Notes under the pieces: model-generated
Seen by the model: only the letters and a program-made list of their open reading frames with translations
Databases searched by the model: none
Told to the model about the DNA's origin: nothing
In this document: one piece after another, positions 1-64,000 of the stretch
Position numbering within the stretch: the stretch's first letter is position 1
Layout: each line of letters begins with the position of its first letter
Assembly: GCF_016806835.2 (NCBI RefSeq)
Contig: NZ_CP086111.1
Location: 4,209,471 to 4,273,470, forward strand
Direction: 5' to 3'
Source of the DNA: Skermanella rosea
GTDB lineage: Bacteria > Pseudomonadota > Alphaproteobacteria > Azospirillales > Azospirillaceae
Length of the DNA stretch: 64,000 nucleotides
Program-made: the position numbers and the translations under genes

Positions 1-1
1 G

Positions 2-718
2 AACTATGCGATCGGACTGGGCCGCGCCGCGACCGGGGCGGGCGTCCGGATCTTCGAGGGTTCCCGGGTCGAACGGCTCGACACCGGCACGATGCCTGCC
101 GCCCACGCCGCAGCGGGCACGGTCCGGGCGGACTACCTTGTCCTGGCGGGCAACGCCTATCTGGGCGGGCTGGTGCCGGAACTGGCGGCGAAGATCATGC
201 CGGTCGCGACATACATGATCGCGACGGAGCCGCTGGGCGAGGAACGCGCGACGTCCCTGATCCCGTGCGGACACGCGGTCGCCGACGTCAATTTCGTTCT
301 GAACTACTACCGGCGCTCGCCCGACCACCGGCTGCTGTTCGGCGGCGGCGTCAGCTATTCGGGGCTCGACCGGCCGGACCTGAAGCGTATCCTGCGCCGC
401 ACGATGCTGCGCTATTTCCCGCAGCTGGCCGATGCCGGGATCGACCATTGCTGGGGCGGCCATGTGGCGATCACGCTGAACCGCACGCCCCATTTCGGGC
501 GGATCGGCTCCAACACCTTTTTCGCCCAGGGCTATTCGGGCCACGGCGTGGCGCTCACCGGCCTTGCCGGGAAGCTGATCGCCGAGGCGGTCGGCGGGAC
601 CGCGGAACGGTTCGACGTCTTCGCCCGCCTGCCGCACCAGCGTTTCCCCGGCGGCCCCGCCCGGATGCCCCTGCTGGTGCTCGCCATGGCCTGGTTCCGC
701 CTGCGCGACCTATTGTGA
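2..718 (+). CDS. puuB: FAD-dependent amine oxidoreductase, gamma-glutamylputrescine oxidase-like (5' end outside window)
   Basis: The last 238 codons of a protein that begins before the window. The visible part matches the C-terminal half of DAO-family FAD oxidoreductases: a substrate-domain segment (NFVLNYYRRSPDHRLLFGGG) and the closing FAD-binding stretch GYSGHGVALTGLAGKLIAEA. This C-terminus is typical of PuuB/OrdL enzymes, which oxidise gamma-glutamylputrescine in putrescine catabolism. An omega-amino acid aminotransferase and a PuuR-like regulator lie within 3 kb and support an amine-degradation role. The exact substrate is inferred; glycine or sarcosine oxidase-type relatives are alternatives. 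Confidence 0.8.
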   Translation, partial: NYAIGLGRAATGAGVRIFEGSRVERLDTGTMPAAHAAAGTVRADYLVLAGNAYLGGLVPELAAKIMPVATYMIATEPLGEERATSLIPCGHAVADVNFVLNYYRRSPDHRLLFGGGVSYSGLDRPDLKRILRRTMLRYFPQLADAGIDHCWGGHVAITLNRTPHFGRIGSNTFFAQGYSGHGVALTGLAGKLIAEAVGGTAERFDVFARLPHQRFPGGPARMPLLVLAMAWFRLRDLL

Positions 719-785
719 AAGGGGTATGGCCGGCGCGCGGACAGTGCTCTGATCGATTGCAAAAAAGTCGTAATCTTGGGGACGA

Positions 786-1565
786 ATGGTCTTCCCGTTC
801 CGAGATTCCGTGCCAACAGCCAAGCGTCGATCCGTGCCCCTCAGAATCCTGATCCTGATGCTCGCCCTGCCCTTGTTCTGTGCCGTGGGGCCGGTCCAGG
901 CCGCGGCGCAATCCTGCTCCGCCCGGCCGCCGCCCCCGACGGTGACGGTCAGGACCGCCCAGACCGACGTTCTCGCCAATGAGGATCTCGGTTTCAGCGA
1001 ACTGACCCGCCTGTTCCGCAAGCCCGGCGCCCACCCCGCCGGGCTGTACACCGGAGCGATCGCAGTCGGCCAGTCGGCCCGGTACCGCTGGGTCGACGAC
1101 GGCAGGGAGATCTGCGTATCCCTGGACACGATCGAGGTGACGCTGACCCTGACCGAGCCGAAGATCTATATCGGGCGCGAACTGGCGGAGGACGCGTGCG
1201 CCCGCGAGTCGGTCTGGCGCCACGAGATCGTCCATTACCGGATCGACCAGGACGTGCTGCAGCGCTTCGCCCCGGTCATGCAGCGCGCCGTCGAGTTCGC
1301 GGCGAAGCAGGCCGGCGGTCAGGTCGCCAGGCGGGAAGCCGATGTCACCCGCATCGGCGAGCGGATGGCGCGGTCGGTCCGCCAGCATGTGGACCGGGTC
1401 TCGCGCGACATGCAGAGCGACCGCGACAGCCTGCACGACCGCCTCGACTCCCGCGAGGAATACGCCCGCACCTCGACCATGTGCTCCCGCGGCGACCTCG
1501 GCAACTCCCGGCCCGTGCTGTGCGCGTCCGAGCCGCACCTTTGCACGAACCTGGAGAAGCCGTGA
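786..1565 (+). CDS. Putative secreted protein with an HExxH motif
   Basis: 259 residues. A hydrophobic stretch at about residues 19-40 ending in AAA looks like a Sec signal peptide with a long basic n-region. A single HEIVH sequence at residues 146-150 resembles the zinc site of metallopeptidases and is followed by a mostly helical, charged C-terminus. Five cysteines in the mature part (near residues 44, 110 and 138 and in the tail) suggest disulfides in the periplasm. I do not recognise the family. A peptidase role is only a guess from the motif. It sits 67 bp after the oxidase gene and converges on the aminotransferase gene. Confidence 0.75.
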   Translation: MVFPFRDSVPTAKRRSVPLRILILMLALPLFCAVGPVQAAAQSCSARPPPPTVTVRTAQTDVLANEDLGFSELTRLFRKPGAHPAGLYTGAIAVGQSARYRWVDDGREICVSLDTIEVTLTLTEPKIYIGRELAEDACARESVWRHEIVHYRIDQDVLQRFAPVMQRAVEFAAKQAGGQVARREADVTRIGERMARSVRQHVDRVSRDMQSDRDSLHDRLDSREEYARTSTMCSRGDLGNSRPVLCASEPHLCTNLEKP

Positions 1566-1580
1566 AGCAGGCCGGGAGTC

Positions 1581-2912
1581 CTACTCGATGGTTTCCAGCA
1601 CCTCGCGCACGGTGGTGAACAGCCGGTCGATCTCGGCCTTCTCGATGATCAGCGGCGGGGACATGGCGATGATGTCGCCGGTGGTCCGAATCATCACGCC
1701 GCGCTCGTAGCACTTCAGGAAGGCTTCGAAGGCCCGCTTGGTCGGCTGGCCGGGCAGCGGTTCCAGCTCGATGCCGGCGATCAGGCCCAGGTTGCGCAGG
1801 TCGATGACGTGGCGTGCCCCCTTCAGGCTGTGGACCGCCGCCTCCCAGTAGGGCGCCAAGTCGGCCGCGCGCTGGAACAGCCCGTCCTCCTGGTAGGTGT
1901 CCAGGGTCGCGAGACCTGCGGCGCAGGCGACGGGATGGCCCGAATAGGTGTAGCCGTGGAACAGCTCGATGGCGCCTTCCGGGCCGGTCATGAAGGCGTC
2001 GTAGATGTGCTTGCGCACGAACACGGCCCCCATGGGGATGGTGCCGTTGGTGATGCCCTTCGCGGTGCAGACGATGTCGGGCATGACGCCGAAATATTCG
2101 GTGGCGAAGCTGGCCCCCAGGCGGCCGAACCCGGTGATGACCTCGTCGAAGATCAGCAGGATGCCGTGCTTGTCGCAGATCTCGCGGAGCCGCTGGAGAT
2201 AGCCCTGCGGCGGGATCAGCACGCCGGTCGAGCCGGCGACCGGCTCCACGATGACGGCGGCGATGTTCGACGCGTCGTGCAGGGTGACGATGCGCTCCAG
2301 CTCGTCGGCCAGATGGCCGCCCCATTCCGGCTGCCCGCGGCTGAACGCCTGGTGCGACTTGTCGTGGGTGTGCGGCATATGGTCGACGCCGTTGAGCAGG
2401 CTGCCGAAGAACTTTCGGTTGGAGACGATGCCGCCGACCGAGATCCCGCCGAAGCCGACGCCATGGTAGCCGCGCTCGCGCCCGATCAGCCGCTGCCGGG
2501 TGCCCTCGCCCCGGGCCCGCTGGTAGGCCAGCGCGATCTTCAGCGCGGTATCGACCGATTCGGAGCCGGAGTTGGTGAAGAAGACATGGTCCAGGTCGCC
2601 CGGCATCAGGGTGGTCAGCCGCGACGCCAGCTCGAACGCCAGCGGATGCCCCATCTGGAACGCGGGCGCGTAGTCGAGTTCCGAGATCTGGCGCTGGACC
2701 GCCTCGACGATCCTGGGGCGGCGGTGCCCCGCGTTGACGCACCACAGCCCGGCGGCGCCGTCGAGGATCTGACGGCCGTCCTGGGACGTGTAATACATGC
2801 CCTCCGCCGACACCAGCATGCGCGGCGCTTTCTTGAATTGCCGGTTCATGGTGAACGGCATCCAGAAAGCTTCGAGATTGTTCGGCTGGCTGGGCGTCGT
2901 GATGCCGTCCAT
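1581..2912 (-). CDS. Class III PLP aminotransferase, omega-amino acid--pyruvate type
   Basis: 443 residues, normal length for fold-type I class III aminotransferases. It aligns well by eye with omega-amino acid:pyruvate transaminase (beta-alanine--pyruvate transaminase): the N-terminal AFWMPFTMNR, GYHGVGFGG, the PLP-ring aspartate in IFDEVITGFGR (D256) and the Schiff-base lysine in CTAKGITNG (K285). These enzymes move the terminal amino group of beta-alanine, GABA or diamines to pyruvate. Next to a PuuR-like regulator and a PuuB-like oxidase, the likely substrates are putrescine-derived amines. The gene is divergent from the regulator, and their shared 195-bp gap holds a palindromic operator, so co-regulation is likely. 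Confidence 0.9.
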   Translation of the reverse strand: MDGITTPSQPNNLEAFWMPFTMNRQFKKAPRMLVSAEGMYYTSQDGRQILDGAAGLWCVNAGHRRPRIVEAVQRQISELDYAPAFQMGHPLAFELASRLTTLMPGDLDHVFFTNSGSESVDTALKIALAYQRARGEGTRQRLIGRERGYHGVGFGGISVGGIVSNRKFFGSLLNGVDHMPHTHDKSHQAFSRGQPEWGGHLADELERIVTLHDASNIAAVIVEPVAGSTGVLIPPQGYLQRLREICDKHGILLIFDEVITGFGRLGASFATEYFGVMPDIVCTAKGITNGTIPMGAVFVRKHIYDAFMTGPEGAIELFHGYTYSGHPVACAAGLATLDTYQEDGLFQRAADLAPYWEAAVHSLKGARHVIDLRNLGLIAGIELEPLPGQPTKRAFEAFLKCYERGVMIRTTGDIIAMSPPLIIEKAEIDRLFTTVREVLETIE

Positions 2913-3066
2913 GACGGGTTCTCCTTGAAGAATGAGGGAACTGCGAAGGGTTGGACAAAACGGTCCATCCGCCCCGGTAGTCAGCGTAAGCCACGCTCAA
3001 GAAAATCGACAAGCGCTTTCCAACCCGAAGTCGGGGCATTATGAGGCCTTGCCAGCCCGCAATGTT

Positions 3067-3088
3067 CCTGTTGAATATACTCAACAGG
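3067..3088. promoter_or_regulatory. Palindromic operator between aminotransferase and PuuR-like regulator
   Basis: Perfect 8-bp inverted repeat CCTGTTGA - ATATAC - TCAACAGG, centred about 30 bp before the regulator's ATG. The core TTGA-N6-TCAA is the kind of site bound by XRE-cupin dimers. A -10-like TATACT (3076-3081) lies inside it, so a bound repressor would block the promoter. It is placed to control the regulator itself and possibly the divergent aminotransferase. Confidence 0.7.
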
Positions 3089-3107
3089 TTTAACAGGGAC
3101 GGCGGCG

Positions 3108-3656
3108 ATGGACTTCGATGTGGGCGCCCGGTTGCGGGCAATCCGCGAGATGCACGGCCTGTCGCAGCGGGAACTGGCGAAACGCGCCGGGGTCAGCAAC
3201 GCATCGGTCTCGCTGATCGAGCAGAACCGGTCGAGCCCCTCGGTCGGGTCGCTGAAGAAGGTGCTCGACGGCATCCCGATGAGCTTGGCGGACTTCTTCT
3301 CGATGGAGCAGGCCCCGCGCGAGCAGGTGTTCTTCCGGGCCGAGGAACTGGCGGTGATCAGCGACGGGCCGATCCGCTATGCCCAGGTCGGGCGCGACCT
3401 GGGTTCAAGGGCGCTGCAGATCATCCACGAGCGTTACGAGCCGGGTGCCGATACCGGGCAGAGCATGCTGCGCCACGCCTCCGAGGAGGGAGGCGTCGTA
3501 CTGCGGGGCAAGCTGGAAGTCACCGTCGGCGACCAGCGCCGGGTGCTGGGTCCCGGCGACGCCTACTACTTCAACAGCAGGCTGCCGCACCGTTTCCGGA
3601 CGGTCGGGGACGAGGTCTGCGAAGTCGTCAGCGCCTGCACGCCGCCGAGTTTCTAG
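3108..3656 (+). CDS. puuR: XRE-family regulator with C-terminal cupin, PuuR-like
   Basis: 182 residues. An N-terminal HTH_3 domain (about 8-62, with LSQRELAKRAGVSNASVSLI as the helix-turn-helix) is followed by a cupin_2 domain (about 105-178, with RHASEEGGVVLRGKLEVTVG and the closing GDAYYFNSRLPHRF). This is the layout of PuuR, repressor of putrescine-utilisation genes, where the cupin senses the ligand. The neighbouring oxidase and aminotransferase agree with that role. A clean palindrome sits just upstream and suggests autoregulation. The stop codon overlaps the stop of the converging DUF2336 gene by 3 bp. The ligand is inferred. Confidence 0.85.
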   Translation: MDFDVGARLRAIREMHGLSQRELAKRAGVSNASVSLIEQNRSSPSVGSLKKVLDGIPMSLADFFSMEQAPREQVFFRAEELAVISDGPIRYAQVGRDLGSRALQIIHERYEPGADTGQSMLRHASEEGGVVLRGKLEVTVGDQRRVLGPGDAYYFNSRLPHRFRTVGDEVCEVVSACTPPSF

Positions 3657-4765
3657 GCCGCCGGTTCGACCAGGTCGCCCAGCTTGTTGAGCAGGTAGTC
3701 GAGATCGTCCGACGCAAGATCCTCGTACTGGGTCAGGATGCGTTCGATCATGCGGCGGCGATGGCGGTCCAGGTCCCCCGGCTCGCCGTCGAACAGGGTC
3801 TCGTGGGAGACATCGACCGCGACGCGGAAGGCCGGCAGCAGCCGGGCGGGCAGCCCCGCCCGCTCGTAGAGCGACTTCAGGCCAAGCCGCCCGGCATCGT
3901 GGATCAACAGGCGGGCATTGGTCAGCGGCACCTTGCCCAGGAGGGACAGGCTCGCCTCCAGGAAGGCGACGTCGCCCATGCACAGCGCCCGAAGCATGAG
4001 CGACGGGGTCAGGCGCCCGTTGAGGTGAAGCTGCTCGACCAGCCGTTCGACGTCGGCATCGTCCTTGCCGTCGGTGAACAGCGAAACCGTCGCCCGCTCC
4101 CGGCTTTGCAGGACGAGGTCGCTGGCGATCCCGGCGGGGAGTTCGTGATGGGTGACGAGATAGTCGCGGAGCGTATCGGAGACCAGGACGACCAGCCGTT
4201 CGGCAACGGTCACCGGCAACTGGTCGCGGTGGACCAGCGGTTCCTGGACGGCGGGGCTGTCGCCGAAACGGTCCAGCACCCGGCCCAGGCTCTCCTCGGG
4301 GATCGTGGCACCCGGGTTGGCGACCAGCCGAGCCACGGCCTGCTCAGGGGCCGACTCGACAAGGACGTCGGCCACTTCGGCGCTCACTTCCGGCCGGCCG
4401 GCGATCGCGGTCTGCTTGGCGGCCGTGCCGGTGCGGACGAGCTCGATCAGGTCGTCGTCGGTCAGGACGGAGGAAGCCCCCAGGACCGGCAACGCCACCG
4501 CCTCCACGTCGCGCGCCAGCGTCAAGGCCACGTCCCGCGGCAGGCTCGTGGACGATTTGAGGTTCTCCGCGAGCGCTTGGCGCACGCGTTCGGCGGCATC
4601 GCGCGCCATCACCCGGACGATGCCCTCGGCCAGCTTCCGCTCGCCGTCGGTCAGTCTCACGCTTTCGAGGCTTGCGGCCACTTTGGCAGCCATTTCGGCC
4701 CTGGTCTGCGGAGAAGGATCCGCCAGCAGCCGTTCGACATCCCGTTGGGTCAGGTGTTCGGTCAT
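3653..4765 (-). CDS. DUF2336 domain-containing protein
   Basis: 370 residues from the ATG at 4765; an in-frame ATG at 4837 would add 24 residues rich in Arg/Pro that look like leader sequence, so I prefer the internal start (MTEHLTQRDV). The protein is almost all alpha-helix, with repeated HEAT-like helical pairs and stretches such as RLVANPGATIPEESL and ERAGLPARLLPAFRVAVDV. This matches the DUF2336 family, common in alphaproteobacteria and of unknown function. No membrane segment or catalytic motif is visible. It overlaps the 3' end of the PuuR-like gene by 4 bp, and its own 295-bp upstream region should hold its promoter. Confidence 0.75.
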   Translation of the reverse strand: MTEHLTQRDVERLLADPSPQTRAEMAAKVAASLESVRLTDGERKLAEGIVRVMARDAAERVRQALAENLKSSTSLPRDVALTLARDVEAVALPVLGASSVLTDDDLIELVRTGTAAKQTAIAGRPEVSAEVADVLVESAPEQAVARLVANPGATIPEESLGRVLDRFGDSPAVQEPLVHRDQLPVTVAERLVVLVSDTLRDYLVTHHELPAGIASDLVLQSRERATVSLFTDGKDDADVERLVEQLHLNGRLTPSLMLRALCMGDVAFLEASLSLLGKVPLTNARLLIHDAGRLGLKSLYERAGLPARLLPAFRVAVDVSHETLFDGEPGDLDRHRRRMIERILTQYEDLASDDLDYLLNKLGDLVEPAA

Positions 4766-5060
4766 GTTTCCAGTCGCGTTCAGGCGCCGCGGGACAGGAC
4801 GGCGCAAAGCCGGCTCCACCTTTTCTAGCCTAACCATGATCCGGAAAAATGCTTAACCGATGCTTAAAATAGTTCGGTACGGATCAAAGCAGTCATTTGG
4901 AGCAAAAAGCCACGTCACGTGGATATTACCAGACAAGCCAAGCGGTGCCACTCCAGCCCATCGCACAACCTTGAACATTCGATTCGCTGCCGGCAACCTG
5001 TAATGCGGGCATCCACAACCATGTCGGAAGTCATGAGACGCAGACCACGCCGCGCCCCCT

Positions 5061-5810
5061 TCAGCACGACTCCCGGGCGGCGGCGCTCTCCCGGCGGCGG
5101 GCCTTGGCCAGGGCAAGCTCGATCCGCGCGATCTGATCCTCGATGGAGACCCAATGCTCCGAAACGACCTCCAGGTCGCGGTCCTCGTAGACGTCGGAGC
5201 CGGGTCGCCTTTCCTGCCAGCGGGCGATCTCGGCGTCGCGGGCCTCCAGCAGCCCCACGATCTGGGGCCTGAACAGGCGGATCAAAGCGGTGATCCAGCG
5301 GTTCACGGCCCAGGACGGCCGGGCATGGTCGATCACGAAGCAGTCCAGCATCCGCACCACGTCCGGAGCCTCGTACCAGGTTTCGCCGGTGACCCACCGG
5401 TTGGTGGTGAACAGCCGGATGGGCAGGCCGGCGCGGTCCATCGAAATGCCGACGATATGGCACAGCGCGTCGTTTTCGCCGCCCAGGTCCCTGGAATCCG
5501 GGATCCGCGCCGCGGTGACGCCGGACGGCATGCCGAGCGGCCGCAGGAAGGTATGGAAATGGCCATGCTCGCCGGAGACCCGTTCGTCCTCCGGGTGGGC
5601 ATGATAATAGTACTGGGCGTGGAATTCCGCGTCGTAGACGTCGCCGGGAGGATAATGGCGCCATTCGTAGAAGGTGCCGGCCCCGCGCAGAACCTCCCCG
5701 ACGATGTTGTCGCCGGTCTTCGCCAGCACGCGCTGACAATTCATCACCTCGCGCGCCGCCTCGGCCATTGCCTGCAGCTCGCCGCGCGACAGCGATCCGA
5801 AATCGGTCAT
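5061..5810 (-). CDS. Uncharacterised His-rich protein
   Basis: 249 residues from the ATG at 5810 (MTDFGSLSRGELQ); an ATG at 5855 would add 15 residues. I do not recognise the family. The central part is rich in histidines and aromatics (EFHAQYYYHAHPEDE, then GEHGHFHTFLR at about 78-88), which could bind a metal. The middle is predicted to be a compact alpha/beta domain (ALCHIVGISMDRAGLPIRLF), and the C-terminus a charged helix (DQIARIELALAKARRRE). No signal peptide or membrane segment is seen. It is divergent from the DUF2927 gene. A cytoplasmic enzyme is possible, but no function is claimed. Confidence 0.75.
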   Translation of the reverse strand: MTDFGSLSRGELQAMAEAAREVMNCQRVLAKTGDNIVGEVLRGAGTFYEWRHYPPGDVYDAEFHAQYYYHAHPEDERVSGEHGHFHTFLRPLGMPSGVTAARIPDSRDLGGENDALCHIVGISMDRAGLPIRLFTTNRWVTGETWYEAPDVVRMLDCFVIDHARPSWAVNRWITALIRLFRPQIVGLLEARDAEIARWQERRPGSDVYEDRDLEVVSEHWVSIEDQIARIELALAKARRRESAAARESC

Positions 5811-6011
5811 CGCCGAAAAATCCCGTCTCCGAAGCCCGGGCTCCCGCCGGGTCACGTCATCAGTTTAACCCACAAACTTTGAACGGGCATTCGAGATTTT
5901 CGGCCTATTCCCGCATGGCGTGGACGAGCGCACCATCGTCCTGGAACAGCGCGGCCGGCAAATCGGTTACGATTACCGTCGCCGCTGAAGGCCGCCCACA
6001 GGATCATAGCC

Positions 6012-6782
6012 ATGCATGCGCGCTGCTACGGGATACCTTGTGCCGTGCTTCTGATGACGGCCTGGAGCCACGGTGCCGTGGCTGCGGGCGAGGCGCATGC
6101 CATGGCATCCGGCCTGCCGGCCCTTGCCATGGCGGCTCCGCCCGATCCGGCGGGATCGCGCCCGCAGTGGCTGGCGCGGGCCGTCGGGCTGTTCGACCGG
6201 GGGGCGCTCGCCAACGAGATGAATGTCAGACGCCCCCTGACCAAGTGGACCCGGCCGATCGACATCGCGGTGCGGGGCGACGCGGGCGGCGACTGGCTGC
6301 CGAGGATCGAGGAGATCGCCATCGAACTGGCGGAACTCACCGGCGAGGGCGTCACGGTCCATGACAATCCCCTCTGGGCCGGCGACATCGACGTCTATCT
6401 GACCAACCGTGCCGGCTACTGGCCCTTCTTCGTCGATCCGATCGACGGCAGGCGAGACCAGCCCTTCACCTGCATCGCCCTGCCCTCCGCAGTCGGCGGA
6501 GAGATGCGCAGTTCCAAGATCCACATCAATGCCGGTGCGCTGCCGCCCCGGGCGGTCGGCGCCTGCCTGCTCGAGGAGATCTTCCAGAGCATGGGCTTCT
6601 TCGGGGAGACTCCGGACGATCCGACATCGCTGCTGGACGACGAGGTCGGCTACCAGGAACTGGGATCCATGGACCGGCTGCTGCTGCGGACCCTCTACGA
6701 CCCCCGCCTGGCAGCCGGGATGGAACGGGCCGAGGCGCTGAGCCTCGCGCGGGAGATCCTGGAGGAGCATCTGTCCCGGTAA
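6012..6782 (+). CDS. DUF2927 family exported protein
   Basis: 256 residues. The N-terminus (MHARCYGIPCAVLLMTAWSH, ending near AVAAGEA) is a plausible signal peptide. The mature part shows the DUF2927 pattern: KWTRPIDIAVRG, a central EEIAIELAELTGEGVTV helix, and a C-terminal CLLEEIFQSMGFFGETPDDPTSLL. The LLEE region recalls the zinc-binding part of distant metallopeptidases, but no complete HExxH is present. The function of the family is not known; several members look periplasmic. It converges on the TAXI gene, whose stop is 24 bp away. Confidence 0.75.
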   Translation: MHARCYGIPCAVLLMTAWSHGAVAAGEAHAMASGLPALAMAAPPDPAGSRPQWLARAVGLFDRGALANEMNVRRPLTKWTRPIDIAVRGDAGGDWLPRIEEIAIELAELTGEGVTVHDNPLWAGDIDVYLTNRAGYWPFFVDPIDGRRDQPFTCIALPSAVGGEMRSSKIHINAGALPPRAVGACLLEEIFQSMGFFGETPDDPTSLLDDEVGYQELGSMDRLLLRTLYDPRLAAGMERAEALSLAREILEEHLSR

Positions 6783-6805
6783 AGACGACGGGCCGCCGCT
6801 GCCTG

Positions 6806-7777
6806 CTATCTTATGCCGGCTTCCTCGAAGTAGCGCATGGCGCCGTCATGCAGCGGAACCGCCAGGCCTTCGGTCGCGACGGAGGGCTTTTCCAGTGCCT
6901 GGAGCGCCGGATGCAGGCGCTTGAAGGCATCGAAATCGTCGAACACCGTCTTGACGATTTCGTAGACCAGGCCGGCATCCACCGCGGCGGTGGTGGCCAG
7001 GACGGCCCTGACGCCGAAGGTTTCCACATCGTCCGGGTTGCCGGTATACATGCCGCCCGGAATGACCACCCGCGCGTAATAGGCACCGTCGCCGAGCAGC
7101 TTCCGGACCGGCCGGCCGTCTATGCCGACCAGCTTGACCGAACAGGCCGACGCGGCCTGCTGGACCAGGCCGTTGGGATGGCCGCCCGCATAGACCACGG
7201 CATCCACGCGGTTGTCGCACAGCGCCTCCGCCTGTTCCGACGCGGGCAGTTCCGATGCCAGGCTGAAATCGCGCGCCGTCCAGCCCCAGGCCTTCATGAC
7301 CGTATCCATCATCGCCCGGTTGCCCGAACCGGGTTCGCCGACATTGACCCGCTTGCCCTTCAGGTCGTCGAACGCATCGATGCCGGCCCCGGCGCGCGCG
7401 ACCACCGTGAAGGGCTCGCCGTGAAGCGCGAAGACGGAGCGCAGTTCCTTGTGGGGTCCCTGGTCATGGAAGCGGCCGCTGCCCTTATGGGCGTGGAAAA
7501 GCCAGTCCGACTGGGTCACGGCCATGTCCAGTTCGCCGGTGCGCAGGGCGCCGAGGTTGGACAGCGATCCTTCGGTGGCCTCCACCGCGCACCGGATGCT
7601 GTGCTGGGTGCGGGCCCGGTTGACCATACGGCAGACGGCACCGCCGGCGGGATAGTAGAGGCCGGTGACCGCGCCGGTGCCGATGGTCAGGTATTGCGGC
7701 TCCTGGGCATGAGCCGGGACGGACAGGGCAGGCACGGTGACGGCGGCCATGAAAAGGGCCAGGATGGTTCTGAACAT
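6806..7777 (-). CDS. TAXI-family periplasmic solute-binding protein
   Basis: 323 residues with a signal peptide (MFRTILALFMAAVTVPALSVPAHAQ). The mature N-terminus LTIGTGAVTGLYYPAGGAVCRMVN is the signature of TAXI-type TRAP-transporter binding proteins. Such proteins usually work with a fused TRAP permease (DctQM), but none is near. The gene starts 6 bp after the end of the Mla-type lipoprotein gene, on the same strand, so it looks like the fifth gene of the lipid-transport operon. It may serve a permease encoded elsewhere or act with the Mla complex; the latter is speculation. Confidence 0.88.
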   Translation of the reverse strand: MFRTILALFMAAVTVPALSVPAHAQEPQYLTIGTGAVTGLYYPAGGAVCRMVNRARTQHSIRCAVEATEGSLSNLGALRTGELDMAVTQSDWLFHAHKGSGRFHDQGPHKELRSVFALHGEPFTVVARAGAGIDAFDDLKGKRVNVGEPGSGNRAMMDTVMKAWGWTARDFSLASELPASEQAEALCDNRVDAVVYAGGHPNGLVQQAASACSVKLVGIDGRPVRKLLGDGAYYARVVIPGGMYTGNPDDVETFGVRAVLATTAAVDAGLVYEIVKTVFDDFDAFKRLHPALQALEKPSVATEGLAVPLHDGAMRYFEEAGIR

Positions 7778-7783
7778 CGCTCC

Positions 7784-8452
7784 TCAGGAATTCCGGCGTG
7801 TACTGTCACGGTCGAGCCTCGCCGTCTCGGCCAGCGACCACTCGATCAGGCGCCGCAGCACCTTTCCCAGCGCCTCGTCATAGGCGGTGATGATGTCCTC
7901 GAAGCCCGCGCTGCGGGCGGGCTCGAAGGCCTCGAAGGTCCTGCTGGCCTCGATGCTCCGGCGCGGCATCGCGACCAGCTTGGCGTTGATGCGAACATGG
8001 ACGCGCGGAGGCGCATTTTCCACCGCCGGGTCGTACTCGGCCTGGAACTCGCGCAATTCGCTCTTCAGGATGACGTCGGAGCGCAGGCCGATGGTGTCGC
8101 GCCCGACGGAGAGCGCCTTGCCGGAGTTCTCGAAGCTCTCGACCATCAGGGTCTGGACCATGGCGGGCGCCCGGTCGGTCCAGCTGACGCCGGCATAGTA
8201 GTCGAGGCTGGTGGGGGCACGACTGAGCGCGATCCGCCCGGTATCGATCCCGGCCGCAGCGACCGGCGGTTCGATCAGGATCTGGGAGCGGACCACCGGC
8301 AACCCGTCCGAGAAGGTGTTCTTGGGCGTCAGGGTGAAGAGCTTGGGCGGCGGCGAGAATCCCGGCAGGGAGCAGGCGGCGAGCAGCCCGAAGGCCACGC
8401 AGCAGGCAGGCAGGAGCCGCGCGAGGAGCGGAACCGGGACGGGCATTCTCAT
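7784..8452 (-). CDS. ABC-type transport auxiliary lipoprotein (PqiC-like)
   Basis: 222 residues. The signal sequence ends in a lipobox LAAC with the acylated cysteine at residue 27, so the mature protein should be membrane-anchored. The body matches the ABC_trans_aux family (PqiC/YmbA-like): FTLTPKNTF, then YYAGVSWTDRAPAMVQTLMVE and a closing amphipathic helix. In such operons the lipoprotein partners the MCE protein to carry lipids between the membranes. It lies 4 bp from the MCE gene and 6 bp from the TAXI gene. Confidence 0.85.
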   Translation of the reverse strand: MRMPVPVPLLARLLPACCVAFGLLAACSLPGFSPPPKLFTLTPKNTFSDGLPVVRSQILIEPPVAAAGIDTGRIALSRAPTSLDYYAGVSWTDRAPAMVQTLMVESFENSGKALSVGRDTIGLRSDVILKSELREFQAEYDPAVENAPPRVHVRINAKLVAMPRRSIEASRTFEAFEPARSAGFEDIITAYDEALGKVLRRLIEWSLAETARLDRDSTRRNS

Positions 8453-8456
8453 GGGC

Positions 8457-9464
8457 TCACTCCACGCTCACGCCCTGGCGGGTTCCGCCGAACAGGAAAT
8501 CGCCGGGATCGCGCTCCAGCCGGGTCGTCACCCGGCCCAGATTATTGACCAGGCCCCTCAGTTCGGCGATCAGCAGGGTGAATTCGTAAAGGCCGGTGCC
8601 GGTGAAGTCGGCGATCGGCTCGCGGTTCTCCTTGACCAGCGCCTCGGCCTCCAGCGTCGCCCGGTTGAGCGACGCCGCAAGCGTCCTCAGTTCGCCGGTC
8701 ACCCGCGAGACATCGGCCGTCACCCGGCCGGCGTCCTTGCCGACTCCCCCCAGAGTGGCACGCGCCTGGCCGAGCGTCGCGTCGGCGCCGTCCGTCAGAC
8801 GCCCGGCATGGTCGCGCAGGTCCAGGACCAGGCCGTTCACCATGCCGAGGGTGGCCCCCAGTTCCGCTACCGTCCCCTCCGCCCCGGCGGCGGCCCTGGC
8901 CAGATGGTCGGTCATGGTCCGCACATTGACGAGGATCCGGGAAACCTCGGCCTGGTTCTGCGCCGTCAGGAATCCGGTGAGCTGGCCGGACAGGCCGACC
9001 AGCCGGTTCAGCAACTCGGGGGTCGTCTCGACCAGCGCCGCGAGGGACGAGGGGCGGCTCTGGATGATCGGCAGATCGCCGTCCTCCGCCTTCAGGAGCG
9101 CGCTCTCCTGGGTGCCGCCGGAGATCTCCACATAGACGGCGCCGGACAGCCCCTCCAGGGCCAGGTAGGCGACCGCGTCCTCCTTGATGGGCGTGTTAGC
9201 CGCGACCTCGATGACGACGCGGACCCGGCCGATGTTCTTCGGGTCCAGGCGGATGTCGCGGACGGTGCCCAGCGCGATGCCGCGGTAGCGGACCGGGCTG
9301 CCCTCCTGCAGTCCCGCGACCGAACCGGTGAACAGGATCTGGTAGCGCGAGGAGCCCGCCTCCTCGAAGCCGGACTTGGCCAGCCAGACGGTGAAGGCGA
9401 ACAGGCAGCCCATCAGGAACAGCGTGAACACCCCGACCAGAAGATAGCTCGCCCGCGTCTCCAT
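8457..9464 (-). CDS. mlaD: MlaD-family MCE protein of a lipid ABC transporter
   Basis: 335 residues. One N-terminal membrane anchor (about 8-30, YLLVGVFTLFLMGCLFAFTVWLA) is followed by one MCE domain (about 40-120; GSVAGLQEGSPVRYRGIALG) and a long helical C-terminal part (about 150-330) expected to form a tunnel-like bundle. It is longer than E. coli MlaD (about 180 residues), closer to the long alphaproteobacterial MCE proteins. It should bind phospholipid in the periplasm and pass it to or from the permease. Flanked at 2 and 4 bp by the ATPase and lipoprotein genes. Confidence 0.88.
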   Translation of the reverse strand: METRASYLLVGVFTLFLMGCLFAFTVWLAKSGFEEAGSSRYQILFTGSVAGLQEGSPVRYRGIALGTVRDIRLDPKNIGRVRVVIEVAANTPIKEDAVAYLALEGLSGAVYVEISGGTQESALLKAEDGDLPIIQSRPSSLAALVETTPELLNRLVGLSGQLTGFLTAQNQAEVSRILVNVRTMTDHLARAAAGAEGTVAELGATLGMVNGLVLDLRDHAGRLTDGADATLGQARATLGGVGKDAGRVTADVSRVTGELRTLAASLNRATLEAEALVKENREPIADFTGTGLYEFTLLIAELRGLVNNLGRVTTRLERDPGDFLFGGTRQGVSVE

Positions 9465-9466
9465 CC

Positions 9467-10306
9467 TCAGGCTCCGTTCCCGGAAGGTCCAGCCCCGGCA
9501 TCCAGCGCCGCCCGGCCCCGAGGACCATGGAAATAGTCGCGGATCCAGGGGTGATCCAGCAGCCGGAGGGCATCCAGCGTATCGACCACGATCCGCCGGT
9601 CGATCAGGACGGCGATGCGGTCGCAGATCGCCCGCAGGCTGTCCAGGTCGTGGGTCACCATGAAGACGGTCAGGCCGAGGCTGCGCTGGAGGTTGCCGAT
9701 CAGCGCGTCGAACGCGGCGGCGCCGATCGGATCGAGGCCGGCGGTCGGCTCGTCCAGGAACAGGATCTCGGGATCGAGCGCCAGCGCCCGCGCCAGGCCG
9801 GCGCGCTTCCGCATGCCGCCCGACAGCTCCGAAGGGTACTTGGACCCGGCCGACGGCGGCAGGCCGGTCATGGCGATCTTGATGCGGGCGACCTCGGCGA
9901 TGGTGAGCGGGTCGAGGCCGGTGTGCTCCTTCAGGGGCACCATGATGTTCTCGGCGACGGTCATGGAGCTGAACAGCGCGCCGTCCTGGAACAGCACGCC
10001 CCAGCGTGCCTGAAGCCGGATTCGGCCGGCATCGTCCAGTCCGGCGGTGTCGTCGCCCAGCACCTCGATCCGTCCGGCGGCCGGGCGGTTCAGCCCGATG
10101 ATCGTCTTCAGCAGCACCGACTTCCCCGTTCCGGACCCGCCGACGACGCCCAGAACCTCTCCCCGGCGCACGTCCAGGTCCAGGCCGTCATGGACGGTCT
10201 GGCTGCCGAACCGGGTGACGAGGCCGCGCACCCTGATCACCGGCTGGGACGCCGGGATCACCGGCTCAGACGCCGAGATAGGAGAAGAGGATCGAGAAGA
10301 GAGCAT
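9467..10306 (-). CDS. mlaF: ATP-binding protein of Mla-type lipid ABC transporter
   Basis: 279 residues. Walker A GGSGTGKS (56-63), ABC signature SELSGGMRKRAGLARAL, Walker B EILFLDEPTAGLDP and an H-loop in MVTHDLDSL are all intact. The fold matches MlaF/Ttg2A, the cytoplasmic ATPase that powers phospholipid transport. The start overlaps the end of the permease gene by 41 bp. The first 20 residues (Ser-rich) are not part of the conserved domain, so a shorter start is possible; no closer ATG is available. Confidence 0.9.
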   Translation of the reverse strand: MLSSRSSSPISASEPVIPASQPVIRVRGLVTRFGSQTVHDGLDLDVRRGEVLGVVGGSGTGKSVLLKTIIGLNRPAAGRIEVLGDDTAGLDDAGRIRLQARWGVLFQDGALFSSMTVAENIMVPLKEHTGLDPLTIAEVARIKIAMTGLPPSAGSKYPSELSGGMRKRAGLARALALDPEILFLDEPTAGLDPIGAAAFDALIGNLQRSLGLTVFMVTHDLDSLRAICDRIAVLIDRRIVVDTLDALRLLDHPWIRDYFHGPRGRAALDAGAGPSGNGA

Positions 10307-11408
10307 CGAGCACGATCACCAGGAAGATCCCCACCACCACCGACCGGGTCGTCAAGCGGCCGACGCTTTCGGCGCTGCCGCTCACCTTCAGCCCCTCGTA
10401 GCAGCCGACCAGCGCGATCACGAAGGCGAACACCGGCGCCTTGGACAGGCCCACCATCAGGGTGGACAGGGTGATCGCGCCGTGGAGCTGCTGCACGAAC
10501 TGGCCGAAACTGATATCCAGTACGAAATAGCACATAACGGCGCCCCCCACGAGGCCGACGACGTCGGCGTAGAAGGCGAGCAGCGGCAGGGTGACCATCA
10601 GCGCCAGGGCGCGCGGCAGGACCAGCAGCTCCATCGGATCGAGCCCCAGCGTGCGCAGGGCGTCGACCTCCAGGTTGACCTTCATGGTGCCGATCTGGGC
10701 GGTGAAGGCCGACCCGGACCGGCCGGCGATGATGATGGACGTTATCAGGATGCCGATCTCGCGCAGGATCGATATCCCCAGCAGGTTGACCACGAACAGC
10801 TCGGCGCCGAACTGTCGGAGCTGGTCCGCCCCCTGGTAGGCCAGCACGACGCCGATCAGGAACGACAGCAGCCCGACGATCGGCAGGGCGTTCAAGCCGG
10901 TCTGCTCCATGTGGTGGACGAGCGCGGTCAGCCGCAGACGGCGCGGATCTACCGCGGCGCGGCCCAGCGCCGCCACCATCATGCCGAGGAAGCTCAGCAG
11001 GTTCGCCAGCTCCCGCGCCGCCTGCACCGTGGCGCGGCCGGTCCGCTCGACCATCGCCACGATCGGATGGGCCCGCGTCAGCCGCGAGGGCTCGCAGCTC
11101 CGGTCGGCCCGGTGGACGGCTTCGATCAGGGCGGCGTGCTCGGGCCGGGCGCCGGTCATCTCGACCTCGATCCCGTCGCCCTCCAATCGATCCACCAGCC
11201 GGAGCAGCAGGAGCGCTCCGACCGTGTCCACAGCGGCGAGGCCGGAGAGATCCAGGCTGAGGCGCGCGCCCGGCCGGGAGCGCACCGCCTCGATTTCGGG
11301 GGCAAGGCGGTTGGCGGTCGCGATCACCCAGGGTCCCGTCGCGGCGAGCACGCCTCCCGCATCCTCACCATCCCCGGCCCACGCCAGCCCGGCCCGATGA
11401 TCCGTCAA
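10266..11408 (-). CDS. mlaE: MlaE-family permease with N-terminal STAS domain
   Basis: 380 residues, first gene of the operon. The N-terminal third (about 20-100; [24 protein letters not shown]) is a STAS domain, which in E. coli is a separate protein (MlaB). The rest is the MlaE permease: [39 protein letters not shown], and the closing [20 protein letters not shown]. Such STAS-permease fusions are common in alphaproteobacteria. It sits in the inner membrane and works with the ATPase and MCE protein to keep outer-membrane lipid asymmetry or import lipids. It is divergent from apt. Confidence 0.9.
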
Positions 11409-11515
11409 GAGGGGTCTCCCGTTTGCAAGTGGGGCGCGGGGCGACTAGGATGCGGGCTCTTCAGCCTTCGACGGCGTCAGGCCCAGGGCAAGTCACGGGA
11501 ACGCGCAGGACAGCG

Positions 11516-12031
11516 ATGAGCATCAAGGACCATATCCGAAGCATCCCGGATTTTCCCAAGCCGGGCATCCTGTTCTACGATATTTCGACCCTGCTCGCCC
11601 ATGCCGATGCCTGGCAGGAAACCGTCCGCCAGCTTTCCGACGCGGTGAGGCCGCACAAGCCCGACCTGCTGGTCGGCATCGAGTCCCGGGGTTTCCTGGT
11701 CGCAGCCCCGCTGGCGCTCTCGCTCGGGCTGGGATTCGTGATGATCCGGAAGCGCGGCAAGCTGCCGGGCGACATCATCACCCACAGCTACGACCTGGAA
11801 TACGGGACCGACACCATCGAGATCCAGGCCGACGCCATCAAGCCCGGCGCCCGCGTGGTCGTGCTCGATGACCTGCTGGCGACGGGAGGGACCATGGCGG
11901 CCGCGGTCAGCCTGCTGCGCCGGATGGGTGCCGAAGTGGCCGCCGCGCAGTTCATCATCGAACTGGGCTTCCTGAACGGCGCCGCGAAGCTCGACGTGCC
12001 GGCCCAGTCGCTGGTGACCTACGAGTCCTGA
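11516..12031 (+). CDS. apt: Adenine phosphoribosyltransferase
   Basis: 171 residues from the ATG at 11516 ([20 protein letters not shown]), the usual Apt start and length; the frame is open further upstream but that part is not Apt-like. The PRPP-binding loop [14 protein letters not shown] is intact, and [15 protein letters not shown] matches the family. It makes AMP from adenine and PRPP in the cytoplasm (purine salvage). The last 13 bp overlap the end of the converging Rpn-family gene. Confidence 0.96.
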
Positions 12032-12999
12032 CGCCGTTCCTCGTCCGCGAAGACGTCTTCGGGCGACGCCGCGGTCAGCGAACGCCTCAGAAGCGTGTCG
12101 AGCCGATCGGGCGAGGCCTGGAGCAGGCGGGCCTCGACCTCGGGCGGCACAAGGCCGAACCGAGTCTCCAGGGCCAGCCGGATGCTCTCCAGCTTTCCTT
12201 CCGCCCGGCCTTCCGCCTTGCCGCCGACCCATCCCTCGGCGCGACCCTCGTCCAGCCATTGCTGTGCAGCGAGCGATACCATGTCCTTCTCCCGGTTCGG
12301 CCTGACCCTGCCGTTCACCGTCCGCATCATGTCGACGGAGATCCGCGGGTACATCTCGAGCATATAGTACAGCACTTTCTGCGCCAGGGGCGAGCCGTCG
12401 CGCAGGCCCGACAGCACCGCCTCCAGCAGCATTTCCGGATCGGGCTGGCGGTAGACGTATTTCAGCGGCAGGAGCGCCGCCCGGACCTCCGGGTCGGAGG
12501 ACAGCTGGTCGTCGGGAATGGGGACGATGTTGCAGACGACGTAGCGGAAGTCACGCAGCAGGTCGCGCAGGCCCTCGTCGGCACCGATGAGGTCGATGAC
12601 GGAGGTCGGCACCGTCCACGGTCCCCGCCCATGATAGAACACCAGCGGGATGACCGGGGGCAGCCGGCGCATCCTGGAGGCGTCGTCGCCGACGAAGCTC
12701 TCCCAGATGTCGACCAGGTAGCCCAGCACCTGGAGCGGGGTCCGAGGATCGGGGTGGCTCTTGTGCTCCAGCAGCACGTAGATCAGCAGGGTGCCGCCGT
12801 CGCGCAGGCGGACCGAGAAAAGCCGGTCGACCCAGCTGGGCGTCAGCGTCCGGTCGACGAAGCTGCCGTCCAGCGGCACCGGCGGTTCGTCGCCCAGGCG
12901 GGCGGCGATATCGGCCGGCAGGTAGTCGCGGATCAGGATGCCGGCCCGGACCGGATCGTCCAGCAGGGCCCGGAACAGAAGGTCGTGCTGCTGGCCCAT
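12019..12999 (-). CDS. Rpn-family PD-(D/E)XK nuclease/transposase-like protein
   Basis: 326 residues. The N-terminus [20 protein letters not shown] and the core [21 protein letters not shown] match the Rpn (YhgA-like, PDDEXK_2) family, related to E. coli RpnA, a DNA endonuclease that promotes RecA-independent recombination. The E-x-K of the active site is visible in LEHKS. The C-terminus has a short repeat rich in Gly-Lys-Ala-Glu-Gly (about 255-275), often seen in this family. No partner gene or inverted repeats flank it, so it is a single gene rather than a recognisable mobile element. Confidence 0.85.
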
Positions 13000-13105
13000 C
13001 GGGAGGCGACCGTCCGCATGCGGTGGAATGACGGGAGCACAAGAACCCGGCGCCCCATTTCCGGCAATGCGGCATCTCGCCCCGACGTCCGGCTCGGGCC
13101 GTTCC

Positions 13106-14326
13106 CTACAGCGCCGCCGCGGCCCGTTTCGCCGCGGCCAGCAGCATTGCGTCCTCGCCCCGGCGGGCGACCAGGGAGAGGCCGACCGGGCAGCCGTCGA
13201 CCTCGGCCGCCGGGATGCTGACCTGGGGAAGGCGCGCCAATCCGGCGATGCAGGTCATGCTGATGACGCGGGCACGGAACTGGTCCAGGTCGGCCTGCGG
13301 TGTGTCCCTCAGCGGCGCCACGGTGGGCGAGGTCGGCATCAGCAGCAGGTCGCCGGTGCCGAGCAGGCTGTCCATCTGCTCGGTCACGCGGCGCCGGAAA
13401 TTGTCGGCCTTCGCCGCCGCCTCCCCGGTGACGGTGGACGCGGCCTTGAACCGCTCCGCCACTCCCGGCCCGAAATGCGGCCTGTGCCCGGTGATCCAGG
13501 CGCCGTGGGTGCTCCAGACCTCGTGCATCTGGAGTGTCCTGAAAGCGTCCAGCCAGCCGTCGGCCAGGCCCTTGCGGCTGAGGGTGACGTCGCGCGGCGA
13601 TCCCAGCGCCGCGGTCACCGCGTCAATCGCGGGCCCGAGCGCCTGCCGCACCGGGCCGTCGGTGAGCGCGAAGGCGTCCTCGACAAGCAGGATGTTGCGC
13701 GACCGGACGCCTTCTTCGCGCAGTCCCAGCAGCACCTGCCCGAGCCGTTCCAGCAGGTCGGCATCCGGCGCGAACCAGCCGACCGTGTCGAAGCTGGGCG
13801 CCAGGGGCGTCACGCCGTCCAGCGCGATGCGGCCATGGGTCGGGCGGAAGCCGTAGATGCCGCAGAAAGAGGCCGGAACCCTGACGGACCCTCCCGTGTC
13901 GGTGCCGAGCGCCAGCGGAACGGCGCCGCCCGCGACCGCGGAGGCCGATCCGCTGGAGGAGCCGCCGGGGATGCGTTGCGGAGCCCTGGGGTTCAGCGGC
14001 GTGCCGTAATGGGCGTTCTCGCCGTTGATGCTGAAGGCCAGCTCGTCGGTGACGGTCTTGCCCACCAGCCGTGCGCCGGCGTCGAGCACCGCCTGCACCG
14101 CGGGCGCGGTCCGTGCCGGCACGGGATGGGAAGCGAGCCAGGTGGGATTGCCGGCGCAGGTCGCGTGGCCGGCGACGTCATAGAGATCCTTGGCCGCGAA
14201 AGTCAGCCCGGCCAGGGGACCCTCCGCGGTGCCGGCGATGTCCAGATCGACATGGCGGCAGAAGGCTCCGAGCTTCTCCCAGGCTGGCCGTCCCCAATCG
14301 GCAGATCCCATTTCTTCCCGACCCAT
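13106..14326 (-). CDS. Amidase-signature family hydrolase
   Basis: 406 residues. The Ser-cisSer-Lys triad of amidase-signature enzymes is complete: K46 in FAAKDLYD, S123 in PGGSSSGSAS and S147 in GTDTGGSVRV. The spacing of 24 residues between the two serines is the family norm. It hydrolyses an amide bond; the substrate cannot be read from sequence. The gene is divergent from an isochorismatase-like cysteine hydrolase, and the three genes beyond it are also hydrolase or reductase genes, which suggests a small catabolic cluster for a nitrogen-containing compound. Confidence 0.9.
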   Translation of the reverse strand: MGREEMGSADWGRPAWEKLGAFCRHVDLDIAGTAEGPLAGLTFAAKDLYDVAGHATCAGNPTWLASHPVPARTAPAVQAVLDAGARLVGKTVTDELAFSINGENAHYGTPLNPRAPQRIPGGSSSGSASAVAGGAVPLALGTDTGGSVRVPASFCGIYGFRPTHGRIALDGVTPLAPSFDTVGWFAPDADLLERLGQVLLGLREEGVRSRNILLVEDAFALTDGPVRQALGPAIDAVTAALGSPRDVTLSRKGLADGWLDAFRTLQMHEVWSTHGAWITGHRPHFGPGVAERFKAASTVTGEAAAKADNFRRRVTEQMDSLLGTGDLLLMPTSPTVAPLRDTPQADLDQFRARVISMTCIAGLARLPQVSIPAAEVDGCPVGLSLVARRGEDAMLLAAAKRAAAAL

Positions 14327-14542
14327 CTTCCGCCTATGACACCTTTCATACGATAGCCCGCTTCACCCGCGCATCAAGCCCATAAGACGGGCAAGGGCCC
14401 GCACAAATCCTGTGCAGGAGAGCGCCCTCCGGCGCGGCAGCCATGGCCCTGCGCCGGTACGTCCGGCTCCGCTCCCTTTGGCACGGCATATGCGACTCGG
14501 GGCTACCACGGCGACCCGCGACATGGGAGGAAGAACTTGACG

Positions 14543-15328
14543 ATGACTCCGCTCGGCTCCGCACCGGCCAACCGGTGGCGCGTATCCAGGGAAACCGTCG
14601 ACATGGTTCGGCCACCGGCGACGCCGCGCCCGCTCGCCGCTAGGGCCGAGCCGCAGAACCTGGTGATCGACCTGGCGCGGACCGCCATCGTCGTGATCGA
14701 CATGCAGAACGACTTCTGCTCGCCCCAGGGCTGGCTCGCCCAAGTCGGGGTGGACGTCACGCCCGCCCGCACGCCGATCGCCCCGCTCGCCGCGCTGCTG
14801 CCCTGGCTGCGGTCGGAGGGGGTGCCGGTGCTGTGGGTGAACTGGGGCAACCGGCCGGACCGGATGAACCTGAGCCCGTCGCTGCTCCATGCCTGCGACC
14901 CGACCGGCGAAGGCCCGGGGCTGGGCCATCCCCTGCCCGGTCCCGCCGGCCCCGCCGCCGGAGCGAAGGTGCTGGAACGCGACAGCTGGCCCGCGGCGAT
15001 CGTCGACGGGCTGCAGGTGGCGCCGACCGACATCCATGTGGCGAAATACCGGATGAGCGGCTTCTGGGATACCGAACTGGACAGCATCCTGCGCAATCTC
15101 CGCATCACGACGCTGCTGTTCGCCGGCGTCAACCTGGACCAGTGCGTGATGTGCACGCTGCAGGACGCCAATTTCCTGGGCTACGATTGCATCCTGGTCA
15201 ACGACTGCTGCGCCACCACGTCGCCGAGCTATTGCCTCGAAGCAACGCTGTACAATGTCAAGCAGTGCTTCGGCTTCGTGACGAACTCCGACCACCTGCT
15301 GAACGGCCTGAAGGACCGAGCGACATGA
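14543..15328 (+). CDS. Isochorismatase-like cysteine hydrolase
   Basis: 261 residues from the ATG at 14543. The catalytic triad is complete: D53 in VVIDMQNDF, K168 in HVAKYRMSGF and C201 in GVNLDQCVMC. The long N-terminal part and the C-x2-C pattern recall ureidoacrylate (RutB), biuret or N-carbamoyl amidohydrolases. A TTG six bases upstream (14537) sits closer to the GGGAGGA ribosome-binding site at 14525 and may be the real start. Together with the divergent amidase it points to breakdown of an amide or ureide. Substrate not known. Confidence 0.87.
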   Translation: MTPLGSAPANRWRVSRETVDMVRPPATPRPLAARAEPQNLVIDLARTAIVVIDMQNDFCSPQGWLAQVGVDVTPARTPIAPLAALLPWLRSEGVPVLWVNWGNRPDRMNLSPSLLHACDPTGEGPGLGHPLPGPAGPAAGAKVLERDSWPAAIVDGLQVAPTDIHVAKYRMSGFWDTELDSILRNLRITTLLFAGVNLDQCVMCTLQDANFLGYDCILVNDCCATTSPSYCLEATLYNVKQCFGFVTNSDHLLNGLKDRAT

Positions 15329-15386
15329 ACCCCATGGTCAAGACCGTCGCCGACGACAGGGCCAACCCGCCGGGGCAACGGTCGCC

Positions 15387-17057
15387 GTGACCTCGGCTCG
15401 GGCCGCCCAGGACCTCACGACGCCGCCGCTGCCGGTACGGCGGCCCCGCACCGTTTCCATGACCACGCGCGACGGGGTCCGGCTCGACGCCGACATCCAC
15501 GAACCCGACGCCGCCGGTCCCTTCCCCGTGTTGTTGATGCGGCAGCCCTACGGCAGGGCGATCGCCTCGACGGTCGTCTACGCGCATCCCGCCTGGTACG
15601 CGGCGCACGGCTATATCGTGGTGATCCAGGATGTCCGGGGCTGTGGCACATCGGAGGGTGACTTCCGGCTGTTCGAGCACGAGGCGGAGGACGGCGCCGA
15701 CGCGGTCGCCTGGGCCGCGGGACTGCCGGGGTCGACCGGGGCCGTCGGCATGTACGGCTTCTCCTACCAGGGGAATGCGCAGCTGCTGGCCCTGGCCGGC
15801 GGCTCCCCGGCGCTGAAGGCGCTGTGCCCGGCAATGGTCGGCTGGGACATGCATGGCGACTGGGCCTACGAGGGCGGTGCCTTCCGGTTGGCCGACAACC
15901 TGGCCTGGGGAATCCAGATGGCTGCCGAAGCCGCCCGGCGCCGCCACGACTTCATCGCCCACCAGGCGCTCTATGCCGCCTCTCGCAATCTGCCGCTGGA
16001 CGAGGAGTTGCCGACCCATCCGCGGGTGCTGCGGGGCTATGCCCGCTACACCCACTACGACGACTGGCTGGGCAATCCCCTGCCCTGCGCCTACTGGGAC
16101 GCAATTTCGCCGCGCACCGCGCTGGAGGGCAGGCAGGTGGACGTGCCGATGCTCCATATCGGCGGCTGGTTCGACCAGATGCTGACCGGCACGCTGGCGG
16201 CCTTCCGGGAAATCAGCGCCCGGACGGAGGCGCCGCAACGCCTCATCGTCGGCCCCTGGTGCCATCTGCCCTGGGGGCGCCGGGCCGGCACGGTCGATTT
16301 CGGTCCGGAGGCGGCGCGCTCGATCGACCGGGAGCAGCTCACCTGGTTCGACCGGTTCCTCAAAGGGGCTGCTGCGTCGGAAGCCCCCGCGGTCGAGCTG
16401 TTCGATCTGTGCGCCGGGTGTTGGCGCAGCTTCGACGCCGTTCCGGATCCGGAGCCGTCCCCGATCCACATCTCCAGCACGGGCCTGGCGGCCGCCACGA
16501 CCGAGGACGGCATCCTGGCCGAACGGCCCGGCATTCCCGCGACGGACCGGATCGTTCACGATCCCTGGCGGCCGGTGCAGACCGTCGGCGGCCACGCCTC
16601 CGGCCTCGGCGGCATGCGCGACCGTGCCGACGTGGACCAGCGGGCCGACGTCGCCTGCTATACCTCCGAACCGCTGTCGGCGCCGGTGCTGCTGGCCGGG
16701 ACGGTCGTCCTTGAACTGACGGTGGAGGCCGACGCGCCCAGCTTCGACGTTTCCGCCGTGCTGTCCGAGGTGGAGCCCGACGGGCGCGCGCTGAACCTGA
16801 CGCAGGGCCATGCCCGGGTCGAGGAAGGTGCTCCGACCCGGCCGCTGCGGATCCCCATGCGGGCGCTGTGCGCCACGGTGCCGGCCGGCAGCCGGCTGCG
16901 CCTCAGCCTCGCCGGCGCCTGCTTCCCCGCGTTTCCGGTCAATCCCGGCACCGGGGCGGAGCCGGCCGAAACCCGGCTGGTCGATTGCCGGACGATCACG
17001 CTGGCCTTCCATGCCGCTGGAACCCGCCTGCTCGTTCCGCTAATCAGGCCGGCATGA
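15387..17057 (+). CDS. CocE/NonD (X-Pro dipeptidyl-peptidase S15) family hydrolase
   Basis: 556 residues, GTG start at 15387. The alpha/beta-hydrolase domain begins at TRDGVRLDADIHEP; the nucleophile S126 lies in GMYGFSYQGN. A helical cap follows (about 180-300), then the C-terminal jelly-roll domain (about 320-550, LLAGTVVLELTVEADAPSFD). This is the layout of cocaine esterase and glutaryl-7-ACA acylase relatives, which act on bulky esters or amides. The real substrate is unknown. The gene overlaps the following reductase gene by 4 bp (ATGA), so they are translated together. Confidence 0.9.
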   Translation: MTSARAAQDLTTPPLPVRRPRTVSMTTRDGVRLDADIHEPDAAGPFPVLLMRQPYGRAIASTVVYAHPAWYAAHGYIVVIQDVRGCGTSEGDFRLFEHEAEDGADAVAWAAGLPGSTGAVGMYGFSYQGNAQLLALAGGSPALKALCPAMVGWDMHGDWAYEGGAFRLADNLAWGIQMAAEAARRRHDFIAHQALYAASRNLPLDEELPTHPRVLRGYARYTHYDDWLGNPLPCAYWDAISPRTALEGRQVDVPMLHIGGWFDQMLTGTLAAFREISARTEAPQRLIVGPWCHLPWGRRAGTVDFGPEAARSIDREQLTWFDRFLKGAAASEAPAVELFDLCAGCWRSFDAVPDPEPSPIHISSTGLAAATTEDGILAERPGIPATDRIVHDPWRPVQTVGGHASGLGGMRDRADVDQRADVACYTSEPLSAPVLLAGTVVLELTVEADAPSFDVSAVLSEVEPDGRALNLTQGHARVEEGAPTRPLRIPMRALCATVPAGSRLRLSLAGACFPAFPVNPGTGAEPAETRLVDCRTITLAFHAAGTRLLVPLIRPA

Positions 17058-17644
17058 AAATCAACGTCATCTATGCCCACCCTTCCGACGGCAGCTTCAA
17101 CGCCGCGATCCACCGCACCGTGGTCGATACCCTGGCCAGGGCCGGCCACGAGGTCCGCGACTTCGACCTCTATGCCCGCGGGTTCGAGCCCCGGCTGAGC
17201 GCCGCCGAACATGGAGCCCACTACGCTCAAGGCGAGAACGAGGCGCCGGTCCAGGAATATGTCGACGCCCTGCGCTGGGCCGAGGCGCTGGTCTTCGTCT
17301 TTCCGACCTGGTGGTACGGCGTGCCGGCGATTCTGAAGGGCTACCTGGACCGCGTCTGGCTTCCGGGCGTGGCCTTCCACCTGCCGGCGGACGGCGGGCG
17401 GATCCAGCCCGGTCTGACCAATATCCGGAAGCTCGCGGTGGTGACCACCCACGGAGCGCCGTGGTGGTTCATGAAGCTCTGGATGCGGGAGCCGGGCAAG
17501 GCGGTATTCATGCGCGGACTGAAGCCGCTGCTGGCGCGCGGCTGCCGGACCGTCCACATGGCCCACCCGTCGATGGACAAATCGACCCCGGACAGCCGGG
17601 GCCGGTTCCTGCGCAAGGTGGAGAAGACCTTTTCAGGCTTCTGA
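17054..17644 (+). CDS. NAD(P)H-dependent FMN quinone reductase (flavodoxin-2 family)
   Basis: 196 residues from the ATG at 17054, which overlaps the stop of the CocE-type hydrolase. The N-terminus INVIYAHPSDGSFNAAIH is the flavin-phosphate-binding start of NQO1/MdaB-like enzymes, and VFVFPTWWYGVPAILKGYLD is their signature. These enzymes reduce quinones or azo/nitro compounds by two electrons in the cytoplasm. In this cluster it may detoxify or process a product of the hydrolases; that link is inference from the overlap. Confidence 0.9.
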   Translation: MKINVIYAHPSDGSFNAAIHRTVVDTLARAGHEVRDFDLYARGFEPRLSAAEHGAHYAQGENEAPVQEYVDALRWAEALVFVFPTWWYGVPAILKGYLDRVWLPGVAFHLPADGGRIQPGLTNIRKLAVVTTHGAPWWFMKLWMREPGKAVFMRGLKPLLARGCRTVHMAHPSMDKSTPDSRGRFLRKVEKTFSGF

Positions 17645-17751
17645 TCTATCGCTCAGGACGAGGCCGACAAATTCGACACATTCGGATTGAAAATTTTCAT
17701 AAAGGGCCAGTAAATTCGAATTTCGGTCCACTCGGTTCAAGCGGTGTCCCA

Positions 17752-18126
17752 ATGCAGATCCTGATCGCCGAGGACAACATCATCAATCAGAAGTTGGTGG
17801 ACCTGATCTGCCGGAAAGCCGGCTACCAGACCCGCATCGTCCCGGACGGCGAAGCGGCGGTCGAGGCGATGAAGGACGGCGGCATCCAGCTGGTCCTGAT
17901 GGACGTGATGATGCCCCGGATGGACGGCATCCAGGCGACGCGCCTGATACGGGCCATGCCGGGCGATACCGGCCGGATCCCCATCGTCGCGGTCACCGCC
18001 CATACCGACGGCGACAACCGGGAGGCCTGCCAGTCCGCCGGGATGGATGCCTTCGTCGGCAAGCCGGTGCGCCCGGCGGAACTGCTGACCGTCATGGCCG
18101 ATCTGCTGACCCGGGGATCGGCCTGA
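17752..18126 (+). CDS. Stand-alone response-regulator receiver protein
   Basis: 124 residues from the ATG at 17752 (MQILIAEDNIINQKLVDL), a single receiver domain with no output domain. Key residues are present: E7 and D8, phospho-acceptor D51 in VLMDVMMPRMDG, T82 and K104 in VGKPVRP. It resembles receiver domains of hybrid kinases and single-domain regulators of the DivK/CpdR kind, but the N-terminal sequence is closer to hybrid-kinase receivers. No kinase is nearby. The 107-bp upstream gap is relatively AT-rich and likely holds its own promoter. Confidence 0.92.
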   Translation: MQILIAEDNIINQKLVDLICRKAGYQTRIVPDGEAAVEAMKDGGIQLVLMDVMMPRMDGIQATRLIRAMPGDTGRIPIVAVTAHTDGDNREACQSAGMDAFVGKPVRPAELLTVMADLLTRGSA

Positions 18127-18132
18127 GGGCCG

Positions 18133-21100
18133 CTACTCCGCCGGATGCGGCTGGGCGCCGGCCGGCACCGAATCCTCGAACGGCTTCTTGCGCGCGATGT
18201 AGGTATAGACCGTCGGCACGACGAACAGCGTCAGCAAGGTTCCCAGCAGCATGCCGCCGACGATCACCGCGCCGATCGCCTGCCGGCTTTCCGCCCCGGC
18301 GCCGGTGGCCAGGGCCAGCGGCACCGCGCCCAGCACCATGGCGCCCGTCGTCATCAGGATCGGGCGCAGGCGCAGCACGGCGGAGCGGACGACGGCGTCG
18401 CGCACCTCCACCCCCTGGCGCTGGAGCTGGTTGGCGAACTCCACGATCAGGATGCCGTGCTTGGTGATCAGGCCGACCAGGGTCACCAGCCCGATCTGGC
18501 TGTAGACGTTCATGGTGGCGCCGGTCAGCTTCAGCGCCAGCAAGGCGCCGGTCATGGACAGCGGCACCGTCAGCATGATCACGAAGGGATCGACGAAGCT
18601 CTCGAACTGGGCCGCCAGCACGAGGTAGATGAAGGCCAGCGCCAGCACGAAGGTGACGTAGAGGCTGCTGCTCGACTCGCGAAACTCCCGGCTCTGCCCG
18701 GCATAGTCGACCTGGGCCGCCGCCGGCAGCGAGCGTTCGGCGGCCGCGGTCAGGAAGGCCAGCCCCTCCCCCAGAGTATAGTTCGGCCCCAGGGTCGCGG
18801 TGATCGTGGCCGAGCGCAGCTTGTTGAAATGGTTCAGCTCCTTCGGCGAGACCCGTTCCTCGACCTTGAGCAGGTTGGCGAGGCTGACCATCTCCCCCTG
18901 CTTGCCGCGCACATAGATGCGGGCGATGTCGTCCGGGTTGGTCCGGTCCACGTCGGCGACCTGGACCACCACGTCGTACTGCTTGCCGTTCTGCTTGAAC
19001 CGGGTGACCTGCCGGCCGCCCAGCAGGGTTTCCAGCGTGCGGCCGATGGTATCGATCTCCAGCCCCAGGTCGGCCGCCTTGTCGCGGTCGAGCGAGATCT
19101 TGAGTTCCGGCTTGTTCAGCTTCAGATCGGTATCGACGTTGACCAGGCCCGGGTTGGTCCGCGCCTCCGCCAGCATCCTGTCCACCATGCCCTGGAGCTC
19201 GGAATAGGGAAGCGAGGTCTGGATGACGAACTGGATCGGCTTCTCGGTCGGGCTCTGCCCCAGCGACGGCGGATTTGCCGGGAACGCCAGGGTGCCGGGA
19301 ACGCCGAAGAATTTCGGCGCGAGCTGCTGGACGACCTGCTGCTGCTTGATCTCGCGGTCGTCCCAGTCGGTCAGCCGGACGAAGGTGATGCCCTGGTTGA
19401 CCACCGGGAAACCCACGACCATGAAGAATTTCTCGACCACCGGGACCTGCTTGATGAAGCCCTCGATCGCGCGGGCATAGCGGTCGGTGTACTGGATGGT
19501 CGACCCTTCCGGGGCGATGATGATCCCGACGATCGTGCCGCGGTCCTCGGTCGGGGCCAGCTCCGACTTTATCTGCCCGAACAGGACGTAGCTGGCCGCG
19601 GCGACGCCGATCCCGACCAGCAGGATCACCGGCCGGGCCTTCAGCGAGACGCGGAGCAGCCAGCGGTAGCCGTTGGTCAGGCCGTTCAGCAGCGCCTCGA
19701 TCGCGTTGTAGAAGAAGCCGTGGCGCGTCTGGTGCTTCAGCAGCTTGGAGCACATCATCGGCGACAGGGTCAGCGCCACGAAGCCCGAGACCAGCACCGC
19801 ACCCGCCAGGGTCAGCGCGAATTCGGTGAAGAGCCGTCCCGTACGCCCGGTCTGGAAGCCGATCGGCGCGTACACCGCCGCCAGCGTGACGGTCATCGCG
19901 ACGACGGCGAACCCGATCTCCCGCGAGCCCTGGATCGCCGCGCGGAACGGCGGCATCCCTTCTTCCACGTGGCGGTAGATGTTCTCCAGCATGACGATCG
20001 CGTCGTCCACCACCAGCCCGATCGCCAGCACCATGGCCAGCAGGGTCAGCGTGTTGATGCTGAAATCGAACACGTACATGATCGCGAAGGCGCCGATCAG
20101 GGACACCGGGATCGTGACCAGCGGGATCAGGGTCGCGCGCAGCGAGCGCAGGAAGAAGAAGATCACCAGGACGACCAGCACGATCGCCTCCAGGATCGTG
20201 TGGAACACGGCGTCGATCGATTCCGCGATGAAAACGGAGCTGTCGTAGCCGATATCGACGCTCATACCTTCCGGCAGGCCGGCGCGGATCACCGGCAGCG
20301 TCCGCTCCACCGCCCCGGAGACCTCGAGCGGGTTCGCGGTGGACTGCTTGACGACGCCCATGGCGACGGCGTTGCGCCCGTTGAACCGGGCGTTGACCCG
20401 CTCGTCCCGGGCGCCCAGCTCCGCCCGGCCGACGTCGCGCAACCGGACCAGATAGCCCGACTCGTCCCGCAGGATGACGTTCTCGAACTCGGCCGGCGTC
20501 CGCATGTCGGTCTCGGACACGACGGTGAATTCGCGCTGGACGCTCTCCACCCGGCCCGCCGGGATCTCGATGTTCTGCCGCCGCAACGCCGTCTCGACGT
20601 CCTGGGGCGTGACCTTGTAGGCGGCCATGCGGGTCGGGTCGAGCCAGATCCGCATGGCGTACTTGCGCTCGCCGAAGATCCGGACGTCGGCGACGCCGGG
20701 CAGGTTCTGAAGCCGGTCCTTGACGAACCGGTCGGCATAGTCGGTCACCTCCAGCGGCGTGTTCCGGTCGCTGGAGAAGGCCAGGTAGATGATCGGCTGG
20801 GCGTCCGCCTCGACCTTGGCGATCACCGGCTCGTCGATCTCGTCCGGCAGCGAGCCGCGCACCCGGCCGACCCGGTCGCGCACGTCGTTGGCCGCCACGT
20901 CGGGGTCGCGGGTGATCCGGAAGCGGACGGTGATCTGGCTGGTTTCCGACCGGCTGATGGAGGACATCACGTCGATGCCCTCGATGCCGGACAGGCTCTC
21001 CTCCAGCGGCTGGGTGACCTGGCTCTCGACGATCTCCGCGCTGGCGCCTTGGTACTTGGTGGTCACGGTGACCACCGGCTCGTCGATCTTGGGATATTCG

Positions 21101-21204
21101 CGCACCGCAAGCCGCTGGTAGGCGACGATGCCGATCAGCAGCACGGTCAGGCTCATGACCGTGGCGAGCACCGGGCGGCGGACGCTGAGTTCGGAGATCT
21201 GCAT
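18133..21204 (-). CDS. RND-family efflux pump inner-membrane transporter
   Basis: 1023 residues, full length for HAE-1/AcrB-type pumps. It starts MQISELSVRRPVLATVMSLT and shows family blocks such as GLVVDDAIVMLENIYRH, with the two acidic residues used for proton coupling (DD), and LVTLVGLITKHGILIVEFAN in the second half. It should form a trimer that exports drugs, solvents or other toxic compounds using the proton gradient. Four bases separate it from the adaptor gene upstream. No outer-membrane channel gene follows, so the pump likely borrows a TolC-like protein. Confidence 0.95.
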   Translation of the reverse strand: MQISELSVRRPVLATVMSLTVLLIGIVAYQRLAVREYPKIDEPVVTVTTKYQGASAEIVESQVTQPLEESLSGIEGIDVMSSISRSETSQITVRFRITRDPDVAANDVRDRVGRVRGSLPDEIDEPVIAKVEADAQPIIYLAFSSDRNTPLEVTDYADRFVKDRLQNLPGVADVRIFGERKYAMRIWLDPTRMAAYKVTPQDVETALRRQNIEIPAGRVESVQREFTVVSETDMRTPAEFENVILRDESGYLVRLRDVGRAELGARDERVNARFNGRNAVAMGVVKQSTANPLEVSGAVERTLPVIRAGLPEGMSVDIGYDSSVFIAESIDAVFHTILEAIVLVVLVIFFFLRSLRATLIPLVTIPVSLIGAFAIMYVFDFSINTLTLLAMVLAIGLVVDDAIVMLENIYRHVEEGMPPFRAAIQGSREIGFAVVAMTVTLAAVYAPIGFQTGRTGRLFTEFALTLAGAVLVSGFVALTLSPMMCSKLLKHQTRHGFFYNAIEALLNGLTNGYRWLLRVSLKARPVILLVGIGVAAASYVLFGQIKSELAPTEDRGTIVGIIIAPEGSTIQYTDRYARAIEGFIKQVPVVEKFFMVVGFPVVNQGITFVRLTDWDDREIKQQQVVQQLAPKFFGVPGTLAFPANPPSLGQSPTEKPIQFVIQTSLPYSELQGMVDRMLAEARTNPGLVNVDTDLKLNKPELKISLDRDKAADLGLEIDTIGRTLETLLGGRQVTRFKQNGKQYDVVVQVADVDRTNPDDIARIYVRGKQGEMVSLANLLKVEERVSPKELNHFNKLRSATITATLGPNYTLGEGLAFLTAAAERSLPAAAQVDYAGQSREFRESSSSLYVTFVLALAFIYLVLAAQFESFVDPFVIMLTVPLSMTGALLALKLTGATMNVYSQIGLVTLVGLITKHGILIVEFANQLQRQGVEVRDAVVRSAVLRLRPILMTTGAMVLGAVPLALATGAGAESRQAIGAVIVGGMLLGTLLTLFVVPTVYTYIARKKPFEDSVPAGAQPHPAE

Positions 21205-21208
21205 GGCC

Positions 21209-22297
21209 TCAGCTCCCGACCGGGGGGACCACGGTGACCGGCGCGCCGTCTCGGATCTTCAGATGCCCGGCGGTCACCACCAGGTCGCCCGGCAGGAGCC
21301 CGTCCAGGATCTCGACCTTGGCGGCGCGGCGCTCCCCGGTTCGGACCTTGACCCGCTGGACCTTGCCGTCCGACACCTTGAAGACGAACTGGTCGGCCCC
21401 GACCGCGACCAGGGACTGTTCCGGCACGAGGATCGAATCCTTGCGGGTCGTCAGGGTCAGGGTGACGCGGGCGAACAGGCCGGGCCGCAGCGCGTCGTCG
21501 CCGTTGGGGACGCGGGCGCGGACATTGATGCTCCGGCCATTGACGTCGACCAGCGGGTCGATCGCGTAGACTTTGCCGGCGAAGCTGCGTCCCGGCACCG
21601 CGTCGACCGTGACCGCCAGGGTCTGGCCGACCCGGACCGAGGGCAGGTAGAGCTCGGGCACGCGGAAATCCAGCTTAAGCGTGTCGATGGCTTCCAGGTT
21701 GACGATGTCCTTGCCGGCCTGGACCACGTCGCCGACGCTGACCCGGCGCAGGCCGAGCACGCCGTCGAACGGCGCCGTCAGGTCCAGCTTCGCGAGCTGG
21801 GCCTTCGCCAGCGACACGGAGGCCTCGTCCGCCAGCAGCTTGGCGCGCGCCTGGTCCCGGGCACGGGCGCTGCCCGACCCCTGGCGGTACAGCTCGTCGG
21901 CGCGGTCCGCCTCGGTCCTGCTGAGATTGAGGCTGGCCATGGCCTGCTCCAGCGTCGCCCGCGCGATGGCGTCGTCGAGCTTGAGCAGGACGGTGCCCTT
22001 GCGGACCCGCTCCCCCTCGTTGAACCGGATCTCCGTGATCCGTCCCGCGACCTCCGGCCGGATCACGACCGACTCGTCGGAAAAAAGCGTTCCGACCGAG
22101 GTCACGGTGCGCGACACGTCACCGACCTCGACCTGCTCCGCCTCCACCGGGATGCCGCCGGGCGGCCCACCGCCGCCGGCCGGCGCCTGGGCGGCCGCCG
22201 GCATGTCGGCGCCCTGGTGGACGGTGAAGTACCACCAGGCCCCGCCACCGAGACCCAGCAGGGCAACAAGGATGAACAGGCGAGCAAGCAGCTTCAT
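21209..22297 (-). CDS. RND efflux periplasmic adaptor (membrane fusion protein)
   Basis: 362 residues. An N-terminal anchor or signal (about 5-22, LARLFILVALLGLGGGAWWYF) is followed by the lipoyl halves (VVIRPEVAGRITEIRFNEGERVRKG and DLTAPFDGVLGLRRVSVGDVV), a short helical hairpin between them, and beta-barrel and membrane-proximal domains. No lipobox is visible. It links the RND transporter to an outer-membrane channel. First gene of a two-gene operon; its promoter must lie in the 180-bp gap before 22479. Confidence 0.93.
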   Translation of the reverse strand: MKLLARLFILVALLGLGGGAWWYFTVHQGADMPAAAQAPAGGGGPPGGIPVEAEQVEVGDVSRTVTSVGTLFSDESVVIRPEVAGRITEIRFNEGERVRKGTVLLKLDDAIARATLEQAMASLNLSRTEADRADELYRQGSGSARARDQARAKLLADEASVSLAKAQLAKLDLTAPFDGVLGLRRVSVGDVVQAGKDIVNLEAIDTLKLDFRVPELYLPSVRVGQTLAVTVDAVPGRSFAGKVYAIDPLVDVNGRSINVRARVPNGDDALRPGLFARVTLTLTTRKDSILVPEQSLVAVGADQFVFKVSDGKVQRVKVRTGERRAAKVEILDGLLPGDLVVTAGHLKIRDGAPVTVVPPVGS

Positions 22298-22478
22298 GGA
22301 TCGTTCCGGCCGCGACCGGCCCGGCCTCTCTAGGGAGGAGCTTCGACAGGTGCATAAGAAACCATCCGCACCCCTTTACTAAAATGATCATGGCTTTGTC
22401 GGCACGCAAAGTCGAGCCTGCCGAACGGCGCGGCACGCATGCAAGCCATGCGGGCAAGGCTGTCCGGCCGAGGGCGAC

Positions 22479-23813
22479 TTACGCGAACAGCTCGTCCAAC
22501 TCCCGGTAATCCGGCACCTTCGCCTCCAGCGGAACGCCGGCGCGCAGGACCGTGCGGTCAGACTGGGGCCGCGACAGCAACTCGCTGTAAGTGCGCGACC
22601 GGAAAACCAGCAAGTCGGCCGTGCGGCCGGCGCCGATCAGGCCGGCGTCGGCCAACCGCATCACCCGGGCGGGAACCGGGGCCGTCGTGCGCGGCCAGTC
22701 GCCGACCGGGCGGTCCAGGTGCAGGATGCGGGTCGCCTCGCGGTAAACCTCCACCATGTCGTGGTCGCCGTAGCCATAGAACGGGTCGCGGCAATTGTCG
22801 GAGGCGACCGCCACCGGGATGCCGCGGGTCCGCATCTCGTGCAGCAGGGTGACGCCGCGCCAGCGCGGGGTCCGACCCGGCGTCCGGTCCTGGAGATAGA
22901 GGTTGCACATGGGCAGCGTCACCACGGAAAGTCCCGCCTCGGCCACCAGGTCCAGGGTGGCTAGCGCCCGCTCCGGCTCCTGGGTGGCGAGGCTGCAGCA
23001 GTGGCCGCACAGCACCCTGCCCTTGAAGCCCGCGCGCAGCACGGCCCGGGCGATATGGTGCAGGCTGTCGGCGGCGGGGTCGCCGGTTTCGTCCACGTGG
23101 AAATCCACGTCGAGTCCGCGCTCCGCCGCCAGCGCAAACAGCCGGTCCAGCGCCGCGTCCAGGTCGGGGATCATGTAACTGACGCAGCCCAGCACGCCGC
23201 CATGGCGCTGCACCAGGTCGGCGATCCGGACCCCCTCGTCGGTCAGGTAGGTCTCGATCATGATCAGCGAGACCGCCTGAAGGGTGATGCGGCCGGCCCA
23301 GCGCTCGCGCGCCTCGGCGAACACCGGCCAGGAGATCTCGGCCTGTTTCCCCAGCGAATCCAGGTGGGTGCGGACTGCGGCGGTGCCGTGGGCGTAGCTG
23401 CATTTCAGCCCGAACTCCATCCGGGCGGCCACGTCCCGGGCGCTCCAGTGGGCCTCGCGGTCCTGTTCGACAGCCCCGAGCGCGCCCATGAAGGTGCCGT
23501 CCGGGTTCTCCCGGCGCGGCCAGATGTGCCCCTTGTCCAGATGGGTATGCAGATCGACCGGACACGGCCAGACGATGCCGTTCTCCAGGTTGACGCCGGG
23601 GCCGCAGCAGGGCGCCGTGCCGCCGGGAAGGACCGCCGCGACCTTGCCGTGCTCGATCCGCAGATCGACCGCCGCGAGACCGTCGCCGTCGGCGCGGATC
23701 GCCACCTCGGGCGGCGGATCCTCGATCAGGGACAGGGGAACGGTAGCTTTCTTCAGCCAGAACTTCGCGCCCAGGGACGCGCCGGCGAAGGACTTCTGGA
23801 ACGGAATCGGCAT
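22479..23813 (-). CDS. codA: Amidohydrolase, cytosine deaminase (CodA)-like
   Basis: 444 residues from the ATG at 23813 (MPIPFQKSFAGASL); the frame stays open upstream but that part is low-complexity and not conserved-looking. Metal ligands of the amidohydrolase fold are present: HTHLDKGH near the N-terminal third, VDFHVDE, VLCGHCCSLA and the aspartate in VASDNCRDPFYGYGD. The order and spacing match CodA, which deaminates cytosine to uracil; related enzymes act on isoguanine or N-methylated pyrimidines and triazines. With upp and apt in the window it fits nucleobase salvage, but the substrate is not certain. Confidence 0.82.
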   Translation of the reverse strand: MPIPFQKSFAGASLGAKFWLKKATVPLSLIEDPPPEVAIRADGDGLAAVDLRIEHGKVAAVLPGGTAPCCGPGVNLENGIVWPCPVDLHTHLDKGHIWPRRENPDGTFMGALGAVEQDREAHWSARDVAARMEFGLKCSYAHGTAAVRTHLDSLGKQAEISWPVFAEARERWAGRITLQAVSLIMIETYLTDEGVRIADLVQRHGGVLGCVSYMIPDLDAALDRLFALAAERGLDVDFHVDETGDPAADSLHHIARAVLRAGFKGRVLCGHCCSLATQEPERALATLDLVAEAGLSVVTLPMCNLYLQDRTPGRTPRWRGVTLLHEMRTRGIPVAVASDNCRDPFYGYGDHDMVEVYREATRILHLDRPVGDWPRTTAPVPARVMRLADAGLIGAGRTADLLVFRSRTYSELLSRPQSDRTVLRAGVPLEAKVPDYRELDELFA

Positions 23814-24292
23814 GATCTGAAACCGGTCTTTCGGCTGCGGATGCGGTTCTCTCGGATTGGTCGGTTTTCCCGTCTGACGGCGCTCTCGTGCCAGCGTCTC
23901 GGCCTGGAGCGCCGGAGCGCCCTCGGCACAATGAATAACACGATATCCGGAGCGGAGCGCATAATCAGCGCCGCGAACGGCTCTTCCCCCGGCGGCGGGC
24001 GTTGCCGTTGGCGCCGGCACGGCGGCGTCCGGGGGGTTCGGGAAAAGAGGGGGGCGGGGTCCAATGCGGAGGGGACCATGACCCCGCCCCCCTTGAGTGA
24101 ACTGTGGACGGACGATCCGGCCGGCCGTCGGCGCCCGATCGAAACCGCCATTTGACAGGTTGAGCTTTCAGCAAAATCCATACCAGCATGGGAGTGTTGA
24201 AGCTCCGCCCGGTGCGGCATCTTCGTTGCCCGAAAAAGCGCCGCCGGAGCGGCAATTGTATGAAAATCAGGCAAACAACGGAGGCGCCGCGC
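23814..24292. other. 479-bp intergenic region: codA promoter region and terminator
   Basis: No convincing gene. The part next to codA should hold its promoter. The middle carries a strong GC-rich hairpin (24048-24093) that fits a terminator for the creatininase-family gene. The part from 24100 to 24290 has no clear feature; open frames here lack conserved-looking sequence. Confidence 0.6.
24048..24093 (-). terminator. Rho-independent terminator after the creatininase-family gene
   Basis: Perfect 14-bp inverted repeat: AGGGGGGCGGGGTC at 24048-24061 and GACCCCGCCCCCCT at 24080-24093, with an 18-base loop. On the minus strand the stem is followed by a T-containing run (CTCTTTTCC, reading 24049-24041). 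It lies 200 bp past the creatininase stop and ahead of the codA promoter region. Confidence 0.7.
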
Positions 24293-25099
24293 TCACACCC
24301 GGTCGCGCAACGCGTCGAGCGGGAAGCGGTCCACCTCTCCCAGCAACTCGACGAGGCACCGGGCGGCGTGGTCGACCAGCTTGGCGCCCCGGTCCGCGTC
24401 GGCGTCCGTCGCGTCGCCGCAGGCGCCGAACAGGTTGAGATCCTGGGTCTGCCACCCGAAGCCGACCTTGCCTTCCGGGGTCAAGTACTTGAATTCCTGC
24501 TCCATCTCGATGCTGAGGGAGTCGAATTTCCGGCGCTCCGCCGGGCGCACCATGTCAGGGCGCAGATGGAGCATCATCGACGTTTCGATGCCGCCGCCAT
24601 GGATGCCGTGGACGATTTCGGACGGCGGGAACAGCCCGTCCGGAAGGCCCGGGCTGAACCAGCTGCAGGTCACCACGAACATCTTCAGGCGGACGCGCAG
24701 GTCGCGCGCCACGATATCCATGATCTGGGGCTGGCCGCCGTGGCTGTTGTACAGGACCAGCTTGCGGATGCCCGCGCGATGGACGCTCTCGCCCACTTCG
24801 GTCCAGAGACGGATCAGGGTTTCCGCCGACAGCGAGAGGGTTCCGGGGTAGGCTTCGTGCTCGTCGGACTTGCCGACGGGAAGCATCGGCAGGATCAGCA
24901 CCGACAGATGGTCCGGTATCTGCGGCACCGCCCGCGCCATGATCCCGGTATTGATCGCGCTGTCCACCCAGACCGAGAGGTGCGGCCCGTGCTGCTCCAC
25001 CGCGCCGACCGGCAGCACGGCGATGGTCCGCTCGGCATCCAGCGCCGCGAATTCCTTGGTGGTCAATTCCTGCCAGAATCGGCTGTGCGGCACCGGCAT
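24293..25099 (-). CDS. Creatininase-family amidohydrolase
   Basis: 268 residues. Family motifs: LPVGAVEQHGPHLSVWVDS (metal-binding Glu and His), GTLSLSAETLIRLW, NSHGGQPQIM and GIHGGGIETSMMLHL. The family hydrolyses cyclic or substituted amides; members include creatinine amidohydrolase, ArfB and MftE. There is no mycofactocin or riboflavin gene nearby. The flanking cytosine-deaminase-like gene suggests use of a nitrogen-rich ring compound, but this is only context. A terminator follows 200 bp downstream. Confidence 0.87.
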   Translation of the reverse strand: MPVPHSRFWQELTTKEFAALDAERTIAVLPVGAVEQHGPHLSVWVDSAINTGIMARAVPQIPDHLSVLILPMLPVGKSDEHEAYPGTLSLSAETLIRLWTEVGESVHRAGIRKLVLYNSHGGQPQIMDIVARDLRVRLKMFVVTCSWFSPGLPDGLFPPSEIVHGIHGGGIETSMMLHLRPDMVRPAERRKFDSLSIEMEQEFKYLTPEGKVGFGWQTQDLNLFGACGDATDADADRGAKLVDHAARCLVELLGEVDRFPLDALRDRV

Positions 25100-25221
25100 C
25101 CAGTTTTCCTCCCCGCCTGATCGGGCGGACGGCCCGATCGAAACTCCGTGTGAGATGGTTTTGCCGGCCGGTCGTCTTCAAGTAGCATGCCACACGACAT
25201 TCCCTACGATGAGTGGCCGCG

Positions 25222-25995
25222 ATGCTGATTGCCCAGATCACGGATCTTCATGTGACCGAACCAGGCGCGCTCGCCGCGGGCCGGATCGACACCGGCGCCG
25301 CCCTGGCCGCCACCGTGGCGCACCTGAACCGCCTGCGTCCCCGGCCGGACCTGGTGGTGATCACCGGCGACCTCGCCAACGGCCCCCGTCCGGCCGAGTA
25401 CGAGGCGTTGGCACGGCTGCTGGCCCCGTTGGAGCCGCCCTGGTGCGCGATCCCGGGCAACCACGACGACCGGGACGCGCTCCGCGCGCTGTGCGCCGGC
25501 CAGCCTTGGCTGCCGGCCCCCGGGCCGTTCTTCAACTATGCGATCGACCACCTGCCGGTGCGGCTGATCGCCCTGGACACGGTGGTGCCCGGCGAGACCC
25601 CGGGACTGCTGTGCGACCGGCGGAGCGACTGGCTGGCCGACAGGCTCGCGGAGGCGCCGGGGCGGCCGACCGTCCTGCTTATGCACCACCCGCCCCACGA
25701 GGTCGGGGTCGGCTTCATGGACTCGCTGCGCTGCTTCGGGACGGAACGCCTGGCCCGCCTGGTGGAGAATCACCCGGCGGTCGAGCGGATCCTGTGCGGC
25801 CATGTTCATCGTCCCACCCTGGTCCGGTGGCACGGCACCGTGGTCAGCACCGCGCCGAGCGCCGCTTTCCAGTTCGCCCTCGCCCTGGAGCCGGGTTCGC
25901 CGCCGACGGTGTCGGACGAGCCGCCGGCCCTGGCCCTTCATTTGTGGCGGGCCGGACAGGGGCTGGTCAGCCATCTGCAGGCCGTCGGCTCGTGA
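25222..25995 (+). CDS. Calcineurin-like phosphodiesterase, cyclic-nucleotide PDE class III (CpdA-like)
   Basis: 257 residues from the ATG at 25222; a GTG three codons earlier is also possible. All five metallophosphoesterase blocks are present: ITDLHV, VITGDLAN, IPGNHDD, LMHHPPHE and GHVHRP. This set, with the short length, matches CpdA-type enzymes that cleave 3',5'-cyclic AMP; glycerophosphodiesterases of the GpdQ type are close relatives. Two metal ions are expected in the active site. It is divergent from the creatininase-family gene and 40 bp upstream of the SDR gene. Confidence 0.88.
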   Translation: MLIAQITDLHVTEPGALAAGRIDTGAALAATVAHLNRLRPRPDLVVITGDLANGPRPAEYEALARLLAPLEPPWCAIPGNHDDRDALRALCAGQPWLPAPGPFFNYAIDHLPVRLIALDTVVPGETPGLLCDRRSDWLADRLAEAPGRPTVLLMHHPPHEVGVGFMDSLRCFGTERLARLVENHPAVERILCGHVHRPTLVRWHGTVVSTAPSAAFQFALALEPGSPPTVSDEPPALALHLWRAGQGLVSHLQAVGS

Positions 25996-26035
25996 AGCCG
26001 CTTGCCAGCGGACCAGGGCAGGCTAGATTGGCGCC

Positions 26036-26806
26036 ATGGTAACGATCAAGAAGAAAGCCGTGTTGATCACGGGGGCCGGCAAACGCATCGGCCGGGCCAT
26101 GGCGCTGGACCTTGCCTCCCATGGCTGGGGCGTCGCCGTCCATTATTTCACGTCCAAGGACGACGCCGACGCCGTGGTGACCGAGATCACCCGCGCCGGC
26201 GGCCGGGCCGCGGCCGTCCAGGCCAACCTCGGCAGCGAGGCCGACACGGTCGGGCTGGTCCCGGCGGCGGCCGAGCGGCTGGGGCCGCTGACCGCGCTGA
26301 TCAACAATGCCAGCGTGTTCGAACGCGACGAGATCGGCACTGCCGACCGGGAGAGTTGGGACCGGCACATGGAAGCCAACCTGCGGGCTCCCCTGGTGCT
26401 CTCCCAGGCCTTCGCAAAGCAGCTCCCGGCGGAGGAGCGCGGCTGCATCGTCAATATCCTGGACCAGCGGGTCTGGAACCTGACGCCGCATTTCCTCTCC
26501 TACACCCTGAGCAAGGCCGGCCTGTGGACGCTGACCCAGACCCTGGCCCTGGCGCTGGCGCCGCGAATCAGGGTCAACGGCATCGGACCGGGGCCGACCC
26601 TGAAGAACGACCGCCAGACGGAAGAGCATTTCGCGGCGCAATGGGAGAACATCCCGCTCCAGCGGCCGACCTCGCCGCAGGAGATCTGCGACGGGGTCCG
26701 CTTCATCCTGGACGCTCCCGCGATGACCGGGCAGATGATCGCGCTGGACGGCGGCGAGCATCTTGGCTGGGCACAGCCGGGACGCGGATTCGTGGCAGTC
26801 GAGTAG
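26036..26806 (+). CDS. SDR oxidoreductase, pteridine-reductase (FolM/PTR1)-like
   Basis: 256 residues. The nucleotide motif is TGAGKRIG (12-19) and the catalytic pair is Y156/K160 in YTLSK. The usual catalytic Ser is replaced by Asp (D143 in NILDQRVW), as in PTR1 and FolM, which reduce dihydropterins. The NADPH-type arginine in GKRIG also agrees. So the protein likely reduces dihydrofolate, dihydromonapterin or a similar pterin. The upstream phosphodiesterase gene is only 40 bp away, which suggests one transcript. Confidence 0.85.
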   Translation: MVTIKKKAVLITGAGKRIGRAMALDLASHGWGVAVHYFTSKDDADAVVTEITRAGGRAAAVQANLGSEADTVGLVPAAAERLGPLTALINNASVFERDEIGTADRESWDRHMEANLRAPLVLSQAFAKQLPAEERGCIVNILDQRVWNLTPHFLSYTLSKAGLWTLTQTLALALAPRIRVNGIGPGPTLKNDRQTEEHFAAQWENIPLQRPTSPQEICDGVRFILDAPAMTGQMIALDGGEHLGWAQPGRGFVAVE

Positions 26807-27215
26807 GTCCGGACGACAGTATCCGAATACACGGAACTGTCATGGCGATAGACCTGGGGCTCAACTCCTTTCGAGTTTTGCACATCCACCGCACCCGCGG
26901 CGGTCCGTGTCTTGTCAACCCTGAAAAAGCGACCCGGCCTCATGCCGCAGCCGCTTGACAGGAAAATTTACTAATGAAATCAACATCTTGTATTTTTTGC
27001 CTCATATTTAGGCAGAGACTGGAAACGCTGAGATATACTGATTTCCCGGTGAGTCGTCCGCAGGTTATCGACATAGTTATCCACAGTTTCCGTGGATAGT
27101 CCCGAAGCACTCCAGGCTCCTGCACGGGACCGATTGAGTCGGAACCGGCACCTCCGCTCGCCGGTTGACGGCAGCGGTTGACCGACCGTGGAAAACCGCC
27201 AACATACCGCCCATC
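26807..27215. other. 409-bp intergenic region with AT-rich stretch and DnaA-box-like sites
   Basis: No gene seen. About 26960-27060 is clearly more AT-rich than the surrounding DNA (for example TTGTATTTTTTGCC). Immediately next to it lie DnaA-box-like 9-mers (27065-27099). The region also must contain the uvrC promoter. Two short hairpins near 26815-26841 and 26863-26877 are too weak to call terminators. Confidence 0.6.
27065..27099. other. Cluster of DnaA-box-like 9-mers
   Basis: One perfect TTATCCACA at 27077-27085, one TTATCGACA with a single mismatch at 27065-27073, and a two-mismatch copy on the other strand (CGTGGATAG at 27091-27099). All lie within 35 bp beside an AT-rich stretch. This could be part of a replication origin, a DnaA-titrating or regulatory site, or chance. 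Confidence 0.45.
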
Positions 27216-29177
27216 ATGGCAGCAGATCAGACCGTACAGCCCACGCCCGATATCACCGAGCCCGATATCACCAAGACGGTGGAACCCGCAGCGTCCCCCG
27301 CTCCGGCGGCCCGCCGTCGCGCGAGCGCGGGCAACCTGGCGCAGGGGGCCGAGGTGATCCGGGGATATCTCCGGACGCTGCCGAACAGCCCCGGCGTCTA
27401 CCGGATGATGAACGAGGCCGGCGACGTGCTGTATGTCGGCAAGGCCAAGAACCTGAAGAAGCGCGTGGTCAACTATACCCACGTGATGAAGCTGCCCAAC
27501 CGTCTGCAGCGGATGGTGGCGGAGACGACGACCATGGAGTTCGTCACGACCCACACCGAGGTCGAGGCGCTGCTGCTGGAGTCGAACCTGATCAAGCGGC
27601 TGATGCCGCGCTACAACGTGCTGCTGCGGGACGACAAGTCCTTCCCCTACATCAAGATCACCCGCGACCACGACTATCCCCAGCTGACCAAGCATCGTGG
27701 GGTCCGCGACAAGGCGGCCGACTATTTCGGCCCGTTCGCGTCGGGCAGCGCGGTGAACCGGACGGTGACCGCCCTCCAGCGCGCCTTCCAGCTCCGCAAC
27801 TGCGCCGACACGGTCTATGCGACCCGGACCAGGCCCTGCCTGCAATACCAGATCAAGCGCTGCACGGCGCCCTGCGTCGGCCGGGTGACGCCCGAGGAGT
27901 ACCAGGCCCAGGTGGCCCAGGCGCGCGCCTTCCTGTCGGGCAAGAGCCGCGACATCCAGGCGGAGTTCGCCCGGCAGATGCAGGCCGCGGCGGAAGCGCT
28001 CGACTTCGAGACCGCCGCCCGCTACCGCGACCGCATCCGGGCCCTGACCGCCACCCAGGCGCACCAGGACATCAATGTCGAGGGGGTCGAGGACGCCGAC
28101 GTGATCGCCTGCCACCAGGACGGCGGTTCCACCTGCATCCAGGTGTTCTTCTTCCGGGGCGGCAGCAACTACGGCAACCGCGCCTATTTCCCCAGCCACG
28201 ACCGGAACCTGGAGCTGTCGGAGGTGCTGGGCTCCTTCATCAGCCAGTTCTACGACAACAAGCCCGCTCCCCGCCTGATCCTGGTCAGCCAGGAGCCGGC
28301 GGAGCAGGAGCTGATCGCCGAGGCGCTGAGCCTGCGCGCCGGCCACAGGATCGACCTGGTCGAGCCCAAGCGCGGCGACAAGAAGCGCCTGGTCGACCAC
28401 GCGCTGGTCAATGCCAGGGAGGCGCTGGGCCGCCGGCTGTCGGAGAGCGCGTCGCAGGCCCGCCTTCTGGAAGGCGTCGCCGAGGCTTTCGGGCTGGACT
28501 CGGTGCCGGAGCGGATCGAGGTCTACGACAACAGCCACATCCAGGGCACCAACGCGATCGGCGGCATGATCGTCGCCGGGCCGGACGGCCTGATGAAGAA
28601 CAGCTACCGCAAGTTCAACATCCGCTCCGACATAGCGCCGGGCGACGACTACGGCATGATGCGGGAAGTGCTGACCCGCCGCTTCTCCCGCGCGCTGAAG
28701 GAGGACCCGGAGCGCGAACGCGGCACCTGGCCCGACCTGGTGCTGATCGACGGCGGCCAGGGACAGCTGAGCGCCGCCATGGAGGTGTTCAACGACCTGG
28801 ACATCACCGACCTGGCGGTCGTGTCGATCGCCAAGGGTCCCGACCGCAACGCCGGGCGGGAACGTTTCTTCATGCCCGGCCGGCCGCCGTTCGGGATGGA
28901 CCCGAAGGATCCGGTGCTCTATTTCCTGCAGAGACTGCGCGACGAAGCCCACCGTTTCGCCATCGGCACCCATCGGGCACGCCGGACGAAGGCGATCGGC
29001 CAGTCGGTGATCGACGAGATTCCGGGAATCGGGCCGTCGCGCAAGAAGGCCCTGCTGCACCATTTCGGATCGGCCCGGGGCGTCGAACGGGCCGGCCTTG
29101 CCGATCTGGAGGCAGTCGAGGGGATCAACCGGACGGTGGCGAAAAAGATTTATGACCACTTCCATCCAGACGGCTAG
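27216..29177 (+). CDS. uvrC: Excinuclease ABC subunit C
   Basis: 653 residues from the ATG at 27216. The first 45 residues are a Pro/Thr/Ala-rich extension. Then come the GIY-YIG nuclease domain ([21 protein letters not shown]), the Cys cluster [13 protein letters not shown], the UVR motif (about residue 255; [13 protein letters not shown]), the RNase-H-like nuclease ([31 protein letters not shown]) and C-terminal helix-hairpin-helix repeats ([19 protein letters not shown]). It makes both cuts in nucleotide-excision repair with UvrAB. pgsA follows after 65 bp. Confidence 0.97.
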
Positions 29178-29242
29178 AATGCCGCTCCAGCCGCCGGGCC
29201 GACCCAGGTCCGCCGGAACGCCGCCAATCAGAGCCTTTTGTC

Positions 29243-29872
29243 ATGCTGACCAGCCTGCCCAATCTTCTGACACTCTCACGGATCATCGTCATCCCGATCA
29301 TCATCGGGCTGTTCTTCGTCCGTGAGCACTGGGCGGCCTGGACCGCGTGCGCCCTGTTCGCCCTGGCCGCGATCACCGACTATTTCGACGGCTACCTGGC
29401 GCGGAGCTGGTCGCAGGTGTCGATCGTCGGCAAGTTCCTCGACCCGATCGCCGACAAGCTCCTGGTCGCCGCCGTGCTGTTCATGCTGGTGGCGGTGGAC
29501 AAGCTGAGCGGAATCTCGGTGCTGCCGGCCGTCCTGATCCTGCTGCGGGAGGTGCTGGTCTCGGGCCTGCGCGAGTTCCTGGCCGGGATCCGCGTCGGCA
29601 TGCCCGTCAGCAAGCTCGCCAAATGGAAGACCGCGATCCAGATGGTGGCCCTCGGCATCCTGATCGTCGGCAACGACGGCCCGTCCGGCGTGCCGGTCCA
29701 GGCGATCGGCGAGATGGGCCTGTGGGCCGCCGGGCTGCTGACCCTGATCACCGGCTGGGACTACATGCAGGCTGGCTGGAAGCACATGAACGAGGAACGG
29801 GAACCCGAGCCGGAAGCGGTGCCCCGCCCGGCCCAGCCGCACGGCGCCAACACGGCGCGCAGCGCGGGCTGA
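29243..29872 (+). CDS. pgsA: CDP-diacylglycerol--glycerol-3-phosphate 3-phosphatidyltransferase
   Basis: 209 residues. The CDP-alcohol phosphotransferase motif is intact: D-x2-DG-x2-AR-x8-G-x3-D-x3-D (ITDYFDGYLARSW, then VGKFLDPIADK). About five membrane segments are visible, starting with LTLSRIIVIPIIIGLFFV. It makes phosphatidylglycerol phosphate at the inner membrane. The C-terminal 30 residues are a charged Pro/Glu-rich tail not found in shorter homologues. Part of the uvrC-pgsA-moaD-moaE run seen in many alphaproteobacteria. Confidence 0.95.
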   Translation: MLTSLPNLLTLSRIIVIPIIIGLFFVREHWAAWTACALFALAAITDYFDGYLARSWSQVSIVGKFLDPIADKLLVAAVLFMLVAVDKLSGISVLPAVLILLREVLVSGLREFLAGIRVGMPVSKLAKWKTAIQMVALGILIVGNDGPSGVPVQAIGEMGLWAAGLLTLITGWDYMQAGWKHMNEEREPEPEAVPRPAQPHGANTARSAG

Positions 29873-29914
29873 GACCGGAACCGGACGGCTGAAGCCACAT
29901 CAGGAACGATCGCC

Positions 29915-30166
29915 ATGAAGCTGCTCTATTTCGCCTGGCTGCGGACCAAGACCGGGATCACCCAGGAGGAGGTGGCGCCGCCCGAGCATGTGCGCGACGT
30001 GGCGTCCCTGGTCGAGTGGCTGCGCACCCGCGGCCCCCAGTTCGCGGACGCCTTCGCGAACGCCGCCGTCATCCGGGTGGCGGTCAACCAGGAGTACGCC
30101 CGCCCCGACCATCCGCTCCGCGCCGGGGACGAGGTGGCGCTCTTCCCGCCCGTGACGGGGGGCTGA
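29915..30166 (+). CDS. moaD: Molybdopterin synthase sulfur-carrier subunit
   Basis: 83 residues, ubiquitin-like. It starts MKLLYFAWLRTKTGI and ends ...ALFPPVTGG; the C-terminal Gly-Gly is adenylated by MoeB and thiocarboxylated to carry sulfur. It acts with MoaE to turn cyclic pyranopterin monophosphate into molybdopterin. moaE starts 4 bp later. The gene lies 42 bp after pgsA, likely in one operon with it. Confidence 0.95.
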   Translation: MKLLYFAWLRTKTGITQEEVAPPEHVRDVASLVEWLRTRGPQFADAFANAAVIRVAVNQEYARPDHPLRAGDEVALFPPVTGG

Positions 30167-30170
30167 AGGC

Positions 30171-30644
30171 ATGGCGATCCGCGTCCAGCGGGAGGATTTC
30201 GACGTCGGCGCCGAACTGGCGGCCCTGACCGAAGGCAACCACGGCATCGGCGGAGTCACCAGCTTCGTCGGCCTCGTGCGCGAGATGGGCGGCGGGCCGA
30301 GCGCCATGACGCTGGAACACTATCCGGGCATGACGGAACGCCAGCTGGCCGGGATCGAGGACGAGGCGAGGCGCCGCTGGCCGCTCCAGGCGGTGCTGAT
30401 CATCCATCGCTACGGCCGCCTGGAGCCCGGCGACAGGATCGTGCTGGTCGCCACCGCCAGCGCCCACCGCGAGGCCGCCTTCGAGAGCTGCCACTTCCTG
30501 ATCGACTGGCTGAAGACCCGCGCGCCCTTCTGGAAGCTGGAGGAAAACTCCGAGGGCAGCCGCTGGGTAGAGGCGAAGGAGGACGACGATGCCGCGGCGG
30601 CGCGCTGGGTCCTTCGGACGGCGCCGGAGGGTGGATCGTCCTGA
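30171..30644 (+). CDS. moaE: Molybdopterin synthase catalytic subunit
   Basis: 157 residues, normal MoaE length. Motifs: GGVTSFVGLVREMGGG, LEHYPGMTERQL, HRYGRLEPGD and SAHREAAFESCHFLIDWLKTRAPFWKLE, where the conserved lysines and arginine bind the pterin. It forms a heterotetramer with MoaD. It begins 4 bp after moaD. No terminator is visible directly after it, but the next gene has its own long leader. Confidence 0.96.
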   Translation: MAIRVQREDFDVGAELAALTEGNHGIGGVTSFVGLVREMGGGPSAMTLEHYPGMTERQLAGIEDEARRRWPLQAVLIIHRYGRLEPGDRIVLVATASAHREAAFESCHFLIDWLKTRAPFWKLEENSEGSRWVEAKEDDDAAAARWVLRTAPEGGSS

Positions 30645-30752
30645 ACCTGCCACCCGTATCCGTCCTCGGCATAGGCCATTCCTTAGAATGCGCCCGACAC
30701 TTCGTATGACTGGTAATTTTGCCGCACTGACATCATATTAATTTTGAGCTAA

Positions 30753-30809
30753 CCCTTTCGATAGAGGATCCTGGGCAGCCAACCGGGAACTTACAACAGA
30801 TCGAAAGGG
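30753..30809 (+). promoter_or_regulatory. Leader hairpin that would sequester the ribosome-binding site
   Basis: Perfect 10-bp inverted repeat CCCTTTCGAT (30753-30762) and ATCGAAAGGG (30800-30809) with a 37-base loop. The right arm overlaps the likely Shine-Dalgarno sequence (AAAGGGA, 30805-30811 region), 7 bases before the ATG at 30817. If transcribed, the folded leader would block translation. It matches no riboswitch class that I know. Confidence 0.5.
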
Positions 30810-30816
30810 ACCACCC

Positions 30817-31587
30817 ATGTTCCAGCGCGATGGTGCGGGCAACAAGAGCAGCTTTTTCGGCAAGGCCGTCCAAACCGCCGCAGCCCTGGTGCTGTGCGCC
30901 GGGTTGTTCGCCGCTGGCACCGCCCGGGCCGATATCCGGATCGTCACCGGCGTCCTGCCCCCGCTGACCGACGACTCGGGGACCGACAAGGGCTTCCTGT
31001 ACGACGTCGTCGAGGAGATCAAGAAGCTGGTGAAGGTTTCGGCCCCGATCGAGATGATGCTCTGGACCGACGCGTCGAAGATCGCCCAGAACGAAGCCAA
31101 CATCGTGATCTTCCCGCTGACCCGGACGCCGCAGCGGGAGAACAGCTTCCGCTGGATCACCAAGATGTTCGACATGAAGCGGTCCTTCACCACCCTGCCG
31201 GGCGCGGCGCCGATCAACACGCCGGAGGAGGCCAAGAAGGTCGCCTCGATCGGCGTGCTGGAGCGCAGCTCCTCCCAGACCTTCCTGAAGGAATACGGGC
31301 TGACCAACACCGTCGAGTTCCCGTCCAACAAGGCCCTGGTGGAAGGGCTGGCCGCCGGCAAGGTCGTGTCGATCTACGGCATCAACCCGATGACCGTCAG
31401 CGAGTGGCGCGGCATCGGCCGCAAGGACCAGTTGGTGTTCGGCACCCCGGTGGAAATCACCGGCTCCTTCATCGGCACCAGCCTCAAGGGCGACCTGGTC
31501 AAGATCGAGGAGTGGCAGTCGGCCTTCGAGGTGATCCAGCAGGACGGAACCTTCGACCGGCTGCTCGCCAAGTACGGCCTGAACTGA
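30817..31587 (+). CDS. Periplasmic solute-binding protein, SBP_bac_3 type
   Basis: 256 residues. A signal peptide with a long n-region (hydrophobic core about 20-37, AALVLCAGLFAAGTARA) precedes a type-3 solute-binding fold: RIVTGVLPPLTDDSGTDKGFLYDVVEEI, VIFPLTRTPQRENSFRWI, IGVLERSSSQTFLKEYG and a C-terminal SAFEVIQQDGTFDRLLAKYG. This is the pattern of polar amino-acid ABC binding proteins. No permease or ATPase is next to it, so it may be a sensor or an orphan receptor. Expression may be controlled by the leader hairpin; a terminator follows. Confidence 0.85.
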   Translation: MFQRDGAGNKSSFFGKAVQTAAALVLCAGLFAAGTARADIRIVTGVLPPLTDDSGTDKGFLYDVVEEIKKLVKVSAPIEMMLWTDASKIAQNEANIVIFPLTRTPQRENSFRWITKMFDMKRSFTTLPGAAPINTPEEAKKVASIGVLERSSSQTFLKEYGLTNTVEFPSNKALVEGLAAGKVVSIYGINPMTVSEWRGIGRKDQLVFGTPVEITGSFIGTSLKGDLVKIEEWQSAFEVIQQDGTFDRLLAKYGLN

Positions 31588-31612
31588 CCGCGCGCAACGA
31601 CGATACCCCTTC

Positions 31613-31646
31613 GGTCCCCGCTCGCGCGGGGGCCGGTTTCGTTTTT
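31613..31646 (+). terminator. Rho-independent terminator of the solute-binding protein gene
   Basis: 9-bp stem GGTCCCCGC / GCGGGGGCC (31613-31621 and 31626-31634, one G-T pair), 4-base loop, then a T-rich run (TTTCGTTTTT, 31637-31646). It starts 25 bp after the stop codon. Confidence 0.8.
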
Positions 31647-31667
31647 ACAGTTGCACCGACATAGTCT

Positions 31668-31769
31668 GCCGTAGGTCGGCCTCGGCCGAAGGCCGACGCC
31701 GACATCATGGCCGAAACGTCGATTTGGAGCGTCCGCGTTCGTCCTTGCGGGCGAAGGCCGATTTACGAT
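31668..31769 (-). repeat. 102-bp dispersed palindromic element, copy A
   Basis: Aligns without gaps, 87 of 102 bases, to the reverse complement of 46931-47032. Its left end is GCCGTAGGTCGGCC, the same terminal repeat as the other copy; the right end has drifted (GGCCGATTTACGAT). Internal arms GTCGGCCT / AAGGCCGAC could fold into a second hairpin. It lies between two converging genes. One frame keeps a similar peptide in both copies (GVGLRPRPTYG), which probably reflects sequence identity rather than a real protein. Confidence 0.85.
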
Positions 31770-31808
31770 GCTCCGGGCCGCCATGCGAAGCGCGCATCGG
31801 GACCCCGT

Positions 31809-32078
31809 TCAGCAGAGCCTGCCGTCCTGGTGGGTATCCATGAAGTGCCGGAGCACCAGCTTCAGGCGGGCGACGTTCCGCATGTCGCCCCGTTCCTGCG
31901 CATGCCTGATGTCGTCGAGGATGATCCCCTTGATGCAGGTCTCGCCGTCGGGCCGGTGCAGGAGATAGTTTCCCATTTCCAGGGCGATCATCTCCGGCAC
32001 GTGCTCGTGCTCGGCAATGGCCAGGATTTCGTTTTCGGTCAGTTCACTGAGCGCGATGCAGTCCTCTATCGTGATCAT
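31809..32078 (-). CDS. Small uncharacterised helical protein (89 aa)
   Basis: 89 residues from the ATG at 32078, preceded by a GGAGGAG ribosome-binding site at suitable distance. The frame is open upstream, but that part overlaps the universal stress gene and is not protein-like. The sequence is helical and acidic with several His and two Cys (LTENEILAIAEHEHVPEMIA; ETCIKGIILDDIRHAQERG; C-terminal Cys). I do not recognise a family with a known function. It follows the universal stress protein gene by 89 bp on the same strand and may share its regulation. Confidence 0.7.
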   Translation of the reverse strand: MITIEDCIALSELTENEILAIAEHEHVPEMIALEMGNYLLHRPDGETCIKGIILDDIRHAQERGDMRNVARLKLVLRHFMDTHQDGRLC

Positions 32079-32167
32079 GTCTTGGAACTCCTCCGGTATG
32101 TCGCCCCTGTTGTCCGGGGCTTTTGGATTATTCGCGTCCGCCTCGCCGTTCCTCCGCGCCGGTCTCC

Positions 32168-33031
32168 TCAGTGCGCCATCAGGACCGGCAGTCCGGGATG
32201 GGACAGGACGTGCCGGGTCACGCCGCCGAGGATCATCTCGCGGACCCGGCTGTGGCCGTAACCGCCCATGACCAGCAGGTCGGCCTCCAGTTCGCCGACG
32301 CGGGCGATCAGGGCGGCGCCGACCGACTCCTTCGCCGGCCGGATCGTGTCGACCATGGGCTGGATGCCGTGCCAGGCGAGATAGTCCGCCAGGCGGGCAG
32401 CCTCTTCGGCGGAGGTGACGGCGGTATCGGCCGTGACGATGCGGACCGACGCGGCCCGGATCAGGAAAGGCATGGCCGCCGCGACCGCGCGGGCGCATTC
32501 GGCCCCGCCGTTCCAGGCGATCGCGACCGTCCCGCCGATCTTGGCCGGCGGCCGTTCCGGGGCCAGCAGCAGCGGCCGGGCCGAACCGAGCAGGGTCGCT
32601 TCAAGCGTCACCGAAAGCCGGCTGTCGCCGATCCCCGCCGTCTGCGGAAAGACGACCAGATCGGCCAGCCGCGCCTCGTGGGGGATCACGTCCTCCATCA
32701 CGCCGGTCACCGTCCGCATCCGGCCCGATGCCATGCCCGGACCGGGAGCGGACTGCACCAGGGCCGCCTGGGCGGCCGCGCGCGCCGCCTCGAAATGCTT
32801 CCGGGCGATCTCGGCGTCGGCGGCGAATTCCTGCTCGGCCGCCTTCATGATCTCCTCGATCATGACCCCGGACAGCCCGTCGCCCAGCATCGGAACCATG
32901 TCGCGCGGGTCGCCGCCCACATGCAGCGCCTCGACATGGGCATCGAACGTCTTGGCGACGGAGAAGCCCATCGCGAGGACCGAGCGGTCGCAGTCGCGGC
33001 CGATCAGTGGCACCAGGATTTTTCGGAGCAT
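32168..33031 (-). CDS. Universal stress protein (tandem UspA type)
   Basis: 287 residues, about twice a single Usp domain. The N-terminal half (MLRKILVPLIGRDCDRSVLAMG) has a degenerate nucleotide site. The C-terminal half has the ATP-binding block VMGGYGHSRVREMILGGVTRHVL, a G-x2-G-x9-G-like motif, and ends SHPGLPVLMAH. Such proteins help cells survive oxygen or nutrient stress. An FNR-like box 70 bp upstream suggests control by low oxygen. An 89-residue protein gene follows. Confidence 0.87.
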   Translation of the reverse strand: MLRKILVPLIGRDCDRSVLAMGFSVAKTFDAHVEALHVGGDPRDMVPMLGDGLSGVMIEEIMKAAEQEFAADAEIARKHFEAARAAAQAALVQSAPGPGMASGRMRTVTGVMEDVIPHEARLADLVVFPQTAGIGDSRLSVTLEATLLGSARPLLLAPERPPAKIGGTVAIAWNGGAECARAVAAAMPFLIRAASVRIVTADTAVTSAEEAARLADYLAWHGIQPMVDTIRPAKESVGAALIARVGELEADLLVMGGYGHSRVREMILGGVTRHVLSHPGLPVLMAH

Positions 33032-33100
33032 TCCAGTCTCTCCCTCGATCGGGGAACCCTTATGGTTAGCGCAAGACTAAGACCGTCGGCCACGCTCCAC

Positions 33101-33115
33101 AATGATGCACATCAA
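33101..33115 (-). promoter_or_regulatory. FNR/FixK-type box upstream of the universal stress protein
   Basis: ATGAT-GCAC-ATCAA at 33102-33115 differs from the FNR/FixK consensus TTGAT-N4-ATCAA at one base. Its centre is about 77 bp before the start codon on the minus strand, suitable for activation if the transcript starts near 33067. Confidence 0.55.
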
Positions 33116-33175
33116 TTCGCGCAGACAATCTTGCCCCCGGGGCATGTATCCGTGCCGCCCTCCATTCAGTGGTAA

Positions 33176-34726
33176 TTATACGATAATTTTCTCTATATTT
33201 GATATCACCGATCCCGTATCACCGACCGACGAGATGCGATGCCAGGTCAGCGGCTCAATTTCATAAAGAAGCTGGCGGCGCACCACGGCCTCGTCCGCGT
33301 CCGACGCATCGCCGGTCCGCAATCTCACCCGGGCCGCCAGGGTATCGGCGTCCGCCTCCAGCCAGATGCCCCGGAACGGCACGCCGGCGTCCCGCGCCGC
33401 CGCCTCCAGGTCGGTCCGCTCCTCCGGCCGGGCATTGACGGCATCGACGATAACGGCGTGCCCGGCCCGGACGATGCGCCCGGCGCGCTCCAGCAGTCCG
33501 GCATAGACCCGGCGGGTCACCTCTCCGGAATAGGCCTCGGCCGGCAGCCGCTCGGTTTCCGACACGCCGAAGAGTTGCTTCCGCAGCACGTCGCTGCGCA
33601 GGACCACCGCTCCCGGCGCCGGGCCGATGCCTGGCGCCAGGGCGCGTGCGACCGTCGTCTTGCCGGTCCCGGACAGGCCGCCGAGCGCCACCATCATGGG
33701 CTCCGGGGGTTGGATCGCCCTCACGGCATGGTCCAGGTAGGACGCGGCCTCGGCATGGGCCGCCGCCGGATCGGGCTGCGCCGCGGCGCCGCTCGCCAGC
33801 ACCTTGGCCCGGACGGCCGCGCGGGCGGACAGGAACAGCGGCAGCAGCGCCAGCCCGTCGCAGTCGCCCGTCAGTTCCAGCATCCGGTTCAGCAGCGTAT
33901 TGGCCAGCGGGCGGAGCCCGCGATGCTCCAGGTCCATCAGCAGGAAGGCCAGATCGTACAGCACGTCGACGACGGCGATGTCGTCGTTGAACTCCACGCA
34001 GTCGAACAGCGTCGGCCGGCCGTCGACAAGGCAGATGTTCCGCAGATGCAGGTCGCCGTGGCAGAACCGGACGAAGCCGCCATCGCGCCGCCGGTCCAGC
34101 AACCCGCCGAGCCGGTCGAGCGCGGCGGTCGAGGCCGTACCGAGTGCCCGGACACAGTCGGGCGGGAAGTCGTCCGGCCGTTCCGCCAGTTCCGCGATAT
34201 TGTCCTCGACCACCCAGCGCATGGCACCGGCCCCGCCGCGGTCGGTGACCACCTCGGCCCCGGCGTGGAAGGCCGCGATCGTTTCCGCGAGATCGCGCAT
34301 CAGCCCGGCGGTGAGCGCGCCGCGGTCGGCCATGCGGTCGAACAGGGTGTCCTGGTCCAGCCGAGCCATCGCCACGACCCAGTCGGCCGGGACGCCGGGT
34401 TCCGATACGGACGCCCCGATCCCGCCCAGGGCGAGCGAGCCGTCGGGCCGCCGCAGCACCGGGGCGATCCCGAGATAGACCGAGGGCGCCGTGCGCCGGT
34501 TCAGCCGCACCTCCGCCTCGCAGGCGGCGCGCCGGCGCTCGACCGTGCCATAGTCCATATAGGGAAACCGGACCGCGCGCTTCAGCTTGTAGACGCGATC
34601 ACCGGCCAGGAAGACGATGCTTCCATGGGTATCGACTCGCTCGACCGCGGCGCCCCCGTGGGTGCCCGGGGCGGACAGGAACTCCACGACGGCGGCCTGG
34701 TCCGAAGGGGCGGGATCATGGGTCAT
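33176..34726 (-). CDS. Fused aminoglycoside-phosphotransferase-like kinase and P-loop ATPase
   Basis: 516 residues from the ATG at 34726 (MTHDPAPSDQAAVVEFL). Residues about 1-330 form an APH/choline-kinase-like domain with catalytic HGDLHLRNICLVDGRPTLFDCVEFND. Residues about 340-516 form a zeta-toxin/gluconate-kinase-like P-loop domain with Walker A GGLSGTGKTTVA. The same two-domain fusion is widespread in proteobacteria, but its substrate is not known; resistance is not implied. It is divergent from the PEP carboxylase gene. Confidence 0.87.
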   Translation of the reverse strand: MTHDPAPSDQAAVVEFLSAPGTHGGAAVERVDTHGSIVFLAGDRVYKLKRAVRFPYMDYGTVERRRAACEAEVRLNRRTAPSVYLGIAPVLRRPDGSLALGGIGASVSEPGVPADWVVAMARLDQDTLFDRMADRGALTAGLMRDLAETIAAFHAGAEVVTDRGGAGAMRWVVEDNIAELAERPDDFPPDCVRALGTASTAALDRLGGLLDRRRDGGFVRFCHGDLHLRNICLVDGRPTLFDCVEFNDDIAVVDVLYDLAFLLMDLEHRGLRPLANTLLNRMLELTGDCDGLALLPLFLSARAAVRAKVLASGAAAQPDPAAAHAEAASYLDHAVRAIQPPEPMMVALGGLSGTGKTTVARALAPGIGPAPGAVVLRSDVLRKQLFGVSETERLPAEAYSGEVTRRVYAGLLERAGRIVRAGHAVIVDAVNARPEERTDLEAAARDAGVPFRGIWLEADADTLAARVRLRTGDASDADEAVVRRQLLYEIEPLTWHRISSVGDTGSVISNIEKIIV

Positions 34727-34947
34727 GCCCCAGTCTACCAGCCGCCTCGCCCGGTATGGAAGGCGCAGGCGGGGTGGGGCGCCGGCCCTTGCCGCACCGC
34801 GGCGGGCGTTTCCATAAAGCATGGCCCTTAACCGTTGACAGGCGAATCGGTCCGACGCATCGTTCCCGTACCGCGGCGCAGCACCTTCGGCGCGCCGTCC
34901 CGCCTGGACCAAGCTTCCCCGGAAGCCCCGACCCCGGAAGCCTCGAC

Positions 34948-37900
34948 ATGGGAGAGACCGACGCCATGCCACGGCGCCCCCTCGCACCCGTTGCCGGTGC
35001 CGTCCCGGGCCGCAACCGCCCCACGAAAGCCCGCAAGATGCCTCAGGACGCCCCGGTCTCCGCCCTCGCCCCCATTCCGGACGTCCCCGTGCCGCCCGCG
35101 CCCGGCCCGGCGCCGGAACCCGGCCCGACATCGCGATCCGGCCGATCGCCCATGGCGGACCTGCGCTGGCCTCTGCTGACCGCCGACGCCTGCTTTCCCG
35201 CGGGAAGCGCATCCCCTGCCGACCTCGCCGCCCTGACGGCGGAACTGGGCGAGGCCTTGAGGCGGTTCTCCGCCGCGACCGACGACGATCCGTTCAGCAA
35301 CCCGGTGCAGCGGGTGGCGCTGGAGCTGTCGCGCAAGATCGAGGACGGCTCGGTCTCCTACGCGACGCTGGAGCAGCTGATCCAATACCTGTCGGCCGAC
35401 GGCTTCATCGGCCGCGCCGCCCGCCTGTCGCGCTATGTCGGGGAGATGGATCCCGAGGCCAACGCCGCGTCCCTGGCCGCCCGGATCCGCTCGCTGGCGG
35501 TACCGCCCGGCGTCGGGAAGCCGGTGCCGTTCGAGGCGTTCCGCACCCAGGTGGAGCGCGAGCTGTTCGGCATCGTCATGACCGCGCACCCGACCTTCAA
35601 CCTGTCGGGCGAGCTGATGGAGCTGCTGACCACCCTGGCGTCGGGCCGGGCCGGCGACGGCACGCCGCTGTCGGACTCGACCCGCGCCGAGCTGGTCGAG
35701 CATATGGCCGGACTGGCCCACCGTCCCGACGACGACCTGAGCCTGACCCGGGAACACACCCTGTCGCTGATCGCGATCGGCAACGTCCAGGCGGCGCTGC
35801 GCCGGCTCTACGGGATCGTCTACGCCGTCGCGGAGGAGGTCTATCCCGAGCGCTGGACCGAGCTGACGCCCAAGATGATCACGGTCGCCAGCTGGGTCGG
35901 CTACGACCTGGACGGGCGGTCGGACATCCGCTGGACCGACACGCTGCGCAAGCGCCTGATCGTCCAGGTCGGCCAGCTCCGCCACTACCGGGAGGAGGTC
36001 CGCGCGGTCCGCAGCCTCGCCTCGGCCGGGGAGGAGATCCGCCACACCCTGGACCTGCTGGAATCGCGGCTGGCGCTGGCGATCAACGAGGTGACCGACG
36101 AGATCGGCGTGTTCGGCCAGGACCCCGGCGAGGCCGGCGCCCTGCCCCACATCCAGCGCATCGCCCAGCGCATGCATGACGGCATCTCGCTGCGGCTGAT
36201 CGACAATTCCCAGGCGATCGGCCTGATCGACCGCATCATCCGGCTGGCTACCTCGGGCGGCACCGACCGCGACCCGGCGATCCGCCGGCTGTGCACCCTG
36301 CGGGCGGAGCTGGCGAACTACGGCCTGGGCATGGCGCACACCCATGTCCGGATCAACGCGACCCAGCTGCACAACGCGATCCGCAAGACCGTCGGGATGG
36401 AGACGGCGCCCGACGACCCGCGCTACCGCCAGTCCTACCTGGCGGCGCTGAACGAGTTGCTGGACAAGGTCAGGCCGCAGACGATCAATTTCGGCTCGAT
36501 CATGTCGGAGCGGACCTCGGCCAAGCGGCTGTTCATGATCGTGGCGCAGATGCTGAAATACGCCGACGCCACCACTCCCGTCCGGTTCCTGATCGCCGAG
36601 TGCGAATCCGCCTTCACGCCTCTGACCGCGCTCTACTACGCCCGCCTGTTCGGGGTCGCGGACAAGATCGACATCAGCCCGCTGTTCGAGACCGAGAAGG
36701 CGCTGGAACTGGGCAGCCGGGTGATCGACCAGCTGCTGGAGAACCCGCACTACCGGGCCTATGTCCAGGCGCGCGGGCGGCTGTGCATCCAGACCGGCTT
36801 CTCCGACGCCGGGCGCTACCTCGGGCAGACGCCGGCCTCCGCCTCGATCGAGCGGCTGCGGCTGCGCATCGCGCGGCTGTTCCCGAAGCACGGCCTGACC
36901 GGAGTGCAGCTGGTGATCTTCGACACCCACGGCGAGTCGATCGGCCGCGGCGCCCATCCCGCCGGGTTCGAGGAGCGGCTGAGCTACACCGCGACCCCCT
37001 ATTCGCTGGAGTTCCTGGCCGACAGCAAGGTGGACTTCAAACAGGAGGTCAGCTTCCAGGGCGGCGACGGCTTCCTCTATTTCGTCACGCCCGCCGGCGC
37101 CTTCGCCGTGGTCACCCGGATCCTGGAGCACATGTTCGGCGACCGGGGCGACGCCCGGAGCGACCCGTTCTACGAGGACCCGGACTACATCACCGAGTTC
37201 TTCACCACCGTGAAGGAATTCCAGGTCTCGCTGGTGAGGAACCCGGACTACGCGACGCTGCTGGGCGCCTTCGGCACCAACCTGCTGTTCCCGTCGGGCA
37301 GCCGGGCGATCAAGCGCCAGCACGACAGCGCCGACGACAGCGAGCAGGCCTCGGTCAGCCAGATCCGCGCGATCCCGCACAACGCGATCCTTCAGCAGCT
37401 GGGCCTGCCGGCCAACACGATCAGCGGCGTCGGCGAGGCGATCGGCAAGGATCCGGAGCGGTTCCGGCAGCTCTATGCCCGGTCCAGCCGGTTCCGCCAG
37501 CTGATCGGCATGGTCGAGTACGGCGCCGCGATCGCGTCGCCCGACGCGCTGCGGGCCTATGTGGACACGCTCGATCCCGGGCTGTGGCTGCTGCGCGCGG
37601 CCAAGACGCCGGACAAGGCCCGGGCGGAGGAGATGCGGCGGCTGGCGCGCTACCTGGAGGACACCCAGCTCCACGCCCGCCAGACCAAGGTCGGCCGAAG
37701 GCTGTTCGCCGACTATTGCCTGCTGCGCGACGGGCTGGGGCAGATCGAGGGCGGCGGCTGCGGGGCGCTGGTGACCCCGGCGGCGCGGGAGCAGCTGGCC
37801 ATCCTGCACGCGGTCCGGATCGCGTTGATCCACGAGATCTTCCTGCTGGCGACCCATATCCCGCAGTTCAGCAGCCAGCACAACACGACCCACGCCCGGC

Positions 37901-38142
37901 TGATGACGCGGGTGCTCCACCTGGACATCCCGACCGCCGTCAGCCAGCTGGAACGCATATTCCCCGCGACGACCGACGCCGCGGTGACCGGCGATTTCGG
38001 GGAACGAGCAACCTATGCGAGCGACGAGAGTCAGAACTACCAGCGGGAGAACGAGAACATCTTCAAGCCGATGACCGGCCTGTACGAGCTGATGCGCCGG
38101 GTCAGCGTCGGCGTCGTCCACCGCATCGGCTTCTTCGGCTGA
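34948..38142 (+). CDS. ppc: Phosphoenolpyruvate carboxylase, divergent form
   Basis: 1064 residues from the ATG at 34948; ATGs at 34966 and 35152 are alternatives because the first 70 residues are Pro-rich. E. coli Ppc has 883. The catalytic histidine is kept in MTAHPTF (H214), but other blocks have drifted: SWVGYDLDGRSDI where standard enzymes have the GGDRDGNP block, and FDTHGESIGRGAHP (R667) where they have the glycine-rich FHGRGGSxGRGG loop. The C-terminal half keeps LRAIPHNAILQ-like and ...GVVHRIGFFG parts. It should make oxaloacetate from PEP and bicarbonate, but activity is inferred. Confidence 0.75.
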   Translation: MGETDAMPRRPLAPVAGAVPGRNRPTKARKMPQDAPVSALAPIPDVPVPPAPGPAPEPGPTSRSGRSPMADLRWPLLTADACFPAGSASPADLAALTAELGEALRRFSAATDDDPFSNPVQRVALELSRKIEDGSVSYATLEQLIQYLSADGFIGRAARLSRYVGEMDPEANAASLAARIRSLAVPPGVGKPVPFEAFRTQVERELFGIVMTAHPTFNLSGELMELLTTLASGRAGDGTPLSDSTRAELVEHMAGLAHRPDDDLSLTREHTLSLIAIGNVQAALRRLYGIVYAVAEEVYPERWTELTPKMITVASWVGYDLDGRSDIRWTDTLRKRLIVQVGQLRHYREEVRAVRSLASAGEEIRHTLDLLESRLALAINEVTDEIGVFGQDPGEAGALPHIQRIAQRMHDGISLRLIDNSQAIGLIDRIIRLATSGGTDRDPAIRRLCTLRAELANYGLGMAHTHVRINATQLHNAIRKTVGMETAPDDPRYRQSYLAALNELLDKVRPQTINFGSIMSERTSAKRLFMIVAQMLKYADATTPVRFLIAECESAFTPLTALYYARLFGVADKIDISPLFETEKALELGSRVIDQLLENPHYRAYVQARGRLCIQTGFSDAGRYLGQTPASASIERLRLRIARLFPKHGLTGVQLVIFDTHGESIGRGAHPAGFEERLSYTATPYSLEFLADSKVDFKQEVSFQGGDGFLYFVTPAGAFAVVTRILEHMFGDRGDARSDPFYEDPDYITEFFTTVKEFQVSLVRNPDYATLLGAFGTNLLFPSGSRAIKRQHDSADDSEQASVSQIRAIPHNAILQQLGLPANTISGVGEAIGKDPERFRQLYARSSRFRQLIGMVEYGAAIASPDALRAYVDTLDPGLWLLRAAKTPDKARAEEMRRLARYLEDTQLHARQTKVGRRLFADYCLLRDGLGQIEGGGCGALVTPAAREQLAILHAVRIALIHEIFLLATHIPQFSSQHNTTHARLMTRVLHLDIPTAVSQLERIFPATTDAAVTGDFGERATYASDESQNYQRENENIFKPMTGLYELMRRVSVGVVHRIGFFG

Positions 38143-38197
38143 GGGGGCTTCCGCCGGGGGGGGTGCGGTCGGCAACTTCCCAGTCCGCCCGGCGTTG

Positions 38198-39175
38198 ATG
38201 CGGGATCTGGTCAGCGTCGGGAGGTCCGCCATTTCCACCTCGAATCTACTGCTCGCCCTGGTGCTCCTGGCCGCCGGGCTCACGGCTCTCTACGCGCTGG
38301 CGCGCGGGCTGCTGTGGCTTGTCCGCCGGGGCGCCCAGCGGCTCCAGGGACCGGTGAGGGTGTCGCGGCACTGGGTGCGCGAACGCCCCGTGGTGACGCT
38401 GCTCGAAAGCCGCTTCCCGCGCGCGTTCCGCTTCGTCAAGGCGCGGCTGAGCACCCGCCCGTTCACGGGACTGCCGCTGACCCTGCTGGTGATCTTCGCG
38501 ATCTATCTGGTGGCCCTGTTCGGCGGCCTGGTGCAGGAACTGCACGAGGCCGAGGAGCTGGTGGCGATGGACAACGCCGTGGACCGCTGGTTCGACGCCC
38601 ACCGGGTCGAGCCCTTCATCGGGGCCATGGTCTGGCTGACCCTGTGGGGCCAGGGGCCGACCATCACCATCGTCGGGCTGGTTGCGTCGCTGCTGTGGTG
38701 GAGCAGCAGCCGCGGCCATCTGGTCGTCCCGTTCTGGATCTGCCTGGTCGGGGCCCAGGTGACGACCTGGACCGCCAAATACGTGATCGCGCGCGAGCGG
38801 CCCGGCGCCTGGGACCTGCTGGACGAGCACAGCCCGGCCTTCCCCAGCGGCCACGCCACCGCCGCCATCTCCGTCTACGGGTTCATCGCGTACAGTGTCT
38901 GGCGCACCATCCAGACCCAGCCGCGCGCCCGCTTCGAGGTGGTGTTCTGGGGGGCCGTGGCGATCATGCTGATCGGCTTCAGCCGGATCTATCTGAGCGT
39001 CCATTTCGTCAGCGACGTCGCCAGCGGATATCTGGTTGGCGGCTTCTGGCTGGCGGTCGCCGTGACGGTGACGGAGTGGCGTACGGCCCGGCGCGACGGC
39101 AGGCGAACTCCGAATGGTCATGGCGCCGATCGGGGATCCGATCGGGGGCCGCCCCTTGACCTGATCGGGACTTAG
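38198..39175 (+). CDS. PAP2-family phosphatase, membrane protein
   Basis: 325 residues from the ATG at 38198. Phosphatase motifs are complete: KYVIARERP, PSGHATAAI and SRIYLSVHFVSDV (with catalytic His residues in the last two). Six or more membrane segments are visible, including LLLALVLLAAGLTALYALA at the N-terminus. A basic insert of about 60 residues follows this first segment. Likely substrates are undecaprenyl pyrophosphate, phosphatidic acid or PGP at the inner membrane. It follows ppc by 55 bp. Confidence 0.9.
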   Translation: MRDLVSVGRSAISTSNLLLALVLLAAGLTALYALARGLLWLVRRGAQRLQGPVRVSRHWVRERPVVTLLESRFPRAFRFVKARLSTRPFTGLPLTLLVIFAIYLVALFGGLVQELHEAEELVAMDNAVDRWFDAHRVEPFIGAMVWLTLWGQGPTITIVGLVASLLWWSSSRGHLVVPFWICLVGAQVTTWTAKYVIARERPGAWDLLDEHSPAFPSGHATAAISVYGFIAYSVWRTIQTQPRARFEVVFWGAVAIMLIGFSRIYLSVHFVSDVASGYLVGGFWLAVAVTVTEWRTARRDGRRTPNGHGADRGSDRGPPLDLIGT

Positions 39176-39206
39176 ACCAAAGTACAGCGTTACAGTCTCG
39201 TCGGGG

Positions 39207-39221
39207 ACGCTATTATAGCGT
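39207..39221 (+). promoter_or_regulatory. Palindrome over the likely -10 of the pqq promoter
   Basis: Perfect 15-base palindrome ACGCTAT-T-ATAGCGT. It contains the -10-like TATTAT (39211-39216), with a weak -35-like TTACAG at 39190-39195. The position 60 bp before pqqA fits an operator at the promoter of the pqq genes. Confidence 0.45.
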
Positions 39222-39283
39222 TCCTTACCGCGAAAAGGTGAGGCGAGTGCTGCTCGTAACATCAACCTGGAGAGGATCACGCT

Positions 39284-39361
39284 ATGAAGTGGAAGACCCC
39301 GCGCATCGTCGAGATCGCCGTCGGCATGGAAATCAACTGCTACGCCTGCGCTGAGATCTAA
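39284..39361 (+). CDS. pqqA: PQQ precursor peptide
   Basis: 25 residues, preceded by a GGAGAGG ribosome-binding site. It begins MKWKTPRIVEIAVGMEINCY and ends ACAEI. The conserved E16-x3-Y20 pair is present: these two residues are cross-linked by PqqE and become the carbon skeleton of pyrroloquinoline quinone. pqqB starts 40 bp later. The gene is too short for most gene finders and easy to miss. Confidence 0.95.
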   Translation: MKWKTPRIVEIAVGMEINCYACAEI

Positions 39362-39401
39362 GCTATCCGCCCCCGCCTGCGGTTGAAGACTGGATACGGC
39401 C

Positions 39402-40316
39402 GTGAAGATAGTTGTGCTGGGCTCGGCCGCCGGCGGTGGCTACCCTCAATGGAACTGCAATTGCGACACCTGCCGGCGCGCCCGCACCGGTGATCCGGCG
39501 GCCAAGCCCCGGACGCAGTCGTCGCTCGCGATCAGCGCCGACGGCGAGCGCTGGTTCCTGCTGAACGCGTCGCCCGACCTGCGCCAGCAGATCCTGAACA
39601 CACCCCTGCTTCACCCGCGCCACGGCAAGCGGCACAGCCCTATCGCCGGCGTCGTCCTGACCAACGGCGACGTGGACCATATCGCGGGACTGATAAACCT
39701 CCGAGAAAGCCAGCCGCTGTCGCTCTACGCGACCTCACGCATCCAAGCGGTGCTGGCCGCCAACAGCATCTTCCAGGTTCTCAACCCGGACCTCGTCGAG
39801 CGCCGCACCCTGGCGCTGAACGATCCGGTCGAACTGGTGGGCCCCGACGGCCCCAGCGGCATCCGTGTCGAGATGTTCGCCGTGCCGGGCAAAGTGGCGC
39901 TCTACCTGGAGGACGCCGCCCCCGTGCTGGACGGCGAGACCGAGGACACCGTGGGCCTCCGCATCAGCGGCGGCGGCAGGAGCTTCTTCTACGTTCCCGG
40001 CTGCGCGAAGCTGACCCCGGCATTGGCCGACCGCCTGCGCGGGGCCGACCTGCTGCTGTTCGACGGCACCCTTTGGCGGGACGACGAGATGGTCCTGAAC
40101 GGCGTCGGCAGCAAGACCGGCCGCCGCATGGGCCACATGAGCGTGTCCGGCCCCGACGGGTCGCTGGCCGCCTTCGCCGATCTAGGCATCCGGCGCAAGA
40201 TCTTCATCCACATCAACAACACCAACCCCATCCTGCTGGATGACAGCCCGGAACGCGCCGCCGTCGAAGAGGCCGGCTGGGAAGTGGGGGAAGACGGACG
40301 GGAAGTTTCGCCATGA
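39402..40316 (+). CDS. pqqB: PQQ biosynthesis protein B
   Basis: 304 residues of the metallo-beta-lactamase fold. It starts MKIVVLGSAAGGGYPQWNCN, with the C-x-C-x2-C-type metal site NCNCDTCRRAR, and has TNGDVDHIAGL as the degenerate HxHxDH motif typical of PqqB. It hydroxylates the cross-linked tyrosine of the PqqA-derived intermediate. The end overlaps pqqC by 4 bp (ATGA). Confidence 0.96.
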   Translation: MKIVVLGSAAGGGYPQWNCNCDTCRRARTGDPAAKPRTQSSLAISADGERWFLLNASPDLRQQILNTPLLHPRHGKRHSPIAGVVLTNGDVDHIAGLINLRESQPLSLYATSRIQAVLAANSIFQVLNPDLVERRTLALNDPVELVGPDGPSGIRVEMFAVPGKVALYLEDAAPVLDGETEDTVGLRISGGGRSFFYVPGCAKLTPALADRLRGADLLLFDGTLWRDDEMVLNGVGSKTGRRMGHMSVSGPDGSLAAFADLGIRRKIFIHINNTNPILLDDSPERAAVEEAGWEVGEDGREVSP

Positions 40317-41047
40317 CCGAACTGCTGAGCCAGGACCAGCTCGAAGAACGCCTGCGCGCCATCGGCGCCGCGCGCTATCACAGCCTCCACCCGTTCCACC
40401 AGCTGCTGCACACCGGCAAGCTGGATTTCGGCCAGGTGCAGGCCTGGGCGCTGAACCGCTACTATTACCAGTGCAATATCCCGATCAAGGATTCGGTCGT
40501 GCTGTCCCGCCTGACCAGCGTCGAGGACCGGCGGGCCTGGCGCCAGCGCATCATCGACCATGACGGCACCCAGCCTGGGGAAGGCGGCATCGCCCGCTGG
40601 CTGAAGCTGACGGAAGGGCTGAAGCTCGACACCGCCTATGTGGAGAGCTGCGTCGGCATCCTGCCCGCGACCAAGTTCGCGGTGGAAGCCTATGTCCATT
40701 TCGTGCGCGATCGGACCGTGCTGGAAGCGGTCGCCTCGTCGCTGACCGAGCTGTTTTCGCCCGGCATCATCCAGAACCGGGTCTCCGGCATGCTGGCGAA
40801 CTACGATTTCGTCAGCAAGGAAACGCTGGCCTATTTCAACAACCGCCTGACCGAGGCGCCGCGTGACGCCGACTTCGCGCTGGCCTACGTCAAGCGGGAG
40901 GCCCGCCGCCCCGACCAGCAGCAGGCGGTGCTGGCGGCGCTGGAGTTCAAGTGCGACGTGCTGTGGGCGCAGCTGGACGCGCTGTACCACGCCTATGTCT
41001 CCCCCGGCCACATCCCCCCGGGCGCCTTCGTGCCCGAGCGGCGCTGA
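40313..41047 (+). CDS. pqqC: PQQ synthase C
   Basis: 244 residues, normal length. The all-helical fold begins YHSLHPFHQLLHTGKLDFGQ, followed by WALNRYYYQCNIPIKD and the conserved YVHFVRDRTVLEAVASSLTELFSP. It catalyses the last step, ring closure and eight-electron oxidation to PQQ without a metal cofactor. It starts in the stop codon of pqqB and lies 3 bp from pqqD. Confidence 0.97.
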   Translation: MTELLSQDQLEERLRAIGAARYHSLHPFHQLLHTGKLDFGQVQAWALNRYYYQCNIPIKDSVVLSRLTSVEDRRAWRQRIIDHDGTQPGEGGIARWLKLTEGLKLDTAYVESCVGILPATKFAVEAYVHFVRDRTVLEAVASSLTELFSPGIIQNRVSGMLANYDFVSKETLAYFNNRLTEAPRDADFALAYVKREARRPDQQQAVLAALEFKCDVLWAQLDALYHAYVSPGHIPPGAFVPERR

Positions 41048-41050
41048 GCC

Positions 41051-41329
41051 ATGGCGACGATCACCGAGGAAAACGTGCCGCGCCTGCCGCGGCACGTGAA
41101 GTTCCGGTTCGACCAGGCCCGCGAGGCCTGGGTCGTCCTGGCCCCGGAAAAAGTCTTCATGCCCGACGAAATCGCGGTCGAGGTCCTGAAACGCTGTGAC
41201 GGCGATACCACCTTGAAGGACATCATCGACGATCTGGCGAGGACCTTCGAGGCGGAACGCGACGTGGTCGCCGCCGACGTGGTCGCCATGCTCCAGGACC
41301 TGTCCGACAAGGGGATCATCACGACATGA
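41051..41329 (+). CDS. pqqD: PQQ peptide chaperone D
   Basis: 92 residues with a winged-helix peptide-binding fold. It reads [26 protein letters not shown], then [18 protein letters not shown]. PqqD binds PqqA and presents it to PqqE. Here it is a separate gene, not fused to pqqC or pqqE. It overlaps pqqE by 4 bp. Confidence 0.96.
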
Positions 41330-42459
41330 ACGCCCTCTCGCCGTCTCCCGCGAAGGACAGCGCCGGCAAGGCTTCTCCGGCGCCGCCGCTGGCGCTTCTG
41401 GCCGAGCTGACCCACCGCTGCCCGCTGCAATGCCCCTACTGCTCCAACCCGGTGGAGCTGGAACGCTCCGGCGCGGAGCTGGACACTGCGACCTGGAAGC
41501 GGGTGCTGACGGAGGCGGCCGAGCTGGGCATCCTTCAAGTCCATTTCTCCGGCGGCGAGCCGACAGTGCGCAAGGACCTTGCGGAACTGATCCGGCACGC
41601 GGCCAAACTCGGCTGCTACACCAACCTGATCACCTCGGGCGTGCTGCTCGACGCGGCCCGGCTGAAGGAACTGTACGACGCCGGGCTGGACCATGTGCAG
41701 CTCAGCTTCCAGGACACCGACGTCGGCAGCGCCGAGCGGATCGGCAATTTCGCGGGCGCCCAGGCCCGCAAGCTGGAAGTCGCGCGCCTGATCCGCGAGG
41801 CGGACCTGCCGCTGACCGTCAACGCCGTCGTCCACCGGCACAACCTCGGCCGGCTGGAGGAGATGATCCAACTCGCCCTGGACCTGGGGGCGGAGCGGCT
41901 GGAGGTCGCCCACGTCCAGTATTACGGCTGGGCGCTGAAGAACCGGGCGGCGCTGCTGCCGACCCGCGAGCAGCTCGACCGGGCGACCGAGGTGGTGACC
42001 GAGGCGCGGGAGCGGCTGAAGGGCCGGCTGATGATCGACTATGTCATCCCGGACTATTACGCCAAGCGCCCGAAATCCTGCATGGGCGGCTGGGGCCGCC
42101 AGTTCCTCAACGTCTCGCCGGCCGGCAAGGTGCTGCCCTGCCACGCGGCCGAGAGCATCACCGGGCTGGAATTCGACCGCGTCCAGGACCGTCCGCTGGG
42201 GGATATCTGGCGAAACTCGGCCGCGTTCCAGGCCTATCGCGGCACCGACTGGATGCCGGAGACCTGCCGGACCTGCGACCGCCGGGAGATCGACTGGGGC
42301 GGCTGCCGGTGCCAGGCCTTCGCGCTGACCGGAAAGGCAGACGCGGTCGATCCGGCCTGCGGACTGTCGCCGTTCCACGAAGAGATCTTCGCCCTTGCGG
42401 AACGGGAAGCGGGCGCGGTACCCCCGCCCTTCGTCTACCGCCGGATCGGCGGGGCGTGA
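41326..42459 (+). CDS. pqqE: PQQ radical-SAM enzyme E
   Basis: 377 residues. The radical-SAM cluster is C32-x3-C36-x2-C39 ([12 protein letters not shown]). The C-terminal SPASM domain contributes further Cys clusters ([36 protein letters not shown]). It joins E16 and Y20 of PqqA. It completes pqqABCDE; no PQQ-dependent dehydrogenase and no pqqF protease is in this window. The stop lies 1 bp from the end of the converging gene. Confidence 0.97.
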
Positions 42460-42460
42460 G

Positions 42461-43825
42461 TCAGGACTGCGCCGGGACCGGGCAGCGCCGTCCGGTCCAG
42501 GGCGGCGGCGCCGGGTCGGTCATGACCCCCTGGGCGCCGATGCCGGCCAGCACGATCTGGTCTTCGGCGACGAGGTCGTAGAACTGGGTATAGCCGCCCT
42601 CGAACACGATGGTGAAGCGGGTTCCCAGTTCCTTGTAGGCCGATATCGCGCGTTTCTCGTCGCCGCCGAACGTACTCCACGAGGTCTGGACGCCGTCTTC
42701 CCATTGCAGGTAGCCGATGTCGCACCGCGCGCCCCAGCGCCCGCGCAACGGGGCCGGGACGGACGGCGAGCCCGCCACCGCGCGGGCGGCCTCGAAGCGG
42801 GAGCGGGCCTCGTCGAGCCGTGACAGCGCGGTCGCGCGGTCGATCGGGTCCGGCGCCCATTCCACCCCTGGCGGCGGCTCGGCGTCGGGGCAGCGGACCA
42901 GGGTCGGCCCGCCTTCGTGCGGTCCGGTGCGGCTGCTGAAATAGGAGACCTGCCGGAGCCGGTCCGGGGCCAGCGCGCGGTAGCGCGATTCGGAGGTCCC
43001 GTCGAAGACCGTGATGTCCCCACCCTCCGTGCCGTAGAAGACCGGCCCGCCCGAGGCGAGCGCCAGCCGCGCATCGACCAGGACGCTGCTGTCCGGCTGG
43101 AAGATCAGGTAGTCGTTGGCGCAGGCCGGCGTGTCCTTCGCCCATTTGCCCAGGATCGGGGACGTGCCGGAAGCCGGTTCGGCAGGAGCCGGTTCGGCGG
43201 CCGCAGTCTCCGCCGGAGCCGGGGCCAGAGCCGGGGGCGCGGCGGCCTGGGGCAGCGCCGGCGCCAGGTTCGCGAGACGCGAAGGCTGTTCCGGCGGGCG
43301 CGGCGGCGGCCGTTCGGGCAGGTTCAGCAAGGCGGCCCCGAAGATGCCGGAAATCACGAGCCCTGCGCCGATCGCCCTGCCGGCAAGCCGCCGGCCGGGC
43401 GGCCAGAGGCGGGGCGCCGCTTTCGGGGCGGCCGCGGACCTGCCGCGGGAAAGCTTGCGCCTGGCGACCGCTCCCGGATCGTCGATCTCCGGTTCCGAAC
43501 CCAGGCGGAAGGAGCGCGGGCCATCCTCGGCGGCGTCCTCCGGGGAATGCCCTTCCGGCATCGGGGTCAGGTCGAGGACATCGTCGGCATCGATCGCTTC
43601 CTGCCCTTCCTCCTCCGGCGCTTTCAGATGCTCCCAGATCACCCGCTCGGGCCTGTCGTCCAGCCCCGGGTCGAACAGCGCGAGCCGCACGCCGTCGTAC
43701 GGGTACAGCGTCATCAGCGAATAGGCCATGCGCGCGGCGGCGATGTCGTCGGCCATCAGGCACAGGACCGACCACCTGCCTTTCTTCAGCGTCTCGACCG
43801 CGAACCTGAACCCGGCGACGTCCAT
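42461..43825 (-). CDS. Uncharacterised single-pass membrane protein
   Basis: 454 residues. The N-terminal part (1-70) is a compact alpha/beta-like domain (GRWSVLCLMADDIAAARMAYS). A basic, low-complexity linker leads to one membrane segment at about 150-168 (AIGAGLVISGIFGAALLNL). Then comes a Pro/Ala-rich spacer (170-220) and a C-terminal domain of about 230 residues with repeated GKWAKD... and GRWGARC... openings, which looks like two halves of an extracytoplasmic lipocalin-like or heme-free beta domain. I do not recognise the family. Confidence 0.75.
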   Translation of the reverse strand: MDVAGFRFAVETLKKGRWSVLCLMADDIAAARMAYSLMTLYPYDGVRLALFDPGLDDRPERVIWEHLKAPEEEGQEAIDADDVLDLTPMPEGHSPEDAAEDGPRSFRLGSEPEIDDPGAVARRKLSRGRSAAAPKAAPRLWPPGRRLAGRAIGAGLVISGIFGAALLNLPERPPPRPPEQPSRLANLAPALPQAAAPPALAPAPAETAAAEPAPAEPASGTSPILGKWAKDTPACANDYLIFQPDSSVLVDARLALASGGPVFYGTEGGDITVFDGTSESRYRALAPDRLRQVSYFSSRTGPHEGGPTLVRCPDAEPPPGVEWAPDPIDRATALSRLDEARSRFEAARAVAGSPSVPAPLRGRWGARCDIGYLQWEDGVQTSWSTFGGDEKRAISAYKELGTRFTIVFEGGYTQFYDLVAEDQIVLAGIGAQGVMTDPAPPPWTGRRCPVPAQS

Positions 43826-44023
43826 GCCGATTTTCCACCCTTACCCGCGGCAATCCATGCGGCGAGTGTCGCATATTACCTCTATCGAACGCGCTAGAAA
43901 AATTGGCGCAGCCATCGGGGTGGCGCACATGCGGCCCGCTGCAATCCTTTATAAAGGGCTAAATTCGTCTCGAATCCCACTATCAATCTTCCCTGGTCCG
44001 GCAGACGATCAAGGGCGATTTCC

Positions 44024-46891
44024 ATGGGTATCCGTACAGTCTTCAAGCTCGGCAATGTCTGGGACCAGGGTTTCGCGGCCGAGATCCTGGTGATCAACGA
44101 CGGCCCGGAGACCGTGACCGACTGGCGTCTGTCGTTCGCAGCGCCCTGGGTCATCCAGTCCTGGTGGAACGTCACCGCGCTGCCCTCGCCGACGGGGGTG
44201 ACCACCTTCGGCAATGTCGGCATGAACGGGACCCTGGCGCCCGGCCAGAGCGCCAATATCGGCTTCACGGCGCAGGGCACCCCGGCGGAGCCGGTGTTCC
44301 TGCCGTCCGCTCCCGGACAGGCCGACGCGATGCCATACCTGACGGTGACCGACGGCTTCGCGGTCGAGGGGGATGCCGGCACCGCGCCGCTGACGTTCGA
44401 CCTCAGCCTGTCGCAGGCGTCGGCGACGCCGGTCACGGTGCGTTGGGAGACGGCCGCCGGCGGCGCCACCGCCGGGGCCGATTACCGGACCGCCGGCGGC
44501 ACCGTGACCTTCGCCCCGGGCGAGACGAAGGCTGCCGTCCGGATCGATCTCACCGGCGACACCGCGGCCGAGCTGAACGAGACGCTGCGGCTGGTGGTCA
44601 AGTCGGCCGAGGGGGCCGTTCCGGTCCGCTGGCAGGCGACCGGAACGATCCATGACGACGACGGCCCGTCGCCCGCGGCGCCGGGCGTGGTCGCCGACGG
44701 CTTCCTGTCCACCCGCGGCAACGAGATCGTCGATGCCGCCGGCACGCCGGTCCGCCTGGCCGCCGTCAATTGGTTCGGCCTGGAGTCCCTGCGCGCCTCG
44801 CCGGACGGGCTGGATGTTCGGAACTGGCAGGACATGATGAAGCAGATGGCCGACGCGGGCTTCAACGCGATCCGCCTTCCCTTCTCGTCCGAACTGCTGG
44901 ACGGCAAGCCTCCGGAAAACATCAGCGGCACCCTCAACCCGGACCTGATCGGGCTCGACGGCCTCGGAATCATCGACAAGATCGTCGAGCATGCCGGGCG
45001 GATCGGGCTGCGCATCATCCTCGACCATCACCGCAGCGCCGCCGGCGACGGTCCGAACAAGAACGGCCTGTGGTACGAGGGCGCCCATACCGACCAGGAA
45101 TGGATCGACGACTGGGTGATGCTGGCCCAGCGCTACAAGGGCAACAGCACCGTGGTCGCCGCCGACCTGCACAACGAGCCGCACGGCCCGGCGACCTGGG
45201 GCGACGGCAATTCCGCCACCGACTGGGAAGCGGCGGCCGAGCGGGCCGGCGCGGCGATCCAGGCGGTCAATCCCGACTGGCTGATCCTGGTCGAGGGGAT
45301 CGAGAGCTACAAGGGAAGCTGGTACTGGTGGGGCGGCAACCTGCAGGGCGTCGCCGACGACCCGGTCGAACTGCCCGTCGCCGGCAAGCTCGTCTACTCC
45401 CCCCACGACTATCCCAACTCCGTCCATCCGCAGCCGTGGTTCCAGGGCGACGGCTACGCCGCGGATCTGCAGGACCTGTTCGACACCCAATGGGGCTTCA
45501 TCGCGCGGCAGAACATCGCCCCCGTGCTGCTGGGCGAGTTCGGCACCAAGCTGAACGACCCGAAGGACCTGGTCTGGCTGTCGAAGCTCACGGCGACACT
45601 GAACGGCGATCTGGACGGCGACGGCGCGACCGACGCCGGCCAGCCCACGTCCGGGCTGTCCTGGGCCTGGTGGTCTTGGAACCCGAACTCCACCGATACC
45701 GGCGGCATCCTGGACGCCGACTGGCGCACCGTCCTCCCGGAGAAGCTGGCGGCCATCGCCGCCCTCCGCGGCACCGCCTTCGCCGCCGACGACGGTGGCT
45801 CCTTCGGCGACGGCCCGGTCGGGCTGACACTTGCCGGAGGCGCCGGGGCCGACCTGCTGCGCGGCGGTGCCGGAAGCGACCTGATCCAGGGCGAGGGCGG
45901 CCACGACCGGATCTTCGGCGGTGACGGCGACGACCGCCTCTACGGCGGTACCGGCAACGACCGGCTGGAAGGCGGTGCCGGAAGCGACCTGATCGACGGC
46001 GGTCCGGGCATCGACACCGCCGTATGGACGGGTCCCCGCCGACAATACGCCGTGACCTTCGACACGGGCGGCGGAGCGGTGTCCGGGCCGGACGGTGCGG
46101 ACACCGTGCGCGGGGTTGAGCATCTGGTCTTCGCCGACGGCCGCTACGTGACCGATACCGGGGACACCGCGGCGCAGGTCCACCGGCTCTACGGCGCGGC
46201 CCTGGACCGCAGGCCGGACCCCGACGGCCTGCTCGCCTGGAAGGCGGCCCTGGACGCCGGAGCGCTGACGCTCGCCCGGGCGGCCGACGGTTTCATCGGG
46301 TCCGAGGAGTTCCGGTTCCACTATGGTCCGCTGGACGACCGGGGCTTCGTGGAACAGCTCTACCGCAACGTCCTCCATCGCGAGGGCGAGGAAACGGGCG
46401 TGTCCAACTGGGCCGGCGCGCTGGGCGCCGGCCTCACCCGGGCCGAAGCACTGGTCGGCTTCTCGGAATCGGGGGAGAACGTCCAGCGGACCGCTCCCGT
46501 CATCGAGCAGGGACTCTGGCTGCGCGACGATCACGCCGCGGCGGTGGCCCGTCTCTACGACAGCGCGTTCGACCGCCTTCCCGACGCCGGAGGGCTGGTC
46601 GCCTGGACGGCGGCGGTCAAGGCCGGCATGACGCTGCACGAGGCCGCCGGAGGGTTCATCGGCTCGAACGAGTTCCAGCAACGCTACGGCGCGGTGGACA
46701 ACGCGGGGTTCGTCGACCTCCTGTACCGCAACGTGCTGGACCGCCAGGGCGATCCGGACGGCCTGCGGAACTGGACCGGCGCCCTGGACGCCGGCATGAC
46801 CCGGACCGAGGCGCTGGTCGGTTTCTCCGAATCGGTCGAGCACAAGATGCAGCGGGCTCCGTACATCGACGACGGGATCTGGTTCGCCTGA
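44024..46891 (+). CDS. Secreted modular cellulase: CBM2 - Calx-beta - GH5 - RTX - DUF4214
   Basis: 955 residues. Order: CBM2-like domain (1-90, DWRLSFAAPWVIQSWWN), Calx-beta (105-215, GADYRTAGGTVTFAPGET), GH5 domain (220-580) with acid/base E385 (DLHNEPHG) and nucleophile E505 (LLGEFGTK), RTX repeats (605-665, GGDGDDRLYGGTGNDRLEGG) and DUF4214 repeats (680-955, VHRLYGAALDRRPDPDGL). No Sec signal peptide is seen; the RTX repeats imply type I secretion. It should cut beta-1,4-glucan outside the cell. A 12-bp palindrome (43946-43957) precedes it. No T1SS genes lie nearby. Confidence 0.9.
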   Translation: MGIRTVFKLGNVWDQGFAAEILVINDGPETVTDWRLSFAAPWVIQSWWNVTALPSPTGVTTFGNVGMNGTLAPGQSANIGFTAQGTPAEPVFLPSAPGQADAMPYLTVTDGFAVEGDAGTAPLTFDLSLSQASATPVTVRWETAAGGATAGADYRTAGGTVTFAPGETKAAVRIDLTGDTAAELNETLRLVVKSAEGAVPVRWQATGTIHDDDGPSPAAPGVVADGFLSTRGNEIVDAAGTPVRLAAVNWFGLESLRASPDGLDVRNWQDMMKQMADAGFNAIRLPFSSELLDGKPPENISGTLNPDLIGLDGLGIIDKIVEHAGRIGLRIILDHHRSAAGDGPNKNGLWYEGAHTDQEWIDDWVMLAQRYKGNSTVVAADLHNEPHGPATWGDGNSATDWEAAAERAGAAIQAVNPDWLILVEGIESYKGSWYWWGGNLQGVADDPVELPVAGKLVYSPHDYPNSVHPQPWFQGDGYAADLQDLFDTQWGFIARQNIAPVLLGEFGTKLNDPKDLVWLSKLTATLNGDLDGDGATDAGQPTSGLSWAWWSWNPNSTDTGGILDADWRTVLPEKLAAIAALRGTAFAADDGGSFGDGPVGLTLAGGAGADLLRGGAGSDLIQGEGGHDRIFGGDGDDRLYGGTGNDRLEGGAGSDLIDGGPGIDTAVWTGPRRQYAVTFDTGGGAVSGPDGADTVRGVEHLVFADGRYVTDTGDTAAQVHRLYGAALDRRPDPDGLLAWKAALDAGALTLARAADGFIGSEEFRFHYGPLDDRGFVEQLYRNVLHREGEETGVSNWAGALGAGLTRAEALVGFSESGENVQRTAPVIEQGLWLRDDHAAAVARLYDSAFDRLPDAGGLVAWTAAVKAGMTLHEAAGGFIGSNEFQQRYGAVDNAGFVDLLYRNVLDRQGDPDGLRNWTGALDAGMTRTEALVGFSESVEHKMQRAPYIDDGIWFA

Positions 46892-46930
46892 CTGGAATCA
46901 GTGTTGTCGCACAATGATTTAGAACAATTC

Positions 46931-47032
46931 GCCGTAGGTCGGCCTTCGCCCGCCAGGGCGAACGCCGACGCCCTGCATCAACGCTCCGGCCATGCTGTCG
47001 GCGTCGGCCTTCGGCCGAGGCCGACCTACGGC
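46931..47032 (+). repeat. 102-bp dispersed palindromic element, copy B
   Basis: Perfect 14-bp terminal inverted repeats: GCCGTAGGTCGGCC at 46931-46944 and GGCCGACCTACGGC at 47019-47032. Inner arms could form two hairpins. It aligns without gaps to the reverse complement of 31668-31769 (87 of 102 bases). It lies between the end of the cellulase gene and the end of glnE. It encodes no transposase, so it would need one in trans if it is a mobile element. Confidence 0.9.
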
Positions 47033-47107
47033 GACCCACTCACGACCACTGTGCCGGAACACTGGCGGGATACTGCCGGAAAGACGACCTCGCCAAGCGG
47101 CGTCGCG

Positions 47108-50098
47108 TCACCCCCGGTCGGCCAGCCGCGCCGCCGGCTCGTCCACCAGATCGACGAAATGGCGGTGCGCCCGGGCGGCGATGCCGCGGGCCTTGGCTTC
47201 GAGCGCGTCGAAGCCGAAGCCGGCGTCATCCGCGCTTTCCGGGAAGGCGGCGCGGATCAGGGCCTGGCGCAGGCCGGCGGGGGCTTTCTCGGCGACGAAC
47301 CGGCCCTCGGTGGTCAGGCGCAGGAAGCCCTGGACGCGGCGCCACAGGGACAGCGCCGCGCACAAATCGTCCGCGACCCTGCCATCCAGCACTCCGGCGC
47401 GGGCCGCGGCGCGCAGGGACGCCGCGGCGTCGCCGCTGAGGATTTCCGGGTGCTCCGAGGCGTGGCGGAGCATCAGGTACTGGGCGACGAACTCCACGTC
47501 GATGGTGCCGCCGCGGACATACTTGATGTCCCATATGTCCGTCGTGCCGAACTCCTTGTCGATCCGGGCGCGCATCTCCGACACGTCGCGCAGCAGCTTG
47601 TCGGGATCACGCGGGCGCGTCAGCACCGCGCGCACGGCGGCCTCCAGGCGCTCGACGAGGCCGGGCGGCCCATGGATCACCCGGGCGCGGGTCAGCGCCA
47701 TATGCTCCCAGGTCCAGGCGTCGTTCGCCTGGTAGCGGGAGAAGCTCTCCAGGCTGATCGCCAGGGGTCCGGCATTGCCGCTGGGGCGAAGCCGCATGTC
47801 AACCTCGTAGAGGCGGCCCTCGCCGGTCGGCGCCGTCACGGCGTTGATCATGCGCTGGGTCAGCCGGATGAAATACTCGTTCGGCGCCAGCGGCTTCTCG
47901 CCGTCGGACGTGCCCAGGTCCGGCGGCACGTCGTACACCATGATCAGGTCCAGGTCGGAGCGCAGGGTCATCTGGCGGCTGCCCAGCTTGCCCAGCGCCA
48001 GGATCGCCACCCCATGCCCGTCGAACCGGCCGTGGCGGCGGGCGAACTCCTCCGTCACGCGCGGCTCCAGGGCCGCCAGCCCGAGGTCGGCGACGTCGGA
48101 CAGGAAGGGTCCGCAGCGCTCGCCGTCGGTGATGTTGCGCAGGATATGGATGCCGGCCCAGACGATCTGGTCGTTGGTCCAGCGCCGGGTGATGTTCAGC
48201 ACATCCTCGAAATCGCGCGCCTGGCGCAGCAGCAGGCCGAGCTGCTCGGCCAGCGCATCGCGGGCCGGCAGCCCGTCGAAGAAGCCCGGCGTCAGGACCG
48301 CGTCGAGCCGGTTGGGGTTGCGGCTGAGCACTCCCGCGAGGCGCGGGGCGCTGCCCATGATCTCGGCCACCAGGTTCAGCAGGTTGGGGTTGCTGTAGAA
48401 CATCGAGAAGAGCTGCACGCCGGCCGGCAGTCTTGCCAGGAACTCGTCGAAGCGGTTGAACGCGTCGTCCGGGTTCGCCGTGTCGCCCAGCGCCCGCAGC
48501 AGGGTCGGCGCCAGTTCGGTCAGCAGTTCCCGCGACCGGGTGCTTCGCGTCGCGCGGTAACGGCCATGGTGCCAGGCCCGAACCGCGGCGGCGACGGCGG
48601 ACGGGTTGCCGAAGCCCATGGCGCGGAGCGTCGCCAGGGTGTCCGGATCGTCCTCGGTCCCGGTGAACACGAGGTTGCCCGCGCCGGCCAGGGGCGGCGC
48701 CTCCTCGAACAGGGCCGCGTAATGGTCCTCCACCAGGTCCAGCGTGCCGAGCAGGTCGGCGCGGAACGGCTCCGGCCCATCGTAGCCCATGAAGGCGGCC
48801 AGCGCCGCGATCCCGCCGTCGTCCGCCGGAAGCGTATGGGTCTGGCGGTCGTCCCTCATCTGGACTCGATGCTCGACCTTGCGCAGGAAGGCATAGGACC
48901 GGATCAGGTCGTCGGCGACCGAACGATCGATCCGTCCGGCCGCGACCAGCGCCAGCAGGCTCTCCACCGTGCCCGATGTCCGAAGGGTCGGGTCGCGGCC
49001 GCCGAAGATCAGCTGCTGGGTCTGGGCGAAGAACTCGATCTCCCGGATGCCGCCGCGGCCCAGCTTGACGTTGTGGCCGTTGACCGCGGTCGTCCGGTAG
49101 CCCCGGTGGGCGTTGATCTGGCGCTTGATCGAGTGGATGTCCTGGATCGCCGCGAAATCCAGGCTGCGGCGCCAGATGAAGGGGACCAGGAAGCGCAGGA
49201 AATGCGCCCCCGCCTCCAGGTCGCCGGCGACCGCGCGGGCCTTGATCATGGCCGCGCGCTCCCAGTTCTGGCCCAGGCTGCCGTAGTAGGATTCCGCCGC
49301 CGAGACCGAAACCGCCAGAGGCGTGGCGCCCGGATCCGGGCGCAAACGGAGATCCGTGCGGAAGACGTAGCCGTCCCGCGTACGTTCCTCCATAATGCGG
49401 ACAAGATCGCGGGCGAGACGTACGAAGGTCCGGGCCATGTTGTCCGGCTGGGTAGTCTGGACGACATGATCGTCATAGAGGACGATCAGATCGATATCAC
49501 TGGAATAATTGAGCTCTCGCGCCCCGAACTTGCCCATGGCCAGAACGATCAAACCGCTCCCGACCGACGGCCGCTCCGGTTCGGGAAGGATCAGCGCCCC
49601 GCCCGCCGCCGCTTTCGACAGCAGATGGTCGCAGGCCAGCCGGAGCGCGTCCTCCGCGAAGCTGCTGAGCGCCCCGGTCACGCGGGCAAGGTCCCAACCT
49701 CCGGCCATGTCGGCCAGCGCGGTGACCAGCGATACCCGGCGCTTGGCGACCCGCAGCCTCGCCATCAGGCGCGCCATGTCGCGTTCGCCGGCCAGTTCGG
49801 CGCCGACGGCTTCCAGTTCGGCCTCGAAACTGGCATCCCATCCCTCCGTCAGCATGCGCCGGGCGAAGGGCAGGTCCATCACCATGGCCTGGGTCAGGAA
49901 GGGGGAGTTTCCGAACACCGCCTCCAGCAGCCGGCGGCCGGCCGGGTCCTCGGCATATGCGCGGGCGAACGCGGCGGCCTCGGCGTCGGGGCAGCGGGCG
50001 GCCTGCTCAGCCCAGCGTTCCATCCCGAGGGAGGTCGCGTTGGGGTCGGCCGGCTTCGGCAGGGATGCTGGGTCGAAAAGGGCGTCGGCGGCTGTCAT
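47108..50098 (-). CDS. glnE: Glutamine synthetase adenylyltransferase/adenylyl-removing enzyme
   Basis: 996 residues from the ATG at 50098 (MTAADALFDPASLPKP). The frame stays open far upstream, but that part is antisense to the next gene. Two nucleotidyltransferase domains are present, each with G-x-G...D-x-D: MGKFGARELNYSSDIDLI in the N-terminal half (removes AMP) and LGKLGSRQMTLRSDLDLI in the C-terminal half (adds AMP). It adjusts glutamine synthetase activity to nitrogen supply with PII proteins. It is divergent from the AsmA-like gene. Confidence 0.96.
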   Translation of the reverse strand: MTAADALFDPASLPKPADPNATSLGMERWAEQAARCPDAEAAAFARAYAEDPAGRRLLEAVFGNSPFLTQAMVMDLPFARRMLTEGWDASFEAELEAVGAELAGERDMARLMARLRVAKRRVSLVTALADMAGGWDLARVTGALSSFAEDALRLACDHLLSKAAAGGALILPEPERPSVGSGLIVLAMGKFGARELNYSSDIDLIVLYDDHVVQTTQPDNMARTFVRLARDLVRIMEERTRDGYVFRTDLRLRPDPGATPLAVSVSAAESYYGSLGQNWERAAMIKARAVAGDLEAGAHFLRFLVPFIWRRSLDFAAIQDIHSIKRQINAHRGYRTTAVNGHNVKLGRGGIREIEFFAQTQQLIFGGRDPTLRTSGTVESLLALVAAGRIDRSVADDLIRSYAFLRKVEHRVQMRDDRQTHTLPADDGGIAALAAFMGYDGPEPFRADLLGTLDLVEDHYAALFEEAPPLAGAGNLVFTGTEDDPDTLATLRAMGFGNPSAVAAAVRAWHHGRYRATRSTRSRELLTELAPTLLRALGDTANPDDAFNRFDEFLARLPAGVQLFSMFYSNPNLLNLVAEIMGSAPRLAGVLSRNPNRLDAVLTPGFFDGLPARDALAEQLGLLLRQARDFEDVLNITRRWTNDQIVWAGIHILRNITDGERCGPFLSDVADLGLAALEPRVTEEFARRHGRFDGHGVAILALGKLGSRQMTLRSDLDLIMVYDVPPDLGTSDGEKPLAPNEYFIRLTQRMINAVTAPTGEGRLYEVDMRLRPSGNAGPLAISLESFSRYQANDAWTWEHMALTRARVIHGPPGLVERLEAAVRAVLTRPRDPDKLLRDVSEMRARIDKEFGTTDIWDIKYVRGGTIDVEFVAQYLMLRHASEHPEILSGDAAASLRAAARAGVLDGRVADDLCAALSLWRRVQGFLRLTTEGRFVAEKAPAGLRQALIRAAFPESADDAGFGFDALEAKARGIAARAHRHFVDLVDEPAARLADRG

Positions 50099-50245
50099 GG
50101 CGGCTGAACTGTTCGCTGCGGAGGTCCGGCGCGGGCCGGGGATGGGGTCGAGACTGCGCGCCGGAAGCGTGCGGGTCAACCGTGGCGCCGGGAACGGTGC
50201 CTGTATTTTCGCCAGGGGGACAGTCATCGGGATGGACGCGTCGAG

Positions 50246-53200
50246 GTGATCCGGAAGGCGGGACGATTTACCGGCCTCGTGCTGATCGAGGCCGTCAGCG
50301 CCGTCCTGATCGGGCTGACGGTCGTGGTGGCGCTGTTCCTGTGGCGTCTGTCCGGCGGTCCGATCCAGGTCGATTTCCTGACTCCGGTGATCGAGCAGAC
50401 GCTGAACGACTCCCGGATGGGCGTCCGGGTCGACATCGGCGAGACCGTGCTGAACTGGGGCGGCACGGGGACCGAGGACGGGGAACACGCGTTCGACTTC
50501 CAGGCATTCGACATCCGCGCCCGCGATGTCCGGATCTACGGCCCGACCGGCGCGCTGATCGCGGCGGTGCCGGCGCTGGGCATCAGCTTCGACATGCGCG
50601 AACTGGTGCAGGGCCATGTCCAGCCGACCGTGCTCCGGGTTTTCCAGCCGGACATCCAGCTCCAACGCGCGGCGGACGGGACGGTCGACGTCGACGTCCG
50701 CACCGGCGACCTGCCGGTCGAGCATGGCGAGGTCGACGTGGTCGAGGAGGTGCTGGACGCGCTGCAGCAGCCGCCCGGCACCAGGCCCGGCCCGCTGTCG
50801 CGCCTGTCCGAGGTGCGGATTTCCGGTGCGCGCCTGACCCTGGACGACCGGCTGCTCGGCCAGGTCTGGCAGGCGCCGCGGGGCGACGTCATCCTTCGGC
50901 GCGACGAGGCGGGCCTGGGCGGCGACGCCCGGCTCGACGTGGAGATGGGCAACCGCGTCGTCCGGCTGGATGCCCGGCTCCGGTTCCGCAGCGCCGACGG
51001 GATCACCGAGGTGACGGGACGGTTCGGCAACCTGTCGCCGGCCGACCTGGCCGACCGGGCGCCCGCGCTGGCGGCACTGTCGGGCGTCGCCATGGTGCTG
51101 GACGGCAAGGCAGAGCTTCGCCTCGACCGCGCCTTCATCCCGATGGAGGCGCAGGTCGACGTCTCCGGCCGCGACGGTACCCTCACCCTGCCCGACTTTT
51201 ATGCCGAACCGCTGAAACTGGCGGACGCGCGGCTGCGAGCCTCGTTCGACAGCCTGAAGCGCCGCGTCGTGGTGGACGAATTCACCGCGGCCCTCGGCCC
51301 GGATCGGAGCGGGCCGACCATCTCGCTGAACGCCGTCGCGGTCGATCTCGGCAACCGCAGGCTCGACGTGACCGGAACCGTCCAAGCCGCGGGCGTGCCG
51401 ATCGACGAACTGCGCCGGCTGTGGCCCCGGGGCGTCGCCGTCAACCCGCGCACCTGGATCACCGAGAACCTGTCGGCCGGGCGCGCCGAGCAGGCCCGAG
51501 CGACCGCCCATGCGGTGATCGACCTGGACGCGCCCGACATGTCCAAGCTGGAATCCCTGGACAGCGAGATTCGGGTCAAGGGCGTGCAGGTCCGCTATTT
51601 CAAGGAGCTGCCGCCGGTCACCGGGGTGGACGGGGTGGTCCGGATCTCCCCGAGCACCCTGACCGTGGACGCCGAGGGCGGGCAGCTCCGCGACATGGCC
51701 GTGGGAGCATCGAAGGTCGTGATCACCGGGCTGGACCGCAAGGACCAGGCGATCGACATCGCGACCCCGGTCTCCGGCCCGCTGCGGACCGCGCTGGAGG
51801 TGCTCAACCACAAGCCGCTCGGCTTCCCCGACAAGCTGGGGCTGAAGCCGTCGTCGGTCGGCGGATCGGCCAGCGCGCGGCTGACCTTCAAGTTCCCGTT
51901 GTTCAACCGCCTGACGGTGGACGACATCGTGTTCGGCGCGAAGGGCAAGCTGTCGGACGTGTCGGTCAGCGGCCTGCTGCCCCGCCTGCCGGTGACGAGG
52001 GCGGACGGCGAGCTGGCGCTCGACCCGCAGAAGCTCGTGATCACCGGCAAGGCGAGGGTCAACGGCATTCCGGCCGATTTCAGCTGGATGGAAAGCTTCT
52101 CGTCCAAGGCCGACGTCCTGACCCGGATCACCGCGCGCGGCGAGGTGGGCGACGCCGACCGCGAGCGGCTGGGCTTTCCCACCCGGCCCTACCTGACCGG
52201 GCCGGTCGGCCTGGACGCCGTCTATACCGTCGCGAAGCCGGGTCAGGGCAGGCTCGCGGCCAACCTGGACCTGCGGGATGCCGGCATGGCGGTCGAACTC
52301 CTGGACTGGGCCAAGCGGCCGGGAACGCCAGGCACCGCCCGCGCGACGCTGGAACTGGCCAAGGGCGACGCCGTCCGCCTTTCCGACATCGCCGTGGACA
52401 CGTCGGGGCTCAAGGCGACCGGTGCCGTGGACCTGGCGCCGGACGGCGCGGTCCGGGGCGTGACCATGGCCGGCCTGTCGCTTGGGGCGACGCGCCTTGC
52501 GGGCGACGCGGCGCCGATGGCGGGGGGCGGCTGGAAGGTGAACCTTTCCGGGCAGAGCCTGGACCTGCGCCCGCTCCACGGCGGGGAGAAGGGCAAGCCC
52601 GGGGACGGAGAGGACAAGGTTCCGCTCGAAGTGACGGCGGCACTGGGCCAGGTCGTCCTGGGCGAAGGGCGGAGCCTGCGCGAAGTCTCGGCGAATCTCC
52701 GGCGCGGCCAAGAGGGATGGACCGCGGCCCAGGTCAATGCCCGGGTCGGCCAGTCCGGTTCCCATCTGGTTCTCCAGTACGCGCCCGAGGCGGCTGGCCG
52801 CCGGCTGGTGCTGGAGACCGGCGACGCCGGCGCGATGCTGTACGCCCTGGACCTGTTCGACAATATCCGCGGCGGCAGCCTGACCATCGTCGGACACACA
52901 GACCCGTCCAAACCGGGCAGCCCGCTGGCCGGACGGATCGAGATGAACGATTATTCCATGGTCAACGCGCCGGTGCTGGCCCGGCTGCTCAACGCGGTGT
53001 CGCCCAGCGGCTTCGCCGAGCTCGTGGAGGGCCGCGGCCTGAACTTCGCCAAGCTGAACGGCGAGTTCAGCTGGGAGGAGCGGCAGGAGAAGGTGCGCTT
53101 CGACGACGTGCGCACCTCCGGATCGGCGCTGGGCCTGACCATGGAGGGAACCGTCGATGTCGGAGCCGAGCAGGCGGACCTTCAGGGCACCATCGTGCCG

Positions 53201-53446
53201 ATCTATGGCCTGAACCGCCTGTTGGGCTCCATCCCCGTGCTGGGCGATATCCTGACCGGCGGCGAGGGCCAGGGGATCTTCGCCGCCACTTACCAGATCC
53301 AGGGGCCGCTGAACGACCCATCGGTCCGCGTCAATCCGCTGGCCGTGCTGGCACCGGGGTTCCTGCGCAACTTGTTCTTCCTGGACCACGATGCCGGCTC
53401 GGACAAGAAGAGCCCGTGGGTCTACGAGTATCCCGAGAGCGACTGA
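50246..53446 (+). CDS. AsmA/YhdP-like protein with N-terminal anchor
   Basis: 1066 residues, GTG start at 50246; no in-frame ATG lies upstream. A single membrane anchor (about 12-34, IEAVSAVLIGLTVVVALFLW) is followed by a very long, beta-rich periplasmic part. The DUF3971-like middle and the AsmA-like C-terminus (QGTIVPIYGLNRLLGSIPVLGDIL) match YhdP/TamB-type proteins, which bridge the periplasm and carry phospholipids to the outer membrane. The closing GEGQGIFAATYQIQGPLNDP is typical of this group. The lipid role is inferred from the family. Confidence 0.85.
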   Translation: MIRKAGRFTGLVLIEAVSAVLIGLTVVVALFLWRLSGGPIQVDFLTPVIEQTLNDSRMGVRVDIGETVLNWGGTGTEDGEHAFDFQAFDIRARDVRIYGPTGALIAAVPALGISFDMRELVQGHVQPTVLRVFQPDIQLQRAADGTVDVDVRTGDLPVEHGEVDVVEEVLDALQQPPGTRPGPLSRLSEVRISGARLTLDDRLLGQVWQAPRGDVILRRDEAGLGGDARLDVEMGNRVVRLDARLRFRSADGITEVTGRFGNLSPADLADRAPALAALSGVAMVLDGKAELRLDRAFIPMEAQVDVSGRDGTLTLPDFYAEPLKLADARLRASFDSLKRRVVVDEFTAALGPDRSGPTISLNAVAVDLGNRRLDVTGTVQAAGVPIDELRRLWPRGVAVNPRTWITENLSAGRAEQARATAHAVIDLDAPDMSKLESLDSEIRVKGVQVRYFKELPPVTGVDGVVRISPSTLTVDAEGGQLRDMAVGASKVVITGLDRKDQAIDIATPVSGPLRTALEVLNHKPLGFPDKLGLKPSSVGGSASARLTFKFPLFNRLTVDDIVFGAKGKLSDVSVSGLLPRLPVTRADGELALDPQKLVITGKARVNGIPADFSWMESFSSKADVLTRITARGEVGDADRERLGFPTRPYLTGPVGLDAVYTVAKPGQGRLAANLDLRDAGMAVELLDWAKRPGTPGTARATLELAKGDAVRLSDIAVDTSGLKATGAVDLAPDGAVRGVTMAGLSLGATRLAGDAAPMAGGGWKVNLSGQSLDLRPLHGGEKGKPGDGEDKVPLEVTAALGQVVLGEGRSLREVSANLRRGQEGWTAAQVNARVGQSGSHLVLQYAPEAAGRRLVLETGDAGAMLYALDLFDNIRGGSLTIVGHTDPSKPGSPLAGRIEMNDYSMVNAPVLARLLNAVSPSGFAELVEGRGLNFAKLNGEFSWEERQEKVRFDDVRTSGSALGLTMEGTVDVGAEQADLQGTIVPIYGLNRLLGSIPVLGDILTGGEGQGIFAATYQIQGPLNDPSVRVNPLAVLAPGFLRNLFFLDHDAGSDKKSPWVYEYPESD

Positions 53447-53473
53447 ACCGGAGGGGAGGAGCGGACCGCCGGC

Positions 53474-54727
53474 TCACACCGCCTTGACCAGGGCGTGGCG
53501 CTTCTTGCCAGCCGACAGCTTCAGCACGCCTTCGGCGTTGAGGTCGCCCGTGCCGGTCACCTGCGTCTCCTCGACCACGACGGCGTCGTTCAGGCGGGCG
53601 CCGCCGCCCTTGATCAGGCGCTTGGCCTCGCCCTTCGACGCCGCGAGGTCGGCGCGGACCAGCAGGTCGATCACCGGGATGCCGGCATCGAGCTCGGCGC
53701 GGGCGATCCCGACCGTCGGCAGTCCCTCGGCCAGCCCGCCCTGCTCGAAGGTGCGCCGGGCGGTCTCGGCCGCTTCCTGCGCCGCGGCCTCGCCATGACA
53801 CATCCGGGTCGTCTCGAACGCCAGGCGCTTCTTGGCCTCGTTGATCCCGGCCCCCTCCAGCCGCTCCAGGTCGGCGATCTCTTCCAGCGGCAGTTCGGTG
53901 AAGAGGCGCAGGAACCGGCCGACGTCGGCGTCCTCGGTATTGCGCCAGAACTGCCAGTAGTCGTACGGCGACAGCCGGTCGGCGTTGAGCCAGACGGCCC
54001 CGCCCAGGCTCTTGCCCATCTTGGTGCCCGACGCGGTCGTCATCAGCGGGGTGGTCAGGCCGAACAGGCCGGCCTGGTCGACCCGGCGGCCCAGCTCGAC
54101 GCCGTTGACGATGTTGCCCCACTGGTCGGAGCCGCCCATCTGGAGCCGGCAGCCGACGCGGCGGTGCAGTTCCAGGAAGTCGTAGGCCTGGAGGATCATG
54201 TAGTTGAATTCCAGGAAGGTCATGGGCTGCTCACGCTCCAGCCGCAGCTTGACGCTGTCGAAGGTCAGCATGCGGTTGACCGTGAAATGCACGCCCATGT
54301 CGCGCAGGAACGTGATGTAGCCGAGCTTCTCCAGCCAGTCGGCGTTGTTGACCATGACGGCGTGGGTCGGCCCGTCGCCGAAGGTCAGGAACTGCCCGAA
54401 CACCCGCTTGATGCCGTCCATGTTGGCCGAGATCTGCTCGTCGGTCAGCATCTTGCGGCTCTCGTCGCGGCCCGTCGGATCGCCGATCTTGGTGGTCCCG
54501 CCGCCCATCAGGACGATCGGCTTGTGCCCGCAGCGCTGCAGCCAGCGCAGCATCATGATCGACACCAGATGACCGACATGCAGGCTGTCCGCCGTGCAGT
54601 CGAAGCCGATATAGGCGGTCACGATCCCCTCGGAGGCCAGCGCGTCCAGGCCTTCCAGATCGGTGCACTGATGGATGAATCCGCGCGTGGTCAGGATGCG
54701 CAGGAATTCCGAACGGAGATCGCTCAT
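53474..54727 (-). CDS. tyrS: Tyrosyl-tRNA synthetase
   Basis: 417 residues. Class I motifs: HVGH in [12 protein letters not shown] (HIGH) and KMGKS in [11 protein letters not shown] (KMSKS). The tyrosine pocket is [12 protein letters not shown] and GGSDQWGNI. The C-terminal S4 RNA-binding domain (about 350-417; [18 protein letters not shown]) is complete. It charges tRNA-Tyr. It is divergent from anmK, as in many proteobacteria. Confidence 0.97.
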
Positions 54728-54877
54728 CTCTAGGGTCCAGGTCTTGAAGGATGGTTCCGAGGGCGGCGTCTGTTAGCACAAACCGCCGGACCGGGCCAGC
54801 GGGGCTTGCGCGCCTTAGCCTTCCCATGGGAAACAGGGCGGCACCCGCCCTTCTTTTCCAGCACCATAGCAGCCATC

Positions 54878-55948
54878 ATGACGCTTAACCCCGTTCGGAC
54901 CGCCCTGGGCCTGATGAGCGGCACGTCGCTCGACGGCATCGACGCCGCGGTGATCCGCACCGACGGCCTCACCCATGTCGAAACCGGCGATTTCATCACC
55001 GTTCCCTACGAGGACGGTTTCCGCGAGCGGCTGCGCGCCTGCCTCGGCGGCCGGGGTCCCGTCGGGGAGGTCGAGCGCGAACTGACGGAACTGCATGCCG
55101 GCGTGGTCCGCCGGCTGGCGGAACGGACCGGTCCGATCGATCTGATCGGGTTCCACGGCCACACCATCCTGCACGCCCCCGAGCGCCGCCGTACATGGCA
55201 GATCGGCGACGGCGCGCTGCTGGCCTCGCTGACCGGCATTCCCGTGGTCCACGACTTCCGCAGCGCCGACGTGGCCGCCGGCGGCCAGGGGGCTCCCCTG
55301 GTCCCGCTGTACCACCAGGCGCTCTCGGCGGATCTGGACCGGCCCCTGGCGGTGCTGAACATCGGCGGCGTGGCCAACGTGACGTGGCTGGGCCGGCGTG
55401 GCGGCAAGGACGTGCTGGCTTTCGACACCGGCCCCGGCAACGCCCTGATCGACGACTGGGTCCTGTCCCGCACCGGCCGGCCGTTCGACGCCGACGGTGC
55501 CCTGGCGGCATCCGGCACCATCGACCAGGGCGTCCTGGCCCGCCTTCTGGCAGCACCCTATTTCAAGAAGCAGCCGCCGAAATCGCTCGACCGCGACGGT
55601 TTCGACGTTTCGCCGGTCGAGGCGCTGAACGCCGCCGACGGCGCCGCCACCCTGACCGCCTTCACCGCGGGCGCGGTCGCCCGCTCGGCGGCCCTGCTGC
55701 CCCAGCCGCCGCTGCGCTGGCTGGTGACCGGCGGCGGTCGCCTGAACGGCTTCCTGATGGACCTGCTGCGGGACATGCTGGGCGTGCCGGTCGAGCCGGT
55801 GGACAGCGTCGGCTGGCAGGGCGACGCGTTGGAGGCGCAAGCCTTCGCCTATCTGGCGGTCCGAAGCCGCGCCGGCCTGTCGCTCAGCGTGCCGGGCACC
55901 ACCGGCGTTCCCCGCCCCCTCACCGGCGGGCGCTTCAACGAGCCCTAA
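54878..55948 (+). CDS. anmK: Anhydro-N-acetylmuramic acid kinase
   Basis: 356 residues from the ATG at 54878 (MTLNPVRTALGLMSGTSLDG). Signature parts: GLMSGTSLDGIDAAVI (ATP-binding), GFHGHTILHAP, FDTGPGNALIDDW and VTGGGRLNGFLMDLL. It opens and phosphorylates 1,6-anhydroMurNAc during cell-wall recycling. With murI (at 61.5 kb) the window holds two peptidoglycan genes, but they are not linked. A putative operator for the next genes begins 17 bp after the stop. Confidence 0.96.
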   Translation: MTLNPVRTALGLMSGTSLDGIDAAVIRTDGLTHVETGDFITVPYEDGFRERLRACLGGRGPVGEVERELTELHAGVVRRLAERTGPIDLIGFHGHTILHAPERRRTWQIGDGALLASLTGIPVVHDFRSADVAAGGQGAPLVPLYHQALSADLDRPLAVLNIGGVANVTWLGRRGGKDVLAFDTGPGNALIDDWVLSRTGRPFDADGALAASGTIDQGVLARLLAAPYFKKQPPKSLDRDGFDVSPVEALNAADGAATLTAFTAGAVARSAALLPQPPLRWLVTGGGRLNGFLMDLLRDMLGVPVEPVDSVGWQGDALEAQAFAYLAVRSRAGLSLSVPGTTGVPRPLTGGRFNEP

Positions 55949-55964
55949 GCGGGACGGTTTTCCG

Positions 55965-56041
55965 TACCAACCCACGTGCTGGTATGGCTTGATGTACCAA
56001 TGCCACCCCCCGAGGGCGGCTGAGTACGTAAAACCATACCA
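55965..56041 (+). promoter_or_regulatory. Repeated operator half-sites before the HipS/HipB-like pair
   Basis: An inverted repeat TACCA-N10-TGGTA (55965-55984) is followed by another TACCA (55995-55999) and by CCATACCA (56034-56041), the exact reverse complement of TGGTATGG (55980-55987). The last half-site covers the start codon. Such spaced inverted sites are what HipB-type dimers bind, so autoregulation is likely. Confidence 0.55.
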
Positions 56042-56511
56042 TGGCTACACTCCGGTACGGGATCGTCACCTACAAGGGCCTGCATGCCGGAACCCTTACC
56101 GAGGAACCGGCGGGCGGAACGCGTTTCGAGTATGCCGACGGGTTCCGCGAAACCATCGGCTTCGCCCTCCCGGCCGCTCGGCCGAGCCACGATGATCCCC
56201 ACGGTCTCATCCCGTTCTTCGCCCATCTCGGTCCGGAAGGATGGCTGAGGCAGCGCCAGAGCGCCTATGCGGAAATCGACGGTGCGGACGATTTCGGCAT
56301 CCTCCTGGCCTACGTCCGCGACTGCGTCGGCGCGGTCGGGATAGAAGACCCTGCCGGACATCCCGCAAGCAACGCTCCCAAGGTGGCGGCGGCGTCTCTG
56401 GATCGCGCCGCGACATCGGTCGAACTGGACCAGCCGCTCGGCCTGCCCGAGGAGCAGGCCGCGGCCTATCGGGGGACGGTGCGCGAAGCCTGGAGGAGGC
56501 TCTATGGATAA
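56041..56511 (+). CDS. HipA N-terminal-domain protein (HipS-like), no kinase domain
   Basis: 156 residues. It matches the N-terminal subdomain of HipA: GLHAGTLTEEPAGGTRFEYA, then IPFFAHLGPEGWLRQRQ and ILLAYVRDCVGAVGI. The kinase part of HipA is absent. In HipBST systems this domain is a separate antitoxin-like protein (HipS, about 100 residues); here about 45 extra residues follow. No clear ribosome-binding site precedes the ATG, so the start is less certain. It overlaps the HTH gene by 8 bp. No HipT-like kinase is nearby. Confidence 0.8.
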   Translation: MATLRYGIVTYKGLHAGTLTEEPAGGTRFEYADGFRETIGFALPAARPSHDDPHGLIPFFAHLGPEGWLRQRQSAYAEIDGADDFGILLAYVRDCVGAVGIEDPAGHPASNAPKVAAASLDRAATSVELDQPLGLPEEQAAAYRGTVREAWRRLYG

Positions 56512-56731
56512 GCTTCCCTCGCTGCGCCGCATCGGCCGGATGGCCCGGGAACGACGGGTCGCGGAGCGGCTGTCGCAGAAGGAGCTTGCCGAACTGGCCG
56601 GCGTCCACCACGCCACCGTCGTCGCGCTGGAGAAGGGCGAAGGCACCCTGCGCCTGGTCAATGCCTGGCGCGTGCTCGGCGTGCTGGGGCTGGCGGAGGC
56701 CGGCCCGGGCGGAGAGGACCCGGAAAGCTGA
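56504..56731 (+). CDS. HipB-like XRE helix-turn-helix protein
   Basis: 75 residues, a single HTH_3 domain. The helix-turn-helix is LSQKELAELAGVHHATVVAL, followed by EKGEGTLRLVNAWRVLGVLG. This is the HipB pattern. It is the second gene of a pair with the HipS-like protein and overlaps it by 8 bp, the reverse of the usual hipB-first order. It should bind the repeated half-sites upstream and repress the pair. Without a kinase partner its present role is unclear. Confidence 0.85.
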   Translation: MDKLPSLRRIGRMARERRVAERLSQKELAELAGVHHATVVALEKGEGTLRLVNAWRVLGVLGLAEAGPGGEDPES

Positions 56732-56738
56732 CGGCCGC

Positions 56739-57401
56739 CTATTCGGCGACCGCCGCCATGCGGCTTCCCAGGGCGCCGTCCAGGTAGTCGTCCACGTGCT
56801 TGTCGAGCGCTTCCACATGGTTGGAGAACAGGTGGGTGGCGCCGTCCACGACCTTGTACTCGATCCGGATGTCGCGCTGGTGCGACAGCTTGTTGACCAG
56901 CTTGTGGACCGAGTTCTCCGGCACCAGCTCGTCCTTGTTGCCGTGGACGATCAGCCCCGAGGACGGGCACGGCGCGAGGAAGCTGAAGTCGAACGAATTG
57001 GCCGGCGGAGCGACCGAGATGAAGCCGTCGATTTCCGGGCGGCGCATCAGGAGCTGCATGCCGATCCAGGCGCCGAACGAATGCCCGGCGATCCAGCAGG
57101 CCGACGCGTTGGGATTGAAGGTCTGGAGCCAGTCGAGCGCCGAGGCCGCGTCGCTCAGTTCCCCCTCGCCCCGGTCGTAGCTGCCCTGGCTTCGCCCGAC
57201 ACCCCGGAAATTGAACCGCAGCGTCGAGAAGCCGCGCCGGCCGAACGCATGGAACAGGGTGTAGACCACCCGGTTGTTCATGGTTCCGCCGTGATGGGGA
57301 TGGGGGTGCAGGAACAGCGCGACGGGAGCGTTGGGCTGCTTGCCGTGAACATACCGGCCTTCGATCCGTCCGGCCGGTCCATTGATCATTACTTCGGGCA
57401 T
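56739..57401 (-). CDS. Alpha/beta hydrolase, small serine-hydrolase type
   Basis: 220 residues from the ATG at 57401 (MPEVMINGPAGRIEG). Motifs: LFLHPHPHHGGTMNN (oxyanion region), FNFRGVGRSQGSYD, nucleophile Ser in IAGHSFGAWIG, acidic residue in VHGNKDELVP and His in DGATHLFSNHVE. This is the pattern of the widespread YqiA/YjfP-like alpha/beta hydrolase group (DUF-type hydrolase_4) in alphaproteobacteria; the substrate is unknown. It converges on the HipB-like gene with an 8-bp gap and is divergent from iscR. Confidence 0.88.
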   Translation of the reverse strand: MPEVMINGPAGRIEGRYVHGKQPNAPVALFLHPHPHHGGTMNNRVVYTLFHAFGRRGFSTLRFNFRGVGRSQGSYDRGEGELSDAASALDWLQTFNPNASACWIAGHSFGAWIGMQLLMRRPEIDGFISVAPPANSFDFSFLAPCPSSGLIVHGNKDELVPENSVHKLVNKLSHQRDIRIEYKVVDGATHLFSNHVEALDKHVDDYLDGALGSRMAAVAE

Positions 57402-57768
57402 TGCGGTGTGGGTCCCGGCGAAAACAGGTTGTCCCATACCTGGCGGCATGGGCGGCGGGGCTCGAGAAAAATCCCGGCCAGGGAAAGACCGAGGCGGAGG
57501 GTAGGATATTCACCAGAGCATGAGAAGATCCCGCCGTTGCAATACTTGACCACTCCACTGGGTCATCATATATCGGAAGATACTTCCAACGTCATCAAGC
57601 GGGTATCGCCTAGACGTTGGTCATACCAGTCCGACAAGACCGCCGACTATATCACAGCGAGTAACCGAGTGATCAAGCATCTTCGCAAGCAAATCCATGG
57701 CGGGATCACCGGGACATCGCGGGGGTAGTGCCGATGCACCGCCCGGGAACAGGAACAGGGAGGCCGAC
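57402..57768. other. 367-bp divergent intergenic region with IscR-type promoter
   Basis: No gene seen. It holds the promoter for the alpha/beta hydrolase (left) and iscR (right). The part at 57540-57680 is lower in G+C than the neighbours and carries the palindrome described separately. The iscR leader is long (about 190 bp from that promoter to the start codon). Confidence 0.6.
57542..57574 (+). promoter_or_regulatory. IscR-type operator overlapping a sigma70 promoter
   Basis: ATACTTGACC (57542-57551) and GGGTCATCATAT (57560-57571) form an imperfect palindrome, TGACC-N9-GGTCA in the core, similar to E. coli type-1 IscR sites. TTGACC (57546-57551) and TATATC (57569-57574) also read as -35 and -10 elements with a 17-bp spacer, so bound IscR would repress the promoter. 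Confidence 0.65.
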
Positions 57769-58245
57769 GTGAGACTGAGCACCAAGGGGCGGTATGCCGT
57801 GATGGCGATGGTCGATCTTGCAAGCAGCAGCCGCGGCGGCCCGATCGCGCTTGCGGACATCGCCGAGCGCCAGGAGATCTCGCTCTCATACCTGGAGCAG
57901 CTGTTCGCCAAGCTGCGCAAGGGCGGCCTCGTCAAGAGCGTCCGCGGTCCCGGCGGCGGTTATCTCCTGGCCCATCCGGCCGACGCGATGCGGATCTCCG
58001 ACATCATCCTGGCGGTCGACGAGCCGATCCGCGCCACCCGCTGCGCCGCCGGGTCCCCGGCCGGCTGCAGGACCAACCGCAGCCGCTGCCTGACCCACGA
58101 CCTGTGGGAGGAGTTGGGCAACCAGATCCATCTTTATCTCAGCAGCGTCACCGTCGCCGACGTCTGCCAGCGCCGCATCCTCGGCTCGTCCCACGTCATG
58201 CTGCCGGAAGCGGTCAGCGAGCCCCGGGCGGCGGCGGCCGAATAG
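57769..58245 (+). CDS. iscR: Rrf2-family Fe-S cluster regulator IscR
   Basis: 158 residues from the GTG at 57769 (MRLSTKGRYAVMAMVDLASS), with an AGGGAGG ribosome-binding site just upstream. The winged-helix DNA-binding part is followed by the Fe-S ligands C92, C100 and C107 with H110. The spacing C-x7-C-x6-C-x2-H is wider than in E. coli IscR (C92, C98, C104, H107). It represses the isc genes when its [2Fe-2S] cluster is loaded. A cysteine desulfurase gene follows after 29 bp. Confidence 0.93.
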   Translation: MRLSTKGRYAVMAMVDLASSSRGGPIALADIAERQEISLSYLEQLFAKLRKGGLVKSVRGPGGGYLLAHPADAMRISDIILAVDEPIRATRCAAGSPAGCRTNRSRCLTHDLWEELGNQIHLYLSSVTVADVCQRRILGSSHVMLPEAVSEPRAAAAE

Positions 58246-58274
58246 GAACCCGGCAGCTGAAGAGTCCGACCCAG

Positions 58275-59417
58275 ATGCCCGACACCGCCTATCTCGACTA
58301 CAACGCGACCGCACCCATCCTGCCCGCCGTGCGCGAAGCCGTGATGGCGGCGCTGGAAGTCGCCGGCAACCCTTCCTCCGTCCATGGTTTCGGCCGGCGC
58401 GCGCGCCGGCTGGTGGAGGATGCGCGGGCCGAGGTGGCGGCGCTGGCCGGCGTCGCCCCGGCGCGAGTCGTGTTCACGTCGGGCGGGACCGAGGCGAACA
58501 CGGCGGCGTTGGCCACGGCATCCGCGAGGGGGAGCGGCCGCCGCGTGCTGGTGTCGGCGATCGAGCATGACTCGGTGCTGGAGACCGTTCCCGATGCGGA
58601 GCGGATCCCGGTCACGCCGGACGGCACGGTCGACCTCGCGGCGCTCGACCGGATGCTGGCGCGGGGCGGCGGTACGGCCCTGGTCTCGGTCATGCTGGTC
58701 AACAACGAGACCGGCGTGATCCAGCCGGTTGCCGAGGCGTCGCGCCTCGCCCGCGCCCACGGCGCGCTGTTCCATTGCGACGCGGTGCAGGGGGCCGGCC
58801 GCGTCGCCATCGACGCCGACCCGCTGGGAATCGACCTGATGACCCTGTCGGCCCACAAGCTGGGCGGTCCCCACGGCGTGGGCGCCCTGGTGGTGCGGGA
58901 CGGCATTCCGATCACCCCCGTGCTCCGCGGCGGCGGGCAGGAACAGCGCCGCCGGGCCGGCACCGAGAATGTCGCCGGGATCGCCGGGTTCGGCGTCGCC
59001 GCCAGGATCGCCCGGAACGCCGCGGACGGGACGGACCGGCTGGGTCGGCTGCGCGACGGGCTGGAGCGAAGCATCGCCGGAGCGGCGGAGGCTGCCGGCG
59101 TGCCGATGATGATCCATGGCAGGGCAGCACCGCGGGTGGCGAACACCACCTGCGTGTCGATGCCGGGCATCCCCAGCGAAACGCAGATCATGGCGCTGGA
59201 CCTGGCCGGCGTGGCGGTCAGCGCCGGCTCGGCCTGCTCCAGCGGCAAGGTCAAGCCGTCGCACGTGCTGACCGCGATGGGCGTGGATGCCGGCGGGGCG
59301 TCCTCCGCCATCCGGGTCAGCCTGGGTTGGGCGACGAAGCCGGAGGACGTCGACCGTTTCGTGGATGCCTGGAGCGCGCTGTGCCGCCGCCGGGCGCGCG
59401 CCCTGGCCGGGCCCTGA
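58275..59417 (+). CDS. Cysteine desulfurase (NifS/IscS-like)
   Basis: 380 residues from the ATG at 58275 (MPDTAYLDYNATAPI). PLP lysine K195 in SAHKLGGPHG; catalytic Cys321 in AGSACSSGKVKPSHVL; N-terminal GNPSSVHGFGRRAR is typical. It removes sulfur from cysteine for Fe-S assembly. No IscU scaffold follows, so the sulfur acceptor must be encoded elsewhere. It lies directly after iscR and probably shares its promoter. Confidence 0.93.
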   Translation: MPDTAYLDYNATAPILPAVREAVMAALEVAGNPSSVHGFGRRARRLVEDARAEVAALAGVAPARVVFTSGGTEANTAALATASARGSGRRVLVSAIEHDSVLETVPDAERIPVTPDGTVDLAALDRMLARGGGTALVSVMLVNNETGVIQPVAEASRLARAHGALFHCDAVQGAGRVAIDADPLGIDLMTLSAHKLGGPHGVGALVVRDGIPITPVLRGGGQEQRRRAGTENVAGIAGFGVAARIARNAADGTDRLGRLRDGLERSIAGAAEAAGVPMMIHGRAAPRVANTTCVSMPGIPSETQIMALDLAGVAVSAGSACSSGKVKPSHVLTAMGVDAGGASSAIRVSLGWATKPEDVDRFVDAWSALCRRRARALAGP

Positions 59418-59470
59418 CGGTTTGCCAAACGGTCTGGCCGCGACGTATGGCGTTGCCCGGAAGGCACCTT

Positions 59471-59504
59471 ATCTGTAAAGACGCAGGATCTGTAAAGACG
59501 CAGG
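59471..59504. repeat. Perfect 17-bp tandem duplication
   Basis: ATCTGTAAAGACGCAGG occurs twice in direct, adjacent order (59471-59487 and 59488-59504), between the cysteine desulfurase and the HscB-like gene. It looks like a recent slippage or duplication event. Confidence 0.9.
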
Positions 59505-59571
59505 CCAGCCCGCGGGGTACGGGTTCCGTCACCGCGGGCACAGGCTCCATGACATTCAAAAGCGATGCGGC

Positions 59572-60240
59572 ATGATTGAACGCAAGGGCGGCGGGCCACG
59601 CGGCGGCTCGGGAAAAGGCAGGATCGGCGGCGGGCCTGGAACGGTGGCGGGAGACCTGGTCCCGTGCTGGCTCTGCTCGCATTCGGTCTCGCCGCGCGCG
59701 CTGTTCTGCCACAACTGCGGCACGGTGCAGCCGCCGCGCTCGATCGATCCGTTCACGCGGCTGGGGCTGCCGGTCCGCTTCGACCTCGACCCCGCGGCGC
59801 TGGAGCGGCAGTTCGCCGGCTTCCGCCGGACCCTCGCGCCGGAACGGTTCGAGAGCAAGGGCCCGCGGGAGAAATCCAACGCGCGGGCGCAATTCGACAC
59901 CTTCAGGCACGCCTACGACACGCTGCGCGATCCGATCCGCCGCGCCCGGTTCCTGCTCGACATCGCCCATGGCGCCGGCGCCGCGCAGCCGCCCCCCGCC
60001 GATCCGGAGATTGACGGGATGGAGGCGGCCCTGGCGGATGCCGGCGACACGGCGGAACTGGACAGGGTGGCCAACCAAGCCGCGCGCGGCACGGAGCAAT
60101 GCATCCACGACCTGTCGTCCGCGTTCCGCGCCGAGGACCTGGACGCCGCTGCACGCATCGTCCACCGGCTGGAACGGCTCGAAGCGCTCGCTGGCGCGGC
60201 GCGGCAGCGGCGTCCCGGCCTGCGCGGCGACGCTCCCTGA
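59572..60240 (+). CDS. hscB: HscB-like J-domain protein with degenerate HPD motif
   Basis: 222 residues. An N-terminal zinc-ribbon-like part has C32-x2-C35 and C46-x2-C49, as in some HscB/HSC20 proteins. The J-like domain (60-130, DPFTRLGLPVRFDLDPAALE) has APE (89-91) where HscB has the HPD needed to activate Hsp70. The C-terminal helices (about 145-210) match the IscU-binding part in a general way. hscA is missing; ferredoxin comes next. It may be inactive as a co-chaperone. Confidence 0.78.
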   Translation: MIERKGGGPRGGSGKGRIGGGPGTVAGDLVPCWLCSHSVSPRALFCHNCGTVQPPRSIDPFTRLGLPVRFDLDPAALERQFAGFRRTLAPERFESKGPREKSNARAQFDTFRHAYDTLRDPIRRARFLLDIAHGAGAAQPPPADPEIDGMEAALADAGDTAELDRVANQAARGTEQCIHDLSSAFRAEDLDAAARIVHRLERLEALAGAARQRRPGLRGDAP

Positions 60241-60308
60241 GACGGTCCGCGGGGAGACACGCCGGAAGGACACGCGGGGGAATTCGGTGGAAATAATGAA
60301 GGATTCGC

Positions 60309-60359
60309 TTGACGGGGCGATAGGTCGAACCTTTAGTCCCGCGTCTCGGGTTTTCGACC
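60309..60359 (+). promoter_or_regulatory. Possible ferredoxin promoter with inverted repeat
   Basis: TTGACG (60309-60314) and TTTAGT (60332-60337) with 17 bp between could be a weak promoter. A 7-bp inverted repeat GGTCGAA / TTCGACC (60323-60329, 60353-60359) surrounds the -10. The gap between the two genes is 150 bp. Confidence 0.35.
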
Positions 60360-60390
60360 GGTAAGAGAAGAACGACGGAGTTGTGGCATC

Positions 60391-60720
60391 ATGCCGAAGA
60401 TCACATTCATCGACACCGAGGGCAACAAGCGCGACGTGGATGCGCCCCTGGGCCTGTCGGTGCTGGAAATCGCCCATCGCAACGACATCGACCTGGAAGG
60501 GGCGTGCGAGGGCTCGTTGGCCTGCTCGACCTGCCACGTGATCGTCGAACCCGAATGGTACGACCTGCTGACCGACGCGTCCGAGGACGAGGAGGATATG
60601 CTGGACCTCGCCTTCGGCCTGACCAAGACCTCCCGCCTGGGCTGCCAGATCATCATGTCCGAGGAGCTTGACGGCCTGACCGTCCGGCTGCCGTCCGGCA
60701 CGCGCAACATGATGGGCTGA
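60391..60720 (+). CDS. fdx: [2Fe-2S] ferredoxin, adrenodoxin type
   Basis: 109 residues. The cluster ligands are C39, C45, C48 and C85 ([20 protein letters not shown]), the order of adrenodoxin-type ferredoxins. Acidic patch [15 protein letters not shown] is typical. It gives electrons for Fe-S cluster assembly. In most isc operons it follows hscBA; here hscA is missing. tenA starts 6 bp later. Confidence 0.95.
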
Positions 60721-60726
60721 CGCCCG

Positions 60727-61398
60727 ATGGCCGCACGCCTGTTCGACCGCCTGAAGGAGGCGGCGGGACCGGAATGGACGGGCTATACCCGCCACGAGTT
60801 CGTCCGCCGGCTGGGCGACGGCAGCCTGCCCGAAGCCTCGTTCCGCCATTACCTGATCCAGGATTACCTGTTCCTGATCCATTTCGCCCGCGCCTACGCG
60901 CTGGCGGTCTACAAGAGCGACACCCTGGCCGACATGCGGCAGGCGGGCGCGTCGCTCTCGGCGATCCTGGACCTGGAAATGGGGCTGCACGTCCGGTTCT
61001 GCGCCGGATGGGGCCTGGACGAAGCGGCCATGGCGGCCTCTCCCGAGGCGACCGGCACCTTGGCCTATACCCGCTACGTGCTGGAACGCGGCACGGCCGG
61101 CGACCTGCTCGACCTGCACGTGGCGCTGGCGCCCTGCATCGTCGGCTACGCGGAGATCGCGGCGGAACTGACGGCCGATCCGGCGACGCGCCTGGAGGGA
61201 AACCCCTACCGCGCCTGGATCGAGATGTATGCCGGCGAGGAATACCGGTCGGTCGCGGCCGCCGAGGTCGCCCAGCTCGACGGCCTGTACGGGCGGCGCG
61301 GCGGGGAGGCGCGGTTCCCCGATCTGGCCCGCACCTTCACGACCGCGAGCCGGCTGGAGGCCGGATTCTGGGAGATGGGCCTGAAGCTGCTGCCCTGA
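60727..61398 (+). CDS. tenA: TenA-family aminopyrimidine aminohydrolase (thiaminase II)
   Basis: 223 residues. Residues matching the B. subtilis TenA active site are visible: D46 (QDYLFL), Y114, C137 (LAPCIVGY), Y141, Y168 and E216 (FWEMG). So the classic Cys-type enzyme, which salvages the aminopyrimidine part of degraded thiamin, is likely. The 6-bp gap to fdx suggests co-transcription. A link between thiamin and Fe-S supply is only suggested by this position. Confidence 0.92.
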   Translation: MAARLFDRLKEAAGPEWTGYTRHEFVRRLGDGSLPEASFRHYLIQDYLFLIHFARAYALAVYKSDTLADMRQAGASLSAILDLEMGLHVRFCAGWGLDEAAMAASPEATGTLAYTRYVLERGTAGDLLDLHVALAPCIVGYAEIAAELTADPATRLEGNPYRAWIEMYAGEEYRSVAAAEVAQLDGLYGRRGGEARFPDLARTFTTASRLEAGFWEMGLKLLP

Positions 61399-61447
61399 GC
61401 GTGCCGCAGTTGGCGGCAATCTTGATTAACCGCGTCTTCACCATATT

Positions 61448-61480
61448 GGGCCAGGGTCGGGGCATCCTTTCCCCTGGCCC
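61448..61480 (+). other. Hairpin in the murI leader
   Basis: Perfect 9-bp inverted repeat GGGCCAGGG / CCCTGGCCC (61448-61456, 61472-61480), 15-base loop, ending 18 bp before the murI ATG. No T-run follows, so it is not a usual terminator. It could affect murI translation or be a transcription pause. Confidence 0.4.
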
Positions 61481-61498
61481 TCCCTCCGGTGAGTCTCC

Positions 61499-62383
61499 AT
61501 GACCTTCCATGACCGGCCGATCGGCATCTTCGACAGCGGTGTCGGCGGCCTGACCGTGCTGCGGGCGCTCCGCGAGCGGCTGCCGACCGAGCAGCTGCTC
61601 TACCTGGGCGACACCGCCCGCCTGCCCTACGGCACCAAGAGCCCCGAGACGATCGCCCGCTACGCGGTCCAGGCGGCGGGGCTGCTGGTCGGGCGCGGCG
61701 TCAAGCTGCTGGTAATCGCCTGCAACACCGCGTCGGCCCACGCGCTCGACGCGCTCCGCGACGCCTATCCCCAGATCGAGGTGACCGGCGTGATCGAGCC
61801 GGGCGCCGAGGCGGCCTGCGCCGCATCGGCCAGCGGGCGGATCGCGGTGATCGCGACCGAGAGCACGGCGCGGGCCGGCGCCTACGAGGCGGCGATCCGC
61901 CGGATCCGGGGCGACGCCGACGTCGCCACCCAGGCCTGCTCGGTGTTCGTGGCGCTCGCGGAGGAAGGCTGGCTCGACGGGCCGGTGGCCGAAGCCGCCG
62001 CGCGGCGCTATCTGGCGCCCCTGTTCGCGGACAAGGACGCCGGCTCCAGGCCGGATACCCTGGTGCTGGGCTGCACCCATTTCCCGCTTCTGAGTCCCGT
62101 GCTGGAGACGGTGGTCGGCCCCGGCGTGGCCCTGGTGGACAGCGCCCGCACAACCGCCGACAGGGTCGCCCTGATGCTGGAGCGCGCAGGGGTCGCCTCC
62201 CGCAGCTTGCATTTCCCGGCGGAGATCCGCCTGCTGGCGACCGACGCTCCCGACCGCTTCGCCCGCGTCGCCGCGAACTTCCTGCCCTTCCCGATCACGC
62301 CGGCCATGGTGGAGCTGGTCGACCTGCAGCAGGCTTCCCCAATGACCGGACCTGCCCTGCCGTCCCGGCCGCTGGAAGTTTGA
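61499..62383 (+). CDS. murI: Glutamate racemase
   Basis: 294 residues. The two catalytic cysteines are C75 ([10 protein letters not shown]) and C192 (LGCTHFPLL); the N-terminal [17 protein letters not shown] is the family signature. It makes D-glutamate for peptidoglycan. A hairpin lies just before the start. The C-terminal 15 residues ([12 protein letters not shown] end) are not conserved in the family. Confidence 0.96.
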
Positions 62384-62401
62384 TTTCGGGGTCCCCTCGG
62401 C

Positions 62402-62430
62402 TTGACTTCTCCGGATGGCCTGCCTATAAA
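62402..62430 (+). promoter_or_regulatory. Sigma70-type promoter of rpmB
   Basis: TTGACT (62402-62407), 17-bp spacer, TATAAA (62425-62430): a near-consensus promoter 70 bp before the rpmB start codon, with no other gene in between. Confidence 0.75.
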
Positions 62431-62499
62431 CCCGCTTCCGCCGGGCGGAGGTGCCGTCCGGACCTGGTTTTTGTGTTCACAGAGTTAAGGACCTGTCCG

Positions 62500-62799
62500 A
62501 TGGCACGACGTTGCGCCGTGACCGGCAAGGGCGTGATGTTTGGCAACAACGTCAGCCACGCCAACAACAAGAATCGCCGCCGCTTTCATCCGAACCTGCA
62601 GGAAACCTCGCTGCTGAGCGACGCTCTGGGCAGCATGGTCCGCCTGCGCCTGTCGACCAACGCGATCCGCACGATCGAGCACAAGGGCGGCCTCGACGCC
62701 TTCCTGCTCGACACCAAGGACGCGACCCTGAGCCTCGAAGCGCGCCGCATCAAGCGCCGCATCGCTGCCAAGGTCGAGCAGCAGCAGACCGCCGCCTGA
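62500..62799 (+). CDS. rpmB: 50S ribosomal protein L28
   Basis: 99 residues from the ATG at 62500 ([20 protein letters not shown]), the normal start and close to the alphaproteobacterial length. [13 protein letters not shown] is the L28 signature. It has a near-consensus promoter upstream and a strong terminator downstream, so it is likely a single-gene transcript. Confidence 0.98.
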
Positions 62800-62863
62800 C
62801 CGGCCGGACGGTTCCCCGGCGAGGGAGCCGGCACCGGGATCGGCAGCATTGAGTTCGTTGGAT

Positions 62864-62901
62864 TGGAGCCGGCCGCGCAAGCGTGCCGGCTCCAGTCTTT
62901 T
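62864..62901 (+). terminator. Rho-independent terminator of rpmB
   Basis: 10-bp perfect stem TGGAGCCGGC / GCCGGCTCCA (62864-62873, 62885-62894), 11-base loop, then GTCTTTT (62895-62901). It lies 65 bp after the rpmB stop. Confidence 0.8.
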
Positions 62902-63035
62902 CCGGCCCGTGGCGTCCGGGACTTCGCCGGCCGCGACCCAGCCCATAACCGCCCTTTCTCGCTCCGTTTCCGCGCGCTATTCTGCCGCAGTCCATTTGAC
63001 CGATTCGTTCCAACAGCTTCGGAAAAGCCCGCCCC

Positions 63036-63686
63036 ATGCAGACACATCCCGACTTTCCGAACCTGTTCATCCTGAGCCATCCGCTGATCCAGCATAAACT
63101 CAGCCATATGCGCGACCGGAACCGCTCGACCATGGGGTTCCGTGCCCTCCTGAAGGAGATCGCGCTGCTGATGGGTTATGAGATCACCCGCGACCTGCCC
63201 ATGACGACGGAGCGGATCGAGACTCCGCTGGCGCCGATGGATGCCCCGGTGCTGGCCGGCAAGAAGCTCGCCATCGTGCCGATCCTGCGCGCCGGCCTGG
63301 GCATGGCCCAGGGCCTGCACGAGTTGGTGCCGTCCGCGCGCGAGGGCCATATCGGCCTTTACCGCGACCACGAGACGAAGCAGCCGGTGGAGTATCTGGT
63401 CAAGCTGCCGGAGCCCGAGGGCCGCATCTTCGTCCTGGTCGACCCCATGCTGGCGACCGGCAACTCCGCCGCCTATGCCTGCGACGTGCTGAACCGCCAC
63501 GGCGTCGAGGACCGCAACATCCGCTTCATGGCCCTGGTCGCGGCGCCGGAAGGCGTGCGCGTGTTCCAGAAGTCGCACCCCGACGTGGCGGTCTTCACCG
63601 CGGCGCTCGACAGCCACCTGGACGAGAACGCCTATATCGTCCCTGGCCTGGGCGACGCCGGCGACCGGATGTTCGGCACCAAGTAG
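63036..63686 (+). CDS. upp: Uracil phosphoribosyltransferase
   Basis: 216 residues. It starts [24 protein letters not shown]-binding block [15 protein letters not shown] and the C-terminal uracil site [17 protein letters not shown] are complete. It makes UMP from uracil and PRPP. With a CodA-like deaminase and apt in the same window, nucleobase salvage is well represented, though the genes are not linked. Confidence 0.97.
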
Positions 63687-63704
63687 CCCCGCTCCCGGCG
63701 CGGA

Positions 63705-63725
63705 CCTGCCCCGAACCGGGGCGGG
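63705..63725 (+). terminator. Weak terminator-like hairpin after upp
   Basis: 9-bp stem CCTGCCCCG / CGGGGCGGG (one G-T pair) with a 3-base loop, 18 bp after the upp stop. The T content after the stem is low, so termination may need Rho. Confidence 0.45.
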
Positions 63726-63812
63726 TGCGTCGATCTTGTCATTGCGACTTATTAGCAGCATATGGAACGATAGCGGTTTCCCGGTGAACCCCGTTCCAGC
63801 GAAGTCGAATCC

Positions 63813-64000
63813 TTGACCCTCAACGCCCTGAGCACCGCCGCCGACCGAGTCCGCCATCGCCTGCTGCCGAGCGGCTGGACGGCCGCCACCCTGCTGATCG
63901 CCTGCCTTGTGGCCCTTCCGGTGGTGGTGGTGGTGAGTCGTATCTTCATCCCGACCGACGGCGTATGGTCCCACCTCGCCTCAACGGTGCTGCCCTATTA
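63813..64000 (+). CDS. ABC transporter permease, iron(III) type (3' end outside window)
   Basis: The first 62 codons of a protein that continues past the window. The only possible start after an upstream stop is TTG at 63813. It reads ...LLPSGWTAATLLIACLVALP with a first membrane segment (about 22-42), then RIFIPTDGVWSHLASTVLPY. This N-terminus matches FbpB/AfuB-type permeases of ferric iron ABC transporters. The substrate cannot be confirmed from the fragment. Confidence 0.7.
   Translation, partial: MTLNALSTAADRVRHRLLPSGWTAATLLIACLVALPVVVVVSRIFIPTDGVWSHLASTVLPY

What the first reader, a model, noticed from the sequence alone, without database searches (positions are those of the whole stretch)
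31668..31769. Dispersed 102-bp palindromic element, copy A
Seen directly: 31668-31769 aligns without gaps to the reverse complement of 46931-47032 at 87 of 102 positions; the first 37 bases are identical. Left end GCCGTAGGTCGGCC is shared with both ends of the other copy. Both copies lie between the 3' ends of converging genes. Size, terminal repeats, lack of coding capacity and placement suggest a MITE or REP-like family that may also act as a bidirectional terminator. This copy is the more decayed one (right end mutated).
Basis: partly seen in the sequence, partly recalled or inferred. Interest (0 to 1): 0.75.

Follow-up and report, generated by a model that had tools for sequence, protein, structure and literature searches.

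The report
Palindrome pair inside a miniature transposon
A short DNA repeat scattered through a soil bacterium's genome turns out to be a known type of palindrome pair packed inside a tiny jumping element that often lands exactly on the stop codons of genes and leaves those stop codons intact.

Summary
The 102 bp is not the mobile unit. It is a 98-bp REPIN: two inverted GTAG-headed REP palindromes around a conserved 27-nt linker. A RAYT gene (NF047646), frameshifted here and open in G003, sits beside a related REPIN. In many copies this core lies inside outer inverted repeats, giving a unit of most often 180 or 188 bp. The same ends close a 1,506-bp IS630-family insertion sequence present four times in this genome. 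At 4 of 10 tested insertions a relative without the unit has a single CTAG where the carrier has C-TA-[unit]-TA-G, the IS630 signature. In 18 of 37 units an end coincides exactly with a gene's TAG stop. Outer arms decay while the core persists: copy B keeps one clear and one weak arm, copy A none. Both the MITE and the REP readings hold, as a chimera; the terminator idea is unsupported.

The parts
31670..31767 (-). Copy A: 98-bp REPIN core (core model on the minus strand), no outer arms detectable
   Evidence: nhmmer 89 bits; no arm on either side above the 5-bit cut
31671..31703 (+). Copy A, intact REP palindrome with 5'-GTAG head
   Evidence: sequence; alignment A1
31704..31730 (.). Copy A linker (27 nt), decayed
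31731..31766 (-). Copy A, second REP, decayed head (GTAAATC on the minus strand)
46933..47030 (+). Copy B: 98-bp REPIN core
46934..46969 (+). Copy B, REP 1 with GTAG head
46970..46996 (.). Copy B, conserved 27-nt linker
46997..47029 (-). Copy B, REP 2 (inverted) with GTAG head
46899..46916 (+). Copy B, left outer terminal repeat, decayed (12 of 18; under the HMM cut). The orthologous copy in G003 keeps it
47047..47064 (-). Copy B, right outer IS630-type terminal repeat (16 of 18)
31611..31646 (+). Separate intrinsic-terminator-like hairpin of the gene upstream of copy A (not part of the element)

Best explanation
The 102-bp repeat is the core of a chimeric miniature transposon. The core is a REPIN: two inverted GTAG-headed REP palindromes of the kind that RAYT transposases process. 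It has been captured between IS630-type terminal inverted repeats, giving a non-coding unit of most often 180 or 188 bp (both TAs counted). An IS630-family transposase acting on the outer ends moves the whole unit into CTAG sites and duplicates the TA. The unit's first base after the TA is G, so insertion into a TAG stop codon preceded by C rebuilds the stop; this lets it accumulate at gene 3' ends. Afterwards the outer arms erode while the core persists, and some cores collapse to a single palindrome. Copies A and B are old insertions: B keeps one clear and one weak arm, A keeps only the core. Shown here: anatomy, family size, matching IS, alleles without the insertion, stop-codon overlap, arm loss in orthologues. 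Inferred: which transposase moved the unit, the order of capture, and that copy A itself arrived this way. A RAYT role is inferred from adjacency only.
For: Core anatomy is conserved in 32 aligned copies. Outer arms average 88% and 91% majority identity while bases just outside fall to 45-48% (37 units). The outer-repeat pattern with at most 1 mismatch has 22, 10, 48, 1 and 0 hits in G000, G002, G003, G004 and G001, with 0 for the backward control in all five. Four 1,506-bp IS copies in G000 (both TAs counted; 0 or 2 mismatches among them) have the same ends, each within C-TA...TA-G. Their ORF is an IS630 transposase (NF033545, 246 bits, cut-off 100; DDE_3). One IS end matches the MITE right end at 26 of 28. 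In 4 of 10 chosen G003 insertions a relative has a single CTAG at the junction (sites 2, 3, 7, 8), in a fifth TTAG (site 9). 18 of 37 units end exactly on a TAG stop, against 7 of 70 background CTAG sites (Fisher against the 56 sites outside gene interiors, p = 2e-4). RAYT beside a related REPIN in G000 and G003. Arm loss with the core kept in orthologous pairs, e.g. L028 (none) and L267 (both).
Against: Of 101 well-conserved cores 41 have both arms, 19 one and 41 none; the second-best core of all (L002) has no arms, so movement of the REPIN alone is not excluded. Only 15 of 37 armed units have exact CTA...TAG borders. Of the 10 test sites, 1, 6 and 10 lack the element in relatives but have altered junction bases, site 4 is occupied in G002 and site 5 is not clean. 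G003 has the most uniform copies, yet no pair of these ends about 1.5 kb apart is in its list at 1 mismatch or fewer; it is the genome where the RAYT is open. Copy A shows no arm, and no clean empty allele was found for it.
Confidence: 0.85

Rival explanations
1. Plain REPIN/BIME family: the RAYT alone spread the 98-bp core, and the outer arms are just a favoured target palindrome into which REPINs insert.
For: RAYT with a related REPIN beside it. 41 of 101 good cores have no detectable arm. Copies are most uniform in G003, where the RAYT is open (mean pairwise core identity of the 30 best: 0.969, against 0.903 in G000 and 0.926 in G002). A published account describes REP dimers inside palindromes as insertion targets (PMC3733652, section 7). 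One further outer-repeat place (L336) may have both arms without a core (read by eye; no core hit above 2.4 bits).
Against: Relatives lack the arms and the core together, with a single CTAG left. Of 8 further outer-repeat places read, 4 hold clear core remnants (L330, L332, L334, L335), 4 do not (L329, L331, L333, L336), and L333 resembles an IS end. None of 13 arm-less copies tested shows a clean gain of just 98 bp; the three readable ones (L003, L075, L270) are longer insertions, two of them at CTAG and TTAG. In G002, which has the family, the exact-repeat scan found no RAYT beside a REPIN of this family.
Confidence: 0.1
2. Functional host element: the core is kept as a transcription terminator or mRNA 3'-end protector, and mobility is secondary.
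For: Strong placement at 3' ends: 65 convergent, 50 tandem, 7 divergent and 3 unresolved of 125 copies, 0 inside called genes. Core identity in orthologous pairs 94.4% against 77.9% for the adjoining 60+60 bases (22 pairs). Strong fold. Slight excess of covariation over shuffles.
Against: Target choice can explain placement: of 70 background CTAG sites 49 are intergenic, 7 are stops and 14 lie inside genes, although most of the DNA is coding. No T-run after a hairpin around copy B. Copy A's upstream gene already has a terminator-like hairpin, and that site has no element in G003. Covariation is small: 3 cells of 927 changed on both sides.
Confidence: 0.15
3. Both enzymes move it: the IS630 transposase the armed form and the RAYT the bare core, so the family uses two unrelated transposases. 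(This overlaps with the best explanation, which leaves a RAYT share open.)
For: The evidence for the first rival together with the IS630 evidence; L002 has the second-best core and no arms.
Against: No clean REPIN-only gain found at 13 sites; several copies without one or both arms have orthologues that keep them.
Confidence: 0.25

Closest known systems
REPINs (REP doublets forming hairpins; Bertels and Rainey 2011, PMC3116915, passages seen)
   Same: Two inverted REPs around a spacer, extragenic, tens of copies, RAYT gene beside a matching pair in the same genome
   Different: Conserved linker and fixed length; often embedded in IS630-type arms; insertions with a TA duplication at CTAG
GTAG-tagged REP dimers, HH type (Di Nocera 2013, PMC3733652; author name recalled; passages, sections 7 and 15)
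   Same: GTAG ends outward, dimer of two different units with conserved spacer, convergent and tandem 3'-end placement, TAG of an end used as stop codon; a few families sit inside longer palindromes (e.g. A. variabilis GTAG-15)
   Different: The section read describes the outer palindromes as targets and names no transposase for them; here they match the ends of a resident IS630-family IS and are absent together with the core in relatives
IS630/Tc1-mariner MITEs (mechanism: ISY100, PMC2170065, passages; CTAG preference of IS630: Tenzen and Ohtsubo 1991, seen only as a title in that reference list)
   Same: Under 300 bp, no coding capacity of its own, terminal repeats of a resident IS630-family IS, TA duplication inside CTAG
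   Different: Interior is a REPIN of the kind found beside a RAYT gene; apart from the ends, only short or weak matches to the IS

Membership tests
REPIN / GTAG REP dimer | Two inverted palindromes, each with GTAG head, 20-100 bp apart | tested here: met
   in copy A one head is decayed
REPIN / GTAG REP dimer | High copy number, extragenic | tested here: met
   51 places in fetched G000 sequence; 0 of 125 inside called genes
REPIN / GTAG REP dimer | RAYT gene in the genome next to the same kind of REP | tested here: met
   gene frameshifted in G000, open in G003; none of this kind found in G002 by the exact-repeat scan
REPIN / GTAG REP dimer | RAYT gene flanked by inverted REPs on both sides (as in PMC2817692, passages) | tested here: not met
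   exact heads found only as one pair on the upstream side in L039, L084 and L085; decayed heads downstream not sought
REPIN / GTAG REP dimer | Unit mobilised by RAYT | tested here: inconclusive
   0 of 13 arm-less sites show a clean 98-bp gain; 6 of the 13 gave nothing readable
IS630-type MITE | Short non-coding unit with terminal inverted repeats of a resident IS630-family IS | tested here: met
   for the family in G000; copy B partly (one clear arm), copy A not met; no such IS listed in G002 or G003
IS630-type MITE | TA duplication, CTAG target | tested here: met
   4 of 10 exact CTAG, 1 TTAG; 15 of 37 exact borders; 4 of 4 IS copies
IS630-type MITE | Moved in trans by the IS630 transposase | not testable with these tools
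   needs a transposition assay
Bidirectional terminator | Hairpin followed by T-run on both strands | tested here: not met
   (consensus scan around the two window copies only)

The most novel reading that the evidence does not exclude
A REP palindrome pair has escaped dependence on its own single-strand (HUH-type) transposase by gaining the ends of a DDE element, and can be moved by two unrelated transposases. Its ends are such that landing on a CTAG stop codon rebuilds the stop, a safe harbour at the ends of genes.
Probability: 0.3. Interest if true: 0.7.

Novelty: new variant of a known kind. Interest (0 to 1): 0.5.

Why it matters
REP palindromes are among the common bacterial repeats, and how their populations persist is an open question (passages of PMC8049555). 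A REPIN carried by IS630 ends offers one concrete route: spread without RAYT. It also gives a testable reading of published cases where REP dimers sit inside longer palindromes. Insertion that rebuilds the stop codon can explain placement at gene ends by target choice, without assuming a terminator function.

Tried and rejected
Rfam gave nothing at gathering thresholds. The 10-base head as a marker was dropped: 108 hits against 102 in the backward control. A plain RAYT-driven REPIN was the working model until conserved flanks appeared. A clean empty site for copy A failed: G002 has a collapsed single palindrome there, and G003 lacks the whole stretch. Bidirectional terminator: no support. Copy uniformity against RAYT state (open in G003, broken in G000, none of this kind found in G002) fits a RAYT role for G003, but G002 is more uniform than G000; three genomes cannot decide, and the fetched G002 and G003 copies were taken partly from the best scores.

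Literature. Among their listings I saw no paper whose title or abstract start describes a REPIN inside an IS630 MITE or such repeats in Skermanella. Six papers were opened, by passages or named sections only.

Limits of the counts. Three of 125 copies without a called gene on one side were left out of the ratios. Gene calls come from my own codon-usage script. Some background loci overlap each other or the window, so a few gaps and CTAG sites may be counted twice. The 10 insertions were chosen by me from G003 units with both arms, several of them because a gene end was close. The average identities keep all 22 pairs; four (L013/L076, L029/L275, L076/L074, L275/L074) have doubtful orthology, and without them, by hand from the same rows, the figures are 94.8% core and 84.6% adjoining bases (18 pairs).

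Full report
Observation. Copy A (31668-31769) matches the reverse complement of copy B (46931-47032) at 87 of 102 positions, with the first 37 identical. Both lie between converging genes. Copy B as query against its own genome (G000, 7.76 Mb, 7 contigs) gives 40 distinct places, which is all the candidates that were scored (40 of 272 seeds); copy A has E = 7.7e-29. In the G000 sequence that I fetched there are 51 distinct copies, 42 of them full length.

Identity of the host. Contig lengths tie G004 to Skermanella stibiiresistens SB22 and G002 to Skermanella mucosa.

Core anatomy. Each 98-bp core is two inverted palindromes, both starting 5'-GTAG and separated by a 27-nt linker. The fold is strong. 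In 32 copies 97.1% of pair cells are kept, but shuffles already give 96.8% and only 3 of 927 cells changed on both sides, so covariation is weak support. This is the layout of a REPIN or GTAG head-to-head REP dimer (PMC3116915 passages; PMC3733652 passages and section 15).

RAYT. A REP-associated tyrosine transposase gene (NF047646, 154.9 bits, cut-off 80) lies about 60 bp from a divergent member (L039). It is frameshifted close to its conserved HWNP motif. The corresponding gene with the same kind of REPIN beside it is open in G003. In both, exact heads are found on the upstream side only. A second, intact RAYT in G000 has its own, different REPIN family. All 5 genus genomes have at least one RAYT over the cut-off. 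G001 and G004 show no copy of this family, and the best RAYT of G002 stands beside another REPIN family.

Outer arms. Reading the flanks of the full-length copies showed a second layer of conservation: TAGTGGTCCTGCACAGTGTTTTTGATGA... on the left and the inverse of TAGTGGCTCGGCACAGTGGTTTTGAT... on the right. In 37 units with both arms, the arms average 88% and 91% majority identity, the parts of the core 94-99%, and the bases just outside 45-48%. Unit lengths, both TAs counted, run from 155 to 211 bp; 15 of 37 are 180 and 7 are 188. A pattern for the outer 18 bases with at most 1 mismatch hits 22 times in G000, 10 in G002, 48 in G003, once in G004 and never in G001; the backward control gives 0 in all five.

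The insertion sequence. Four pairs of these ends in G000 enclose 1,506 bp (both TAs counted), and these four stretches differ from one another by 0 or 2 bases. Each sits in C-TA...TA-G. The 395-aa ORF is an IS630-family transposase (NF033545 246 bits, cut-off 100; DDE_3). One IS end matches the MITE right end at 26 of 28 bases. No such 1.5-kb pair appears in the lists for G002 or G003. Similar DNA at 60-80% identity is on 162 plasmid records, 41 of which cover at least 80% of the query; Rhizobium and Bradyrhizobium lead.

Target sites. I joined the flanks of 10 chosen G003 insertions and searched four relatives. In sites 2 and 3 (G000) and 7 and 8 (G002) the relative has one CTAG where G003 has C-TA...TA-G around a unit of 180 or 188 bp. 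Site 7 lies inside another repeated REPIN and its match is only 78%, so its orthology is less sure. Site 9 has TTAG in G002. Sites 1, 6 and 10 lack the element but the junction is altered. Site 4 is occupied in G002, and site 5 is not clean. IS630 is reported to prefer TA in CTAG (title of Tenzen and Ohtsubo 1991 in the reference list of PMC2170065), and the related ISY100 duplicates TA (passages).

Stop codons. In 18 of 37 armed units one end coincides exactly with the TAG stop of a called gene. Of 70 CTAG sites elsewhere in fetched loci and the window 7 are stops, 49 intergenic and 14 inside genes (Fisher of 18/37 against 7/56, p = 2e-4). Public annotation agrees in one case: on S. mucosa plasmid pSM-3 a CDS ends at 247279 and the arm starts at 247277. 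Because the unit starts with G after the TA, the stop is rebuilt. Over 125 copies from three genomes, 65 are convergent, 50 tandem, 7 divergent and 3 unresolved, none inside a called gene; comparison gaps of 40 bp or more are 16, 102 and 60.

Decay. By a profile of the arms (decoy maximum 2.3 bits, cut 5), 41 of 101 good cores have both arms, 19 one and 41 none; of 14 poor cores 1 has both and 13 none. Arm-less copies are more often shared between species in the fetched sample (23 of 54 against 9 of 42; p = 0.03), and L028 without arms has an orthologue with both (L267). Of 13 arm-less copies tested for empty sites none shows a clean 98-bp gain. L003, L075 and L270 are longer insertions (L003 at CTAG, L075 at TTAG). 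L002 and L009 have a collapsed or partial core in the relative. L018 and L222 are unclear, and the other six gave nothing readable. Collapse to one palindrome is also seen at copy A's site in G002 and inside an armed unit (L334).

The two window copies. Copy B keeps a clear right arm and a weak left arm (46899-47064). Its orthologue in G003 has both arms, and G002 keeps only a right-half remnant. Copy A has no detectable arm. So B is a member of the chimera, while A is assigned by its core only.

Verdict. The family is best explained as a REPIN captured in an IS630-type MITE. Movement by IS630 transposase is inferred from ends and target duplications, and a further RAYT contribution is open. 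PMC3733652 reported REP dimers inside longer palindromes and TAG ends used as stops (sections 7 and 15), so the parts have precedents. The matched IS and the empty alleles are what is added here.

Noticed in passing
L040:2890-3693 (G000:C1:4897389-4898192): Second RAYT gene, intact, next to two copies of its own REPIN family (GTAGGTTGCGCC...GGCGCAACCTAC); a related pair is also near a long Y1 transposase gene in L041.
   Followed up: partly
Query positions 1950-2032; G002:C1:956648-956737 and many places in G000, G001, G002, G004: Third REPIN family (GTAGGTCGGCTAGAGCGAAGCG...) present in all four searched genomes and close to the G002 RAYT; it contains a CTAG into which the miniature element seems to have inserted at least once (site 7), so one REPIN is nested in another.
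   Followed up: partly
G000:C3:193740, 260008, 329384 (L031-L033): Three near-equal Y1_Tnp (IS200-like) matches in 438-aa open frames, plus a broken fourth near C3:314334.
   Followed up: no
G002 at copy A's site, at L002's site, and L334: The two-palindrome core repeatedly collapses to a single palindrome of about 30-34 bp, probably by deletion between short direct repeats within the core (inference).
   Followed up: partly
window 44024-46891: Large gene with a cellulase-like domain and repeated C-terminal units (read by eye, no family search); its repeats give many side matches.
   Followed up: no
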